A stretch of 64,000 bases of DNA. Origin: Medakamo hakoo. Its lineage: Eukaryota > Chlorophyta > Trebouxiophyceae > Coccomyxaceae. Shown piece after piece: positions 1 to 64,000 of the stretch. The stretch spans positions 310,001 to 374,000 of the forward strand of contig CP089459.1 of NCBI GenBank assembly GCA_026636295.1, written 5' to 3'. The translations under genes and the position numbers were made by a program. Position 1 is the first letter of the stretch. Each line of letters begins with the position of its first letter. The notes beneath the pieces were generated by a model that saw only the letters and a list, made by a program, of their open reading frames with translations, was not told the DNA's origin and did no database searches.

Positions 1-92
1 GGCTTTGTGCTCGCTCGCGAGGCACTCACTCTCTGTGTGCAGTCGCCGCCGGCGCCTGGACCCCGCTCGCGCGCACCTAACGAGTGCCCAAC

Positions 93-683
93 ATGACGGC
101 GGACGCCCCACCATCAAAACCGACGGCGTCGGCCGCGCAGCCAGCCGGCGGCAGCGGGTCCAACAACCCATTTGCCGCGCACGCGGCGCCAGCCCAGCAG
201 CCTGCCCCACAGCCGTCCCAGCAGCAGCCGCAGGCGCCCGTCCTGGGCGTGCCCGCCTCCACGGGCGCGGGCGCGTACGCGTTCGGCCCACCCGGCGCCG
301 GGCCGCCGCCGCCGTTGCAGCAGCAGCCTGGCGGGTGGTACCAACCCCAACCTGGCGGCGGCGGTGCTGGCGGGCCGGGCTGGGGCCCGCCGCCGCCGCC
401 GCCCGGCCCCGTCCCCTTTGACGTGGCGTACCAGCAGGCGGGGTCGCTCGCGCCCCTGCCGTTCGGCGGGATCGGCTACCAACTCCCACTGTTCCTGTTT
501 GGCTGGCTGTTCGCGCCGTGCTGGTTCATCGGCGCGGGGCTGCCCGCGTGCGGCGGCGGGCGCGACCCGCGCGAGCGGTACGCCTGGAGCCTCAACGTGT
601 GCATGTCCGTGCTCGCGCTCGCCGTCGCTATTTGGGTCGTGACGGCCGCGAGCACGGGGAGTTTGTACCGGTACCGGTGGTGA
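93..683 (+). CDS. RPL18a-like (ribosomal L18ae-like) integral membrane protein
   Basis: This 196-residue protein has a proline, glycine and glutamine-rich N-terminal half (about residues 1-115) and a C-terminal part with two hydrophobic segments separated by a short polar loop containing RDPRERY. That arrangement, a two-helix hairpin with a DYREKPG-like loop, is the hallmark of the plant family misnamed '60S ribosomal protein L18a-like', which are small membrane proteins and not ribosomal. The ATG at 93 is chosen because the in-frame codon at 84 is GTG. No intron is seen. The gene lies 88 bases upstream of the dicarboxylate translocator on the same strand. Function in algae is unknown. The family assignment is by pattern memory of the hairpin, so moderate certainty. 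Confidence 0.65.
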   Translation: MTADAPPSKPTASAAQPAGGSGSNNPFAAHAAPAQQPAPQPSQQQPQAPVLGVPASTGAGAYAFGPPGAGPPPPLQQQPGGWYQPQPGGGGAGGPGWGPPPPPPGPVPFDVAYQQAGSLAPLPFGGIGYQLPLFLFGWLFAPCWFIGAGLPACGGGRDPRERYAWSLNVCMSVLALAVAIWVVTAASTGSLYRYRW

Positions 684-771
684 AGAGAGCGCGTGTAGGG
701 AGCAAGAAGAGGCGGGGGATGGTGTTTCTCTCTCACAAGACCAAAGACAAAAGTCTGCTTGCCACCCGACC

Positions 772-2773
772 ATGCTCTCCCTCTCCCGCCCCGCCCTGCG
801 GCAGGCCGCGCCCGCGCTTGCCGCGCGGCCGGCCGTCCGCCGGTCGGCTGCCGCCGCGCCCGCGGCGACGCCGGCGCCGTCTGCCAAGGCCACCGCGCCG
901 CTGCGTCGCCTCGCGCCGCGCACGCGCGACGTGGCCACCGCCGCCGCGTCCGTGCCCGCGCCCGTCACCCCGCCGCCCGCTCCCTTCAAATGGTGAGTGA
1001 TTGAGGGCGGAATGCGTGCAAATGCGCTGGGGATGGTTGAGAGCGGAGGCGGCCGCACGCTCGGGCCGCGCCCAAGAAGACGAGGCGGGCGCGCATGGCG
1101 GGCGAGGCTCTCCGTTTTTTTCTCGCCGGGGGGCCGCGCACGCCCTTTCCTGGACCTGGGCGATGCCGGCGCCGTCCCAGGCTCAGACGTGGGCGCCTTC
1201 TTTCCCATTTGGGAGCAGCGTCACTGAAAAAGGGGACGGCGGTCGCTCGGCGGCGCGCGTTCCAAAGCCGTGCACCAGCGCTCGGATCGAAGCCTCACCC
1301 TCCAACCACACTGCGCATCCACCACCCACCCCCACCCCCCACCCCCCTCCTCCCTCCCCCAGGGGCGCCGACATGAAAAACCTGGGCATCTCCGCCGGCG
1401 TCGGCGCGGCCGTCTGGCTCCTCCCCGCCCCCGCCGGCGTCACCCTGCAAGCCTGGCGCCTGCTGGCCATCTTCCTGGCCACCATCGTCGGCATCATCAC
1501 CAAGCCGCTGCCCCTGGGCGCGGTCGCGATGCTCGGCCTGGGCGCGTCGATGATCACGGGCGTCCTCACCTTCCCCGTCGCCTTCTCCGCCTTCGCGTCC
1601 GAGATTCCCTGGCTCATCGCCATCGCCTTCTGGCTGTCCGGCGGCTTCATCAAGTCGGGCCTGGGCTCCCGCATCGCGTACGGCATCGTCTCCCTGTTCG
1701 GGTCGACGACGCTCGGCCTGACCTACTCCCTCGTCGCGGCGGAGGCCCTGCTCGCGCCCGCCATCCCGTCCGTCGCCGCCCGGGCGGGCGGCATCTTCTT
1801 CCCGCTGGCCAAGGCGCTCTGCCTGGCGTGCGGCTCCGACCCCAAGAACGGGACGGAGGGCAAGATGGGCGCGTACGTCATGAAGACGCTCTTCCAGACA
1901 TCGTGCATTTCCTCCGCCATGTTCATCACGGCCATGGCCGCCAACCCGCTGGCCGTCAACCTGGCGGCGGACGCCCTGGGCTCCACCATTTCGTGGGGGA
2001 CGTGGGCGCTCGCCGGCCTCGTGCCGGGCGTCCTGTGCCTGGTCGCCGTGCCCGCCATCCTGTACGTCCTGTACCCGCCCGAAGTCAAGGACACGCCGGA
2101 CGCGCCCGCCAAGGCGCGGGCGGAGCTGGCCAAGCTGGGCCCGCTGTCCACGGATGAGAAGCTGACGGCGGGCGCCCTGGCCGTCACCGTCGGTCTGTGG
2201 GTCTTTGGCGGCGCGCTGGGCGTCAACGCCGTCGCGGCCGCGCTCGTCGGCCTGGCGGCCATGCTGATCACCAACGTCGTGTCCTGGAAGGAGTGCCTGT
2301 CCGACAACCAGGCGTGGGACACGCTCACCTGGTTCGCCGCGCTCATCGGCATGGCGGCCGCCCTGAACAAGTTTGGCTTCATCTCCTGGTTCTCCGACAA
2401 GGTCGTGGGGCTCATCGGCGGGTTTGGCCTGTCCTGGCAGGCCGCCTTCGCCGCCATCACCGTCCTGTACTTTTACTCGCACTACCTGTTCGCGTCGGGC
2501 GCCGCCCACATCGGCGCCATGTACACGGCCTTCCTGTCCGTCGCGACGGCGTGCGGCGCGCCCGGCATGGTCGCCGCCATCGCGCTGGGCCAGCTGTCCA
2601 ACCTCATGGGCTGCCTGACCACGTACGGCATCGGGTCGGCGCCCCCCTACTTTGGCGCGGGCTACGTGCCCCAGGCCAAGTGGTACCAGCTGGGCCTGCT
2701 GCTGTCCGTCTTCTACATCGCCGTCTGGCTGGGCGTCGGCGGCGCGTGGTGGAAGGTCATTGGCCTGTGGTGA
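772..2773 (+). CDS. DIT1: Chloroplast 2-oxoglutarate/malate translocator (DiT1 type)
   Basis: Exons are 772-992 and 1363-2773 (donor GTGAGT, acceptor CCCCAG), giving 543 residues. Exon 1 is nearly all a chloroplast transit peptide rich in Ala, Arg and Pro. Exon 2 encodes a DASS-family transporter with about 12 membrane segments. Plant DiT1 signatures are present, including FSAFASEIPWLIAIAFWLSGG, the LYPPEVKDTP loop, LSDNQAWDTLTWFAALIGMA and the SHYLFASGAAHIGAMY stretch. DiT1 sits in the inner envelope and exchanges stromal malate for cytosolic 2-oxoglutarate, supplying carbon skeletons for ammonia assimilation and photorespiration. The 370-base intron splits the targeting peptide from the mature protein. 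Identification is firm; whether it also serves as a malate valve transporter cannot be read here. Confidence 0.93.
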
Positions 2774-3226
2774 GAGCAGGTTGGGAGAGGGTGGGGGGGA
2801 AGGGAAAACACCCCACGCGCGCGCCCAATCAAAAACAAACAAAACCACGAACGATGGGCGTGCTGGTCTTTTGTGTGAGTGTGTGACGTGCGTGCCCGCT
2901 GGGGTCCCGGGCCTTGCCATGCTGCGAGTGTGTGAAGGTGGGAGCGCTGTGAGCCGTCGGCCGAGAGGTGGGGATGGGTGGGGTGTGGGAGGAAAGAGAC
3001 AGAGAGGGCCGCCACCGCCGCGTGCAACGCCCTCCTTTGTTTTTCCCGCACACCCCACCTGAGAAGGAAGAGGGCGTGAGAGGCAAGCGCGCGCGTGTGT
3101 GTGACTCTTTCACGGGATGCACACAAGAAAAGAAAAGAAAGCTAACAAAACAGCACTCGGTTCTCCATCCCATCCTGAAAAAAAATGCGACGCCTCCCGC
3201 CCGCCCGCCGCGCCCCGCCCTTTTTT
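2774..3226. other. Gene-free spacer between convergent genes
   Basis: These 453 bases lie between the stop codons of the translocator (plus) and the TRF-like Myb gene (minus), so they should hold both 3' untranslated regions. The sequence is a mix of purine-rich tracts and short A runs. No open frame with recognisable protein features, no RNA gene and no clear repeat is seen. Confidence 0.7.
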
Positions 3227-4872
3227 TCACAAACCCGTCGCGCCGTTTCTGGCGAGAGTCCGCCACCGATCCTTCAGGTCGACCTGCGTGCGCATCGCCA
3301 GCTGCACGTACGCGGCCGGGCCGTCGCCTCCGGCCGCGAGCGCGTGCGCGGCGTCCTCGATCGCCGCCCACTTGCCGACGCCGTGGCGGCGGGCCAGCGT
3401 CCGCAGCGCGTCCGTCTCCGTGTCGCCCCACCGGCGCAAGGGGCGGCGATCGCGCCGCTGCCACAGCTGCGGAGCGGCGTCCGCGTCGGCAGCAGCGCCA
3501 CGACGCCGCCCCGTCGGCCGCGCGGCGACAGGGCCGTCCTCCTGTGACGACCAGTGGCGGACGACGCCGCCCCGGCCGGCCGGTGGCGGCGGGCGGGGCG
3601 GCGGGCTGCCGCCGTCGGTGGTGGCCGCCGCGCCGGAAGCCGCGGGGCCGTCGCCGCCTCCGCGACCACCACTGCCACCGCCGCGTGGCGAGGGCCCGAG
3701 CTCGGGCTCCGGAGCAGGCACGGGCGCGGGCGCAGAACCGCCCAGGGCCGCACACGCGCCCGGGCGGCGCGGCCGCGGCGGCGGCGGCGGCGGCGGAGGC
3801 GCAGCAGCCGGCGCGGCCGCGAGCTTGGCGTCCTCCTCCGCAAACACCACGTCCCGCATGCCCGTCAGATGGGCCAGGCCCGCCTCGCCCAGGGCAGCGT
3901 TGACCAGCGGCACCAGGCCCGCGCCCGCGGCCGCCAGGCGCGCCCCGTCGGCCGGCGTGGGAGGCGGCCGCGCCGCGGCGGCCAGCGCCCGCACCATGTC
4001 CCGGCGGCGGGCGGCCGTGTCCGGGCCGCCCTGCTCGTACGGGCGGGGCGGTGGCGCGGGCGGCGCGACGGGCTCCACGCCGACCTGGGTGGCGGGCAGC
4101 GGCAGGCGCGCGCGTTTGGGGGGAGGCGGCAGCGGGTGGGGCGGACCGGTCAGCTGGAGCGCCGGCGGCGGCAGCGGCGGGCAGCTCGCCGCGACGGCCG
4201 CGTCCACGGCGCCGTCGTCGTCGGCCGCGCCCTTGGCCAGGTCACCGCCGCCGTCCGCGGCCGCGACCGCGGCCGCCAGGCAAAATCCCACCAGGCTGGC
4301 GCGCAAGGACGCCGCGCCGGCCGTCCAGGCCGCGGCCGCCACGGCCGCGTCGCCGGGCAGTGGTGCAGCCGCGGCCAGGCTGGCCGCCGCCGCGTCCAGG
4401 TGGGTGACGGCTTCGACGGCGGCATCGACGCGTGGCCCGGCTGTGGGCAGGGTGGCGGCCAGGGCGGCGACCACGCGGGTGTGCAGGCGGGCGCGGGCCG
4501 AGGGAGGGACGGCCTGTGTGGAGGGAGCAGGGAAGGGGGGGTGCACGACAGGTGAGGGGGGGGGGGGGGCGCTTTGAAGGCCGAGGCACGCGCCCTGGCC
4601 CGGGAGGGCGACGCGCTCTCGCCCCTCTCCCGCCGAGCTGAGCGGGTGGCTGGCGTCGTCCTCCGCCTGTGACCAGGCATGGGCGTGCGAGGAGCCGAGG
4701 CGCCCGGTTGGCAGCGCGCTCCGTGACGGACAAAAAAACACATGAAAGAAAGACTCACTTCCTTGGGCGCGGCCGCAAACAGGGCCGTCAGCGCCCCAGC
4801 GGGCGCGCCCGGCCGGGAGGCCAGGAAGTCCAGGGCGAGGGCCCAGTGTTCAGACTCCTGGGCGTCGGCCAT
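3227..4872 (-). CDS. TRF-like single-Myb telomere-repeat-binding protein
   Basis: Exons on the minus strand are 4872-4759 and 4513-3227 (phase 0, donor GTGAGT, acceptor CACACAG), giving 466 residues. The last ~69 residues hold one Myb domain (about 398-461) with tryptophans in RRWGDTETDAL, GKWAAIEDAA and DRWRTL. It ends in TQVDLKDRWRTL, the VDLKDKW-type helix that in plant TRFL/TBP1 and animal TRF proteins reads double-stranded telomeric repeats. The middle is alanine and proline-rich with low complexity. Family knowledge predicts binding of TTTAGGG-like repeats or telo-box promoters; the exact target is inference. It is head to head with another Myb gene, start codons 180 bases apart. A general SANT/Myb transcription factor is the alternative. 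Confidence 0.8.
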
Positions 4873-5052
4873 GGTGTGCGCGCGCGCGTGTGCGAGGGAA
4901 AACACGCACCCAATGGGTGACAGTGAGACGCGAGAGGAGCGCGACGACCGAGCGGAGCGTGCAGACAGAGTTCAGCATTGGCCGTGAAAAAAAAAGGGGC
5001 CCGGGAGACGCGGCGGCGGCCCCCCTGCCCAGCCTGAAAACACGCTGCCGCC
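4873..5052. promoter_or_regulatory. Shared divergent promoter region of two Myb genes
   Basis: Only 180 bases separate the ATG of the TRF-like gene (minus) from the ATG of the SNAPC4-like gene (plus), so both promoters and 5' leaders must overlap here. It contains an A9 run at 4987-4995. No TATA box is obvious. Confidence 0.45.
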
Positions 5053-7200
5053 ATGCCGTCGCGTCGTGTGCCCCCAGCGCGCGCGGCGGCGGATGGAGGA
5101 GATCGACGGCATGCCGGCGCGGACGCGGCGACGACCGCCGCCGCCGCCACCACCCTGCTGGCCAGTGACGCCGTCCGCGCCGCGCTCGCGGCCAACCGGG
5201 CAGCCCAAGCCGAGCTGCGCGGCCTCCTGGGCCGGGTCGTGGCCATGCTCAGCGCTAATGCGGGCCTGCAGGCCCGGGTCCTGGCGGAGACCGCGTCGGA
5301 CGGCGGTGGCGGCCGTGCCAGCGGCCGGGGCTCGCCCGCCGGTCCCTCCGCCGCGCCGCCCGCGGCGCCCACCCCACACCGGGGCGGCCCCTTTCGGTTC
5401 GCCCGCGCGCCCGCGGCCCTGGCCCGGTCCAGGTTTTGGTCCCTGGGCGGGGACAACGTGCCGCCGCCCAATGCGGACACGCTGCGCCTGGCGCCCGCCT
5501 ACGCGCTCGCGCCCCTGACCTGGGGTGCGCCGCCCTGGTCCGCCGCCGAAGACGCCGCGCTCGCTGACGCCGCGCTGCGGGCGGTGCGGGCCCGGCGCTT
5601 TGACGCCACAGTTGCGGCCTTGGAAAGGGGCGAGGCCGGCGGCGGGGACGGGGAGGGAGCCCTCGCGCCCGCCGGGCCGGCCGCGGCCTTTGACGCCGCG
5701 GCCGCCGAGGTCGGCGCGCTCTGCCTCACCTCGCCCGGCGTGGAAGCGGACGCCGACGCCCTGGACGAGGAGGCCTGGGACCGCATCGCGGCGGCGTCGC
5801 TGCCCGCGCGCACAGGCCCGGAAGCGGCGGCCCGGTGGCGGGAAGCCGTGCGGCCGGCGGTGAGCGCCGCGCCCGCCTGGACGGCCGCGGAGGACGCGGC
5901 CCTGGCCGCGGCCGCGGCCCGCCGGGGTGGGCGGGACTGGCCGGCCATCGCCGCCGACGTCGCCCGCGCCGCGCCCATTGCAGCAGCTGAGGTGGGCGCG
6001 GCCATGGCTGCGGCGGCGCGTGGGCGTGGGCGTGGCCCGGGCCGCCCGCCGTTGCGGCCGCGCCCGCCGCCGCGCGCCGCGCCGCCCCCCGTCGCGCCGC
6101 CGCCGGCGCCTCCTGCGCCCTCCGTCCCGGGCGGGCGGCCCGTCCGCACGCCGGCCGCCTGCTTTGCCCGCTACTTAGCGACGACGGGCCGGCAGATCGT
6201 GGTGCCCGGAGGCGGGCGCCGGTCGGCCAGCCCGGAGGAGGCGGCTGTTGTGGACCCGCTCCCGCGCCCGGCCCGCCGCCGTGGCTTCACCCCCGCGCAA
6301 GACGCGGCCATCGCGGCGGCCGTCCAACGCCACGGCCTGGGGAACTGGGCCCTCATTGCAGGGGACGTCCCCGGCGGGTGCACGGCGCACCAGGTCATGC
6401 ACCGGTGGCGGAGCGCTGTGGGCCCGGCCGTCGCGGCGGCGGCGGCGGCGGCGGCGGTCGCTGGCGGCAGCGGTCCGCCGCCCCCTCCCCCCGGAAGCGG
6501 CGCCGCCACCGCGGCCGCCGCCGCCCCACCGCCCGTCGTCGCCGTCGGCCAAGTCCTGGGTAAGTGGACGCCGGCAGAAGACGCGGCCCTGCGCGCCGCC
6601 GTCGCGGCCCAGGGCGGCCCCGGCGCCTGGACGCGCACGGCAGCGCTCGTACCGGGCCGCACCGACGTCCAGTGCCGGTCCCGGTGGGTGCACTTGGAGG
6701 CGGTGGACCGGCGTGGGCCCGGGCCGGGAGCGGGGCGTGGGGGTGGCCGGCCCCGCGGGCGCGGGCGTGGCGGCGGTGGGCGGGGGGCGCGCCCGCACGT
6801 CGCCGGCGCGCCCGCCCCGCCCATCGGCCCTGCCGAGGTGGAGGGCTCCAGCCCGGCCTGGTCCGCCGCGGAATTCGCGGCGCTGGCGGCAGCCGTCGAG
6901 GCCGTCTCCGCCGAGTGCGCGGCCCAGGGGCGGCAACGCCTGCGCTGGCCGGACGTGGCGGCCCGGCTGGCCTCGACCAACCCGCGCCGCGCGAGCGCGC
7001 CCGCGCGCTCCCCGGACGAGTGCCGGTTCTGCTGGTACCGCCCCACCTGCCGCCCCGCCCGGGCCGCGCTGGCGGCGCGGGCGACGGCGCTGGCGGCCCG
7101 CGCGGCGGCGGCACTGGAAGGGCCTGCTCCAGCGCGCCGGCCGGCCGAGTCGGCCGCGGATGCGCCGCCCCCACCCGAGAAACGGCCGCGCGGTGGTTGA
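5053..7200 (+). CDS. SNAPC4/MYB4R-like multi-repeat Myb protein
   Basis: This is a single-exon gene of 715 residues. Five tryptophan-anchored Myb/SANT-like repeats can be seen, starting near residues 159, 273, 409, 502 and 599. Each opens with W/F-x-x-A-(E/Q)-(D/F)-x-A. The third and fourth are the best, with GNWALIAGDVPGG and HRW, then GKWTPAEDAAL, PGAWTRTAALVPG and QCRSRW. Between them lie Pro/Ala/Gly-rich linkers. Repeats spaced this way, plus a short conserved-looking block FWSLGGDNVPPPNADTLRL before the first, resemble SNAPC4 (the DNA-binding subunit of the snRNA-activating complex) and plant MYB4R1. If so, it would direct transcription of spliceosomal snRNA genes. The degenerate outer repeats leave other multi-Myb families possible. 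Confidence 0.65.
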   Translation: MPSRRVPPARAAADGGDRRHAGADAATTAAAATTLLASDAVRAALAANRAAQAELRGLLGRVVAMLSANAGLQARVLAETASDGGGGRASGRGSPAGPSAAPPAAPTPHRGGPFRFARAPAALARSRFWSLGGDNVPPPNADTLRLAPAYALAPLTWGAPPWSAAEDAALADAALRAVRARRFDATVAALERGEAGGGDGEGALAPAGPAAAFDAAAAEVGALCLTSPGVEADADALDEEAWDRIAAASLPARTGPEAAARWREAVRPAVSAAPAWTAAEDAALAAAAARRGGRDWPAIAADVARAAPIAAAEVGAAMAAAARGRGRGPGRPPLRPRPPPRAAPPPVAPPPAPPAPSVPGGRPVRTPAACFARYLATTGRQIVVPGGGRRSASPEEAAVVDPLPRPARRRGFTPAQDAAIAAAVQRHGLGNWALIAGDVPGGCTAHQVMHRWRSAVGPAVAAAAAAAAVAGGSGPPPPPPGSGAATAAAAAPPPVVAVGQVLGKWTPAEDAALRAAVAAQGGPGAWTRTAALVPGRTDVQCRSRWVHLEAVDRRGPGPGAGRGGGRPRGRGRGGGGRGARPHVAGAPAPPIGPAEVEGSSPAWSAAEFAALAAAVEAVSAECAAQGRQRLRWPDVAARLASTNPRRASAPARSPDECRFCWYRPTCRPARAALAARATALAARAAAALEGPAPARRPAESAADAPPPPEKRPRGG

Positions 7201-7291
7201 GAAACGAATGAAAAACCCGTCTTCTGTAACAACAAAAAACTCTGCCTGACTGCTCTCTTTCCCCAACTCTCTCTCTTCTCTAACGTCAAAA

Positions 7292-8094
7292 CTACTGAGG
7301 CCGCCCGCTGCCCGCCGCGTACGGCGGGTACGCCGTGGTAGGCGGCGGCGGAGCGTGCAGGGCGGGCGCCGCGTGCAGCGCGGGCGGCGGGCCGGGCGGG
7401 CGTGGGGCGGTGACCACGGCCACGCCCGCCGCCTGAGCTGCCGCCCGCGCTCGTGCCAGGGCGGCGACTTCCGCGTCGTACGCCAGCTTGGCAACCAGCC
7501 AGTCTTCTTCGGGACGGAATGGTGCGGCCGCTCCCTCTGGAGGCGGCAGGCCCAGGACGCCCGCGTCCAGGGCCTCAGCCAGCTCCGTCGCGGCCGCGGC
7601 GACGGCTGCGCAACTGTCCGCGACGGCGCGCGCGGACGCGATGGCCACCTCCCGCTCAGCGGCGCGGCGGCCCAGGAGGAGGCGAGGGGCAGATGTGGAC
7701 GCCTGTTGCTGCTGCAGGGCATCGGCGTCGGCGGTCTCTGCCGGGCGCTGGTCGAGGAGCTGTGGTGTGGGGAGGGGGGGGGGGAGGCGGGTGCGGGTTG
7801 AGAGCCGAGGGGATGCGCGAAAGGAAAAACAAACGAAGGCACACACAACAGAGAGATCCCTGCCTTCCACACACGCACATGATACGGCAGCAGCCTGTCC
7901 ACGGCGTCTGTCGCCGACCGGAAGGGCGTGTCAATGTCTGGCGCTGCCAGGGCCGCCAAGTCGGCCGCGAGCAGGCCGGCCGCGCCGCCGGCCTTGTGGG
8001 GCGGCGACGAAAACAGCGGCGGCGGCGGCACCGGTTGGCCGGCACCAGGGCGCGATCCCGCCGTTGGTGGCGGGCCTGGACCCCGGCTGTCCAT
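7292..8094 (-). CDS. GLTSCR1/BICRA-domain protein (chromatin-remodelling subunit, BRIP-like)
   Basis: Exons are 8094-7879 and 7759-7292 (donor GTGCGT, acceptor CACCACAG, phase 0), giving 227 residues from the ATG at 8094. The diagnostic block TPFRSATDAVDRLLPYH spans the end of exon 1. It continues after splicing into a helical region with LLLGRRAAEREVAIASARAV and a Pro-rich end. That block is the GLTSCR1 domain, found in animal BICRA/BICRAL and plant BRIP1/2, subunits of SWI/SNF-type remodellers. A longer N-terminus is possible: an acceptor TTTCCCAG just upstream of this ATG could join GAAAGCGCC in frame to an exon ending CGAG/GTACGA near 8270. Splicing, stop and domain fit well; the start is the weak point. 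Confidence 0.75.
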
Positions 8095-8687
8095 CTTGCC
8101 GGCGCTTTCCTGGGAAAGGCCGAAAAAAAGGAGAGACACGGGGAAGTGATAAAAAAGAGAGAGAGTTTTCGGCACACTGTGAGACTGGACCTCCCACACC
8201 ACCACCACCACCCCACCCCCCACTCCCCACCCCTCCACGGCCGGTGCTCACGCCCGCGCGTGCATGTCGTACCTCGCACGTCGCCTTCCAGCCGCGCCCC
8301 GCTCGTCTTCCAGGTCGCCCCCGCGCGTCGGCCGCGACCTCGCGCAGGCGCCCCGCTTCGGCGGCCGGGTCGATGGACCCGCCGCCCGGTCGAGGGGGCG
8401 GACCGCGGAATGGGGACGGCTTTGGAGGGGGCTTGCCCGTGGCGACAGGCGGCCGGGGAGACGCGGTCACATCCCGCGGCCGTAGAGGGGGGATGGGGGT
8501 GGGGGTGGGGGGATGGGGTGGGGGATGGAGAGGGAGGGTCACGTCCCCGTTGAAGCAGGGGTGGAGGCCACGCTGTGCGCGCTCCCTCGGGGCGGGGTGC
8601 GCTCACTTCCCTCACCGCTGGTCCCCGCCTCTCCCTTTTTCTCTCTCTCTCGGTGCGGCCGCCGCCACCCGCGCACGTCTGATTGAG
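8095..8687. promoter_or_regulatory. Divergent upstream region with possible unannotated 5' exons
   Basis: These 593 bases lie between the first supported codons of the GLTSCR1-domain gene (minus) and the AP2/endonuclease gene (plus). They hold a G-rich minisatellite-like tract near 8488-8535 and a pyrimidine tract near 8628-8650. Both neighbours may have an extra 5' exon in this stretch, since neither has an unambiguous start. Confidence 0.5.
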
Positions 8688-10671
8688 CCGGAGCTCGATC
8701 GGTCCCCTTATCGTCCGTTACACAAGGTACGTAGAAGGGCGGGGGAGGGCGGCGGCGGCGGGCCCGAGGCGAGACCGGCGCCACCATCTGGATCGACAGC
8801 AAGCCAAAATACCTTGGCCATTTCGAGTCCGAAAAGGAAGCCGCGGAAGCGTACGACAAGGAGGCGCGCGCCCAGCTCAAGGAGGGCGGCCGGGTCGCCA
8901 AGCTCAACTTTCCGAACGATGACGACAACGCTGACCTGTCCGCGCTGGAGAAGATCATCGCTGAAGCCAAGCGGGTCGGCGACGAGGCCGACGCCGCAGC
9001 CAAGATCAACGGCGCCCCGCCGCCCCCCCGCGGCAAGTCGTCCGGGTACGTCGGCGTGCAGAAAGCACCTAAGGGCAAGTGGCGCGCTAAAATCAATGAA
9101 ACCCACATTGGCTACTTCGAGTACGCGTCCTCTGCCGCGCTCGCGCTTGACAGCGCGGTGCGCGCGCTGCGCGGCGCGGCCGCCACGTTCAACTTTCCCC
9201 GCCGGGGCGAGACCAAGGCCGCCGTCACCGAAGCCGAGAAGGCTGCCGCCCGGGCCGTTCGGGCCGCCGCCCGGGCCGCTGCCCTGGCCGCTGCCCTGGC
9301 CGCCGCCCGGGCCGGCGACAATGAAACCCGGTCCGCTGCCGCCGCCGAAGCCGCACACATCTTCGCGCGTTTACCTGGCTACAGGCGAGACATCCCCGAC
9401 CTGGAGGGAAACCACCTGTGCAGCCTCCCCTGGGGCGTCAAACCCCCGCCGGCCCCGACCGCCGTGGTGTCGGAATCCAAACCGCCCTGGCAGCTGCGCG
9501 TCCTCCTGTGGAACGTGCGGTCGGCGCGCACCTTGACGGGCCACATCGATGATGCGTGCGAGTCCTTTCCGGGCGCCGAGCTCTGGCGCCTCTTCAACCG
9601 CATCCATCACCAAGCCTTGGACGCCTTCCTGTTCCAGGAGCACAGGTGGGGGCCTGGCGACGTCGACAAGTTGAAGGCTTTGCTCCAACTGCCTTCCCAC
9701 TGGACCGTCGTCCACGCGTCGGCGAGCCGCACCCGCAACGGGGAACCGCAGGAAGGCGGGTACTCGGGCTCCGGCATCGCCACGGCCCGCGAGCTGTTAG
9801 CCCAGTGGGCCACCCGGGAAGAAATCGAAGACCTGGACGAGTGGGACGACGTTGTGGACGGTGAAGGTGAGGAGGTGTTTTTTTTTCTTTGGAGTGGAGC
9901 GAGAGGGCGAGAGACAGAGAGAGAGAGAGAGAGAGAGCAGCACCGACCACGCGCGCCTTGGCCCGCCCCACGCCCCCCTCTCACACACACCTTTCCTCGC
10001 CCCGCCACCGCCCTCCCTCCCCAGGCCGCTTTGTTGCGGTCCTGACCCGCGACGGCGTCGTCCTGGTGTCTTTCTACGCCCCTCACGTCCAACTCTGGGA
10101 AATTTGGGGTAAGCTGCTGAAAACAAACGAAGCCTTTGCGTGGGAGCTGGGGCGGTGGACTCGCGCCATCAACGTCCTGGTCCGGCGCCTGAGCAAGCTG
10201 AGCGAAGCCACGGGGCACGCGCCCATCATCGTCGTCGGCGACTGGAACCAGGGCGCCCGCATCGACATCGTCGAGCGTAAGTTGGAGGAGGCCCGCCTGT
10301 TCCTGCCCCACCGCCACTCCCCTACGCGGGTTGACATGGGCCTGGACTTTTTCGCCGTGTCGAATAGCTTCAAAGGCTTCGTCGAACGCATGCGCATCGA
10401 CCCGGACGCTGGCGGGAGCGACCACCTCGGGGTTGTGGCGAGCGTGAACGTGCCGCCGGACCTGGTGCGCCGAGCGCGGGCGCGCCGGGCGCGACGGGCG
10501 CGCGCGGACGCGTTGGCGTTGCCGGCGCCGCCGCCGCCGCCGCCCCGGAAGCGGCCGCGACCGCCCGCCGACCAGAACATGCATGAGAGTGGGGAAGAAG
10601 GGGGTGAGAGTGGGGCCTCGGGGCGAGGACGGGCCGGGCGGCGGCGGACTGAAGCAGAGACTGATCATTGA
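8688..10671 (+). CDS. Two-AP2-domain protein fused to an endonuclease/exonuclease/phosphatase domain
   Basis: Proposed exons are 8688-8726, 8774-9866 and 10025-10671, about 592 residues with the 5' end unresolved. The first AP2 domain reads SPYRPLHK across a 47-base intron into TGATIWIDSKPKYLGHF, EAAEAYDKEA and LNFP. The second reads SSGYVGVQKAPKGKWRAKI, GYFEYASSAALALDSA and FNFP. An alanine-rich repeat follows, then an EEP-fold nuclease with LLWNVRS, FQEHRWG, VVGDWNQ, a DMGLDF segment and GGSDHLG, so all core metal-binding and catalytic motifs are present. The tail is basic (RRARARRARRARAD and KRPRPPAD), possibly a nuclear localisation or DNA-binding segment. AP2 domains bind DNA; EEP enzymes cut DNA, RNA or phosphoesters. 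The fusion is not one I recognise. A LINE-type endonuclease ancestor is possible, but no reverse transcriptase is adjacent. Confidence 0.7.
9241..9312 (+). repeat. Imperfect in-frame alanine-coding tandem repeat
   Basis: Short GC-rich units of the type GCCGCCCGGGCC and GCTGCCCTGGCC repeat about six times. They encode alternating AAARA and AALAA steps in the linker between the second AP2 domain and the nuclease domain. Confidence 0.6.
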
Positions 10672-10797
10672 GTGCCATGTAGCCCCCCCCCCCCCCCCCA
10701 CCCACCCCCACCCACCCACCCACCCACCCTCCCTCCGGCCTCCCCGCGCCCACCATCCACTCGAGAGAATGAGGTCGCCTGAGATCCGAGCACATTG
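10672..10797. repeat. C17 run and (CACC)n tract between convergent genes
   Basis: A run of 17 C (10683-10699) is followed by repeated CACC units up to about 10730. On the minus strand this gives many GGG and GGGG runs just past the stop of HGH1, a sequence able in principle to form a G-quadruplex in the shared 3' region. Confidence 0.7.
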
Positions 10798-12135
10798 TCA
10801 CTGCACACCCCAGCCCGCACCACCGCCCGCACTGCCGCCTCCGCCGCCTCCCCCTCCCTCCCCGCCCTCCTCCTCCCCCACCTCCTCCACGCCGCCCGCA
10901 TTGTCAAGGAACAGGCGCGCCGTCTTCTCCATGGCCTCGCACACGCCCGGCCCCTCCTCGCCCGCGTACGCCACGCGCAGCGCTTCGGGCGCGCCCACGT
11001 CCCACAGGGCGGCCCGGCCCGGCGCGGTGCCCGCGAGCGCGAGCACGGCTTCGGCCAGGGCTTCGCGCACGCCCTCGTCCGCGTCGGGCGGGCGGCGGGC
11101 GCCGGCGCTGGCGTCGACGTCGTCCTCCGTCTTGAGTGCGTCCACGCTGCCGCACAGGGCGATGAGGGCGGGCCGCAGCACGTCCGGAGACAGGACGGCG
11201 CCCATGGCGGCCGTGCCGGCGGCGAGGGTCCGAGCGCTCCCTCCGCCCCCTCCATCCCCTCCCTCTCCCTCTCCATCCCCTCCCTCCTCCGCGTCCGCCT
11301 GCGCGTGCGCCGCCGCCACGCAGCAGTTGCGCAGCGCGGCCGCACAGCCCGCCCGCCGCATGGCCGACGCATCGACCGCCAGGATCTGGGCGGCGGCGGC
11401 GGCCAGGCCGCCGGTGAGAGTGTCGGCGGACGCGTCTCCGCCACCCACCAACAGCGCCCGCCCGGCCGCCGTGCTCGTCACGTTTGTCAGCAGCGGCGCG
11501 ACCGCGTCCGTGCCGGAGCCACCACTCAGGAACGCACCCAGCAACCTGGCCAGGTTGGCGGCGCCTCCCGCGGCAGACCCGCCGGGCGCCAGCAGCGCTT
11601 CCGCGCCCGCCGCGTCCGCCGTCAGGTTGGCCAGGAGCCCCAGGCGCCGCTCGGCCCTCAACGACAGCGCCGCATGCCCACCATCATCATCATCCCTCAA
11701 CGCGTCCATGCACCGCGGGATGGCCCGGCAATCCCCTCGCAAAGCGTCCGCGGCGCCCGGGTCTTGGGCCAGGTTGACGAGCGCGCCGAGCGCGGCCTCC
11801 GCCGCGGTGGCGTTTGCCGGCGCGTTGCTGCAGCCCACACGCAGGAGCGAGGGTAAGAGCGTGGCGGATTTTGTCAGCAGGGTCTGTGCGCCATCTGTGG
11901 TGGCGGACAGGCCCAGCACGGCTTCCGACGCGCCCGCGGCGACCTGGTTTTTGGAGGGAGGGAAAAAGGTGAGCGCGCGTCTGCCCGTGCCTCTCTAGTA
12001 AGCCCGCCGCGGCCGTGATTATTTTCCCACCGCACCACTTACCTCTGGCCTGTCGGACGTCAGGAAATCAACTAATTCATCCAAGGGGTCGGCTGCTGCC
12101 GGCGCGGGCGCGTCGCCGGCGACAGGGTTGCCCAT
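10798..12135 (-). CDS. HGH1: HGH1 homolog (FAM203), armadillo-like eEF2 folding factor
   Basis: Exons are 12135-12043 and 11943-10798 (donor GTAAGT, acceptor AACCAG, phase 0), giving 412 residues. The N-terminus DPLDELVDFLTSDRPE joins VAAGASEAVLGL, the start of helical armadillo-like repeats. Family landmarks follow: ALGALVNLAQDPGAA, LLANLT, ANLARLLGAFL, LLTNVT and RRAGCAAALRNCC, then EALAEAVLALAGT and ALWDVGAPEAL near the end. In yeast and animals HGH1 helps TRiC/CCT fold translation elongation factor 2 in the cytosol. A glycine/glutamate-rich insertion (about 230-250) and a Gly/Glu tail are low complexity. The gene is divergent from plastid uL1 with 143 bases between starts. Confidence 0.85.
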
Positions 12136-12278
12136 TTTTGTTTTGATAGTGAGACGGCACTCGTCGTGGCCGGCGAGAGACAATTCCCCTCTCCACTCTT
12201 CTTTTTGCTTCCCCGGCGGCCCTCGCACGCACTGCGCGCCGTCTCTCTCCCAACAACTCACACTAAGCAAGGCCCCAC
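12136..12278. promoter_or_regulatory. Shared divergent promoter of HGH1 and plastid uL1
   Basis: The two start codons are 143 bases apart on opposite strands. The stretch is pyrimidine-rich toward the plus-strand gene. No TATA box or repeat is apparent. Confidence 0.4.
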
Positions 12279-13501
12279 ATGTTCGCCCTTCGCGCGCCTG
12301 CCGCGCCGGCGGTCCGCGCGCCTGCCGCGGCTCCTCGCGCCCGCCGGTCGTTTGTGGCCCGCGCCGAAGTCGCAGAGGCGCCGGCCGCCGACGCCGTGGA
12401 AGCGCCGACCGTCGTCGTCCTGGAAAAGAAACGGTCCCGCCGCTTTAAAGAAGCCAAGGCCAAGGTGGGTCTTTGCGTATGGGAGCTGTGGGCGGTGTGG
12501 TGGCGGAGGATGGCTGGCGGCGGTCGGGAAAGCAAGAGCCGTCTCCGGCTTGTTTTTTGTGTGGCCGTGGCGGGCGGCAGGGGGGCCGGGCGTCCTGGGC
12601 GCGGTGCGCACCTGCGCCGCCTCAAACCCGCTCTAGTCTATGCTTCGGCGGTATGGCAAGCAAGCTAGAGCACGTATGAGGGAGGCGAGCACGTCACACG
12701 CCCTTCGTGCGGTGTTTGCGACTGATTGGGAGGAGCAGCCGGCGTCGTGGCCTAGCCGCCGGCTCGTCCATCCCTACCACCTCCTCCTCTCTCACTTGTC
12801 TCTCCGCCACCACGAACAAAAAACTTCAGACGCCCGGCAAGGAAGTCGCCCTCGACCCGGCCGCCGCCATCGACGCCGTCCTCGCGACCGCGTCCGCCAA
12901 ATTCAACGAGTCCGTCGAATTCCACGCCCGCCTGAACATCGACCCCAAGTACGCGGACCAGCAGCTGCGTGCGACGGTTTCCTTGCCGGCCGGCACGGGC
13001 AAAGAGCTCCGCGTGGCCGTGCTGTGCAAGGCCGACGATGCGGCCGCCGCCAAAGAAGCCGGCGCCGATTTCGTGGGCGAGGACGACTTGATTGAAGAGA
13101 TCGCGGGCGGCATGATGGACTTCGACAAGCTGGTCGCGACGCCCGACCTCATGCCGAAGGTCGCGCGCCTGGGCCGTGCGCTGGGCCCGCGCGGCCTCAT
13201 GCCCAACCCGAAGGCCGGCACGGTCACGCCCGACGTCGCGTCTGCTGTGCGTGATTTCAAGGGCGGCAAGGTCGAGTACCGCGCCGACAAGGCCGGCAAC
13301 GTGCACGTGGCCATGGGCCGCGCGTCCTTCACGCCGGCCGCGCTGCTGCAAAACTTGAAGGCCGTCCAGGAGTCGATCGACGCCAACCGCCCGGCCGGCG
13401 CCAAGGGCGTCTACTGGAAGACGGCGTCCATGTGCTCGACGATGGGTCCGGGCGTTCGCATCAATTACGCGGCGCTGAGAGATCTGTCGGCGAAGGAGTG
13501 A
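12279..13501 (+). CDS. RPL1: Chloroplast 50S ribosomal protein L1 (uL1c)
   Basis: Exons are 12279-12464 and 12830-13501 (donor GTGGGT, acceptor CTTCAG, phase 0), giving 285 residues. Exon 1 encodes a transit peptide rich in Ala, Arg and Pro plus the lead-in [13 protein letters not shown]. Exon 2 holds the L1 fold, with [27 protein letters not shown], the hallmark block [20 protein letters not shown] and [11 protein letters not shown], and then [16 protein letters not shown]. uL1 forms the L1 stalk of the large ribosomal subunit and controls release of deacylated tRNA. The length and transit peptide place it in the plastid, not the mitochondrion. The 365-base intron again falls near the targeting-peptide boundary. 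Identification is firm. Confidence 0.95.
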
Positions 13502-13616
13502 GGGCTTGTGTATGCTGGGGAAGGGGTCGGGGCGGTCCCGGGGGGCGGGGAAAGCCACGGGGGCGGAGGAGAGAGTGAAAAAAAACTGCGTTCGGGTCAA
13601 ATTTTTCTTCTTCATT

Positions 13617-15620
13617 CTACAAGGCCACGTCTCGGAACCCGCCCGACGGCTCGCCACCACCGCCGCCATCCCCGCTGCCCTCGTCCACCAGGTCGTCGGA
13701 CAGCTCGCGGACTAAACCAGGGTTGCCACCACCGCCCGGCTGCCGGCGCTGCGACCCAGGCGCGGGGCCGAGCCGGGTGGACGGCAGGCTGGCGTCTACG
13801 GCCACAGCCGGCACGGCCGACGAACTGTCGTCACCACCGGGTCCGCTCGCCCGGCGTGGGGCGGACGCTCCCGCGGCAATGAGGTCCAGCGCGTCCAAGC
13901 CGCCGGCCGCGCGCAGGCCGCCCAACACACTGCCATCCTCCTCGTCGTCCGCGACGGCTGGGACCGTCCCCGGTTCGGACCAGGCGGGCGCGTCGGACCG
14001 GGGCAGGGTGGACGGGCCACCACCACCACCACCATGCAACAGCGGCGCGGCGGGCGCGGCGGGCGCCGCCGGCTCGCCCGTGGCGGACGTCGTCGACGTC
14101 GTCGGCGGGCTCTTCCCCAGGCGCGACGCCGTCGTCTCGGCACCCACGGCCAAAAAAGTCGTCGTCCGGACCACCGTTTTCGGCGTGCCGGGCTTGCCCG
14201 CACCGCCGACAGGACTGGCCGCTTCTCCGCCTTCGCCACCGGCGTTCCCGCCGCCGTCGCCGGCGTACAGCACGTAGTCCTGGTACGCCGGCGCGAACTG
14301 GTGGAGCGTGTCCGCGACCACGTCCCGGATGGAGAAGGCGTGGCGCATGGACTGCAAGTCGATGGCGCCGCGGGCGCCGTGGCCGACACCGCCGTTGGCG
14401 GTGTGGGTGGGCAGGGCAGGGCCGTCGGCCGCACCGCCGCCGCCGCGCTTGCCCGTGAGCGTCGCCCACACGCCCGCGGCCAGCCCGCGCAGGCCGCCAC
14501 TGCCACCGCCGCCGGGCGGCCCATACTCCGACGCCGGAAACGCGGCCAGCATGCCCAGGGATGCAGGCAGCATTTCCAGGCAGATGATGAAGTTCTGGAG
14601 GTTGGACCCCGCGCGCGGGGAGGGCAGGCCGCCCGCCGCGACCGCGATCGAGATGGCCAGGCCCTGCCAGAACGTCGCAAACACGACCGCCTTCACCAGG
14701 ACGAACTTGGAGAGTGGGCGGAAGGGGGCCAGCAGGTCGGCCGTGCCCATGTAGAAGAGGAGCAGGGCGTACAGGGCGACGGTGTACGTCACGTTGTACG
14801 CGAGCGTCAGCCACAGGTAGCCGTGCCGGGGCGACCAGTCGCCCTCCTCGTACCCGCCGCGCGCCGCGGCCGCGATCGTCGCCACGGCCAGGAGCGGCTT
14901 GACCAGCACGAATTGGAGGGCGCCGCGCTTGCACGCGCGCACGAAGCGGCCGTTGACGGGCATGGGCGGCAGGCAGCAGGTGCAGTGGCGGACGGAGGGC
15001 GCCAGGGCGTACCCCGCCATCGCGACCTCCACGCGCCCGGGCCCGCCCACGTACGCCAGGCACAGCGCCAGGAAGTTGTAGATGACCCAGGCTTCGTAGC
15101 AGTCGCGCACCGTGGCAAAGTACAGGGCTTGCGGCTGGAAGACCAGCGAGAAAAAGGAGGTGACGGCGTAAAAGGGCACCATGAAGACGATGCGCACGAT
15201 GTAGCGCTGGAGGTGGGGTGGGGGGCGAGGGGGGGAGGGACGGGGGGGGGGGGGGGGAGGGGAGGGGGTGCGATGTGCCGTGAGTGTTTTTTCCCGAGTT
15301 TAAAAACAGCCTGGACGAGGCGTGGGTCTGCACCCCTGACGCACCTGGTACGTCGGCTGGGTGTAGGACCGGAGGTGGGCGGCGATCTGTGGCATGTGTG
15401 AAGGGATGGAGGGGAGGGGAGGTCAGGTCAACACGCGGCCTGTTCGCCTTCCTCCGCCTTCCGTCGACGACAGCCGCCCACCACCTCCTCTCACCTGGTA
15501 GCACGTCACCAGCAGGGCCGACCAGGCGCACACGCCAGCCAGCGCCTGGTACAGCGGCGTGCCGTAGGCGTGGGAGGGCGGCGCGGGCGCCGGCGGGAGC
15601 GCCGGCGGCGCGTCGGCCAT
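13617..15620 (-). CDS. TMEM184/OSTalpha (DUF300, LAZ1-like) seven-helix membrane protein
   Basis: Exons are 15620-15495, 15386-15345 and 15206-13617 (donors GTGAGA and GTGCGT, phase 0 throughout), giving 585 residues. The second exon is only 42 bases and encodes IAAHLRSYTQPTYQ. It joins RYIVRIVFMVPFYAVTSFFS, the family signature of TMEM184, plant LAZ1 and OSTalpha. Further motifs include RDCYEAWVIYNFLAL, the Cys-rich CTCCLP loop, FVLVKP and NFIICLEMLPAS. Seven hydrophobic helices lie in the first ~300 residues. The remaining ~280 residues are a hydrophilic, Ala/Gly/Pro-rich tail. In plants LAZ1 acts at the vacuole membrane; the algal role is unknown. The intron before exon 3 has a 16-base C tract (G16 on the plus strand at 15242-15257). 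Confidence 0.88.
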
Positions 15621-15869
15621 GGCCCTCTTTTTATTGACGGGACGACGGGCACTGCCCGGAGTCCCGTGCTGTTGTTTTCGGAGGTCCGCGAGGAAGGAGA
15701 GGCGTGCGTGCCCTCGCCAGGCGAAAAGAAAAAGAGGAGAGGAGGGCCGCTCTCTCTCCTCCAGAGGAGACAGCGGCGCGGTTTCTATTCGCAAGTGCCG
15801 ACACCTGCGCCGGTTTTTTTCTCTGTTCACAACGAATTTACTAGTGCTTGCTCCGGGGGGCCAAAAAAA

Positions 15870-17762
15870 ATGACGGCCCCGCCCGACCTGGACCCGGCGC
15901 GCCGGCAGGTTGATCCCTCATCCTCCTCATCAGACAGCGAGGACGAGAGTGAGACGTCGTCGTCGTCGTCGCCGTCGCCGTCGTCGTCCGACGAGGAAAG
16001 CAGCGACCGCGACTGTCCGCCGCCACCAACCCAGCCGCCGCCGCTGCCGCCTTTACCGTCCGCCTCCACACCACCGTCTGCCTACGATTTAGCCGCCGCG
16101 CCACGCGACCTGCTCATCGCCATCGTCAAGGCCGCCCAGCGGGAAGGCCTGGGCGACGCGTGGAAGGCGCACGCTAAAACGGCCCGCCTGCCGCACGCCG
16201 ACCCGGCGCGCGCGCGGCCGGCCGCGCTGGTTGCCTTTGCGAGCGGGCTAGTGGCCGGTGGAGGGGCCGGAGCGCGACTAGTGGCTCGCCACGCGGCCGT
16301 GCACGAGCAGGTGACGGCCGAAGCCGCGGCGGCGGCGGCTGGTGCGGCGGCGGTGCGTGTGAGGCGCCACCACGTGGTCGCGGCCCCGCTCCCGCCCGTC
16401 GGGCTGACGGCCACGGCCGTGCACGCCCTTGTCCACCGCACGGCCGCGCACGCGCGCTTCGTGGACTCGTACACCTTCCCATCCACGGCGCGCGGGTGGG
16501 TGCGGGCACCCCGCCCCGCGCCGCTGCCGCCGCTCGCCCGCCCGCCGCCGGCCGCCACGCCCCCCCCACCGCTGCTGGCGCTGGATTGCGAGATGGTGGC
16601 GACGGAAGGGGATGCGAGCGCGCTGGTGCGGCTGGCGCTGGTACGGGCGCGCCCGACGGGCGTTGTGGAGGGTGGCGGTGAAGGGGAGGCGCCGGCCGCC
16701 TCCACCTCCACTGCCACCACCCCAGGCGCGCCGGGGCCAGCCGCGGCCGCCACCCTCGCCCGCCTCGGCTACGGCGCCGTCGACGTCTTGCTGGCCACGC
16801 TGGTGCGTCCAGACGGGCCTGTAGTTGACTGGCGCACGGCCATCACAGGACTAGGGCCCGGCTCCCTGGACGGCGCGCCGCTGTCGCGCCGGGCGGCCGC
16901 GCGCGCGGTCGCCGCTGCCATCGCCGACGCCCACTCCGCGTCTGTCGCGTCCGCCACCGCTGCCGGCGCGGATCTGTCCACCCTCCTCCCGCCCATCCTG
17001 GTCGGTCATGCCCTCCACCACGACTTGAAAGCCCTGAAACTGGACGCGGGGCCCGTCATCGACACGGCACTCGTCTTTTCGTACGCTGGCCTGCCGCGGT
17101 GCGCGCCTGGGCTCGCGGATTTACATGACGCCCTGTGCCCGGGTCCGCCGCTGCGCGTGGCTGCGCCTGCGGAAGGCGGGCCTGCCAACGCCCCCACCCC
17201 ACCCCACTGCTGCGTGGCGGACGCGGCGGCAGCACTGGCGCTGGCCGCGGTCGCAGCCGGCCACCCGCACGCGGGCGCGCCCGCTCCCGTACCCCCACCC
17301 GCCCGCAAAGTGCCGCGCGAAGCGCTGTGCCGCTTACTGGTGCACGGCTTGCCGCGTGCGGCTGTGCTGGCGGAAATTAAAAAGGAGGACGACGGAGGGG
17401 ATGAGCCGGACGAGGCGGCGCTGTCAGCTGCCGCCGCCCGCCTGGCCACCTCTTTCCTGACGGCCGCGGGCGCACCGCCGCCACCCTCCGTCGAGCCGGC
17501 GGGTCCAGCCAAGGCGTGGGCTGTGTACGCCGACCCAGCCGCCGCCGATGCCGCGTTCGGATCCTTGCCATCCGAACGGCGGGAGACGGACGCGCTGGGC
17601 AGAGCGCAAAAGGTCGTGGCGGCTGCGGGCCTGACCGCCAGGGTCCGCCGGTCGGCCGCGCATGCGGGGCTGACGCACGGCGTGGACCGGGGCCCCAAAC
17701 GGGATCGGGCGCCGGCCAGCGTGGCGCACGGGAAAAGACTGCGTGCGGCGGCGGGTGGGTAG
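15870..17762 (+). CDS. DEDDh exonuclease of the SDN/REXO family
   Basis: This is a single-exon gene of 630 residues. An acidic, serine-rich N-terminus with repeated SSSS and DEE runs precedes the exonuclease core. The metal-binding residues can be placed: D and E in LALDCEMV (about 238-244), D in GHALHHDLKALKL (about 380) and the H and D pair in HCCVADAAAAL (about 446-451). VDVLLATLVRPDGPVVDWRT and TAITGL fit the REXO/SDN pattern. A degenerate RRM-like end (AVYADPAAADAAFGSLP and GRAQKVV near 548-590) resembles plant SDN1-3. Those enzymes degrade mature small RNAs in a 3' to 5' direction, sometimes including methylated ones. RNA-exonuclease REXO1-type function is the alternative. The ATG at 15870 follows an A8 tract. 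Confidence 0.82.
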   Translation: MTAPPDLDPARRQVDPSSSSSDSEDESETSSSSSPSPSSSDEESSDRDCPPPPTQPPPLPPLPSASTPPSAYDLAAAPRDLLIAIVKAAQREGLGDAWKAHAKTARLPHADPARARPAALVAFASGLVAGGGAGARLVARHAAVHEQVTAEAAAAAAGAAAVRVRRHHVVAAPLPPVGLTATAVHALVHRTAAHARFVDSYTFPSTARGWVRAPRPAPLPPLARPPPAATPPPPLLALDCEMVATEGDASALVRLALVRARPTGVVEGGGEGEAPAASTSTATTPGAPGPAAAATLARLGYGAVDVLLATLVRPDGPVVDWRTAITGLGPGSLDGAPLSRRAAARAVAAAIADAHSASVASATAAGADLSTLLPPILVGHALHHDLKALKLDAGPVIDTALVFSYAGLPRCAPGLADLHDALCPGPPLRVAAPAEGGPANAPTPPHCCVADAAAALALAAVAAGHPHAGAPAPVPPPARKVPREALCRLLVHGLPRAAVLAEIKKEDDGGDEPDEAALSAAAARLATSFLTAAGAPPPPSVEPAGPAKAWAVYADPAAADAAFGSLPSERRETDALGRAQKVVAAAGLTARVRRSAAHAGLTHGVDRGPKRDRAPASVAHGKRLRAAAGG

Positions 17763-18037
17763 AGAGAGGAGGGAGGTGGGTGCCGTGTGTCCTGTGTGTG
17801 AAATGCTTTCCCCGCAAACCGAGTCCCCCGCCGCTGCGTGTCCCGTCATGCCGTCTCTCCTTTTCTTTGCCTCACACGCACACACATCCCCACGCACGCG
17901 CTACGTGTGCTGTGGGGAGGTGGGGTCACCCGCGCCTCTCACCCGCCTCTCCCCATTCTTTCTCTGACTTGCTTCCACGCCCGCCCCGCTCGCAGCTTTC
18001 CGCCACCGACACACACGTCCACCGCCGTCCGCGGTCA

Positions 18038-19941
18038 TCAATAACGCAGGCGGTACGACCGCCGACGCACCCACGAATAATCTGGCAGGTTGGACGTGTC
18101 TCCGACGGCGGCGCACGCGTGGTCGGTGTCGAAAATGTAGCGGGACGCGACGTCCTGGACGGTCGACGGCGTGACGGCGTCGATGCGCGCCAACAGCTCG
18201 GCCTTCGGGATGCGGCGCCCGTACACCAGCAGCTGGCGCCCAATGTCTTCCGCGACGCCGGCGGGGCCGTCCTGGGCGAACAGGAGCGAGGCCTTGAGCG
18301 CCGTCTTCGCGCGCGTCACCGCGGCCGCGTCGGCGCCGTACGCCAGCCCGCCCAGCGATTTCATGATCGTCCACACCAGGTCGTCGACGGGCGCGGCCGG
18401 GTCCGCGACCGCGTACACGCCAAACAGGCCGGTGTCATGGTAGTTCGTGTTGAAGGCCATGAACGAGTCCGCCACGCCGTTCAGGGCCGCGACCTGGGCG
18501 ATGGGCGACGACGACGCGGCGCCCGCGCCGGAGCCCTTGTCCCACGCGCCCAGCATCGCCTGGATGACCATCAGCGGCACGGAGTCCGGGTCGGCCCAGG
18601 CCGCGCCCTTGTACGCCAGCGCAAAGTGCAGTTTGTCGGCGTCCGGGTCGCGGACGCGGACTTCGGAGCCGGTGAAGTGGGCGGGCGCGGCGCGGACCAG
18701 GGACGCGGTGGACGGCCCGTCAGACGGCAGCCCGCCCAGCGCTTTTTTGGCCAGGCCGACCAGCTGGGCGTGGTCGACGCCGCCCGCGGCGGCGACGACC
18801 ATGCGCGGCGCCGTGTAGTTTTTGGCGATGTACCGGGCCAGGTCCTCGCGCGTCAGGGACCGCACGTTGGCGGCCGGGCCCAGGATCGTGCGGCCGAGCG
18901 GCGAGCGCTGGAACGCGGTCGCGTGCAGGTGGTCGAACACGACCTCTTCGGGCACGCCTTCGACCTCCTGCATTTCGCGCAGGATGACGTCCCGCTCCCG
19001 TTCCACGGCGGCGGCGTCCAGCACAGACCGCTGCAGGATGTCGCCCAGGATGTCCAGGGCGGCGGGCACGTCCTTGGAGAAGACGCGGGCGTAGTAGCAG
19101 GTCTGCTCGCGGCTGGTGTACGCGTTTAGGTGGCCGCCCATGTTTTCGATCTCGGTCTCCAGGGCGCGCGCGTCCCGGGAGCTCGTGCCCTTGAACGCCA
19201 TGTGTTCCAGGAAGTGGGCGGCGCCGTTGTCGGACGCGGACTCGTAGCGCGAGCCCGCGTCGATCCAGACGCCGACCGTGGCCGTCTCGGCGTGCGGGTG
19301 CGCCTCGGACGCGACGCGCAGGCCGTTGTCGAGCGTGGTGACCTGTGTGGGTGAGGTCGGGTGGGGTGGGGCGATCACGGCGTCAGGTGCGTGCGTGCGT
19401 CTCTCCTGGTCACTCCCGGCTGGGTGCGGAGGGCAGGGCCGGCCAGCACGGCGGGGCGGGTCGCGGGTGAAACTGGAAGCGATGAGGGCGCGCCGCACCC
19501 TGCGCCGCGCGCTCGCGTTTGCTCGCGATGCGCCGCCTGCCCAGGACGTCTCCAACCCTCCCCACAACTCGTCCAGAGAGCCGCAGTGACGTCTGGACGC
19601 AGCGGGTGAAGGGGTCCAGGTCGCAGGGTGGCGGCCGCGTCGTGAAAAAACCGAGGCCAGGGCCCCAATCGGGCGCCATCGGCGCGCTGCGAAAAAAAGC
19701 ACCACCCCCTGTCACATACCTTTGTCTCAGGAATGGACGCCAGCGCCGCCGTAAAATCGACGTCCTGCGGCACAGGCGAGGCGAAGCGCAGGAAGGGCGA
19801 GGAGGCGGCGCCGACGGCGGACTCGGTCGCGAGCGCGGGCGCGGCCGCCGACGCGGCGGTGGAAGTGGAAAAGGAAGCCGTGGAAGCCGTCGCCGCGGAG
19901 CGGCGGGCTGCCCGCGCGGCCGCAAGAGCGGCAGCACGCAT
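18038..19941 (-). CDS. Mitochondrial processing peptidase beta subunit (M16 metalloprotease)
   Basis: Exons are 19941-19720 and 19342-18038 (donor GTATGT, acceptor CACACAG, phase 0), giving 508 residues. Exon 1 encodes an Arg/Ala/Ser-rich mitochondrial presequence ending IPETK. Exon 2 starts VTTLDNGLRVASE, exactly where the mature M16 domain begins. The inverted zinc motif HFLEH is at 117-121, and the distal zinc-binding Glu lies in EMQEVEGVPEE. GGHLNAYTSREQTCYYARVF is typical of the active beta subunit. The C-terminal M16 half contains LLVYGRRIP and RYIFD. The enzyme removes presequences from imported proteins; in plants and algae it is usually part of the cytochrome bc1 complex. Identification is firm. 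Confidence 0.95.
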
Positions 19942-20137
19942 GATGGGGTGCGTGTGAAGGAGTGTGGGAGAGGGAGGAAAGGCGGGCGGCGCGCGCACGG
20001 GCCTCCGACCAAACTCGTGTCTGCAGACAAGGGGCGCGACGAGCGCGCGCGCTTTCACTGTTGCTTTCGCCATTCGCGGCTGCACACCGGTGCGACCCAG
20101 CGGCCTGGACTGGCCCACACTCTCACAGGCGCACGCC
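19942..20137. promoter_or_regulatory. Divergent promoter region of MPP-beta and a lipase-like gene
   Basis: The start codons are 196 bases apart. An in-frame open stretch upstream of the plus-strand gene begins only at a GTG, so it is taken as 5' leader. No clear element is visible. Confidence 0.35.
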
Positions 20138-21253
20138 ATGGCCACCGCCGTCGCGCCAGCCGAAAATGGTGGCACCAAGGCCCAGGACGCGGCCGGCAGC
20201 GCGCCCTCCGTCGTGCCTGCCTCCTGGCCGTCTGCGACCATCCCCCACCTCTTTGCCGGCCAGCCCCTCACGGCGCAGATGGGCCCGGCGGGGCGGGTGG
20301 CCCGCTTCCCGGGCGTCAAGGGCGCCGACTTGGCAGCATACTTCTGGCCCGCCCCACACGCCAAGGGCGTGGTGCTCTTCATCCACGGCCACGGCTCCTA
20401 CTGCCTGCACGAACTGCTGGCTGTCCCGGCGCCCGGCGCGCCGCCCGTGTATGCCGGCTCCTGGGCCGCGTCGCTCAATGGCGCGGGCTACTCCGTCTGC
20501 GGCATCGACGCCCGTGGGGCAGGCTTTTCCAGTGGGACCCGGTGCTACGCCGACAGATTTGACGACTACGTCGACGACGTCTCGCGGTTTGCGCGCTGGG
20601 CGCATTCCGAGGCCGGCGGCGGGCCCGGGTTTGCGGGCCTGCCCGTTTTCGTCATGGGCGTCAGCCTGGGCGGCTGCATCGCCGTCCACGTCCTGGAGCG
20701 CGGCTGGGTGCCGCCGGCGGCTCCGGCGGGCGCCCAGCTCTCGTCCGACCTGGCCCGCCCGCCGCCCGTCGACCCAGCGCCCTTTTTGAGGGGCGCCATC
20801 CTCTTGGCGCCCATGCTGTCCCTGGACGCGGTCTCGAAGCGCGGCTGGAACCGCGTGTTGTTGGGCGTGGGGTCCCTGATCTCCGCGCTCGCCCCCACGG
20901 CCAAAGTCGCGCGCATGCCGCGCAACGACCTCCACCCCGAACTCCAGGCGCTCTGGGACGGCGACCCGCTGTGCTGGCACCAGCCGACCCGCGCGCGGAA
21001 TGGCATGGAGTACCTGCGCGCGACGGCCGCCCTGTCCACCCGCACGCCGTCCCTGTCCTTTCCGTTCCTGGCGTTTCACGGCGAGGAAGACACGCTGACG
21101 GACCCGGCGGGCACCGCGGCCTTCGCGGCGGCGGCGGGGTCGGCGGACAAGACTTTCAAACTGTTGCCGCACCGGTGGCACGTGCTGGTGCGGGAACCCG
21201 GGAACGAAGCGTTGTTGGAGGAGGCGGTGGCGTGGTGTGATGCCCGGCTGTGA
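20138..21253 (+). CDS. Monoacylglycerol-lipase-like alpha/beta hydrolase
   Basis: This is a single-exon gene of 371 residues. The alpha/beta hydrolase fold of the MAGL/caffeoylshikimate-esterase (Hydrolase_4) group is clear. VVLFIHGHGSYC gives the oxyanion-hole region and VCGIDARGAGFSSG follows. The nucleophile elbow GVSLGG places the Ser near 175. The acid residue is probably in FHGEEDTLTDP near 315, and the His in LLPHRWHVLV near 346. LLAPMLSLD and WDGDPLCWHQPTRARNG also match. These enzymes hydrolyse monoacylglycerols or lysophospholipids; substrate cannot be told from sequence. The ATG at 20138 is preferred, because the upstream open frame would need a GTG start. No transit peptide is evident, suggesting a cytosolic or lipid-droplet location. 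Confidence 0.85.
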   Translation: MATAVAPAENGGTKAQDAAGSAPSVVPASWPSATIPHLFAGQPLTAQMGPAGRVARFPGVKGADLAAYFWPAPHAKGVVLFIHGHGSYCLHELLAVPAPGAPPVYAGSWAASLNGAGYSVCGIDARGAGFSSGTRCYADRFDDYVDDVSRFARWAHSEAGGGPGFAGLPVFVMGVSLGGCIAVHVLERGWVPPAAPAGAQLSSDLARPPPVDPAPFLRGAILLAPMLSLDAVSKRGWNRVLLGVGSLISALAPTAKVARMPRNDLHPELQALWDGDPLCWHQPTRARNGMEYLRATAALSTRTPSLSFPFLAFHGEEDTLTDPAGTAAFAAAAGSADKTFKLLPHRWHVLVREPGNEALLEEAVAWCDARL

Positions 21254-21430
21254 GGGGGTGCGGTTTGAAGGGGCGGGGGGGGGGCGTGCGTGCGTGTGCG
21301 GCTCTGTTGATGTTTTTCTTTCTTGGCCCACGTGTTCTCCGACACTCCCACGCTCCGCCCCGTTTTCCATTCCCCGCCGGCCGCCGCCCCCGCCCCCCGC
21401 CACCGTCCCACCCTCTCCCACCCCAGCCCT

Positions 21431-22770
21431 TCACTCGGCAACCCCTGCCGCCGCGTCCACCTCATCAAACAATCCAGTGGAGTAGGACGACCGCATGACC
21501 ATTTCCTTGGTCGCTTCCTCGGCCGCCGCTGCGGACGCGACCTCGACCGCCCGCCCGCCTTTCCCGCTGTTCGCGCCGGCGTTTGGCGCGAGGACGCGGT
21601 CCACGACCCCATAGTTGACGGCCTCATAGGGATTGAGGTAGAGCGGGCGCGCCAAGTCTTTCTCCAGCCGGCGCGTGCTCTTGCCCGTGTGCTGCGAGAG
21701 CAGGCCGAACAGTTTTGTCTTCGTTTTCCGCAGCTCCGTCCGGTAGATGTCCACGTCCGAGGCTTGCATCTGCGCGAAGCGCTGCATCGGCTGGCGCAGC
21801 TGGATGGAGGCCGACGGCAGAGCGGCGCGCGTGCCTTTCTCACCGGCAGCAAGCAGGATGGCGGCTTCGCCGTAGGCCGTGCCGACGCACAGCGTGCGGA
21901 CCTGGTGGGGAGGGGGGGGAAGGCAAGGGAGGTGAGAGAGAGGCGTGAAAGGCAGCACAAGGCGGCGTTTTCTCGATCCCATGCGCGGCTTGACATCACG
22001 AAGGCACGGCCTGGGCGGGCGGCAAAGTCCCCGCAGCGGTCCCCTCCCGTCGCGGACATGGAACGGATGGAGAGAGCGCGGGGTCGGAGAACGGGCGGGG
22101 AAAAAAAGGAAAAACGCTGCTACGCACCGGTGGCTTGACGTGGCACATGGTGTCATAAATGGCCAGCGCCTCCGCCTCGTAGCCCAGCTTGCCGCCGCCC
22201 TTTTGCACACCCGCGGAGTTGATGTACAGGTAGATGGGCTGTTGGATGGGGGCGCGGTCGAAACGTGAGAGATCGGTCGCGGCGAAAACCCTCTTCTCAT
22301 CCACCCTCTCCCTCTTCCATCTTACCTTGGTCGGCGCGTCGTACTGCAGGTACAGCATTTCCGCGACCAGCAGCTCCGTGACGGACGGGACGAGGGCCAT
22401 GCCCTGTTGAGGTGGGAGTGGGAGTGGGAGGGTGAGGGTGAGGGACGGGCGTGAGAGAGACGCGCATTGCCCGTGCGAGGGCGCGCCTGGCCAACGGCGT
22501 CGGCGAATTTTTCACCGCCCACCAACGCACCAGGTACACAATGCGTTCCTTCAGCAGAAACGACGCCAGATCGGGCGGCGCGCGCCGGCCGTTGGGCCCG
22601 AGCATGGGGATGACGGCGACGACGGGCAGGGAGGAGCGGCGGGAGCGGGCAGAAGACGGCGACGGCGGCGGCGCCCACCGGCTTGCAACGGCCGGCGGGC
22701 TCCAGGACACGCGGGCGCCCGCCTGGCCGCCGCGTGTGGCGGACGTCGGCAGTGGCCTGAGCGAGGCCAT
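21431..22770 (-). CDS. CLPR4: ClpR4, non-catalytic subunit of the chloroplast Clp protease
   Basis: Exons are 22770-22531, 22403-22326, 22238-22128 and 21901-21431 (donors GTGCGT, GTAAGA, GTGCGT; all phase 0), giving 299 residues. The spliced protein reads LLKERIVYLGMALVPSVTEL, then LYLQYDAPTKPIYLYINSAG, KLGYEAEALAIYD and VRTLCVGTAYGEAAILLAAG. These blocks match plant ClpR4 closely. Where ClpP has its catalytic Ser, this protein has the YGE of GTAYGEAA, and where ClpP has His in IHQP it has Arg in LRQP. It is therefore a structural, inactive ring subunit. The first ~60 residues are a transit peptide. The head-to-head neighbour is PEX10, 204 bases away. Confidence 0.93.
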
Positions 22771-22974
22771 GGTGCGCTGGTGTGCGCGTTCTCCCTTGTC
22801 CCCGGCGGAACACAAAGGAAAAAAATTGAGGGAGTGGGTGAGTGTCTGGCCGTGCGTTTGTCTCTCACACAGCGAACCGGCCTCCTGGCCCCCCGCTTTG
22901 TTGCCGCCGCGTCCACAAGGGGCAGGTGGCCGGGCCCACGCGGCCCTCCCACGCCCAGGCTCTCACCCTCAGCC
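22771..22974. promoter_or_regulatory. Divergent promoter region of ClpR4 and PEX10
   Basis: The start codons lie 204 bases apart. The sequence includes a TTGT-rich block and CCACACGCGG-like stretches but no recognisable core element. Confidence 0.35.
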
Positions 22975-24227
22975 ATGTCGGCCCTCACGCAGCCGGACGC
23001 ATGGCGGTGAGTTGAGGGTGTGGACGCACACGGCGCCGGTCCACAACCGACGCAATGCTCCGCCAGCGCAGCGCCTGCGTCTCAACCCTTGTCCCTCCCT
23101 CTCAACGCAACAGGCCGCCGACCCTCCTCTTCCCGGCCGCCGCCCAGCCCGACCTGGTCCGCGCCTCTCAAAAGGATGACGCGTACGCGGCTGCTCTGGC
23201 CGAGTCCGTTTCCGACGCGGTGCGGCGGCTCCTGGGCCCGGCGGCCGCGATCGCCTGGGCGCGCGAGGCGCGCCTGGCGTCCGACCTCCTGTACCACGGC
23301 CTGACGACGGGGCGGGGGTTGACGACCCTGGGGGAGGAGTACTGCGACCTGGTCCAGGCGGGGCCGGGAGGCGGCCCGCCCGGCGCGGTGCGGCGGGGGT
23401 GGCTGGTCCTGCTGAAGGCGGTCGGGCCATACGCGGCCGGGCGGGCGGGCGCGGCGGCCGCGCGCGCGGCCGCGTTGGAACAGGCGGGCGCGCCCGCAGA
23501 CGCGGGCGAGGCGCCCGCGCAGGGTGGCGCGGTGCCCCTCCCCTCCCTCCTGGCCCGGGCCCGCTCCACAGGCCTGGCCGCCTGGCGGGCCCTGTCCCCA
23601 CACCTCCCGACCGCGGCCCGCGCCCACCTGGCCGCCTTTTACCTGACCGGCCTGTACTACGCGTGGCCGCACCGGGTGGCCCGCGTCCACCACGCCTTCA
23701 TCGGGCGGCCGTCTCCCGAGGGGCGGCCGTCTTTCAGCGCGCTGGGCGTTTTTTTGCTCATCCAGCTGGGCGTGGGCGCGGCGATGGCGGGCGTGCGAGC
23801 GCTGTCGGACGCAGCGAGCGAAGGCGACGGGCCGCCACCGCCGCCGTCGACCACGGCTGCATCCGACGCCGTCCTCAAGGCGCTACCACCAGGAACTGTC
23901 TTGTCGCCCGCCGCCGCCGCTGCGGCGGCCGCCGCCCGGGCTGGCGCGGGCCCGGCCGTCGTCCTGCGCGACGACGGGTGCCCGACCGCGCCGGGTGAGC
24001 TCCAGGCCGAAGCCGAGGAAGCCGCCGCGGGCGCGTCGCCCGCAGCGTCTCGTTGCCCGCTGTGCTTGGGCCCGCGGGCCGCGCCCGCCGCCACCGCGTG
24101 CGGGCACGTGTTTTGTTGGGGGTGCATTTCCGGCGCGTGGGCGGCCGCGGGCAAAACGGAATGCCCGCTGTGTCGGGCCGCGTGTGAGACGGGGGAGCTG
24201 GTGCGAGTGGTGGGTGGAGGGTTTTAG
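22975..24227 (+). CDS. PEX10: Peroxin-10, RING-finger component of the peroxisomal export ligase
   Basis: Exons are 22975-23006 and 23114-24227 (donor GTGAGT, acceptor CAACAG), giving 381 residues. Exon 1 encodes only MSALTQPDAW plus two bases of an Arg codon. The Pex2/Pex12 region follows: AAAQPDLVRASQKDDAYAAA, then TTLGEEYCDLVQ and, further on, YLTGLYYAWPHRVARVHHAF. The C-terminus carries a C3HC4 RING: CPLC, then CGHVFCWGCI and CPLCRA (about residues 335-375). PEX10 forms, with PEX2 and PEX12, the retrotranslocation ubiquitin ligase that monoubiquitinates PEX5. An alanine-rich linker near residues 300-320 is low complexity. Identification is firm. Confidence 0.9.
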
Positions 24228-24341
24228 ACATGAGCCGAGTCGCTGCGTAGAGAGAGCTGTGCGTGTAGATGCGTATTCACACCTCTCATTCACATCCGCC
24301 AAAACCTCCCTCTCTCTCTTATTCGCACACACACACACACC

Positions 24342-25092
24342 ATGACGACGGGAACCCCAAGCGTTCAATGCACGTCCCCGCTGCGCAAGTTCCCGGGCAA
24401 GGCCATCGAGAAGGCCCAGTTCCCGACCGGCACGGGTGAAGCCGGCAACGGCGAGGCCAAGAAGAATGAAGGCGGCACGGGTGGCGCGGGCGTGTCGCCG
24501 CCCGCCGCGGCGGCCAAGAAATGTGGGCGGGATTGGGATGGGCGAGACGTGCTCATGGGTGCTGGACCCTCGTGCCGAGGGCGGGGAGAGGCGTGGGACG
24601 GGCCCGCGGGCCGCGTCTCGACGAGGCCGCACGACGCGCGCGATGCGTTGACCTGTTGTCTCTCGCACGCGCGCCCCTCTCACATACGGGCGCACCCTCG
24701 GCTCCCGCACACACACGCCAGGCATGACCGTCGAGAAGACGGGCACGCGCACCAAGCGCGCCGCGGCCGTGGCCGCTGCGTCCAAGGTGAGAAAAGGCAG
24801 GGAGGGGGGAAGGAACACTCGCAGCGACCCTGCCCATCGATTCAAACACGCACACCCCCGTGTTTTCCCCTCGTTCGCACAGATGGCCAAGTCGTCCGCC
24901 AAGCCAGAACCCAAGGCGGCCAAGGCCAAGAAAGCCTCGGCCGCGCCGGCCAAGGCCAAGAAAGCCTCGGCCGCGCCGGCCAAGGCCGCTAAACCGGCCA
25001 AGACCGCTAAGCCGGCCAAGGCCAAACCTGCGGCGGCCAAGGCGGCCAAAGGCAAACGTGTCCCGGCGGCCGTCAAGGGCGCGGCGGTGTGA
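24342..25092 (+). CDS. Basic Lys/Ala/Pro-rich protein with histone H1-like tail
   Basis: Proposed exons are 24342-24522, 24722-24786 and 24883-25092, giving 151 residues. The first donor, AAAT/GTGGGC, is weak; the second is GTGAGA and the acceptors are CGCCAG and GCACAG. The N-terminal exon reads RKFPGKAIEKAQFPTGTG and is not recognised. The last exon is a run of AKAKKASAAPAK and AKPAKTAKPAKAKPAA repeats like the C-terminal tail of linker histone H1, but no globular winged-helix domain is seen. Directly after the stop, a second frame (25089-25154) continues with basic codons to TGA, suggesting a two-base slip. It probably binds nucleic acid; a chromatin role is inference. The two 36-base AKKASAAPAK units are a tandem duplication. 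Confidence 0.55.
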
Positions 25093-25189
25093 AGAAAGCG
25101 ACGGCGGCGGCCGACCCGAAAAGGGTCAAGGCGGCGGCCGAGGCCAACAAGTGAAAACGCGCGTGCGTGTGAAAAAGAACAACATTTCT

Positions 25190-26152
25190 CTACAGGCCAA
25201 ACAACCTCTCCCCCGCCGCGGTCGCGGCCGCCGCGATGTCTCTCGCCGGCCGGCCCGTCGCCTCACTCACTGCCGCTAAGACTGCCGCTAAATTGGCCGG
25301 CTGATTGGGTGGTGGGGACGGTGGCGGGACAGCCGGGCAGCCCCCTCCTCCTCCTCCGCCACCCGCCCACCCGGCCGGCACGCCAAAGCCGGGGATGAAG
25401 CCGTCTGGAGAGTCCGTTTCGAGGAGCAGCCGGTCCGCAGGAATGGCCGCCAGCATGGCTCTGGCTTTGGCGGAAATGGGTTGGGCGACGCCTTCCTGCC
25501 CCGCCGGCGGCGCCGACACGACCTGGCGCGCGCCGACCGAAAAGAAAACGCCTGGGATGGCTGCCAGGCGCGCCGTCGCTTCGGGCGACCCGGCCCACGC
25601 GTGCAAGACCACACCCGACGCAAAAGGCGCCCGGGTTGACAGGGCGTCAGTCAGGGGACCGACCGCGCGGACGCAGTGCAGGGTGACGGGCCGGGCCAGG
25701 CGCTGGCCCAGGTCCAGGTGCGTGGCCAGCGCCGAGAGCGCGTCGGCCAGGTCGCGGCACGCGGCCAGGCCTTTGGGCGCGCGGTCCAGGCCGGACTCGC
25801 CCACGCCCGCGCCCGGGTGGGCGAGCAGGGCGGCTTCCAACCGCCCCTCCCACCCGGGCGTGCGCGTCCCCAAGTGCCAGGGGTGGATGCCGAGCGAGGG
25901 GCGGATGGACGGCCAGCCCGGGCGGGCCGCGGCCGTGGCCGCGAGCCCCAGCACGCTGTGCCAGTCGCCCTCGTTCGTGGCGTTGACAGCGGCGGCGACG
26001 ACGCCGGCGGCGGAGGCGGAAGCCATGATGGCTTCAAGGAGGGGCGCCAGGCGCGGGCTCTGCAGGTGGGCGTGCGCGTCGTACAGGCGGACGGAGGTTG
26101 TTGAGGGCGCGGGGTCGTCGTCGCCGTCACCGGCCTCGGGATGAGGACGCAT
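25190..26152 (-). CDS. TatD-family metal-dependent hydrolase (DNase)
   Basis: This is a single-exon gene of 320 residues from the ATG at 26152. TatD signatures appear in order: YDAHAHLQ (metal-binding His pair), VNATNEGDW, SLGIHPWHLG, GVGESGLDR, the TLHCV His and VLHAWAGS, then LLLETDSPDG near the end. The fold is a TIM barrel with two metals. TatD enzymes have DNase or 3' exonuclease activity and act in DNA repair or RNA clearance; the TATDN3-like subgroup is plausible because of the short length. Several Pro/Gly-rich insertions, such as a glycine run near 265-275, are typical of this genome. A longer N-terminal frame exists but starts at GTG, and it would run into the divergent neighbour's leader. 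Confidence 0.88.
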   Translation of the reverse strand: MRPHPEAGDGDDDPAPSTTSVRLYDAHAHLQSPRLAPLLEAIMASASAAGVVAAAVNATNEGDWHSVLGLAATAAARPGWPSIRPSLGIHPWHLGTRTPGWEGRLEAALLAHPGAGVGESGLDRAPKGLAACRDLADALSALATHLDLGQRLARPVTLHCVRAVGPLTDALSTRAPFASGVVLHAWAGSPEATARLAAIPGVFFSVGARQVVSAPPAGQEGVAQPISAKARAMLAAIPADRLLLETDSPDGFIPGFGVPAGWAGGGGGGGGCPAVPPPSPPPNQPANLAAVLAAVSEATGRPARDIAAAATAAGERLFGL

Positions 26153-26408
26153 TTGATGCGAGACAGGTCGGCCGCGGACGCGCCGCCTGCCCGGCGACTG
26201 GCGCCCGGGTCTGCGCAGGGTGAGTGAAGCGAATTGCGCAGTTGCACAAAAAAGCTCCAGTCGTCCAAGTAGGTGGCCCCCGCCCCAGCGCCGTGCGTCT
26301 TTGCGTTTTTTGCCTAGCCAGAACAAGCCAGTGATTGACAACGCTGTGCTCGCACAGACGAGTTTTCTTTGTCGCGCGCAGCAGTCTCCCTTCCCACGCC
26401 ACGGCAGG

Positions 26409-28220
26409 ATGTGGGCGCTCGGCCGGTCCTGCGTCGCGGCCGGGCCGAGCACCAGACCCTGGCCAGGCCGGGTGCGGCCCGCCGCGCGCCCTGTCCCGCG
26501 CACGCTGACGAATCAGCGGTGGCGCGCGCCCGACCCGCCCGCCGCGACTGCGGCCGACGACGGCGACGATGCAGAGGAAGGCGGCGACGACGACGACGAC
26601 GAAGCCCCTCCGTCTTTGGACATCGACTCCCTGGCCCGCCGCCTGTCCATGGAAGCCCAGATCCGGCGGCGGGCGGAAGACGCTTCTCCACCGCCGCAGC
26701 CGCCCACACCGCAGCAGCGTGCGTCCCCGTCCCCGCCCGGCCCCGCGTCACCCTTTGGCGCGGAAGCCGCCACACGCGTGGCGGAAGTCCTGGAGGAACT
26801 GGGCGACGGCGGGTTTGTTCCCGAAGACATTGAGCTGGTGCAGGAACTGGGCCGGGTGGCGTGGGTCGTCCAACAGGACGGCGGCGGCGGCGGCGACGGG
26901 CGCACGCCCGCGCCGCCATCAACCGCGGCCGTCGTTTACGCGGCGACCTATTCCTCCGGCCTGCCCTTCCAGACGCCGACGACCGTCCTGGTGAAGGAGT
27001 ACCTCCCACACGCGGCACCGCTGGCTGCCAATGAACTCCAAGTGGGTGCGCGCTTGGCGGGAGGGAGGCTGCCGGCCCGAAAGTGGCACGCCGCGCGGGC
27101 GGGCCGGGCGGGCGGCGGCGCGTCACCCGCCGCGCCCCCTCCACCCGCCACGCCGCTGCTGGGGTGGTTTCGCGCCGCGCCCGCCGACCCGGAAGCAGCT
27201 GCTGCGTCGGTGGGATGGTTGACAGCCGGCCCGCGGGCGGGCGGGTCCGGCGGGGGCGGCCCGGGCGGCGCCGACCCGGCCGCCTCCCTGTGGCTCGTCT
27301 TCCGCTTTGATGCCATGCAGCCGCTGTCTTTCTACCCGGCCGCGCCGCAGGCGCCGCCGCGCCCGCCCTCGCCGCTGGCTTCCCTGACGCGCATGCTGTC
27401 AGGCAGTCTTGACGCCGGAGGCGATGAGGCTTCGAAACCCCCGGCGCCCGTCGACATCGCGTCCCCGGCCCTCGCGCCGCGGTGTGCCATGCTGCGGGCC
27501 ATCGCGGCGGGCCTCCTCCGCGCCCTGGCCTCCGTCCACGCCGCCGGCGTCGCGCACGGCAGCCTGGGCGCGGGCGGGGTGCTGCTGTCCACGTACGACG
27601 ACGCCCGGGCCGGGACGGTGCGGGTGTGCTTGGACAACTTCGGGTTTGCGACGCTGCGCCGCCCGCCGGCCGTGGCTGCTGCGGGTGGCGGGGTGGAGGG
27701 CGAGGGCGAGGGGGGAGGAGGGGCGGGCGACGACGGTGCCGGGCCACCCGCACCACGCCGCGCGCCCTCCTTTGGCCCGGGCTCGCCCGGCTACGTGCCA
27801 CCGCCTGCCTCGGCCTCCGCGGCGGACGACCCGGTGTCCGCCGCCCAAGCCGCCGACGCGGCCGCGGCCGGGCGCGTGCTGCTGGAGACGGTGCTCATGG
27901 CGCTACTGCCGGGCTTTCCCACTGTCACTGGGGCGGGCGCGTCCGATTCCAGCGATGACGACGGCCTGACGTCCCGAGGTGCGGCCCCACCGCCGGAGGT
28001 GCGGGCCGCGGGCGCGGCGCTGGGCGCGTTCGCCCGGGACGCGGGTGGGGTGGCGGGCCTGGTGCGCGGCCTGGGGCCGGACTTTGCGGCGGCGGACGCG
28101 CTGTTGAGCGCCGGGGATGAGGCCGGGTACAGTTTGCTGGCGAGGTTGGCTGATGGCGATGCCCGGTTTGGAGAGATTTTGAGGGAGAACTGGTTTTTGA
28201 ATGGCGGGCGGAGGGTGTAG
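26409..28220 (+). CDS. Plastid- or mitochondrion-targeted protein kinase-like protein, probable pseudokinase
   Basis: This is a single-exon gene of 603 residues. The first ~45 residues are Arg-rich with few acids, like an organellar targeting peptide. An acidic patch and EVLEELGDGGFVPEDIELVQEL precede a divergent kinase fold. The beta-3 Lys is in VLVKEY (about 196) and a helix-C Glu in ANELQVG, but the catalytic loop reads HGSLGAGGVLLS where kinases have HRD..N. The metal-binding DFG is replaced by DNFGFAT (about 408). The loss of the HRD Asp, the Asn and the DFG Asp argues against normal phosphotransfer. GSPGYVPPP and GRVLLETVLMALLPGFP match later kinase subdomains. The partner and pathway are unknown. 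Confidence 0.68.
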   Translation: MWALGRSCVAAGPSTRPWPGRVRPAARPVPRTLTNQRWRAPDPPAATAADDGDDAEEGGDDDDDEAPPSLDIDSLARRLSMEAQIRRRAEDASPPPQPPTPQQRASPSPPGPASPFGAEAATRVAEVLEELGDGGFVPEDIELVQELGRVAWVVQQDGGGGGDGRTPAPPSTAAVVYAATYSSGLPFQTPTTVLVKEYLPHAAPLAANELQVGARLAGGRLPARKWHAARAGRAGGGASPAAPPPPATPLLGWFRAAPADPEAAAASVGWLTAGPRAGGSGGGGPGGADPAASLWLVFRFDAMQPLSFYPAAPQAPPRPPSPLASLTRMLSGSLDAGGDEASKPPAPVDIASPALAPRCAMLRAIAAGLLRALASVHAAGVAHGSLGAGGVLLSTYDDARAGTVRVCLDNFGFATLRRPPAVAAAGGGVEGEGEGGGGAGDDGAGPPAPRRAPSFGPGSPGYVPPPASASAADDPVSAAQAADAAAAGRVLLETVLMALLPGFPTVTGAGASDSSDDDGLTSRGAAPPPEVRAAGAALGAFARDAGGVAGLVRGLGPDFAAADALLSAGDEAGYSLLARLADGDARFGEILRENWFLNGGRRV

Positions 28221-28337
28221 ACATCGCATGACACGTTGGAGCGGGGAGGATGGACCAAAGAATTTGGCAGAGCCGCTATCCCGCGGACGACGCATCGCTC
28301 CCAGAAAAAAAAAAGCACGCACTCGCCCCCTCGCCCC

Positions 28338-29366
28338 ATGCTCCGCTCCGTCGCCCTGGCTGCCCTGGGTCAGGGTCGGCGCCTAGCGAGCCTGGAGGCG
28401 GTCGCGATTCCCGGTGCAGGCGCGGCCGCCGCCCTGCGCGCGGCATCATCGTCGTCGCCGCCGCCGCCCGGTGCCACCTCCGACCCAGCAGCCACCGCCT
28501 CGACGACCACGGAAGCCGACCCGCCGCCGCCCGAGGCCAGCAACGACCCGGTCGCCGCCCTCCTCCGCCGATTGGGCACGGCCCGGTCCTGCACCCGCAA
28601 ATCCGTCGCCGACACGGTCGGCCTGTTCGACATCTTCACCTCGTCGCTCCGGGCCGCGCGCGCGGGCCTTGCCGTCTCGCTGACCACGCGCGCCATCGAG
28701 ACCGATTTTTCGGCGCCCGAATTCTTGGAGGGCGCATGTGCCGCGTATCACGCTGTCCACGCGGCTGTCGCGGGCCAGGCGTGGGGCGAGCTGAGGGGCA
28801 TGGTCGCGCCCGCGCTGGCCGACGCGGCGCAAGGCCTGGTCGGCGCGGCCGCGGCAGAAGGCCTGGCCGTCTCTTTGGAAGTCGAACCGTCCGTGCGCGC
28901 GGAAATCGATACCATGACGCTGCTGTCCGCGGACCTGGTGGCCGCCATTGCTGCCGCCGGCGGGAGGCGGGAGGTGGGAGGCAGGAGTGGCGACGGCTCG
29001 ACGGCCGCCGCCGCGGCCGAGGAGGCGGGCGATGACGAGGACGACAGCGAGCCGCCCGCCTCCGCCTCCTCCGCCTCCGGCCCGCCGCCCTCGCCCTTCA
29101 ACCCGGACCTGACGGGTCGCCACCAGGCCATGCACGTCCGTTTTTCAGGCGGGGCGGTCACCCTGCGCCTGGCGGCGGCGCACGGCGCGGCAGCCGCGGC
29201 GGCCGCGGCGGGGCTGGCCACGAAACCGCCGCCGACGGAGGGCGCGGTCCTGGAAGTCACCGACCGGCGGGCGCGTGTGTGGGTGTTTGAGCGTGGACCC
29301 CTGCCGTCAGGGTTGCCGGTCCGGGATACGCAACTGCCGTGGAGGGTGCTGGCGATCGAACATTAG
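28338..29366 (+). CDS. Tim44-like domain protein, probably mitochondrial
   Basis: This is a single-exon gene of 342 residues. A short Arg/Ala-rich N-terminus (MLRSVALAALGQGRRLAS) suggests a mitochondrial presequence, followed by an Ala/Ser/Pro linker. The central region has IETDFSAPEFLEGACAAYHA, AVHAAVAGQAWGELRGMVAP and LADAAQGLV, the helical entry of a Tim44-like/MRPL45-like fold, and then VSLEVEPSVRAEIDTMTLL. The end is RVWVFERGPLPSG, then LPVRDTQLPWRVLAIEH, also as in this fold. Tim44-like proteins in plants include import-motor subunits and membrane-associated ribosomal proteins. Which of these applies is not clear. A glycine/serine/acidic insertion at about 215-260 interrupts the domain. 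Confidence 0.6.
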   Translation: MLRSVALAALGQGRRLASLEAVAIPGAGAAAALRAASSSSPPPPGATSDPAATASTTTEADPPPPEASNDPVAALLRRLGTARSCTRKSVADTVGLFDIFTSSLRAARAGLAVSLTTRAIETDFSAPEFLEGACAAYHAVHAAVAGQAWGELRGMVAPALADAAQGLVGAAAAEGLAVSLEVEPSVRAEIDTMTLLSADLVAAIAAAGGRREVGGRSGDGSTAAAAAEEAGDDEDDSEPPASASSASGPPPSPFNPDLTGRHQAMHVRFSGGAVTLRLAAAHGAAAAAAAAGLATKPPPTEGAVLEVTDRRARVWVFERGPLPSGLPVRDTQLPWRVLAIEH

Positions 29367-29481
29367 GATGGGAGAGAACAAGGGGAAGAGGGGAGGGAGG
29401 GCGGGGGGGGTCGTGGTCGGTAACCCACTCCAGTGTCTGCTCCAGTGTGCCTTCCTTTTTTTCGTCGGTCCCTTCGGCGCC

Positions 29482-29991
29482 ATGCCTTCCACCCCGCCAC
29501 CCCCACCCCTCACCCTGCCCAGTGCCTCACTGGACGCTACGCTCGCCGCTTTTGAAGCCCGGGCTGCCGGGCTGGGCGACCTGCCGGAAGCGCGCAAGGT
29601 GTGGCGGGGGTGGGTCGTCGCGAGTCGCGGCGACGCGCGCTCCCCCCCCGCCCTCCCCCCTTCCCTTCCCCACTCCACGGTCCACCCCCCCCACCCCCAC
29701 TCCCACCCCCGGCCCCCGCACTCTCAACAGCTCCTGGCCGCCATGCGCCGCCACACGCTGGGCTTGCACCAAGCCCGCGGCGAGTGCGATGGCCCCGCCG
29801 CCGCCGCGGCGGCGGCCTGTCCACCACCAGCGCCCGACCCCACCGCGGGCGGGCGCACGCCGCCGGCGGTCGCGGCCGCGTACAAACGCTACAAGCGGGA
29901 GCGGGAGGCGGAGGACGCGGCGGAGCGGGCGCGGGGCGGTGGGATCGTGCTGGCGCTGGAGGGCGGTGGTGGCGGTCGGCGCGCCGAGTGA
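29482..29991 (+). CDS. Small hypothetical protein
   Basis: Exons are 29482-29598 and 29731-29991 (donor GTGTGG, acceptor CAACAG, phase 0), giving 125 residues. The intron is also open in frame, so retention would give a longer protein, but its C-rich codons look non-coding. The N-terminal half is helical: SLDATLAAFEARAAGL, then DLPEARK joined to LLAAMRRHTLGLHQARGECD. The second half has a Pro/Ala linker and a charged helix, YKRYKREREAEDAAERARG. No family is recognised. It lies 115 bases downstream of the Tim44-like gene on the same strand and converges on Deg1. Confidence 0.5.
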   Translation: MPSTPPPPPLTLPSASLDATLAAFEARAAGLGDLPEARKVWRGWVVASRGDARSPPALPPSLPHSTVHPPHPHSHPRPPHSQQLLAAMRRHTLGLHQARGECDGPAAAAAAACPPPAPDPTAGGRTPPAVAAAYKRYKREREAEDAAERARGGGIVLALEGGGGGRRAE

Positions 29992-30128
29992 AAAACATGC
30001 CTCACCCACACACACGCCTCCCCCCCCACACACACACTCCCGTGGCCCGCTCCACGACCGGACCCTGTCTCCCTCACGCCCCCCTCGCCTGCACGCCCCC
30101 GGCACAGCCGGCCTCACCCCCTCAATAA

Positions 30129-31669
30129 TCACTCCCCCTTCACCAAGTCCCGCCCGCCCAGCGTCACGGTCAGCTCGACCGGCTTGCCGCCGCGCAGCAC
30201 GCCCACGCGCACGGCGTCGCCCGGCCGCCGCGAGTCCAGCGCTTCAAACAGGTCGGCCTGGCGGGCGATGGCCTTGCCGTCCAGCGACACGATGACGTCG
30301 CCCAGCACCAGGCGGCCCGCCGCGTCGCGGGTCGTGCCCCGGATGCCGGCCGCCGCCGCGGGCGTGCCCGGCGGCACGTCCAGCACCAGCACGCCCGCCT
30401 CGCCCAGCTGGCGCAGGACTTGGGGCGGGGCGACGGTGATGCCCAGCACGGGGCGGACGACCTTGCCGTACGTCAGGATCTGGGTGACCAGGCCGCGCGC
30501 CGTGTCGATGGGGATGGCGAAGCCGACGCCCGACGAGACGCCCTTGCCCGACGGGTCGGCGATCGCGGTGTTGATTCCGATGACCCGGCCGCGCGAGTCC
30601 AGGGCGACGCCGCCGCTGGAGCCGGGCGCGATGACGGAGGAGACCTGGATGACGCCCCGCACGGGCACGCCGCGCGGGTCCGCCGTCGGCAGCTCGCGGT
30701 TCAGGCCGGACACGACGCCCTCCGTCAGGGTGTGGTCCAGGCCGTACGGGTTGCCGATGGCATACACCTTTTGCCCGACCTGGAGGGACGAGGACGACCC
30801 CAGCTCCACGGGCCGCAGCTGGGCCAGCACAGCTTTGGGCGCCTGGAGCTGCAGGACGGCGACGTCTTTGGCCGGGTCGCCCGCGATGAGTGTGGCGTCG
30901 TACACGGACGCGTCGATGAGGGCGACTGTGTGTGTGTGTGTGTGTGTTGGTTCGAGGGGGGGTGCGGGTGTCGAGACACAATGCATGGAAGAACCAAAGG
31001 ACGCGCACCAGCAGCAGCGCACCTCCCCACACACATCCTACCTTTGATCGCGTCCGCGCCCTTGACCACATGGAAATTCGTGACGATGTGGCCCTGGTTG
31101 TCCCAGATGAACCCGCTCCCCGTGCCCTGGGGCGCGACCGCGACGTCCATCGCGCCATACCCTGTGCGGACAGCGGCCAGGTTGGCAATGTTCACGACAG
31201 ACGGTGTGACTTTGCGGAAGACCTTGACGGTCGCCAGTTCGGCCGGGTCCAGGTCGCGGTCGGCGGCCGAGTCCGGGCGGACCATGCTCTCCAGCGTCGC
31301 CGGGACGAAAGTGGAAGACGCAGGGGATGGTGTGGCCGCGGGCGTGGGCGCAGAGAGCGAGACGGGTGGCGACGGCGACGGCGCCAGGGCGGGGACGTCC
31401 GGGCGGCCGGCCAGGAAGAACAGAGCGGCCGCGCCAAGCGCTCCCAGGGCGATGCCTTTCAGCAGACCGCCGCCAGAGTCGCCGTCTCCCCCGCCACCAT
31501 TGAAAGCGGTGGGCGCAGCGGTCGAGAGCGGGCGTGTCATCGCTGGATGGACCAGGCCGCCTGGGCGGAGGGGAGGGATGGCGGCAGACCGGCGGACGGC
31601 GCCACGTGGTGATGGCGTCACCACACTGCTGCGGTGGCGGGCCAGGGCGCGCACTGGCGCCATGGTCAT
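30129..31669 (-). CDS. Deg1/DegP-type organellar serine protease with PDZ domain
   Basis: Exons are 31669-31042 and 30925-30129 (donor GTAGGA, phase 1), giving 474 residues. The N-terminus combines an Arg-rich targeting peptide with a hydrophobic segment (about 69-88) that could be a lumenal or membrane signal. The trypsin-like core has the triad His in TNFHVVKG (near 200), Asp in AKDVAVLQL (230) and Ser in APGSSGGVAL (313). YAIGNPYGLDHTLTEGVVSG and GVGFAIPIDT are typical of plant Deg1. One PDZ domain follows, with GVLVLDVPPGTPAAAAGI and LGDVIVSLDG. In plants Deg1 hexamers degrade damaged photosystem proteins in the thylakoid lumen. A mitochondrial Deg is possible. The intron acceptor sits inside a CA microsatellite. 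Confidence 0.88.
30928..30947. repeat. (GT/CA)n microsatellite forming the Deg1 intron 3' end
   Basis: About ten GT units on the plus strand read as (CA)n followed by CAG on the coding strand, so the dinucleotide repeat takes the place of a pyrimidine tract immediately before the splice acceptor. Confidence 0.75.
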
Positions 31670-32176
31670 GCGTGCTGTCCGTGTGTGTTGACGTGGAGGA
31701 GGGATGAAATGAGGGAGGAGGGGTAGCGCGAGGAGGTGCGCAAGGTCCTGCCTTCCGACGCGTCAAACAGGAGGTTGCGACCGTCCGATGGGGCCGTTTA
31801 ACCCACCGTCGCAACGGTGTGTGTCTGGACGTGCTTCCACAAAAAAGTGGGCGAGAAGGCGAGGCCAGCGACGGCGACGTCCGCGGCGTCTTCTAAAGTG
31901 ACCGGGCCATGCGGTGTTGTCCGCGCGCGGCCAGACAGAAAACGCCCGAGCTCCAGGCCTGGCACTCCATTCCTCAATGCCGCCACGCACCTGTGAGCAT
32001 GCGGTAGGTCACTAGGGTCAGGGTGGGGTGTGCTTGGAGGGGGTAGGAAGGGGTACGACGGCCCGACAGGCCGGACAAACTCGTTCTCTCTCTCCCTCTC
32101 TCTCTCTCTTGATGGGAGGACTGAGAGGGTTGGGCCCTCTCTCACTTCTCATTTTTTTCACGGGAGCCAAAGAACC
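31670..32176. promoter_or_regulatory. Divergent spacer between Deg1 and plastid bL28, with inverted repeat
   Basis: These 507 bases must hold both promoters. A perfect 8-base inverted repeat, GTTGCGAC at 31774-31781 and GTCGCAAC at 31808-31815, flanks a 26-base loop. A minus-strand open stretch at about 31798-31992 lacks an ATG and resembles no family. A CT-rich tract lies at 32086-32110. Confidence 0.5.
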
Positions 32177-33455
32177 ATGCCCGCCCCTTCCCTGGCCCGC
32201 GGCGTCGCCGACGTCGCGAGCCTGACCGCGCGGGTCTCGCGTGTGGCCCTGGCCGCCCCGCGGCCCGCGGCCGTTGCTGTGCAGGGTGCGTTATTGTGCT
32301 TGGCGCGGCGAGCAGCGTCGTCGGAGTGTTTGCCTTTCTCGCCCCGCGTGCAGGGTTCCGTGCAGGCTGCTCCAACGCCCACCGCACTGGCCCAGACCCA
32401 TACTAAGGAGTCTTGTGTGCACAATGAAAGCGGTTGTGAGACTGTGCCTTTGGCGCTGCGCCTGCGCGCCGCCCAATGCGAGCACCGGCGCGGCGGCTGC
32501 AGTGTTTGGCCTGGAACGACGTCCAGGCGCCGTGCCGCGCCCAGAGCCGATTTTCTTCCAGTCGTTCTGCTTTTAGAGCGTATATAACACGCACACGCGT
32601 GCTGTATGAAAGGTTTGGGCGGTTAGCACGCCCAACAACCCCCGCCGCCGGGATTTGAAGGCGACCCTGGCACCGGGCGAGCGCTCCCGCAGCCACACGC
32701 TCCGCCCCGCACCAAAAAAACGGCCACCGCCGCCCACACAAGCCTCTCATTCCTCCCTCCCACCTCTCCAAAAACACACACACAGCCTCCGGCCGCAAGT
32801 GCCAGCTGACGGGCACGAAGGCCAACAACGGCTACGTCGGTGCGTTTTTTTTTGATGTTCGCAACGAGGGACCGATCTCTCACGCGCAACCTAGCCACAC
32901 TCTCTCCGCGTGCCCTCGCCTGCGCGCGCCCGTCGACCGCGCCCCACCCGGCCACCCCCGTCCTCTCGTCCCTGCGCCCTCTCACACCTCTTCTCCCTTC
33001 TCCCCACCCACCCCCCGCCCCCTCCAAAAACAGTGACCTTCTCCCACATCCGCAACAAGAAGCTGCAGCAGGCCAACCTGCAGTGGAAGCGTGTGTACTG
33101 GCCGGAAGGCCAGCGCTGGGTCCGCCTCCGCCTGTGCACGCGCGCCATCAAGACCCTGGAAAAGAAGGGCCTGGCCGCCATGGCGGCCGAAGCCGGGCTG
33201 GACCTGGCGTCGCTGCCGTACACCGACGCGCGGCCGGCCCGCACCGAGTGGTTGGCCGCCCAGGCGGTCGTGCCGCCCCAGTCGGCCAAGCGCGTGGGCA
33301 GCTCTCGTAAGATGAAGAATGCTGAGAAGCTGGCGGCGTCGGCCAAGGCGCCGCTCGTCGCGCGGTACGTGCTCGGCGGGCCCCGTGTCGTGCTCACGCG
33401 CGACCCGGAGATGGTCGCGTCGGCCGCTCCGCGGGGTGCGGGCGCGCAGCCTTGA
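32177..33455 (+). CDS. RPL28: Chloroplast 50S ribosomal protein L28 (bL28c)
   Basis: Exons are 32177-32285, 32786-32839 and 33034-33455 (donors both GTGCGT, acceptors ACACAG and AAACAG), giving 194 residues. Exon 1 is a transit peptide. The 54-base second exon supplies [17 protein letters not shown], and exon 3 continues [20 protein letters not shown], then [20 protein letters not shown] and [18 protein letters not shown]. All of this is diagnostic of bL28. After the bacterial-length core comes a tail of about 80 residues with [10 protein letters not shown] and [17 protein letters not shown], longer than usual. The first intron (500 bases) is large for this window and carries a TATATAAC sequence near 32581. 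Identification is firm. Confidence 0.92.
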
Positions 33456-33696
33456 GAAATGAGGGAGAGCGTGTGGAGGGGGTGGAGAGACTTCTTCTTT
33501 TTTAAAACAACAACACTTGTGTAAAAGGCTCCTGTCTGTTCTTGAGCGGGATCCATGCTTATGTCTCGGCCGTGGTGGAAAAAGGCAGAGGAAAAAGCAG
33601 AGGCGAGTGACGGGTGGTTCTTTTCCGTCGTTGCAGACCGCCTTTCCATCTTTGCGTCGCGCATCTGCGCGCACGCCGGTTTTCACACCACACCCC

Positions 33697-36426
33697 ATGG
33701 ACAGCTCGGACGACGGCGGCGGCGCCTCGTCGAGCTCTGGCGGCGAGGAGGGCGGCGGCCGCCCAGGCCCGGGCGGCGGCCAGCGCCGGCGCCGCGGCGG
33801 GGGTGGGCGCGACGAAGCCTGGCTCGGCACGGCCTGGGACGATGATGGCGACGATTCCGGCGGCGGCCGGCGGCGACGCAAGCGCCACCGCTTGGCCGAG
33901 GAGCCGGGCAGCAGCGATGACGAGGGTGGATTGCGGCCCGTCGGCTTTGTTCGCGCGGCCAATGCGCATGCGGAGGCCGACGGCGAGGAAGCAGGCGAAG
34001 GCCGGGCTGGCCTGGGCGCCAGCCGGCGCCCTGCTGGTGAATACGACGACGACGACGACGACGACGACAACATGCGCGGCGGCCTGGGCGCCCGGCCTGG
34101 GCTGGGAGGCGGCGGCGGCGGCCTGGGCTTCCGCGCCGCCGCGTCTGACCAACCTGGCCCATCCGGCCTGGGCTGGGCGCCGCCCGCGGCCATGGTCGAC
34201 GACGACGACGACGACGGCCTGCCGTCCCTGCCCGGCGAGTTTGGACGGCGCATAACAGAGGGCGCGCGTCGCCGGCGCGAAGCCGAAGAGGCGGCCCGGG
34301 CGCCGGCTGTTGCTCAGACGCGCGGCCGCCAACCTCAACCTCCGCCTCCAGCCGCGGCCGACATTGGCACGTTTGAGAAGCACACAAAGGGCATCGGCGC
34401 CAAGCTGCTGGCCAAGATGGGCTACACACCCGGCGCGGGCCTGGGCAAAGACGGCCAGGGCATTGCCCGGCCTGTGCAGGCCGTGCAACGGCCGGGGAGG
34501 GCTGGGATGGGTTTTGGGCCGCGCGGCGAGCCCAAACCTCCCTCTGTCGCACCGCCGCCTCCTCCACCCGTCCCGCCGCCTGCCACGGGTAAACAAGAGC
34601 CGACTCAACGCCTGTGGCGGGCCCGCGACCGGGATGCCCGGGCCAAAAGGGAGGCGGCGGCGGCTAAAACTTTCGTCACGCCGGCTGAGCAGCAGGCGGC
34701 GGCCGCGGCCGTCGGCCCGATCCTCGACCTCACAGGCCCTCAAGCCCGGGTGCGGGCGGGGTTGGGCGGGCGCGCTGAAGACGCGGCTGGCGCTGAAGAC
34801 GAGGCGCTGCCCCTGCCGGAACTGCAGCACAACCTGCGGCTGCTGACCGACGCGGCGGGCGCGCGCGCGGCTGCGGCCGACGCGAAAGCGCGCGCGGCCC
34901 GCGACCGTGCGGCGGCCCTGGAACGCGAGAAGGAGCGGGCGGGGCGGGTGGTTGCGGCAGCGGAGGTGGAGGCGGCCCGGTTAGGGGCGCTGTCGGCCGG
35001 CGCGGCGGCCGCGGCCCAGGCGGCGGAGGCGGCGGGTGGCGCGCTGCCGCCGCCTGGAGACGCCGGGCGGGCCGCCGCAGCCGTCGCGGCCGACGCCGCC
35101 GCCCGGGCGTCCTTCGCCGCCTTGCGCCAGGCCCACCCATCGTCCTATGCAGCAGTGGGCTTGCCGGCCATCGCGGCCGCGGCCGCGCGACCCGCCCTCG
35201 CCGCCCGCTTCGGGCCCGGGTCGGAGTGGGACCCCCTCGCGGGCGGCGGCGGGCCGGGCGTCGCGGCCGCGGCCGAGTTTGTGGCCTGGCGCCCGCTGAC
35301 GGAAGCGGCCGGCCACCGCCACGGCGGTCCCAAACCCGTGTCCGACTGCGGCTACGCCCGCCTGGTGCGGGCGACGGCGCTGCCCACGTTGACCTCCGCC
35401 CTGGCGCGCGGGTGGGAGCCGCGCGACCCGGGGCCCGCGCTCGCGGTCGTCGAGGCGTGGGAAGCCGCGCTCCCGCCGCCCGACCGGGCGGCCCTGCACG
35501 CCACGGTCATCCTGCCGCGCCTGGCGGCTGCCGTCGAAGCCTGGGACCCGACGACCGACCCCGTCCCCGTCCACGCCTGGCTGCACCCCTGGCTGCCCAT
35601 CCTGGGCGAGGCGGCGATGGGCGCCCGCCTGTGGCCGCCGCTCCGCCACAGGCTCGCGTCGTGCCTGGCGGACTGGCACCCGTCCGACGGGTCGGCCGCG
35701 GCCCTGCTCCGCCCCTGGAAGCCCGTCTTTGCGCCACGAGACTGGGATGGCCTGCTGCGCAGGTGCATCGCCCCCAAACTGGCGTGGGCGGTGGGGGAGG
35801 GCGGGCCGCTGGACCTGGACCCGTCCGACCCGGCGCCCGACCTGAGCCCGTGGCACTGGGCCCTGGCCTGGGAGCCCCTGCTGGGGGCGGGGCCGCTGGC
35901 GTCGCTGCTGGCCACTCACTTCTTCCCGCGGTGGCGGGCCCTGCTGGACGCCTGGCTGGCCGCGCCCGGGTGTGAGCCGGACGAAGTGACGGCCTGGCAC
36001 GCCGGGTGGGCGGCCCTCCTGCCGCCGGCCATCGCGGCGCAGCCACCAGTGCGGGCGGCGCTCGCGGGCGGGCTGGACGCGATCAATCGCGGTGGGGCGC
36101 CGGCGCCACCGCCGCCGCCGGTGGCGGAGCCGGTGCCTGCTGCTCCACCACCGGCTGCTGCGCCGGAGGAGGCGGCGGCGGAAGAGCTGTCGTTGCGGGA
36201 GTTGATCGACGCGGCCGCGGCCGCGGCGGGCCTGCCGCCGCTCATCCCCGCCCCGGGCGGGCGCCGCCACGAAGGCCGCCCCGTCTTGATGTTGGGCCGG
36301 GTGCCCTGCGTGATGGATGCGAGCAAAGGGGTGTTGTTGATGCAGCGGAAGGGAGGAGGGTGGGTGCCGGCGAGCGTGGAGGACGTGGTGGCGGAGGATG
36401 CAAGGAGGCAGGGTGGCGGTGGGTAG
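33697..36426 (+). CDS. TFIP11/NTR1-type G-patch splicing factor (STIPL)
   Basis: This is a single-exon gene of 909 residues. The acidic, Gly-rich N-terminus includes eight GAC codons in a row (34045-34068). The G-patch lies at about 227-275 and reads FEKHTKGIGAKLLAKMGY, then TPGAGLGKDGQGIARPVQAV. Next is a helical Ala/Arg region and a GCFC-type domain with HPSSYAAVGLPAIAAAAARP, WDPL, PLTEAAGHRHGG, KPVSDCGYARLVRATALPTL, HAWLHPWLPILG and LRPWKPVFAPRDWDGLLRR. These are conserved in animal TFIP11 and plant STIPL1. The protein recruits and activates the DEAH helicase PRP43 for spliceosome disassembly in the nucleus. The end (RPVLMLGRVPCVMD, QRKGGGWVPASVEDVV) also fits the family. Identification is firm. 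Confidence 0.92.
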   Translation: MDSSDDGGGASSSSGGEEGGGRPGPGGGQRRRRGGGGRDEAWLGTAWDDDGDDSGGGRRRRKRHRLAEEPGSSDDEGGLRPVGFVRAANAHAEADGEEAGEGRAGLGASRRPAGEYDDDDDDDDNMRGGLGARPGLGGGGGGLGFRAAASDQPGPSGLGWAPPAAMVDDDDDDGLPSLPGEFGRRITEGARRRREAEEAARAPAVAQTRGRQPQPPPPAAADIGTFEKHTKGIGAKLLAKMGYTPGAGLGKDGQGIARPVQAVQRPGRAGMGFGPRGEPKPPSVAPPPPPPVPPPATGKQEPTQRLWRARDRDARAKREAAAAKTFVTPAEQQAAAAAVGPILDLTGPQARVRAGLGGRAEDAAGAEDEALPLPELQHNLRLLTDAAGARAAAADAKARAARDRAAALEREKERAGRVVAAAEVEAARLGALSAGAAAAAQAAEAAGGALPPPGDAGRAAAAVAADAAARASFAALRQAHPSSYAAVGLPAIAAAAARPALAARFGPGSEWDPLAGGGGPGVAAAAEFVAWRPLTEAAGHRHGGPKPVSDCGYARLVRATALPTLTSALARGWEPRDPGPALAVVEAWEAALPPPDRAALHATVILPRLAAAVEAWDPTTDPVPVHAWLHPWLPILGEAAMGARLWPPLRHRLASCLADWHPSDGSAAALLRPWKPVFAPRDWDGLLRRCIAPKLAWAVGEGGPLDLDPSDPAPDLSPWHWALAWEPLLGAGPLASLLATHFFPRWRALLDAWLAAPGCEPDEVTAWHAGWAALLPPAIAAQPPVRAALAGGLDAINRGGAPAPPPPPVAEPVPAAPPPAAAPEEAAAEELSLRELIDAAAAAAGLPPLIPAPGGRRHEGRPVLMLGRVPCVMDASKGVLLMQRKGGGWVPASVEDVVAEDARRQGGGG

Positions 36427-36548
36427 AGAGTGTGTGTGTGTCAGCCGTTTTTTGTTCCAGACTTGCTACGTCCCGACGACGCCCCGCGCCCGCAAGACTG
36501 TTGCCGCACGCTCCCCGTTCTCTCACTCCCACCTACTCATTCCCATTC

Positions 36549-38084
36549 TCAGTGCGTGGGCGCCAGCTTCCGCCCACCGGCCGCCGCCACTTTCGCCGGC
36601 GACCCACCCGCCGCCACCTTGGCTGCTTTCGCCGCGGGCGTCGGCGCAGGCGTCTTCCCCGGCGCGTCGGCCGCACCATTCTTCACCGCCGCCGTCGCGG
36701 CCGCGTCGGCAGACTCGGCCGCCGTGCCGTGCTCCGTCAAAAAGTGTTCCGCCGACAGGGCGGCCATGCAGCCCGTCCCCGCCGCCGTGATCGCCTGCCT
36801 CCACTTTTTGTCCTGCACATCCCCGGCCGCGAACACGCCCGGCACGGACGTCTCCACCGTGCCCGGCTTGGTCACGATGTACCCATCTTCGTCCGTCGCG
36901 ACCTGGCCGCCCAAGAATTTGGACGCGGGCTCGTGGCCGATGGCGAAGAACAAACCCGACAGCGGCAGGTCGGTCACCGCGCCCGTCTGCAGGTTTTTCA
37001 CTTTGACGCCGCCGAGCTTGCCCTTTTCGTTGCCGTACGCTTCTTCGACGACAGAGTGCCAGACCATGGTGATTTTGGGGTGGGCCAGCGCCCGCGCCTG
37101 CATGATTTTGGACGCGCGCAGCTCGCCGCGGCGGTGGATGATGTGGACGGACGACCCGTACTTGGTCAAGAACAGTGCTTCCTCCATGGCGGTGTCGCCG
37201 CCGCCAACGACCGCCAGGGGCGCGTTGCGGAACATGGGGGCGGCGCCATCGCAGACCGCGCACGCGGAAATGCCCTTGTTCCAGTACCCGTCAGCCTCGC
37301 CCGACCCGGGGAAGGTCAGGCGGCGCGCGACCGCGCCGGTCGCGATGATCACCGTGTCCGCGACCGCCGTGCGTTCGGCGGTGCGCACAGTGAACGGGCG
37401 GCGAGACAGGTCGACGGAGGTGACGGTTTCCGAGAAAATGCGGGTGCCGAACTTCTCGGATTGGGCGCTGTCGTTGCGGAGGCATGGGGGTGAGCGAGTG
37501 AGTGCCACCCCCCCTCCCTCGAGGTGGGGTGGTCGAAGCGAACACACACGAGCGCGCGTGCGTCTGCGTCCTGATGATGCGAGGCGCGTGGTGGCTGGGA
37601 CGCGCCCGGACGCCCCTCCTTCCTCGCTGACCGTGTGGTCCAGATGTTCGCACGCCCATCCGTGAGTGGATAAAGCCCGCGCGGTCGCGTCGGCCTCCTG
37701 CACGCTCCCGCTTTCGACCTCCGCTCAAATTCGAGGCGGAGCGCGCGCCCGCCCCCGCTCGCAAAACACTCACCGGAACTTGTCGCAGATCTCGGCGCCC
37801 ATGATGCCCTCGGGGAAGCCCGGGAAGTTCTCCACGTCCGTCGTCGTCGTCAGCTGGCCGCCGGCGGCGATGCCGTTGGCCAGCCACCCCTCAAAGAGCA
37901 CGGGCCGCAGCTCGGCGCGGGCAGTGTAGATGGCGGCCGTGTGCGCGGCCGGGCCGGAGCCGATGATGCACACGGCCGTGCGCAGCGGCGTGGACTTGTC
38001 AGCGGAGGGAGACATGGCAGCAGAGGCGAGGGCGGTGGACGTGGACAGGGCGCGGCGGGTGGAGTACAGGGCGGCCCGGAGCAT
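36549..38084 (-). CDS. NADPH-dependent thioredoxin reductase (NTRA/B type)
   Basis: Exons are 38084-37774 and 37467-36549 (donor GTGAGT, acceptor CGACAG, phase 2), giving 409 residues. The FAD motif GSGPAA is at 42-47. Splicing joins EICDKF to [12 protein letters not shown], as in plant NTRs. The redox pair is C173-AVC-C176 in [15 protein letters not shown]-binding [20 protein letters not shown] and [12 protein letters not shown] follow, then [20 protein letters not shown]. It reduces thioredoxin with NADPH. The N-terminal ~24 residues before a second Met look like a mitochondrial presequence, so dual cytosol/mitochondrion targeting is plausible. Unusually, about 55 residues of Ala/Lys/Pro-rich tail ([18 protein letters not shown]) follow the normal end. 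No C-terminal thioredoxin domain is present, so it is not NTRC. Confidence 0.93.
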
Positions 38085-38195
38085 GCGCGCTGTGTGTTGA
38101 GCGAGTGAGACAGGCGGGCCGACCACCTCGGGCACGGTGGCCCCACCGTGCCCGAGTGTTTGTTTTTTCTTCCGTCTCCCATTCACACGTCTCCG

Positions 38196-38984
38196 TCACC
38201 CAGCCCGCACCCCACCTGGGCCGCCGCCATTGCGCGGCGCGAAAAAGGCGGCCACCTCCGCCGCCCGGGCCGCGACGGCCGGGCCCACGGCGGCCCGCTT
38301 GCCGGCTTTTTTAGCCGCCCGCGGCGACGCAGGCGTCGCCGACCGCTTGCGCGCACCAGGGTGGGCCGGCGCCGCGTTCTCCTTGACGCCGCTCCGACCC
38401 AGCGCCGCCACACAGCCCGCGTCCGCCCACCGGCCGTCACGGCGCACCGCCGCCAAGATGTCGGCCGGCCGCAGCGTGCGGCGCTTGCCTTCGGCTGCCA
38501 CGGCCGCGGCCGTCGCGGCCAGGCCCGCCAGCGCTCCTTCCACCGCCGCCGCCGCCGCGCGCGCGGCAGCCGCGGACACGCGCTTCACTTCCGGGTCGAC
38601 CAGCATGACGCGGCGGACGACGGATAAGGGCAAGGAGGAGCCTGGGGCCGGAGGCGCGGCGGGCGGCGCCGACGGTTCGGCCGGGCCACCGCCCTCACCG
38701 CCACCACTTCCAGCGCCGGCAGCTGTCACGGCCGCGGCCGCCGCTTCCTTCTCGGCCCGCAGCGCCTCCGCCCGCTCCGCCGCCCGGACTTTGAACACAG
38801 CCTTTTCCTCCTCGCCCAACGCCTTCCACCGCTCGCCCACGCCCTTGGCGACGGCGGCCACGGAGATTTTGGTGGCCGGGTCGGTCGCCGCGGCTTGCAG
38901 GTCGGCGCGCACCGCGTCGCGCACGCTGTCCGCGAACAGGAAGTAGGCCGTCGGGGCGCGCTTGGCCGGGGCGGGAGCACTCAT
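38196..38984 (-). CDS. HMG-box protein fused to an NF-Y/CBF-type histone fold
   Basis: This is a single-exon gene of 262 residues. Residues about 7-78 form an HMG box: KRAPTAYFLFADSVRDAVRA, then VAAVAKGVGERWKALGEEEK and AVFKVRAAERAEAL. After a Gly/Pro-rich linker, residues about 117-196 match an H2A/CBF histone fold: LPLSVVRRVMLVDPEVKRVS, AAAVEGALAGLAA, RTLRPADILAAVRRDGRWAD and CVAALG. The tail is basic (GARKRSATPASPRAAKKAGK). HMG boxes bend DNA, and histone folds of this class dimerise, for example NF-YC, POLE3/4 or CHRAC-type subunits. The combination suggests a chromatin or replication-associated DNA-binding factor that needs a histone-fold partner. The specific partner is unknown. Confidence 0.78.
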   Translation of the reverse strand: MSAPAPAKRAPTAYFLFADSVRDAVRADLQAAATDPATKISVAAVAKGVGERWKALGEEEKAVFKVRAAERAEALRAEKEAAAAAVTAAGAGSGGGEGGGPAEPSAPPAAPPAPGSSLPLSVVRRVMLVDPEVKRVSAAAARAAAAAVEGALAGLAATAAAVAAEGKRRTLRPADILAAVRRDGRWADAGCVAALGRSGVKENAAPAHPGARKRSATPASPRAAKKAGKRAAVGPAVAARAAEVAAFFAPRNGGGPGGVRAG

Positions 38985-39404
38985 GGTCTGGATGGGGTTG
39001 GTGTGTGTTGCAGGAGGAGGCCGTGAGGGCGTGGGAGGAGTCGCGTTGCATCGTGTTTGTCTTGACACGGAACACACGCATGCGGTGCTCCGATTTGCCG
39101 CTCCACAGCCGGGGCTCCACCACCTGCCACGCCTACGCACCTGTCGCGCTGGTCGTGGGAGACGCGTGTGTGCTCGGGCGCGGTGGGAAAAGTGTGAGAA
39201 TCAGCGGGCGCGTGCAGGTGCGCCGGCGTTTTTCCTTTGAAAAAAAAAAGTCACGGGTCTGGTGGCTGGACCCCATCCCTCATCCCCGCTCGCGCGCCCG
39301 CCCCATCCCTGCCAACGCACGGGCCCCCCGTCACCCGTCACAAATCAGAAGAACAGGGTTTCGCTCAGTGCGTGTGTGCGTTCTAACACTCCCTCCATCC
39401 CCCC
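38985..39404. other. Spacer between Aurora kinase and the HMG/histone-fold gene
   Basis: These 420 bases should contain the 3' end of the Aurora transcript and the promoter of the HMG/histone-fold gene, both on the minus strand. An A10 run lies at 39240-39249. No additional gene is seen. Confidence 0.5.
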
Positions 39405-40826
39405 TCACGCCCCTCCACCCCCGCCGGCGTGGCCCGCCACCCAGGGGTGGGCCAACACGCCCTCCAGCGACAGGCGGCCGCCCGGGTCGCGGACCAGCAG
39501 GCGGCGGACCAGGTCCTTGGCCGCGCGTGACACGGGCGGCGCGTCGCTCCCGTCCTCCTCGTCCGGCCAGGTCAGGTCGACTGCCAGGATGCGGCGGTAC
39601 GTGTCAGCCTGGCCCGCGGCTTCAAAGGGCGGGCCCCCCGTCAAAAACTCGTACGCGAGCACGCCCAGGCACCACACGTCCGCCGGCGGGCCGTGCACGC
39701 CGCCCGCCACCATTTCGGGGGGCAGGTAGTCCAGCGTGCCGCACAGCGTGCGCCGGCGCCCGCTGGGCGCGTGGACGGACCAGCCGAAGTCGCCGATCTT
39801 GACTTCGCCGGCCAGGCCCAGGAGCAGGTTCTCGGGCTTGATGTCGCGGTGGATGACGTGCTTGGCGTGGCAGTAGGCCAGGGCGCCGGCCAGGGCGGCG
39901 ATGTAGCGCGCCGCCCGCGGTTCGGGGAAGGACCCGCACCGCCGCAGGTCCCGGTACAGCTCCCCGCGCGGCGCGTACTCTAGGACGAGGACGACGCGCG
40001 CGGCGTCGGCAAACGCGCCGTGCAGGCGCAGGATGTGCGGGTGGGCCAGGTGGGCCTGGATCTCCACCTCCCGGCGCAGCTGGCGTTCCATGCGGACGCG
40101 GGCCAGCTGGGCCTTGAACAGGACTTTCAGGGCGACGACATGCCCGCTGCGGCGCTCCCGGGCCAGGTACACATTCCCAAACTTGCCCTTGCCCAGCGGG
40201 CGGCCGATGTCGAAGTCGGACAGCGCCCACTGGCGCGCCGGGCCCAGGGAGGAGGGAACCGGCGGCGGGAGGGCGGCCAGGCGCGGGCGGGGCGGGGCGG
40301 CGGCCGAGGTCGGCAGGAGGGCGGGCGGGCGCTGGTGGGTGGGGGGGCGGGGGCGGGGTGAGCGCGCGGCCTCTCCTTTTTCGCGTCGGCCGAGGGCGCC
40401 GCATGCGGTGTCACGGGCGGCCCTCGCGCGCACGCGCTCCGCCGCCTCTCCCTCTCCATGTCGGCCCCTTACCTTGTCGCCGACCCGGCCGGACGGCGTC
40501 AGTGCCGCGACTCCCGGCGGTGCGCCGCCCAGGAGGCCGCCCGCGCCGCCGAGCCTCGCATGCGCGGCCGCGCGCTCGGCGAGTGGGGCCCGCGTGCCGG
40601 CGCCGCCGCCCTCGGCACGACCGCCGGCTTTGGCAGGGGTGAGAGCGCGGGCCAGGGCGGTCGCGACCGCGGTCGAGGGCGTCAGGGCGGTGGGCGCGTT
40701 TTCCTGTTGCGGGGAGGGGAGGGGGAGGGAGGAGCGGCGTCAACCGAAACGTCGCCGCACGAGGAAAGGGGGGAGCGCGTCCCACTCGCCCCCGCCTCTC
40801 TCCGCCGCCACCCGCACCTTGTCCAT
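39405..40826 (-). CDS. Aurora-type serine/threonine kinase
   Basis: Exons are 40826-40818, 40703-40473 and 40331-39405 (donors GTGCGG and GTAAGG, acceptors CAACAG and CACCAG; phase 0), giving 388 residues. The first coding exon is just nine bases (MDK) and joins [20 protein letters not shown]. The kinase domain spans about 120-375: [15 protein letters not shown], catalytic Lys 149 in [21 protein letters not shown] with Asp 243, [20 protein letters not shown] with DFG Asp 261 and activation Thr 275, [10 protein letters not shown] and HPWVAGHA. The [10 protein letters not shown] and [15 protein letters not shown] stretches are Aurora hallmarks. Aurora kinases run spindle assembly, chromosome alignment and cytokinesis. 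The single-copy algal form probably covers both alpha and beta roles (inference). Confidence 0.92.
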
Positions 40827-41219
40827 GGCTGCGAGCGGGCTGTGGACGCCAGCAGCCGTGCGAGGCGAAAAAAGCAGCGAGCGCCCAGCGTGCCCCTGGC
40901 CGTTTTGTTGAGCGCAGACAGGCCACAGACAACACAGTGGAGAGCGAGACGACACCGGTTGCACCCCTTCCCCCCCTCACTCACCCTTTTTCCGCATTCG
41001 AGAGAGCGTCGCTCGCCGGGCGAGCGCGCGCACCCACAAACTCGAGCACCCCCGCACGCGCCGCGTGTCCGCGCACGTCTCGCCGCCCCGCCTGAGCAGG
41101 CGAGGAGGCGTGCGCAAACGCGGAAACGCGGCTGCGTCTCAAAAAAGAGAGCGGCACTAGCTAGCTAGTCTGTGTGCATAGTTCGCCCGCTCGCTGACCT
41201 CCGGAGGCGGTCCTCCCTG
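40827..41219. promoter_or_regulatory. Divergent promoter of Aurora kinase and the TRAF1A/B-like gene
   Basis: The 393 bases between the two start codons are pyrimidine-rich toward the middle. They contain the short direct repeat CTAGCTAGCTAG at 41157-41168 near the plus-strand start. No TATA box is obvious. Confidence 0.4.
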
Positions 41220-44200
41220 ATGTCCGCCGCCCGCTTGCGCGAAGCCCTCACCGCGGGCGGCCCCACGTCGGGCAAGGGCGACCGGGCCGCCGCCGCGGAC
41301 GGCGTGCTGTCCCCCACGCCAGACTCGCCCGACGCGGCCGAGTGGCGGGCGCGGGCGTCCATCATTGACACGGCGTGCGCGTCGTCGTCGTACCTGGACG
41401 AGGATGGATGTGCGTGGCCTGTGTTGTGTGCCCTCCTGTGGCGGGGAGTGGGTGGGGAGTGTGGGCGGCGCGCCGTCGCCCGCGTCCCCTTCTCGCGTGC
41501 GGGTCGCTGGCCGCCGCATTGCCGCCGCACCGCGTTGCCTCTCACGCTGTACCCCCCACCCTCCACCACCCCTCCAGCCTCCAAACCTGACGAGCTGTAC
41601 GGCAAGTTCACGTGGCGCATCGAAGGCTTCTCCGAAGTGTCCAAGCGCGAACTGCGGTCCACGGTCTTTGAGGTCGGCGGCTTCAAGTGGTGCGTCGTTT
41701 TTTTGAGAGAGAGGGAAGCGGCGCCGAATTGGGCGCCTGGTGCGGCGGCGGCGGGGCCCGCAACACAGATCCTCGGCCCCGGCGCGGGCTGGCCTGAAGT
41801 GGGCTGCACCCTGCGGCGGGTGGAGCAGGCGCGTGTGCCCGCACCCACCCTGTTCCAAGGCCCCGGCCTTGTTGTCGCTGCGGCCGCCGCTGGCATTGCC
41901 GGGCGGCCTCCCTCCCCCTCACCGCGCGGCCCACACCCTCCCCACCACCCACACTCCAGGTACATCCTGGTCTACCCCCAGGGCTGCGACGTGTGCAACC
42001 ACCTGTCCCTGTTCCTGTGCGTGGCGGACTACGACAAGCTGCTGCCGGGTACGTTTCTTTTTTTTTTTTCGCTGCCACTTTCAGCGGAGCACAGCGGTGG
42101 GGACGATGCCCGCACACAAGGGCGGGCGTGTGCGGCGCCGCTGGGCGGGTGCACGCCTGTCACGGCCCTGTGCAGACGTGGCGCACGCTTGGTCCTCCCC
42201 GGCCGGCCGGGTGGATGGTGCACCCGCCCCGCGGATCTCGCCGCCATTGAGGGCGGCGAGGAAGGGGGCGGGAGCGGGGAGCGAGCCGCGCAGCTCCGCC
42301 CGACCCTCTCCCGTCCCCCCCAAACCACCCGCCCCCACCCACCCCGCCCCCTCCGTCCGCCCGGGCTCCCTCACGCCCCGTTCCGCGCCCCCTATCAACA
42401 CACACACGTCCCGCATAGGCTGGTCCCACTTTGCCCAGTTCACCATCGCCGTCGTCAACGCCGACCCCAAAAAGTCAAAGTACTCGGACACGCTCCACCG
42501 CTTTTGCAAGAAGGAGCACGACTGGGGGTGGAAGAAGTTCATGGAGCTGGCCAAGGTGCTCGACGGCTTCACGGCGGGCGACGCCCTGGTCATCAAGGCC
42601 CAGGTCCAGGTCATCCGCGACCGCCCCGCCGGGCCGTTCAGGTGCCTGGACGCCCAGTACCGGCGCGAGCTCGTCCGCGTGTACCTGGCCAACGTGGAAG
42701 CCATCTGCCGCAAGTTTGGCGACGACCGCCGGGCCGCGCTGCTGGCCGCCGGCCTGGACGACGGCGGCGGCGCGACGGGTGGCAGTGGGCGGCGCGGCGC
42801 GTCTGGGCGCGGGTCCGCCGGCTCGTCCTCCGACGGCGACGGCCGCGACGACGACGACGGCGACAACCTGCGCTCGTTCTGGGCCGGGCTGTCGCCCTCG
42901 CGCCGCGCTGCTTTGGCTGCCGCGCCCGCGGACGCTATCCAGCGCGGGCTGGTGAAGCGCTTCTTCTGTGAGAAGGAGGTGACATCCACGCTGGTCATGG
43001 ACGCGCTTGTCGCGGGCTGTGCGGCGCTGGAGGCTGCGGGGCGGGCGGCGCGCGCGGTCATGGGCGGTGGTGGTGGCAACACCGCCGACCGCGCCGACTC
43101 GGCTGGCGGCGGCGGCGGCTCGGCCCGTGGGCGCGGCGGCCGCCGCGGCGGCTCCGAAGGCGGCGGCTCCGCGGCGGGCGACGGGTCGGCCGACGGCGGC
43201 GGGGTGCTGGCCCTGCCCGACGCGGCGGCGACGGCCGCGGCGGCCGCCGCCGCGGCCGCCCTGCTCGGCGAAGACGCGTCGTCCGGCTCGTCGTCCTCCT
43301 CTGCGCCCGCGCCCGACGCGCCCCTTGTCTGGCTGGACGCGGACGGCACGACCTTTCGCCTGGCGGGCGATGCGCTGGACGTGCTCGGCCGCGCGGCGGC
43401 CATGGACGCGGTGCCACCCGCGCCCCGCCCGGGGGCGGGGGGCGCTGGTGGCGGCGCCGCGTCCGCCAACACCGCCAGCGGGACGGGCGACGGCGACGAC
43501 GACGCGCCGCCACCCCCACCCCCTCCCCCACCCGCCAGCACGGCGGGCGGCGGGCAGCAGGGCCGGGCGGGCGCGGGCGGCGACGGCGACGACGGCGCGG
43601 GCAAGGACGGCGTCGACCGGGATGAGCGCCGCCTGGCCCTGCTCGGCCGGCGTGCAGTCGAGCTGTACGTCGTCTCCCACATCGCCGCGGAAATCGAGGG
43701 CGCGCACCGTGAGGCGGCCGCCGCCCGGCGGGCCGACGCCCTGATCCGCGAAGAAGAGGAGGCCGGCCGGGCGGAAGACGAGCGCGCGGCCGCCCGGGCG
43801 GCGGCCGAGCGCGAGCGCCGCGCCCGTAAGAAAGAACGCCAGCGCGCCAAGAAGGAGGCCGAAGCCGCCAAGGCGGCGGCGGAGGAAGCCGAACGCGCGG
43901 CGGCCGAAGCCGAGAAGGAGGCGGCGCGGCGTGCGGAAGCCGAGCGCCGCGCGGCCGAGGCGGAGGCCAAACGCAAGGCCGCGGAAGCGGCGGCGGCGGA
44001 AGCCGAAGCCAAGCGGCGCGAAGCCCGGGAGAAGGAGCGGGCCGAGCGGGCGGCGGAGCGGGAGCGGGAGCGTGCGGAAGCGCGCGCCCGGGCGGAAGCC
44101 GAGGCGGCCGAGCGCGCGGCGGCCGAAGCGGCGGCGCGGGCCGCGGCGGAAGCGGCCGCGGCCGCGGCCGCGGCGGCGGCGCCGCCCGCCCGGTCACCCG

Positions 44201-45078
44201 CTGCTGCCGCTGCTGCTGCCGGCCCGATCTCGCATGCCGTGTCATCCCTGGACGGCGGCGCGGACGACGCCCCGGGCTCGCCCGCCGCCGCCCGCGGCGG
44301 GCGGACGGGCTCCGGCTCGCTCGGCGGCGGCGGCGGTGGGCGCGGCGGGTCGGCGCGCTCGAGCGCGGACGACGCCGCCGACGCCGCCGTCACCGCCGCC
44401 GCCGCGCACGGCATTGTTGCTGCGCTGCGCGCGGAACTGGCCGAGTTGCGGGGCGTCGTCACCACGCTGCGTGGCGCGCTGGCGGACCGGGACGCCGAGG
44501 TGGCCGCGCTGCGCGCGGCGCTGGCCGCCGCGGGTGCGCGCCCGCCGCCGCCCTCGTCCGTGGCCTCGACGGCCGGCGCGGCCGGCCCGCCCGCGCCCGC
44601 GTCCCCGCCGTCCGCCGCCGCCAAAGCCGCGGCCGGCCTGGCGCGCGGCCCGACGCCCGGCCCCGTCCTCAACGGCGGCGCGCCCGCGTACGCGCCCAGC
44701 CCTCGTGCGGTGGCCGCGGCCGCGGCCGGCGTGGGTGCCGGCAACGGCGGCGCGGGGGCCTTCCGGGCTGGCAGCGGCGGCGCCGCCGGCACGGCCGCGC
44801 CCGCCGCCGCCGTGGGCCCGCCACCCGGCATGGGCGGCGCCAAAGCCGACCGGGCCGCGTACGTGGCGGCCGCGGCGGCGGCCGCGGCGGCGGCGGCCGT
44901 GGCGGCGGGCGGGCCGTATGCCGCGGCCGCGGCGGGCGGCGCGCCCGCACCGGCTGGCGCCGCGCGCGGCTCTGCCGCTGCCGGCTTCCCGAAACCGCCG
45001 GGCGCACCCGGTGACGCGGCCGCGCCCCTGCTGGACGATTTCGCGCACATGAACATGATCGCCGACCTGCTCGAGTGA
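41220..45078 (+). CDS. MATH-domain protein of the plant TRAF1A/B (MUSE13/14) type
   Basis: Exons are 41220-41409, 41578-41689, 41960-42048 and 42419-45078 (donors GTGCGT, GTGCGT, GTACGT), giving 1016 residues. The MATH domain (about 70-210) reads YGKFTWRIEGF, ELRSTVFEVGGFKWYILVYP, QGCDVCNHLSLFLCVADYDK, LLPGWSHFAQFTIAVVN and KKSKYSDTLHRFCKKEHDWG, nearly identical in pattern to Arabidopsis TRAF1A/B. QYRRELVRVYLANVEAICRK follows. Residues about 570-720 form a long Glu/Arg/Ala coiled coil. The extreme C-terminus LLDDFAHMNMIADLLE matches the conserved end of plant homologs. In plants these adaptors link SINAT and SCF ligases to turnover of immune receptors and the autophagy factor ATG6. The algal client is unknown. 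Splice phases agree at all joins. Confidence 0.92.
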
Positions 45079-45426
45079 AGAGATGGAAGGAACGGGTGGG
45101 GGGGTGGTGCGCTGGGTGCGGAGTGTGGAGGGGAGGGAGCGTTGGACACAAAAAAAAAGACAAAAAAGGGGAAGGCGGGCGGCGGGCGGGAGTGGGCGGC
45201 AGGGGTTGTCCCTTGCACGCGTGCTTCTGACCCGCGCCGCCCCCCTGGAGAGGGGAGGGAGAGGGAGTGCCGTGATATACAGGGCGGGCGTGCGTGTTGA
45301 GGACGCCGGGTGTTGGGGGTGGTTGTGACGAACGAGAGAAAAAACAACGCGCGCGCGTCGCACACACCTCGACAAAAGCACGACGGGACAGGCTGCGGCG
45401 CAGGCACACCGCCACACGCACGTCCC
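45079..45426. other. Spacer between TRAF1A/B-like and DENN genes
   Basis: These 348 bases hold the 3' end of the upstream gene and the promoter of the DENN-domain gene. An A8 run lies near 45151-45158. A TGATATACAG sequence lies near 45273. No gene is seen. Confidence 0.5.
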
Positions 45427-48400
45427 ATGAGTGGGGACACGCCTGGTCGTCCCCACGAACCGGCGGCCGGCGCACCTCCCGCTGCAGCATCGCCCGCGAC
45501 GCCGGCCAATGCGGCCGCGACGCCCGACGCGGGCCTTGCGGGATGGTTGGCGAGAGTGACGGGCCGCGGAGGGGCCGCCGGTCCTCCCGCTGCAGCTGCA
45601 ACAGCACCACCAGCGGGCGCACGGTCACGGCTGAGTGGTGGTGGTGGCGGCTGGACGGGCCTGCGCCTGCCGTTCAGGGTGAGAGGGAACGAAGGACGCC
45701 GCATGCCAAGTGCGCACCACGCACCCCAGGCACGACACCTCATTTCTCATCCATCCACGCCCCCGCGCACACGCGACAGAAATCCGGGTCCGGCGACAGC
45801 CTCGGCAAGCCGCTCAATCCCGTGGAGCTCATCGCTGAAAAGGTGGGTTGCGTGTGTGCAGCGCGTTCAGGGAGGCGCGGTCTCCTGCATCCACCCCATC
45901 CCCCTCATCCATCCATCCCATCCCGCCCCTCAACACGCCACAGCGCGAGTGGACGAAAGCCCGCGGCTCCCTGGGCGCGCCTGCCTCCGCACCGCCACCC
46001 GCCCGCCTGTTTGAACACTTCCTCATTGTGGTGAGTCTTGTGTGTGTGTGGTGGGGGGGGGGGCGGGAAGGCGTCAACGCCACCACTCCTGAACCATTCC
46101 TTCTCACCCTCCACCCCACTCCACCCCACTCCTGCGCTCCATCCCCCATCCAGGGCCTCGCGCCGTGCGACGCGAGTGCCGCCGAAGCCGCCGTTGATGC
46201 GGCGTCCTCCACTAGCCGCGGCCGCAGCGAAGAGGGTGGTGCAGCACCTGGCGGCACCAGCACGCCGGGCGCGCGGGCGGCCGCCCACGGCGGCGGCGCG
46301 CCGCCCACGCTCCCGCCGCGCCTGCTGCACTGCTGGCCGCCGCCCGGCAGCGGCAGCGCTCCGCCGGCCGAAGCGCCGGCCTTTTGCTTCCCGCACGGCG
46401 TCCCCGTCTCAACACTGCGCCGGTCGCCGTCGGACTCTGCTTTAGCGGCGGCTGTGCTGGCGCCCGCGCCCACGCCCGCGCCGGCGTGGGCGGCGGGCGG
46501 GGGTGGGGGCGCGGCCGCGGCCGCCGCAGCGGCGGCGGGCCCCGCCCCGGCCGGCGCCACCTTTGTCTTTGCCCTGCAAAGCAGCGGAGGTGACCATGGA
46601 GGAGGTACGACAGCCGCGCCGTCCACGCTGTACGGCGTGTGCGTGTACGCGCCGGACGTGGTGGCGGCGGTGCCGACGCCCGTGGCGGGGGGGGACCGAC
46701 CGGCGGCAAACCCTTTCACCACGCGTCGCGGCGGGCCCACCCGCCTCGCCACCGCGCCGCGCTGCTACTGCCTGCTGACCCGGCACCCGTTCCTGGTCCT
46801 GCACGCGGCGTTCTTACACGATGCCGCCCGCCTGGAACGCCTGGCCCGCCTGGCAGCCTGGCGGGACGCGGCGGCGGGCGGCGCGAGTGAGGGTGGCGGC
46901 GCACCGCCGCCCGTGCCGCTGCCGCCCCGGCCGCCCAGCCCGCCGCCGCCGGCCGTGCTGGCCGACGGCACACTCGTGGTCGGTGCACCCCGCGCGTCTG
47001 TGGGCGAGGATGATGACGACGATGGCGGGTCGTCGGCGGAGGAGGAGGGCGCGCCCCTGCTGCTGGGCGGGAGCGTCGTCGCCAAGCCAGCCCCGCCGCC
47101 TGGCCGCGGGCGCGCCGGACCAGGCGGCGCGGCGTGTGGTGAGGAGGCGGGGGGCGGCGCCCTGCCGCCGCCGCCGCCGCCGCCGCCGCGATCGCCGGGA
47201 CCACCGCCGCCGCCGCCGTCCCTGACGTCTTCCCTGCAGCGGGCGTCCGACCGCATGTCCCGGGCGGCGGCTGTCGCGGCGGCGGCGGCCGGGAGTGGTG
47301 GCGCGCTGCCGCCGCCGCCGGCGGCCGCCACGCCGCCGCCGCCGCCGGCCGCGCTGCCGCCGGCCCCGCCGCTGGCGCCCGCGGCCGCCCCGGCCCCGCC
47401 CCCGACCACGGCCGCGTGGGTGGCGTCGTACGCGGCCGCGCCCGTCCCACCGCCCGGCCAGGCGCTGCAGTGGGACCCGTTCCCCGGCGTCGCGCCGGGG
47501 GCGCTGCGCTACGACCGCCCGCCCACGTGCGCGCGGTCGCCCTTCCTGCCGCCGCGCCCGGCGCGCGAGGGCGGGGAGGGAGGCGGCGACGACGACGCGC
47601 TCCCCGACCGCCGCCCGCCGTACCCGCCGGCGGTCCTGGCGGCCGCCGACGCGGCGGCGTGCCTGGGCCCCTGGGCTGTCGCGGTCGCGGGCGCGGCCCT
47701 GCCCCTGGACGCGCTGCTGTCCCTCCTGTCGGCCGCCCTGCTGGAAGTGCCGACCGTCGTCTTCTGCCCCGACCTGGCCACGCTGGGCGCGATCGTGCTG
47801 GCCGTGCCCGCGTTGCTGGCGCCCTTTCAGTGGCAGAGCCTGCTGCTGCCGGTGCTGCCCGTGGTGGGCTCCGCGCCGCCGGCCGACTGGGAGGGCGGGG
47901 GTGGCGCGGGCGGCGGCGGCGCGCCGGCCGCGGCCTCGCCCGCCGACGCCGCGTCGTCCGCCGCCGACCCCGCCCTCCTGTCCATCCTGGACGCGCCCGT
48001 CCCCTTCATTGCCGGCCTGCAATACAAGACGCCGGCCATCGCGGCGCGGTGCGGCGGCCTGGTCCGCGTGAATGTGTACAAAGGCAAGGTGTCGCTCCCG
48101 CCCGCCGCCGCGCCTCCGAGTGGGGGTGCGGGCGGTGCGGGCGCGGCGGGTGGCGGCGGGCCGGCCGTGCCGCCTTTGCCGGGCCGGGACGCGCTGGCGG
48201 CCGCCCTGGCCGGCCCGCACCGCGCGCTGGCAGCCGCGGCGGCCGCGGCGGCCGCGCCCGGCCTGCCGCCCCCACCACCGGGCGACGTGTCGCCCGCCCA
48301 GGCGGACGCGGCGCGGCAGGTCATGGCCGTGGTCCGGGCCCACTTGGCTGGCTACGTCGCGTCTTTGCGCGACCACACGGTCACGGAAGTCGGGAGTGGC

Positions 48401-48562
48401 GGCGGCGGCGGCGGCGGCGGCGCGCGCCCAGCCCAGCGCACGTCCGTGCTGTTGAAGGACGCGTTTGTCGACGGCGCGTTTGGGCCGCGGGACCGGGCGT
48501 GGGCGCGGGCCTGGGTGGAGACGCAGCTGTTTGCGAGCGCGGCGGATGCGATGCTGGATTAG
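45427..48562 (+). CDS. DENN-domain protein (putative Rab GEF)
   Basis: Exons are 45427-45678, 45780-45842, 45944-46030 and 46154-48562 (donors GTGAGA, GTGGGT, GTGAGT; phase 0), giving 936 residues. After an Ala/Pro/Gly N-terminus the small exons encode SGSGDSLGKPLNPVELIAEK and REWTKARGSLGAPAS, then PPPARLFEHFLIV joined to GLAPCDAS, the uDENN entry found in plant DENN proteins. Further blocks are RCYCLLTRHPFLVLHAAFLH, LPLDALLSLLSAALLEVPTV and VFCPDLATLGAIVLAVPALL, then PFQWQSLLLPVLP and LDAPVPFIAGLQYKTP, which form the cDENN core. SVLLKDAFVDGAFGPRDRAW, near the end, matches dDENN. DENN proteins activate Rab GTPases at membranes. The Rab target is not predictable. Long Pro/Ala/Gly inserts separate the modules. 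Confidence 0.88.
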
Positions 48563-49049
48563 AGAGAGAGGGAGAGAGGCGGAGGGGCGTGCACTTCTTG
48601 TAGAGGATGGATTGGATGGCCCAGGTACGAAGGTTGGAGAGAGAGGAGGGCGCCCCTCGTGCGCCACAGCTGCGTTTTGACGAGGTCGGTTTTTTTTCTG
48701 CCTCCCCCGCACACGCCCGCCCCTCAGCCCACGCACCCTCTGTTCCTTGCACATGCGGACAGGCCGTGGTCGTGCGGCCGCGCGGGCGGCGAGCGCGAGG
48801 CGTGGCGGCCCCAGCAACCCCGAACAAAAGCAAGCGCCGCGTGCGTCGCGGCATTGGAACGCACAGCGCGCTCCGCCCGTCCTTCTCACACGCCCCCCCC
48901 CCTTTCATCCCTCTCCACCCACCGCACAGGACACACGCGCATATACCCAGGGACACGCCGGCGCTGGTCTGAGGGCGCGCTTTTAGACCTAAAAGCTTTC
49001 GTCGCGTTTTTTGTCTCGCTTGCACCTCCAAAAAAACTCCACCACCACC
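48563..49049. other. Gene-free spacer between DENN and RPT1 genes
   Basis: These 487 bases carry the 3' end of the DENN transcript and the RPT1 promoter. Short open frames here have no recognisable features. A C-rich stretch lies near 48890-48920, and an AGACCTAAAAGCTTT block lies about 60 bases before the RPT1 start. Confidence 0.55.
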
Positions 49050-50667
49050 ATGCCGGCGGAGCCGCCGACCAAGGAGGAGGACGAGTCGCCCGTCATCGCC
49101 CTGGACGCGGACGACATCGCCCTGCTGAAGACGTACGGGCTGGGGCCGTACACGGCGTCCATCAAGGTGAGGAGGGGAGGGCATGCCGTTCGATCGAGGG
49201 TCCTGTTGTGGTGCCGCGTCGCCTTGCGTCCCGCCCTCCGCGCCTGGCCGTGGCCCGGCACGCGGCCCGCCACGCCCGGCGGACGTGCAGTGCACGGGAT
49301 TCTGGCCGAGCGGTGGTTGACGGCCGTAGCTTTTCAGCGCTGGTCGGCGTCATCCGAAAACAAAACCTCGCGCGCGCTGTCTCTCAACCTGCAACCACCC
49401 CCGTCCGCCCACCCCACCCCCCACCCCACACACCCAGGCCCTGGAGGCCGACCTCAAAAAACTGGCCAAGGCCGTCGACGACGTGTGCGGCATCCGCGAG
49501 TCCGACACGGGCCTGGCCCCGCCGTCCCGCTGGGACCTGGTCTCCGACAAGCAGGCCATGCAGGAGGAGCAGCCGCTGCAGGTCGCGCGGTGCACGAAAA
49601 TCATCGCGCCGCCCGCGCCGGACGACGGCCTGCCGCCCGGGCTCGGCGGCGGCCCGCCCGCGGCCGGCGCCCCGCCGGCCGGCGGGGAGGCCCGGTACGT
49701 CATCAACGTCAAGCAGATCGCCAAGTTTGTGGTGGGCCTGGGCGACCGCGTGTCGCCGACGGACGTGGAGGAGGGCATGCGCGTGGGCGTCGACCGCACG
49801 AAATACCAGATCCAGATCCCGCTGCCGCCGCGCATCGACCCGTCCGTGACCATGATGACGGTCGAGGAAAAGCCGGACCTGACCTACGCGGACATCGGCG
49901 GGTCCAAGGAGCAGATCGACAAGATGCGCGAGGTGGTGGAACTGCCGATGCTGCACCCCGAAAAGTTCGTCGCGCTCGGCATCGACCCGCCGAAAGGCGT
50001 GCTGTGCTACGGCCCGCCGGGGACGGGCAAGACGCTGCTGGCCCGCGCCGTCGCCAACCGCACGGACGCCTGCTTCATCCGCGTCATCGGGTCGGAGCTG
50101 GTGCAAAAGTACGTGGGCGAGGGCGCGCGCATGGTGCGCGAGCTCTTCTCCCTCGCGCGGTCCAAGAAAGCGTGCCTCGTCTTTTTCGACGAGGTCGACG
50201 CCATCGGCGGCGCCCGCTTCGACGACGGCGCCGGCGGCGACAACGAGGTCCAGCGCACCATGCTGGAGATCGTCAACCAGCTGGACGGCTTCGACGCACG
50301 CGGCAACGTCAAGGTGCTCATGGCCACCAACCGCCCCGACACGCTCGACCCGGCCCTCCTGCGCCCGGGCCGCCTGGACCGGCGCGTCGAGTTTGGGCTG
50401 CCCGACCTGGCGTCCCGCGCCCAGATCTTCCAGATCCACACCCGGCCCATGGCGTGCGAGCGCGACATCCGGTTCGAGCTGCTGGCCCGGCTGTGCCCCA
50501 ACTCCACGGGCGCGGACATCCGGTCCGTGTGCACGGAGGCGGGCATGTTTGCCATTCGCGCACGCCGCAAGACCGTGACGGAACAAGACTTTCTGGACGC
50601 CGTCACCAAAGTCATCAAGGGCTACCAGAAGTTTTCGGCGACGCCGACGTACCTGGTGTACAACTGA
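49050..50667 (+). CDS. RPT1: 26S proteasome regulatory subunit RPT1 (AAA ATPase)
   Basis: Exons are 49050-49166 and 49438-50667 (donor GTGAGG, acceptor ACCCAG, phase 0), giving 448 residues. The N-terminal helix ends [20 protein letters not shown], and [20 protein letters not shown] follows. The ISVD-like region is [20 protein letters not shown]. The ATPase has Walker A GPPGTGKT (about 230-237), Walker [38 protein letters not shown] and Arg-finger [13 protein letters not shown]. The C-terminus [12 protein letters not shown] is that of RPT1 and lacks the HbYX motif of RPT2, RPT3 and RPT5. RPT1 sits in the hexameric base that unfolds ubiquitinated substrates. Identification is firm. Confidence 0.96.
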
Positions 50668-50707
50668 GAGGAAGAGGCGGGGGAGGGGGAGGTACAGAGG
50701 GACGGGC

Positions 50708-50730
50708 GTGTGTGTGTGTGTGTGTGTGTT
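50708..50730. repeat. (GT)n microsatellite downstream of RPT1
   Basis: About eleven GT units lie 40 bases past the RPT1 stop codon, followed by a G-rich run, in the 3' region shared with the convergent gene. Confidence 0.8.
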
Positions 50731-50888
50731 TTGGGGGGAGGGGGGGGGGGTGGATGGAATGGGGAGCGCGTGTGTGTAGCGAGAACACAAAAAACCTTTC
50801 TGCCTGGAAAACACACACACGCACTCACACACCGCTACTCCTTCCGCCTGCCCCGCCCCTCCCCGCGCGCCTGAACCCCCACCCTCAC

Positions 50889-51485
50889 TCACACCGTGTA
50901 GCCGTTGTTGGGCGCGTCCAGGAGCGGCGAGCGCGGCGACCACTTGTACGGCGTGCCCGGCACGCACGGCCCGTTCTCCAGGGCCGGGTCGGGCGACGAC
51001 GGGTCGACCGCAGACACTTCCATGTGCAGCTTGTTGGTGCCGCCGACCAGCTGCCCGGCCCGGCGGCTGTCCCGGACCCAGTACCGGATGTCGTACACCC
51101 TCTCCGGCTTGGCGTGCGGGATGGACGGGCGCACGGGCGGCGACGCGGGCGCGTGCTTCCTGTACTCCGTCGCGACGGGCAGGTACGGCGCGAATTCTGG
51201 GGAGGACGCCACGCCGGTGATCTGGGGTTGGGCGGGGGCGGTCACGGGCACGGGCACGGGCGGGCGGGCGGGCGGGGGCGGGGCGCGTGAGGGTTGAGGG
51301 GATGGGTCAGGGTGTAGGGGGCCGGGGCCGCGCGCGCCGAATCGCGGCGCCGGTCGTCTCGGCGGGCGGCCACAGCGCGCCCACCACCCATCCCTCCCTC
51401 ACCCCACACAGCCTACCTTCCACGGCGACTTGATGCCCAGCCGGCTCAGGAAGCGGCCCAGGGCCGAGCCGGCCTTGTCCGCCAT
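50889..51485 (-). CDS. Small protein, putative mitochondrial complex I accessory subunit
   Basis: Exons are 51485-51417 and 51221-50889 (donor GTAGGC, acceptor CCCCAG, phase 0), giving 133 residues. The N-terminus MADKAGSALGRFLSRLGIKS is amphipathic. The body reads WKITGVASSPEFAPYLPVAT and RPSIPHAKPERVYDIRYWVR, followed by DSRRAG, then NKLHMEVSAVDPSS and GTPYKWSPRSPLLDAPNNGY. The block VYDIRYWVRDSRR recalls the YYCTRDGRRE segment of NDUFA7 (B14.5a), so a complex I accessory role is suggested, but this is weak pattern matching. There is no membrane segment. It is a compact, well-spliced gene, so coding status is more certain than function. Confidence 0.55.
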
Positions 51486-51895
51486 GGCGTTTTTTTGTGA
51501 AAGGAGGGCGACGGCGAGCGACGACCGAAAACGGACGCGAGGGCGCGGCCGGCGATCTGCTTTTCTCCTGGCGTGCCTGGTTCGTGCCTGAGGGCAGGGA
51601 GGTCTCGCTCCGTGCGCGTGCGTGTGGTGAGGGGGGCAGTAGGCGGAGTGTGTGCCCGCCGCAACCGCACAGAAAAGCGAAAGTGCGGCGGGCGCGGCCG
51701 TTGCCTGTTTCCACACTCCCATTTGTGCGTCAAAAAAACGCCCGGCACCAGGGGTGTGGGGCCAGGCGCACCCACACGCACACTCCACCCACACAGCGCA
51801 CGCACCCCAGCTGCGCCCGACCAAGAGCGACAGACCCCCAGGCTCCCGCGCCGCAAAGAAGGAAACGCCCCCCACCCCGCCTCCGCCTCCACATC
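51486..51895. promoter_or_regulatory. Divergent spacer between a small mitochondrial-type gene and ARL1
   Basis: The 410 bases between opposing start codons contain both promoters. Multiple short open frames here are low in complexity and disagree in frame. A CACACGCACACTCCACCCACACA stretch lies near 51772-51795. No TATA box is seen. Confidence 0.4.
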
Positions 51896-52586
51896 ATGGG
51901 CCTGTGGATGTCCCGCCTGCTCTCCCTGTTCGGGGACCGGGAGGCCCGCATCCTGGTCCTGGGCCTGGACAACGCGGGCAAGACGACCATTCTCTGTGAG
52001 TGGGGAGAGGGTGTTCAGGCGCGCCGTGTTTTCCTTTTTTTCCTCTTGCTTCGACGCGCCGGGCGCGCAACGCGACGCGACGCCCCTCACCCCGCCCCCG
52101 CTGTCCCCCCTCCTCAACGCCCCCCACAACGCACACACAGACCGCCTCCAGGTCGGCGAGGTCGTCTCCACCATCCCGACCATCGGCTTCAACGTGGAGA
52201 CCGTCTCGTACAAGAACATCAAGTTCCAGGTGTGGGACCTGGGTGGCCAGACGTCCATCCGCCCCTACTGGCGGTGTTACTACCCCAACACGCAGGCGGT
52301 CATCTACGTCGTCGACGCCGCGGACCCGGCCCGCCTGGCGACGGCGGCGGCGGAGTTCCACGCCATCCTGGAGGAGGACGAGCTCAAGGGCGCGGCCATC
52401 CTGGTGTACGCAAATAAACAAGACTTGCCGGGCGCGCTGGGCGACGCGGAAGTGGCGGAGGGGCTGGGCCTCCCCGCCATCAAAGCCCGGGACTGGGCCA
52501 TTTTCAAGGCGTCGGCGGTGAAGGGGGAGGGCCTGTTTGAGGGGCTGGACTGGTTGAGCGCCATACTGAAGGCCCGGCCACGGTGA
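51896..52586 (+). CDS. ARL1: ARL1-type ARF-like small GTPase
   Basis: Exons are 51896-51995 and 52141-52586 (donor GTGAGT, acceptor CACACAG, phase 1), giving 181 residues, the standard ARL1 length. Gly2 is available for N-myristoylation. The P-loop is [11 protein letters not shown] (23-33), switch I ends [11 protein letters not shown], switch II is [19 protein letters not shown], and NKQD with SAVKGEG completes the guanine-binding set. [20 protein letters not shown] is characteristic of ARL1 and not ARF1. ARL1 recruits GRIP-domain golgins to the trans-Golgi. A run of 19 G begins two bases after the stop codon. Identification is firm. Confidence 0.95.
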
Positions 52587-52944
52587 AGGGGGGGGGGGGG
52601 GGGGGGAGAAGGGAGGGGGGCGGCGCGGTCGTGGGTGGGAGGAGTGGGGGAGGGAGAGATCCATGGGATGGGGATGGAGAGAGGGGTGTGTTGTTGTTTT
52701 GTAGAACCGGGCGTTGAGAAAGAGTGTGTGGACCTTTGCCCCCGCCCCCTCTCCCCCGCCTCGCGCGCACTGAAGCGTGCTGTCCCGCGTGTCGTCGTCG
52801 TCGTTTTTTTGTTGCCTTTCGTCGGGCGCGGCTGTTTTCAACAAAACCGACCGCCCCGACCAACCCCCCACCCCTCACCCCCCAAACAGAAAAAAGCGCC
52901 ACCACCACTGCGATTTTTAAGACAGGAAGCCCTCCACCACCAAA
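52587..52944. other. Spacer between convergent ARL1 and eL36 genes, with G19 run
   Basis: These 358 bases hold both 3' ends. They begin with 19 consecutive G (52588-52606) followed by more G blocks to about 52660, on the ARL1 sense strand. No gene is seen. Confidence 0.65.
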
Positions 52945-53817
52945 TCACTTCTTGGCGGCCTGCTTGCGCAGGATGTCGGCGACTTCCGCGCGCTTGCGCA
53001 GGCCCCGAGAGTGCGTGCCGAGCTTGCGCTTGGCAAACTTGAGCGCGCGCTTGTCGCGGCCCGTCTTCAGGAGTTCGCCGATGCGCTTTTCGTAGGGCGC
53101 CAGGCCGGCGACCTCACGGATGATGGACCGGACGGCGGAGACGCGCTTGGACGCGCGCTGTTGTTGATGGATGGGTTGGGGAGGGAGGCAGTGTGTGAGC
53201 GCGCGGCGGCGCGGCGAGGAAAAGTCAGAAGCACCGAGTGCCCAGGGCGGGCTCGGTGGGCGCCAGGTCGCGCAGCGGCGCACGCCAGGCGGGGTAAAAC
53301 CTCACGCAGACGCTATCGCGATGGCATTCGCGAGTGCTGGCCGCCTGCAGGCGGCGGCGGTGGGACGGCTGTGACCGCACAGCCGCACTCCGATCGCACA
53401 GCGGCCGCCGCGTCGGCAATTCCGCCGTGCCGCGAGTAGGATCCTGCGACACGGACACGCGCTGCCCCTGCACGGCCATGTCCGACATCCGCGCGCTCCT
53501 GATCCGCGTCGCAGCGGGCCGAAGCAATGCGAGGCGGGCCCAGGACGGCGAGGAAAAGGCGGCACCACTCGGTGCGCGGCGGCCGTCGCCCCCAGCACCG
53601 CGGGCCCGCCCACACCTCCAACGCCCTCCTACCGCCCACCCGCCCGCCCATGCCCAGGCTTGCGTGTCCTGGCTACTTGGGCGGAGCGTCCAAACCCCCC
53701 AATGACCGCAAAAAAACGCACCCCCTTGCGGTTGGCCGGGCGCGGCGCCTGCTCGCGCTTGGTCACGACGTGCCCCTTTTTCAGGCCGACGGCAATGCCT
53801 TCTTTCGCTTCCACCAT
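52945..53817 (-). CDS. RPL36: Cytosolic 60S ribosomal protein eL36
   Basis: Exons are 53817-53722 and 53157-52945 (donor GTGCGT, acceptor CAACAG, phase 0), giving 102 residues. Exon 1 encodes [20 protein letters not shown]. Exon 2 encodes [20 protein letters not shown], then [36 protein letters not shown] and a Lys-rich end. This is the full eL36 pattern and length. The 564-base intron is the longest seen in the window. Identification is firm. Confidence 0.96.
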
Positions 53818-54008
53818 GGTTCTAAGTGTTTCCGGGGTGTGCGGAACAGGGGTGGTGTATTTGGAGGAATTCGGGTGTGACGGGTGGGTCCTGCGTTTTT
53901 TTTTTTTTCTGGCCGACTCTCTCTCCTCACCTCTCTCGCGCCCTCAAACCATTAATCCAGCGCCCGCTCCCCGCCCCCCCTCCGCCCACCCTCCGCCCCC
54001 ACACATAA
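53818..54008. promoter_or_regulatory. Divergent promoter of eL36 and ribose-5-phosphate isomerase
   Basis: The start codons are 191 bases apart. A T13 run at 53896-53908 and a CT-rich tract to about 53940 are the main features. Confidence 0.4.
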
Positions 54009-55296
54009 ATGGCCTCCCTCTCCCTGCGCGCGTCCCCACTCCGCGTCGCGCACCGCCGGGCTGCCACCATGTCCCCTCCCCGCGCCGCGCCCGCCACGAC
54101 GTCCGCCGCCCTGTCGCAGGACGAGCTGAAGAAACAGGCGGCGTGGCAGGCCGTCGACTACGTGAAGTCGGGCATGAAGCTGGGCTTGGGGACCGGGTCG
54201 ACGGCCGCCTTTGCCGTCGCCCGCATCGGCGAACTGATGAAGAGGTGCGAGCGTGGTGGACGCGGTGGGGCGGCGAAGGGGTGTGGGTGGTGGCCGGCTC
54301 GGCTAGGCCCGCGCGCCCCACTCCCTCCTCGTCGTGCGCTCACGCCCTCCCACCCCCTTCCCACCTCCACCCACACAGCGGCGAGCTGAAGGACATTGTG
54401 GCCGTGCCGACGTCGGTGGCGACGTACAACCAGGCCAAGGGTGAGCTGGGTGGAGAGAGGTTTTTGTGGCGCGCTCGATTGGAGAAGAGCGCGCGGCACT
54501 CGTGCGGCCGCGCGCGGGCCGTCGTGGGAGCGGCCGTCCATCCTTCATATCAGCGCACTGTTGCGACGGGCGACCCGCTGACATGATTAGCTCCGCAGAA
54601 AGGGCGGAATGTGGGAAGGAAAGCGCGCCTTTTGGGCCCGCTGGCGCCCTTCTCCTCCCCTCCTGACCCGCTCGCGGTCCGTCGGCGCTGCCTCTCGCCA
54701 CCCACCCTCTCCCCCACACCCCCACCACCCTGCTCACCACCCGCCAACCACACACACACCACACACCACACACGCGCACAGACCTGGGCATCCCCCTCGC
54801 CACGCTGGACACCGTCCCCCGCCTGGACCTGGCCATCGACGGCGCGGACGAGGTGGACCCGGAACTGAACCTGGTGAAAGGGCGCGGCGGCGCGCTGCTG
54901 CGCGAGAAGATGGTCGAGCTCGTGTCCGACAAGTTTGTGTGCATCGTGGACGAGTCCAAGCTGGTCGACGGCCTGGGCGGGTCCAAGGACGCCATGCCCG
55001 TCGAAATCACCCAGTTTTGCTGGGAGTTCAACCTGCGCCGCCTGGCACAGCTGCCGGAGCTGGAGGGGTGCGAGGCCAAGCTGCGCAAGAAGGCCGGCTC
55101 GGACGAGCCGTACGTGACGGACAACGGCAACTACATCGTCGACCTGTACTTCCAGACGCCCATCAAGGACGCGCGCGCGGCGGGCGCGGCCATCGCCGGC
55201 CTGTGCGGCGTCGTGGAGCACGGCTTATTCTTGGACATGGCGGACGTCGTCATCATCGCCGGCAAGGACGGCGTGCGCCAGCAGGCCAAAAAGTGA
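54009..55296 (+). CDS. RPI: Ribose-5-phosphate isomerase A, probably chloroplast
   Basis: Exons are 54009-54244, 54379-54440 and 54782-55296 (donors GTGCGA and GTGAGC, acceptors CACACAG and GCACAG), giving 270 residues. The first ~35 residues are Arg/Ser/Ala-rich, like a transit peptide. The enzyme has QAVDYVKSGMKLGLGTGSTA, VPTSVATYNQAKDLGIPLAT, the active-site DGADEVDPELNLVKGRGGAL, LREKMVE, FVCIVDESKLVDGLG and PVEITQFCWEF. The active-site Asp, Glu and Lys of RpiA are in place. It interconverts ribose 5-phosphate and ribulose 5-phosphate in the Calvin cycle and pentose phosphate pathway. C-terminal GVVEHGLFLDMADVVIIAG is typical. Identification is firm; plastid location is inferred. Confidence 0.95.
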
Positions 55297-55506
55297 GGGT
55301 TTCATTGGCGGAAAGAGGCCGTCACACACGCCGCACCGGGGTGTGGGGTGTGCGCGCGCGCGTGCGCGAAGCAAGCGGGCGTGTCCGTGTAACGAGGCCC
55401 TTCGTTTTTTTTCGTCGTCGTGTGAGTTTGCAGGCCGCGGGGTCGGGTTTTGTGCGACACTCGTAAGATAGGCAGACGGTTTCGGCGCCCCCCTCCGCGC
55501 AAACAA

Positions 55507-56543
55507 ATGCCGCCCGCCGCCCACTCCAGCCTGAACCGGGCGTCCCTGAGGGTCGCATCAACCCGTTCGACACGCCGGTCAATCGCGGCCGTGCGTGCGG
55601 CAGCGTCCGCAGGCCAAGACGCAGATGCTGCTGCGGCCGCGCCGCCGCCGGCGCCGCCGACGCGCCGCTCCCTCCTCGCCGCGACGGCGGGCCTCGCCCT
55701 TGCCGCCGGCTTAGCCCCACGCCGTGTGGACGCGTTCATTGAAGCGCCGCCAGGTGCGTTGGAAGCCGTCGCGCTCTTCCTCGCGCGCGCGCAGTCCCTC
55801 CTCCTCCAATCGGCTGCCCCAACCTAGCCAAAATGCCTCACCCTCCCTCTCCTCTCACCATCCCCCACACTCAAACTCAGGCTTCCGCCTCCACGAAGAC
55901 CGCCTGGACGGCTACTACTTTTTCTACCCGGACACCTGGCTGCCCGTGACGGTGAGGATAAACTGGAACGGGAGAGGAATGCTTGCCCACCCACAAAAAA
56001 AGAAACGCGCTCTCTCTCTCACGACACAAAACAACCACACTCGCACACCCACACACACAGACCTCTGGCAACGACGCGTTTTACCGGTCCCCACGCGACG
56101 TCGACGAAAACCTGTTTGTCAACGTCTCCTCCCCTTCCTCCTCTCGGTACGCCTCCGTTGCAGACCTGGGCAGCCCGGAAGACGCGGCCAAAGCCCTCCT
56201 GAAAACGTACACGGCGGAACTGATGTCGACCCGCCTGGGCGTGAAGCGCGACGGGTCGGTCGTCTCCGCCTCGCAACGCACGGGCCCGGACGGGCGCCTG
56301 TACTACGACATCACTTTGCGGCAACGCTCCGTCGCGTCCCGCCAGCAGCTGGCTGTTTCAGGCGCGGACGTGACGGCCGGCCTGGAAGTGGAGTGGGAGC
56401 GGATTTACCGGGCTGTGTTGGGCGTCGCGAACAAGCGCCTGTACGAATTCCGGCTGCAGGCGCCGGCCGCGGCTTGGGAGGTGGAGGAGGCCGGGTTGGA
56501 GGGCATTGCGTCTAGCTTCAGGTGCAAGACGGTGGACGTGTAA
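55507..56543 (+). CDS. PsbP-domain thylakoid lumen protein
   Basis: Exons are 55507-55753, 55881-55951 and 56061-56543 (donors GTGCGT and GTGAGG, acceptors CTCAG and CACACAG), giving 266 residues. The N-terminus is bipartite. An Arg/Ser-rich stromal part is followed by TRRSLLAATAGLALAAGLAP, a twin-Arg thylakoid signal, with RRVDAF as the likely cleavage region. The mature part has DRLDGYYFFYPDTWLPVT, FYRSPRDVDENLFVNVSSPS, VADLGSPEDAAKALL and YYDITLRQRS, then ANKRLYEFRLQAP. This matches PsbP-like (PPL) and PsbP-domain (PPD) proteins, not canonical PsbP. Such lumen proteins assist photosystem assembly or NDH function; which member it is stays open. Confidence 0.88.
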
Positions 56544-56964
56544 AAAAGCGAGAGCGCGTGGAAGCCGTCTTTGTTTTCGCACAAGGCGCGCAGGTCGAGA
56601 GAGAGTTGTGTCGGTTCGCAACAGACCACCAACTCAAGACGAGGCGGCGCGGCCGCACACAGAAAACGCCTGCCGCCGTCGTGGGACGCCCGCATTCGTG
56701 CCGGCCATTGTGCATACGCAGTGTCACACGCCTGAAGCGCCCACGCGGCTGCTGAGCGCGCTTGCCAGGTAGGTCGGTGGGGGTGGGCGCGGCGACCAAA
56801 AAAAAGACGCGCCGATTCCTGCGCCCGCCCGCTTCGACCTGCCGCCGCCCCTCTCGCCGCCCCTCTCTCTTTTTTCTCAGGCCCCGTCCATCCATCCACT
56901 CCCTCAAACACAGGTCGCAAACTCAGGCGGGACAGGCTCCTCCCCCAAACACACGCACCAAACC
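56544..56964. other. Spacer between the PsbP-domain and ZNF598-like genes
   Basis: These 421 bases hold the 3' end of the PsbP-like transcript and the ZNF598 promoter. A pyrimidine-rich block lies at 56830-56880. Minus-strand open frames cover it but look like GC-driven shadows. No gene is supported. Confidence 0.5.
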
Positions 56965-59431
56965 ATGGCCGCCCTCGCAGAGGACGACCACTGCGCCATC
57001 TGCGCCGATTCGCTGGCCTGGGTCGCGTACGGGCGGTGCGGCCACCGCGAAGCCTGCTCGAAGTGCGTGCTGCGCATGCGGGCCGTCCTGCGGGATGAGC
57101 GCTGCCCCATTTGCCAGCAGCCGTGTGATGCGGTGGTCGTCACCCGGGCGGCGGGGGCGTACACGCGGGTTCTGCCGCCGGAGGCGTTTGACGGGCTCAA
57201 GGTGAGAGGGACGAGAGGCGGAGGGAGGGGGGTTGCATGGATGGGGACGGGACAGTGAGTCGCCTTGCTTTTTCTCTCCCTGCGCACGCGCTCACCCTGC
57301 CTTCCACCCGACGCAGGCCCAGGCCAAGGCCGGCGCCTTACACCGCCTGGGCGGCGGCACGGGCGCGTACTTTGAGGATGCGGCCCACTTTGCGGAGATG
57401 CGGGCCCTGACGTCGTTCACGCACCCGGCCCTGGCCGGGTGGGACCCGGCCGGCGGCCCCGACGGCCGGGGCGGGCCGGCGCCCGACCCGTCCTCCCCGC
57501 CGCCGCGCTTCCCGGACCTGAAGTCTCTGGAAGCCGCGCTGGCGTCCGCCCGCGGCCTGCGCCTGTGCGCGATCTGCGTGGCGGGGCGCAAAGTCTTTGT
57601 GTCTGAGCAGGTCACGTACACCAAGGCGGGCCTGGCGGCGCACGTGTCCAGCGGCGACCGGGACGGGCCCCTGGCCGACTCCTCGTTCGCCGGCCACCCG
57701 GCCTGCCGCTTCTGCCGGGGCGCCCGGTTTTACGGGGAGTCCGAGCTGTACACGCACATGCAGACGGCGCACGAGCACTGCTTCCTGTGCCGGCGCGCGC
57801 GCCCGTCCGAACACGTCTACTACCGGGACTACGCCGACTTGGACCGCCACTTCACCTCGTCGCACCACGCGTGCCGGGAGCCGGCGTGCGTGGAGCGGCG
57901 GTTCGTCGTGTTTGGCACCGCCGCCGAGCTGGGCAAGCACACGGCGACGGAGCATGGCGAGGGGTTGAGCAAGGCAGCGCGGCGGGCGGCGCTGACGATC
58001 GAAATCGACCGCCCGCGGTACGGGGCGGGGGCGGGGGCGGCGGGCGGCGGGGGCGGCCGGTCCACGGGCTTGGGTGGGTCGGCTGCAGCGCTGCGCGCGG
58101 CTCGGGCGGCCGGCTCGCGCGGCGAGCTCGCGGACGCGCCGCCGGAGGCGGCCCAGGCGGTCGCCCCCCCGCCCCGCCCGCCCTCGCCCCCGCGCCCGGA
58201 AGACTTTCCCGCCGCGCTCGGCGGCGGGGGTGGCGGCCCGTCCTCTTCCACCGCCGGCCGTGTGACGGCCGCGGGCGTCCTGGCGGCCCGCCAGGCTGGC
58301 GTCATCCGGTCGGCCCGGTGGGCGGCGGCGGCGGGCGGGTCGCGCAGTGGCGGCGGCGGCGGCGGTGGGTTGGCCGCGGACGAGTTTCCCGCGCTCGGCG
58401 GCGGGTCCAAAAAGCCTGGCGGCGGTAAAAAGGGCAAGGCAGCGTCGGCGGCGGCGGCGGGTCCGTCGTCGTCCGCCGTCAGTCGCCCCGTCTTTCCCGG
58501 CCTGGGCGGCGTGCGAGCCGCCCTGCCGGCCGGCGAAGCCTTCCCTGCCCTGGGTGGCGGCGGCCGCGGGGGCGGGGGCCGGCCTGCCCAGGCCGCCGCC
58601 CCGCCGCCGCCGCCGCCCGCCCGCCAGGCGGCGCCGGCGGTCGACTTTCCCTCCCTGGGCGTGGCAAATGGGTCTGGCCGCGGCCCGCCGGCCGCCGCCG
58701 CGCCTCCGCCCTCGTCCACCTCCTCCACACCCCCTCCCGTCTCGCCCGCGCTCGCCGCGGCCAACAAGGCCCTGCTGGCCCGCGTCCGCGGCCGCCTGTC
58801 CGACGCGGACTTGGCGGCCTTCCGGGAGCAGGCGGGGCGGTACGCACGGCGCGAAGGCCCGCCCAGCGCCTACTTTGCGACGCTCACCCGCCTGGGCTTG
58901 GGCGGCCTCGCACCCGAGATGGCGTCCCTGCTGCCCGATCCGTCCCTGCGCGCCGGGCTGATGGACGCCTGGGCGGCGGCCGCGCGATCTGCGGCGCCCG
59001 GCCGGCCCGGGTACGCGGCCCCTGGAGCCGTGGCGGCGGCGCGGGCCCGTCCGGCCGCGTGGGCGTGCGACCGGTGCGGTGGGCTCAACGGCCCCACCGA
59101 CAAAAAGTGCGCGGCCGTGGGCGGGTGCAGCAGTGGAGGGGGCAGCGCCGGAGCGGAGCCGGGCGCTGGCGCTGTTGGGCAGCAGCAGCAGCAGCAGCAG
59201 CAGCAGCCGGCGCGGCCGCAGCCGCCGCCGCCTCCGCCCCAGCAGCCTGGCGGCCGCAAGAAAAAGGGCGTGTCGTTGCAGCTGTCTGGGCGGGACCCGG
59301 CCGCGGCCGCGGCGTTGTTGGGTGGGCGGGCGGGCAGCGGGGGTGCGAGCGGGTCGGCCGACCCGCGCGGCGGCGTGCGGCCGGGCAACGCGTGGACGCA
59401 GCCCCAGCGGCGCAGAGACTTGTTAAAGTGA
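56965..59431 (+). CDS. ZNF598/HEL2-type RING and C2H2 E3 ubiquitin ligase
   Basis: Exons are 56965-57201 and 57317-59431 (donor GTGAGA, acceptor ACGCAG, phase 0), giving 783 residues. The RING (about 10-52) reads CAICADSLAWVAYGRCGHRE, then ACSKCVLRMRAVLRDERCPI. After GALHRLGGGTGAYFEDAAHF come C2H2 fingers: CRFCRGARFYGESELYTHMQ, HEHCFLCRR, DLDRHFTSSHHACREPACVE, ending HTATEH. FPALGGG motifs recur in the Gly/Ala/Pro-rich second half. A late zinc-binding block with WACDRCGGLNGPTDKKC resembles a RanBP2-type finger. ZNF598/HEL2 ubiquitinates small-subunit proteins on collided ribosomes. A run of nine CAG codons (59180-59206) encodes polyglutamine. Identification is firm from the RING and fingers. 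Confidence 0.9.
59180..59206 (+). repeat. (CAG)9 polyglutamine tract in ZNF598-like gene
   Basis: Nine in-frame CAG codons follow a Gly codon and are followed by Pro-rich sequence. The repeat is pure, so length polymorphism between isolates is likely. Confidence 0.9.
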
Positions 59432-59606
59432 AAATGGTTTGCCTGTCGTCTCCTGGCCCAACGATGCCGGCCTGGGCGCCGTGTAGCAGCACACACTTCA
59501 AAACGCATCTGTGTTCCGCCCGCTGCCAGACACGGCCGGCGCGATTCGATTTCCCCCCACCTCCCACACCAGCGACTGCGCACGTCCTCCGTGCTCTCAA
59601 CGCACC

Positions 59607-61684
59607 ATGGGCGAACGCCACGAGTACGACGTCATGGCCATGTCCTCCGCGGACGCGGAAGCGGCGGGGCTCGTCGCCGCCACTGAGAAAACCTGCGCCC
59701 TCCTGACCCGCCTGCGCCAGGCCGTCCAGTCGTCGCACCCGATTTCGTCTTCTTTAGAGCTGGACCCGTCGTCCGCGGACCGGGAGCGCGAAGCGCTGTT
59801 GGCGACGCGGTGCGTTTTCTTGTTTTTGTGCGTGAGCGGTCGTAGCTGTTCTTTTTTGAAGCGGTGTGTCGCTCGCCGCACGCATTCAAAAAAGGGGGCG
59901 GCACTGGAACGGCGGGCTGGACCCGCTCGGCCGCGCCCGCTCCGTAGCCGACATCCTGGCGCATGCTTCTGGGGGTGGGCGGACGGAATCCAAAGCCGCA
60001 GGCGCCGTCGACTCGGCGTCCCTTCCCCTCGACAGAGGCGCGCGCGCGCCTCACTCCCACTCTCTCCCCCCACCTCCCCTCCCTCTCTCCAGCGACGCCC
60101 TCGAACTGCTGGAAGAAAAGTTGCGCGAACTGGCGTCCATCCCACCGGGCGACGCCCGCCGGTCAGACGACCGGGCGGTCGCCCTGGGCCAGATGGACGC
60201 CCTGCGCCGGGAGCTGGCGGCGTGTGCGCGGTCCGGCCTGCCGGCGGTCGTCTTTGGCAAGGTGAGTGGATGGGAGGGGGGAGGGGATGGAGAGAGAAGA
60301 AAAACGCGCCTGTGCCCACTCTCACGCCCCCGTTCTCTCTCCCCACACCTCCCAGGACGTCATGCGCGACGTCATCTCCTTTTGCGAGGTCACGCCGCCG
60401 CCCTCTGGCCGGGCCACGCCGCGTGGAGGCGGCGGTGGGCTGACGTCGCCCGAAGCCGCCGGCGTCGGGTCGCGCGCCGCGTCGGCGGGCGGCGGCGTGT
60501 GGCGCCCGCCGTCGGCTGTCCGCCCGCCCCTGCCCGCCGGCGGCCGGGCCGGGCTCATGTCGCCGCCATCCCCCGCTGCCGGAGGCGCCGGCGGCGGCAT
60601 GTTCAACCGCGGCGGCGGCAATGCGGCCGGCACGCCCACGGGCGGGGGCTGGGGGTCGGTGTCCGCCTCGCCCGGCGGCGGCGGCGGCGGCAGGTGGTGG
60701 GGCCGGTCCACGCCCCCGCCCGCCGGCGCGCCGCCGCCGCCGTCCGACGACAACGCGGCCTTCTTCCTGGCCGGCGAGCGCGGTGGAGCCTCCTCCTCCC
60801 GCGCCGCCGCCGCGGCGGCCATGTCCGCCGAAGACGAGGCCGTCCTGGCGGCGGCGCGGGACGTGCTGGGCGGCGGCGGCGGCGGCGCGCGCGCCGCGCG
60901 CGCGTCGACCTCCGCCCAGCCTCCTCCCTTTTCCCCGCCGCGCCGCCGGGAGCTCGTCTCCGACCGCCTGGCGGGGCTGTCCATTGGCGGCGGGGGCGCC
61001 CACGCCTCCACCTACACCGCCGACGCCGCGCACGGCGGCAGCGTGGACGTGTCCCGCTTCCACCGGACGGAGGAGGCCGGCGGCGAGGAGCAGGCGGGCC
61101 GCGCGGGTGCGGCCGCGGCCGCAAAAAACGCCAACAAGCGCCCGCCCGCCGCTTTGCCGCCCCGCCCGCGCGTGCGGGGTGGGGAGCCGCCTGAACCGAC
61201 GGGCACGGGCGCGGCCGCGACGGTGACGGTGGTGGCCGCCGGCGGCGGTGACAAGAAGCAGAAGGGTGCGGCGGGCGGGCCGCTGGTGGCGGCTCGCTCG
61301 GCCGCTGCGGCCGCTGCTGCGGCCGCCCAGCCGGCGTCTGCGCCCAAGACTAAAGGTCCTATCCGCCGTGCTGCCGGCGTCCTGACCCGGGTTGCTGTGC
61401 TGGGCGCGTTAGCTGCGGGCGGCGCGGCCGTCGCCGTCCGCACGGGCATCCTGGCGGGCGGTGTGGCCCGCCCGGCCTTTGGCCGGTCGTCGGCTGTGCG
61501 CGGTCGGTCCGCGCCGCCCAAGCCCAAGAAAAAACCGGCGCCGGCGCGTCGCACGGCGCCATCCCTCCCTGCCTCCGCGGCTACCTTACCCCGGCGCAAA
61601 GCCCGGACGGGCCTGCCCACGGAGCAGCCGCCGGCGGCTTTCCCGTCGGAGCGGCCGCCGCCGATGGTCACGGGGAGAGGGTGA
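59607..61684 (+). CDS. Hypothetical protein with C-terminal membrane segment
   Basis: Exons are 59607-59809, 60093-60261 and 60356-61684 (donors GTGCGT and GTGAGT, acceptors CTCCAG and TCCCAG; phases agree), giving 566 residues. The N-terminal ~130 residues are helical and look conserved: EAAGLVAATEKTCALLTRLR, LLATRDALELLEEKLRELAS, VALGQMDALRRELAAC, VVFGKDVMRDVISFCEV. The middle is Gly/Pro/Ala-rich and disordered. Near the end GPIRRAAGVLTRVAVLGALA continues into AAGGAAVAVRTGILAGG, a possible single membrane anchor, followed by a basic tail with KPKKKPAPARR. No family is recognised. A tail-anchored or envelope protein with a cytosolic coiled N-terminus is one reading. Confidence 0.6.
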
Positions 61685-62002
61685 AGGACGGAGAGAGGGG
61701 GGGAGTGGAGTGGGGGTCGTTTCGTTTGTGTCGCCGTGGTGGTGGGAGAGAGTGTTGGGGGGAGGAGACCCAATCAAAAGGAGAGCCGTGCTGCGACGGC
61801 CTCGTCCGCTTGTGTGTGCGCGCCTGATGAGACACGTGAGAAAAACCAAACAAAGAGTCGCAATGGTGTGGTGGTGGTGCAAGAAAAAAATGAATGATGG
61901 AAAAAAAACTACGCCCAAAATGGATGAGTTTACAACAGGGGTGATGGATCCCACACACAGGCCGGCTTCTTCAGCATTCAAAGAACTGCGGTGTCGGTGA
62001 GT
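61685..62002. other. Spacer between convergent hypothetical genes
   Basis: These 318 bases hold both 3' ends. They are markedly less GC-rich than the flanking genes, with A-rich stretches near 61880-61925. No open frame with support is seen. Confidence 0.6.
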
Positions 62003-62740
62003 TTAACCGTAAACAACGTACGGCTGGTAGTACGGGTTGTAGTAGTTGCCCGCCGTCGAGCCAATGGCGGCCCCGCCCACCGCGCAAAGCGTGCCACAGG
62101 CCCAGCTCCCGATCCCGGCGCCCACAGCGGCGCCTACGATCGACTTGTCACCGTCCGTCTGCGGCGGCGGCGCGACGTTGTCGACCGCCAGAGACACGGT
62201 CTCGGCGTCCAGCATCGCGGGAGGCGGGCCCGACGCCGCAGATTTCATCGCCGCTTCCACGCCCCCGCCCGTGATCGGGACGGCCTCGCCCGCCTTCACG
62301 AACTCGGCGTTGAGCGTCAGGCGGTCGCCGACCATGGCGGACTTTTCGGGCACGTCGATCTTGATGACGGCGACGACCGGCTTGTCGTTGGGGCCCTTGG
62401 CGCCGGACAGCACAGCGTACGCGGGCTCGCCCGGCTTCGAGTTTGCGACCAGGGAGGAGAGCGTGGACGGGATGGCGCCAAAGGACGCCGTGTCGGCTGT
62501 CGCGACGGGCGAGACGTTTTTCAGGGTGAGTTTCCCGTCTTTCATGGAGGCCGACCCCGCGGTGATCACGGTCGCGCCCGTCGCTTTCATGGGTGCGGCG
62601 GCGGGGGCGGCGGCGGCGGGGGTCGGGGCCGTGGCGGCGGCTTCGGCCAGGACGCGGGTCAGGTGCGTCGTCGTGTCGGCGGCCGCGACGGAGCCGAGCA
62701 CAAGGGCCAGGAGGGCAAAGACAACGGCCAGCGAGCGCAT
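62003..62740 (-). CDS. Secreted or lumenal hypothetical protein with glycine-zipper end
   Basis: This is a single-exon gene of 245 residues. MRSLAVVFALLALVLGSVAA is a classic signal peptide. After an Ala/Pro-rich stretch the body reads GKLTLKNVSPVATADT, YAVLSGAKGPNDKPVVAVIK and VGDRLTLNAEFVKAGEA. The end has DKSIVGAAVGAGIGSWACGT, CAVGGAAIGSTAG and the Tyr-rich NYYNPYYQPYVVYG. The LTLKNVSP and PVVAVIK...GDRLTL blocks recall a family of small secreted proteins of algae and bacteria with TLTNVSP and VVVVLK...GDTLTY motifs, but this is memory-level resemblance. The glycine-zipper could insert in a membrane or self-associate. The function is unknown. Confidence 0.62.
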   Translation of the reverse strand: MRSLAVVFALLALVLGSVAAADTTTHLTRVLAEAAATAPTPAAAAPAAAPMKATGATVITAGSASMKDGKLTLKNVSPVATADTASFGAIPSTLSSLVANSKPGEPAYAVLSGAKGPNDKPVVAVIKIDVPEKSAMVGDRLTLNAEFVKAGEAVPITGGGVEAAMKSAASGPPPAMLDAETVSLAVDNVAPPPQTDGDKSIVGAAVGAGIGSWACGTLCAVGGAAIGSTAGNYYNPYYQPYVVYG

Positions 62741-63126
62741 GGCTTTTTTTGTTCGATCCAAAAAAGGATAAAGAAAAGGGGGCGGCGCACGGACGGAGGG
62801 CGTGTGCAAGGCTTCCACCAACAAGGATGTGTGGCCACGGCTTTGGGCTACAGGTCCGCGGGGTGGGCGGGGAGTCGGAAGTGGTGGGAGGCGGTGGGAG
62901 AGGCGCGGAGGCAATTGGAGGTGTGTGTGGCGACCCAGTGGACCGCGAGATCCTTTTTATCTCGCGCCGGGCACAGACCGTAGTTACCTCTGCCACGGGC
63001 GGAAGCTGCCCGACTAGAGTGAGAGCCAAGGCATTCGCCTGCCACCTTTTCCGACACGCGCTCCCGCATCCCGCGCGCCGCTCACACCAGCACAAACCAC
63101 CCTCCGTCCCCCGCCGTCCTCCTCGC
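62741..63126. promoter_or_regulatory. Divergent promoter of the secreted protein and DNL-zinc-finger genes
   Basis: The opposing start codons are 386 bases apart. The A-rich block AAAAAAGGATAAAGAAAAGG at 62760-62779 lies next to the minus-strand start. The sequence CTTTTTATCTCGC lies near 62952. No other element is clear. Confidence 0.4.
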
Positions 63127-63912
63127 ATGCCGTTGATTCTCTCGGCCGCCAAGGCTGTGGTGGGGAGGGCCGTGGCCACGGCCAGCCCGCGCTCCGCGTC
63201 TGCCGCCCGCGCCGCCCCCCTCCGCGGCCCGTCCGCCCTCCGCCACGGCCTGGTCGACGCGCCAGGCCGGCAGACACCGACACGCCGGGCCGTGCGCCGG
63301 TGGGCGACGCCGCCGGACTCCGAACTGCCCGCCCCGCTCGAGTCGGCGTCGTCGTCTTCCGCTTCCGATGCCAGCGCCGCCGAGGCTTCGACTGCCTCGT
63401 CTTTGCCGGGCGTCCGCATCGACCTGGGCTTGCCCCGCCGGTCCCGCCTGGTCGCGTTCACGTGCAACAAGTGTGGTGCGTGCTCGGATTTTGGGGTGCG
63501 GGCGGGCGAGGCGGAGGCTTTTTTTTTGTCCGCTCCGCCATCAAGCCTCACTGCCCCAGACACCTCACACTCCACCACCCGCGACCCCTCTCCCTCACGC
63601 TCCACCACCCGCGACCCCTCCCTCCACCCGGCAGACACGCGCACGGAACGCATGGTCAACCCGCGCGCCTGGGAGTCTGGCCTGGTCTTTGTCCAGTGCG
63701 GCGACCCGGGCTGTGGCGCCTGGCACAAGATCGCGGACGCGGCGGGCCTGGTGGAGGAGATTCGGTTTGACACGGAGGACGCGCCGCTGGCGGCGGTCGC
63801 CGCCGCCGCGCTGGAGTTTGAGGGCGGGGAGGAACCGCACGGCCTGGTGGTGAAGGGCGTGGAGCCGGGGGCGATCTTGCCCACCCAGCTGGGTGGTGAG
63901 GAGGGCGTGTAG
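63127..63912 (+). CDS. DNL-type zinc-finger protein (Tim15/HEP/ZR3-like Hsp70 escort)
   Basis: Exons are 63127-63475 and 63635-63912 (donor GTGCGT, acceptor CGGCAG, phase 1), giving 208 residues. The N-terminal ~70 residues are an organellar targeting peptide followed by an acidic Ser-rich stretch. The DNL domain reads RSRLVAFTCNKCDTRTERMV, then NPRAWESGLVFVQCGDPGCG and AWHKIAD. It has paired CxxC and CxxxxC zinc ligands and keeps the W-H-K-I-A-D end. The name-giving DNL is altered to KIADAAG. Relatives (yeast Zim17, plant HEP2/ZR3) keep mitochondrial or chloroplast Hsp70 soluble. Which organelle is targeted is unclear; the Ser/Ala-rich presequence fits a plastid. The rest of the C-terminus is acidic. 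Confidence 0.9.
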   Translation: MPLILSAAKAVVGRAVATASPRSASAARAAPLRGPSALRHGLVDAPGRQTPTRRAVRRWATPPDSELPAPLESASSSSASDASAAEASTASSLPGVRIDLGLPRRSRLVAFTCNKCGACSDFGVRAGEAEAFFLSAPPSSLTAPDTSHSTTRDPSPSRSTTRDPSLHPADTRTERMVNPRAWESGLVFVQCGDPGCGAWHKIADAAGLVEEIRFDTEDAPLAAVAAAALEFEGGEEPHGLVVKGVEPGAILPTQLGGEEGV

Positions 63913-64000
63913 ACGAGCGAGAGGGAGAGAGGGTCGTCGCGTACGTGCGGAGGGGCAGGCCAGGCGCCAGACCGCACAAGCGTGGTCGCAGACGACCCAC

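Follow-up and report, generated by a model that had tools for sequence, protein, structure and literature searches.

What kind of protein is encoded where AP2 DNA-binding domains are joined to an endonuclease/exonuclease/phosphatase (EEP) nuclease, and from what source was the nuclease drawn? A gene with this composition lies in a 64,000-nucleotide stretch (hereafter the window; G000:C6:310001-374000) of the 16-contig, 15.64 Mb genome of Medakamo hakoo, which is described as a trebouxiophyte in PMC9871001. The reading favored here, held at a probability of roughly 0.4, is that the locus belongs to a group of duplicated ARP-type nucleases that would have given up lesion recognition and would be tethered instead by transcription-factor domains. 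For a repair nuclease it is normally the lesion that sets the target. If the reading is true, the replacement of lesion recognition by transcription-factor domains would document the evolution of a site-directed nuclease from a repair enzyme, in a genome of 15.6 Mb that is easy to work with.

Architecture of the window gene

The gene has two exons on the forward strand (8735-9866 and 10025-10671), whose product runs from AP2-type sequence through an alanine-rich linker to an EEP nuclease and a basic tail. The linker (9200..9358) and the tail (10459..10671, up to the stop codon) are seen in the translation as originally predicted. The nuclease is split by a GT..AG intron of 158 bases in phase 1 (9867-10024), lying in the codon after D-G-E. 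Its first part (9488..9866), supported by Pfam and by a structure model, carries the WNVR and QEH motifs. Its second part (10025..10458), placed by the Pfam match, the translation and the paralogue alignment, carries FYAPH, GDWN and SDH. The Pfam match to Exo_endo_phos (PF03372) covers residues 249-488 and scores 25.0 bits, barely over the cut-off of 24.5. The four-layer fold of the EEP superfamily is present, and the structure model is of modest confidence (pLDDT 61).

Two AP2 domains had been predicted. The second (9038..9199) is full-length but diverged. By itself it has no Pfam match at E up to 10; it is identified as AP2 by profile-profile comparison (hhalign, 98.3% probability, E 2.1e-14), using a profile of the four paralogous copies described below against five other AP2 domains of the same genome. 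The first is represented by its C-terminal half only (8783..8914), with positions 8791-8931 being 88% identical in DNA to the AP2-1 exon of a paralogue on contig C5; that paralogue retains the N-terminal half which the window copy lacks. For the window protein as a whole, Exo_endo_phos is the sole Pfam call, and AP2 is missing even when matches with E up to 1 are admitted.

The 5' end of the window copy is rearranged. Exon A (8735..9866) is an open frame without an in-frame ATG: a TAG sits before 8735, and no ATG occurs in the AP2 frame within 8601-9866. The order at this end is C5-like upstream DNA, C4-like upstream DNA and then the middle of the first AP2 domain. The C5-like segment (8185..8606, forward strand), a probable promoter or 5' region, matches L037:3500-3942 at 86% over 445 columns by blastn and at 97-98% within 8208-8405. 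The next segment (8602..8697, forward strand) is similar to DNA 5' of the start codon of the C4 paralogue (blastn 74% to L038:401-510). The window copy lacks its start codon, the GATA exon and the N-terminal half of AP2-1. Upstream ATGs allow 12 one-intron models, none of which is favored. Within a family of four M. hakoo loci, the window copy is best read as the one with a rearranged 5' end, and it may be translated. By eye, the homology of the window copy stops in C-rich repeats.

A family of four loci with different heads

The fusion foreseen in the original prediction is real, and the gene is not alone. A genome search with the spliced window protein finds the same nuclease at three further loci, named here by contig, as well as AP2-only relatives. 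Identity to the window nuclease exons is 75 and 82% for C5, 44-54% for C1, and 39 and 59% for C4. Paralogue gene models were drawn by eye and their domains then called by Pfam. C5 and C1 have the order GATA finger (37.8 and 39.1 bits), two AP2 domains, linker and EEP nuclease. C4 has the order ubiquitin hydrolase (Pfam 38.1 bits; best PDB match USP34, E 0.0018), four AP2 domains, a TGA and EEP. Its deubiquitinase head and four AP2 domains form one frame of 1367 codons (L038:963-5063), and the TGA between AP2 and EEP stands at L038 5064 (G000:C4, 320563). The search for further copies of the C4 deubiquitinase gave nothing close, with a next best match of 45% over 54 residues. The C1 frame has a stop ahead of the tail. 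Within the C1 EEP intron (L039 about 6250-6350) lies a fragment of an SF3B1 splicing-factor gene (32 residues, PDB match E 3.6e-6).

Pfam scores differ between copies. C4 was searched as two pieces, each with two AP2 stretches, and matches the AP2 profile by Pfam (44.0 and 34.5 bits), as the second window domain does by profile-profile comparison. In C5 the AP2 match (25.5 bits, cut-off 33.3) and the EEP match (18.9 bits) are both under cut-off. In C1 neither AP2 nor EEP is called by Pfam, and no family is called in the C4-derived database protein P0001, so there the names follow from homology with the remaining copies. With its varied heads on a shared nuclease, the family appears from these gene models to be a case of recent domain shuffling.

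The C4 EEP frame ends in QRRITEYFKK, of which QRRITEYF fits the PCNA-interacting-peptide (PCNA-box) consensus. This tail is in frame in C4 only (one of four copies); by eye, the homologous DNA of the other three no longer encodes it. A PCNA box is also a feature of APE2.

Splicing evidence comes from the database protein P0001 (353 aa, source tag lgn), which equals the spliced C4 nuclease frame from residue 2 onward, is missing as a sequence from the unspliced C4 frame, and starts at a TTG directly after the C4 TGA. From its identity with the spliced frame we infer that P0001 originated from a transcript. The C4 intron removed in P0001 is homologous to that of the window gene, whose splice is thereby supported indirectly.

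P0001, the C4 paralogue itself, was the single match of the protein database search; a C1 query gave no match, within search length limits that leave out P0001. Among viral contigs, 17 pattern matches included no relative. The absence of relatives beyond M. hakoo from the protein database and viral contigs searched is provisional, since only candidates that have 5-residue words in common with the query were scored and green-algal coverage is uncertain. In agreement with the original prediction, no described family with the AP2-then-EEP order came up in the protein database or among the papers listed by literature searches. A union of AP2 DNA-binding domain and nuclease also occurs in the AP2-HNH homing endonucleases of phage or intron settings, but the present family has an ARP-type EEP domain in a nuclear gene instead of HNH. 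AP2/ERF and GATA transcription factors share the AP2 and GATA domains, to which the family adds a C-terminal nuclease.

Ancestry of the nuclease

Using the family profile against the PDB, all 11 matches up to E 10 are to APE2, plant ARP and ExoIII. The best single PDB match is yeast Apn2 (E 1.5e-5). The nuclease intron occupies the identical codon and phase in the alga's own ARP gene. Identity to ARP is about 30% (69/231 aligned residues), and an E-G-R motif ahead of the FYAP/VYVP strand is common to the family, plant ARP and human APE1. The profile matches and the shared intron indicate that ARP/APE1, the plant-type AP endonuclease, is the ancestor of the family's nuclease. APE2 has an EEP domain of the same class, but no zinc-finger tail is seen in the family and the intron evidence favors ARP. 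A second ExoIII-type gene of the alga (C6:1032683) resembles APE2 by eye; the PDB search favors ExoIII (E 2.9e-18), with no APE2 among 45 matches, and the gene is given no name here.

The original prediction had raised the capture of a LINE endonuclease by AP2 domains, a reading which the EEP fold and the FYAP motif would fit. A LINE origin of the nuclease was rejected on the restriction of the PDB matches to APE2, ARP and ExoIII, on the intron common with ARP, and on the lack of any RVT_1 match in the whole assembly (this search is no proof of absence, as it also missed the telomerase reverse transcriptase); capture of this kind is very improbable. Among the 50 entries listed in each of two further searches none is named as a LINE endonuclease, a result that has no weight on its own. 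The prediction of a host protein is supported; the protein reads as host-derived, with DNA-binding modules joined to a nuclease fold that keeps its metal and phosphate residues.

Retained catalytic residues and loss of the abasic-site pocket

In PMC8033172, the catalytic residues of APE1 are D70, E96, Y171, D210, N212, D308 and H309, and the pocket residues are N174, N229, A230, F266 and W280. These numbers were mapped onto the family via alignment to the alga's ARP and the APE1 sequence. Six of the seven catalytic residues are identical in all four copies; the exception is the D70 counterpart, which is R, R, N and N in the four copies. Both the alga's ARP and fly Rrp1 have Ala at this position. 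The four-copy alignment has 88 invariant columns among 267 that are gap-free, and the nine positions picked as catalytic all fall among the invariant ones (chance 3.4e-5).

A complete EEP nuclease had been predicted, and the four motifs WNVR, QEH, GDWN and SDH agree with this, but the abasic-site pocket of ARP/APE1 (N174, F266, W280) is absent. Within the pocket stretch from AGFTI to RLDYF, 57 residues in ARP, gaps stand opposite 36, 36 and 32 residues in the window copy, C5 and C4, and C1 has an Asp run in place of the stretch. In place of W280, which is the Trp of GWRLDYF, the four copies have M, M, L and L; the counterpart of N174 is H, H, H and F, and the F266 region falls in a gap of the family alignment. 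Relative to plant ARP and human APE1, the family shares the EEP fold and the catalytic set except D70, while it lacks the pocket region, has other residues at D70 and W280, and has gained AP2, GATA or deubiquitinase heads.

Could the proteins still be AP endonucleases, with extra DNA-binding heads bringing them to particular chromatin sites, e.g. for demethylation? ARP ancestry and retained chemistry agree with this. The gapped pocket region, the Asp run in C1, the loss of the GWRLDYF Trp and the alga's retention of a canonical ARP gene all argue against it, and we regard it as improbable. The opposite possibility is a DNA-binding regulator with a retired nuclease, in which the EEP core would serve only to scaffold or to bind nucleic acid, while the AP2/GATA heads would do the work. 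The absent pocket region, the replacement of D70 in all four copies and the fast amino-acid change described below speak for such a regulator. Six identical catalytic residues in four of four copies would be unneeded in a pure scaffold, and D70 is also replaced by Ala in ARP and Rrp1. We consider a retired nuclease possible but doubtful.

Constraint on the coding sequence

Comparison of the window copy with C5 gives evidence both for and against constraint. Across the linker end and EEP coding sequence, the 1037 aligned bases carry about 118 substitutions and 0 indels, vs about 48 substitutions and 19 indels in 539 aligned bases across the intron and upstream DNA, where the indel rate is inflated by simple repeats in the noncoding stretches. 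With a laxer gap setting, short cancelling gaps appear in the EEP exons too. Over the whole of exon A the two copies differ by nine gaps, three of them multiples of three. Gaps are common in the AP2 and linker part, and the frame argument therefore covers only 9266-9866 and, in exon 2, the EEP part.

The window/C5 dN/dS is 1.17, with 39 differences at first, 33 at second and 27 at third codon positions. The third-position share (27/99) is below that of a light-harvesting pair (34/64, p 0.0015). As a dN/dS control, 15 light-harvesting pairs of the same genome were used. Three of these pairs are close (85-94% amino-acid identity), resemble window/C5 in silent divergence and have values of 0.25-0.35, which makes the value of 1.17 informative; the window/C5 pair shows no visible purifying selection at the amino-acid level, and its dN/dS counts against tight constraint. 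The other 12 pairs (38-54% identity) range from 0.78 to 1.57, so the values of the five deeper family pairs (0.95-1.25) are uninformative. When amino-acid changes are polarized, 4 are assigned to the window copy and 7 to C5 out of 56 differences (14 and 15 under a looser rule); the window copy is no faster-changing than C5. A kept frame with fast amino-acid change would fit relaxed constraint or diversifying selection, which the data do not separate.

These values bear on a further alternative, namely that the loci are decaying duplicates of a once useful gene, copied by segmental duplication and drifting, with the window copy a 5'-truncated pseudogene. Such decay would account for the missing start and half AP2 domain of the window copy, the stops in C4 and C1, a dN/dS near 1 in the closest pair, dispersed flanking duplications and a spliced database protein for C4 only. 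It does not account for coding sequence free of indels at about 118 substitutions when noncoding DNA has 19 at about 48, for catalytic residues invariant in four of four copies, or for a window copy changing no faster than C5. Decay of the whole family is rather unlikely on this balance.

Possible function

The preferred reading, a tethered nuclease of ARP descent, combines these observations as follows. An ARP/APE1-type nuclease gene would have been duplicated, and the duplicate module would have retained its metal and phosphate chemistry and lost the abasic-site pocket segment. The module would then have been placed behind swappable heads (AP2 arrays, a GATA finger, a deubiquitinase). In plants, AP2 and GATA domains are sequence-specific DNA binders. 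Chemistry that is kept where the lesion pocket is lost suggests that targeting of the nuclease depends on the heads, and the AP2/GATA domains, instead of a base lesion, would bring it to chromatin sites of their choosing. There the proteins would cleave DNA as tethered nucleases, by nicking or 3'-end trimming, and the nick or trimmed 3' end at head-bound sites could feed into transcription, demethylation or recombination. The sequence-guided nuclease of the original prediction is possible in this form. In C4, the deubiquitinase head and the PCNA-box-like tail may hint at replication or chromatin. Against the tethered-nuclease reading stand the dN/dS of 1.17, the 5' losses of the window copy, the C4 TGA, the C1 stop, the replaced D70, the low Pfam scores and the pLDDT of 61.

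Genomic surroundings

The neighbors of the window gene resemble ordinary host genes by Pfam. They include a Myb-type gene (5053-7200, 99.3 bits) and ribosomal protein L1 (209.5 bits) and, on the minus strand, a GLTSCR1-type gene (about 7290-8240, one exon of which scores 38.6 bits) and a DUF383/DUF384 protein, neither of whose two matches reaches its cut-off. The 5' end of the minus-strand GLTSCR1-type gene points toward the upstream segment of the AP2-EEP gene.

Homologous DNA reaches past the genes of the family. The C5 and C1 3' flanks are 90% identical, and parts of them are repeated on C15 (89%) and beside the C4 copy (83%). For pieces of C5 upstream DNA, copies of 99% and 97% identity lie on C15 and C4; overall, recent duplications make a mosaic of the C5 flanks (L037:2400-4050 and 6800-9901), whose copies on those two contigs are 99%, 97% and 89% identical. 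Segmental duplication in a mosaic genome is explanation enough for these flanks, and a self-spreading cassette would be compatible with them. A bolder proposal takes this up: the family may be nature's equivalent of the engineered zinc-finger nucleases. Its interchangeable heads (AP2, GATA or deubiquitinase) would direct a nickase derived from an AP endonuclease to selected places in the genome, whether to control transcription, to demethylate or to spread its own cassette from one chromosome to another, and its fast protein change would resemble that of a genetic conflict. We hold this proposal to be speculative and unlikely. At a separate locus on C2 (L040, G000:C2:1172500-1182400) there is a long AP2 array with no EEP match, and DNA resembling the family's upstream segment adjoins this array on the minus strand (C2:1172267-1172530, 84%).
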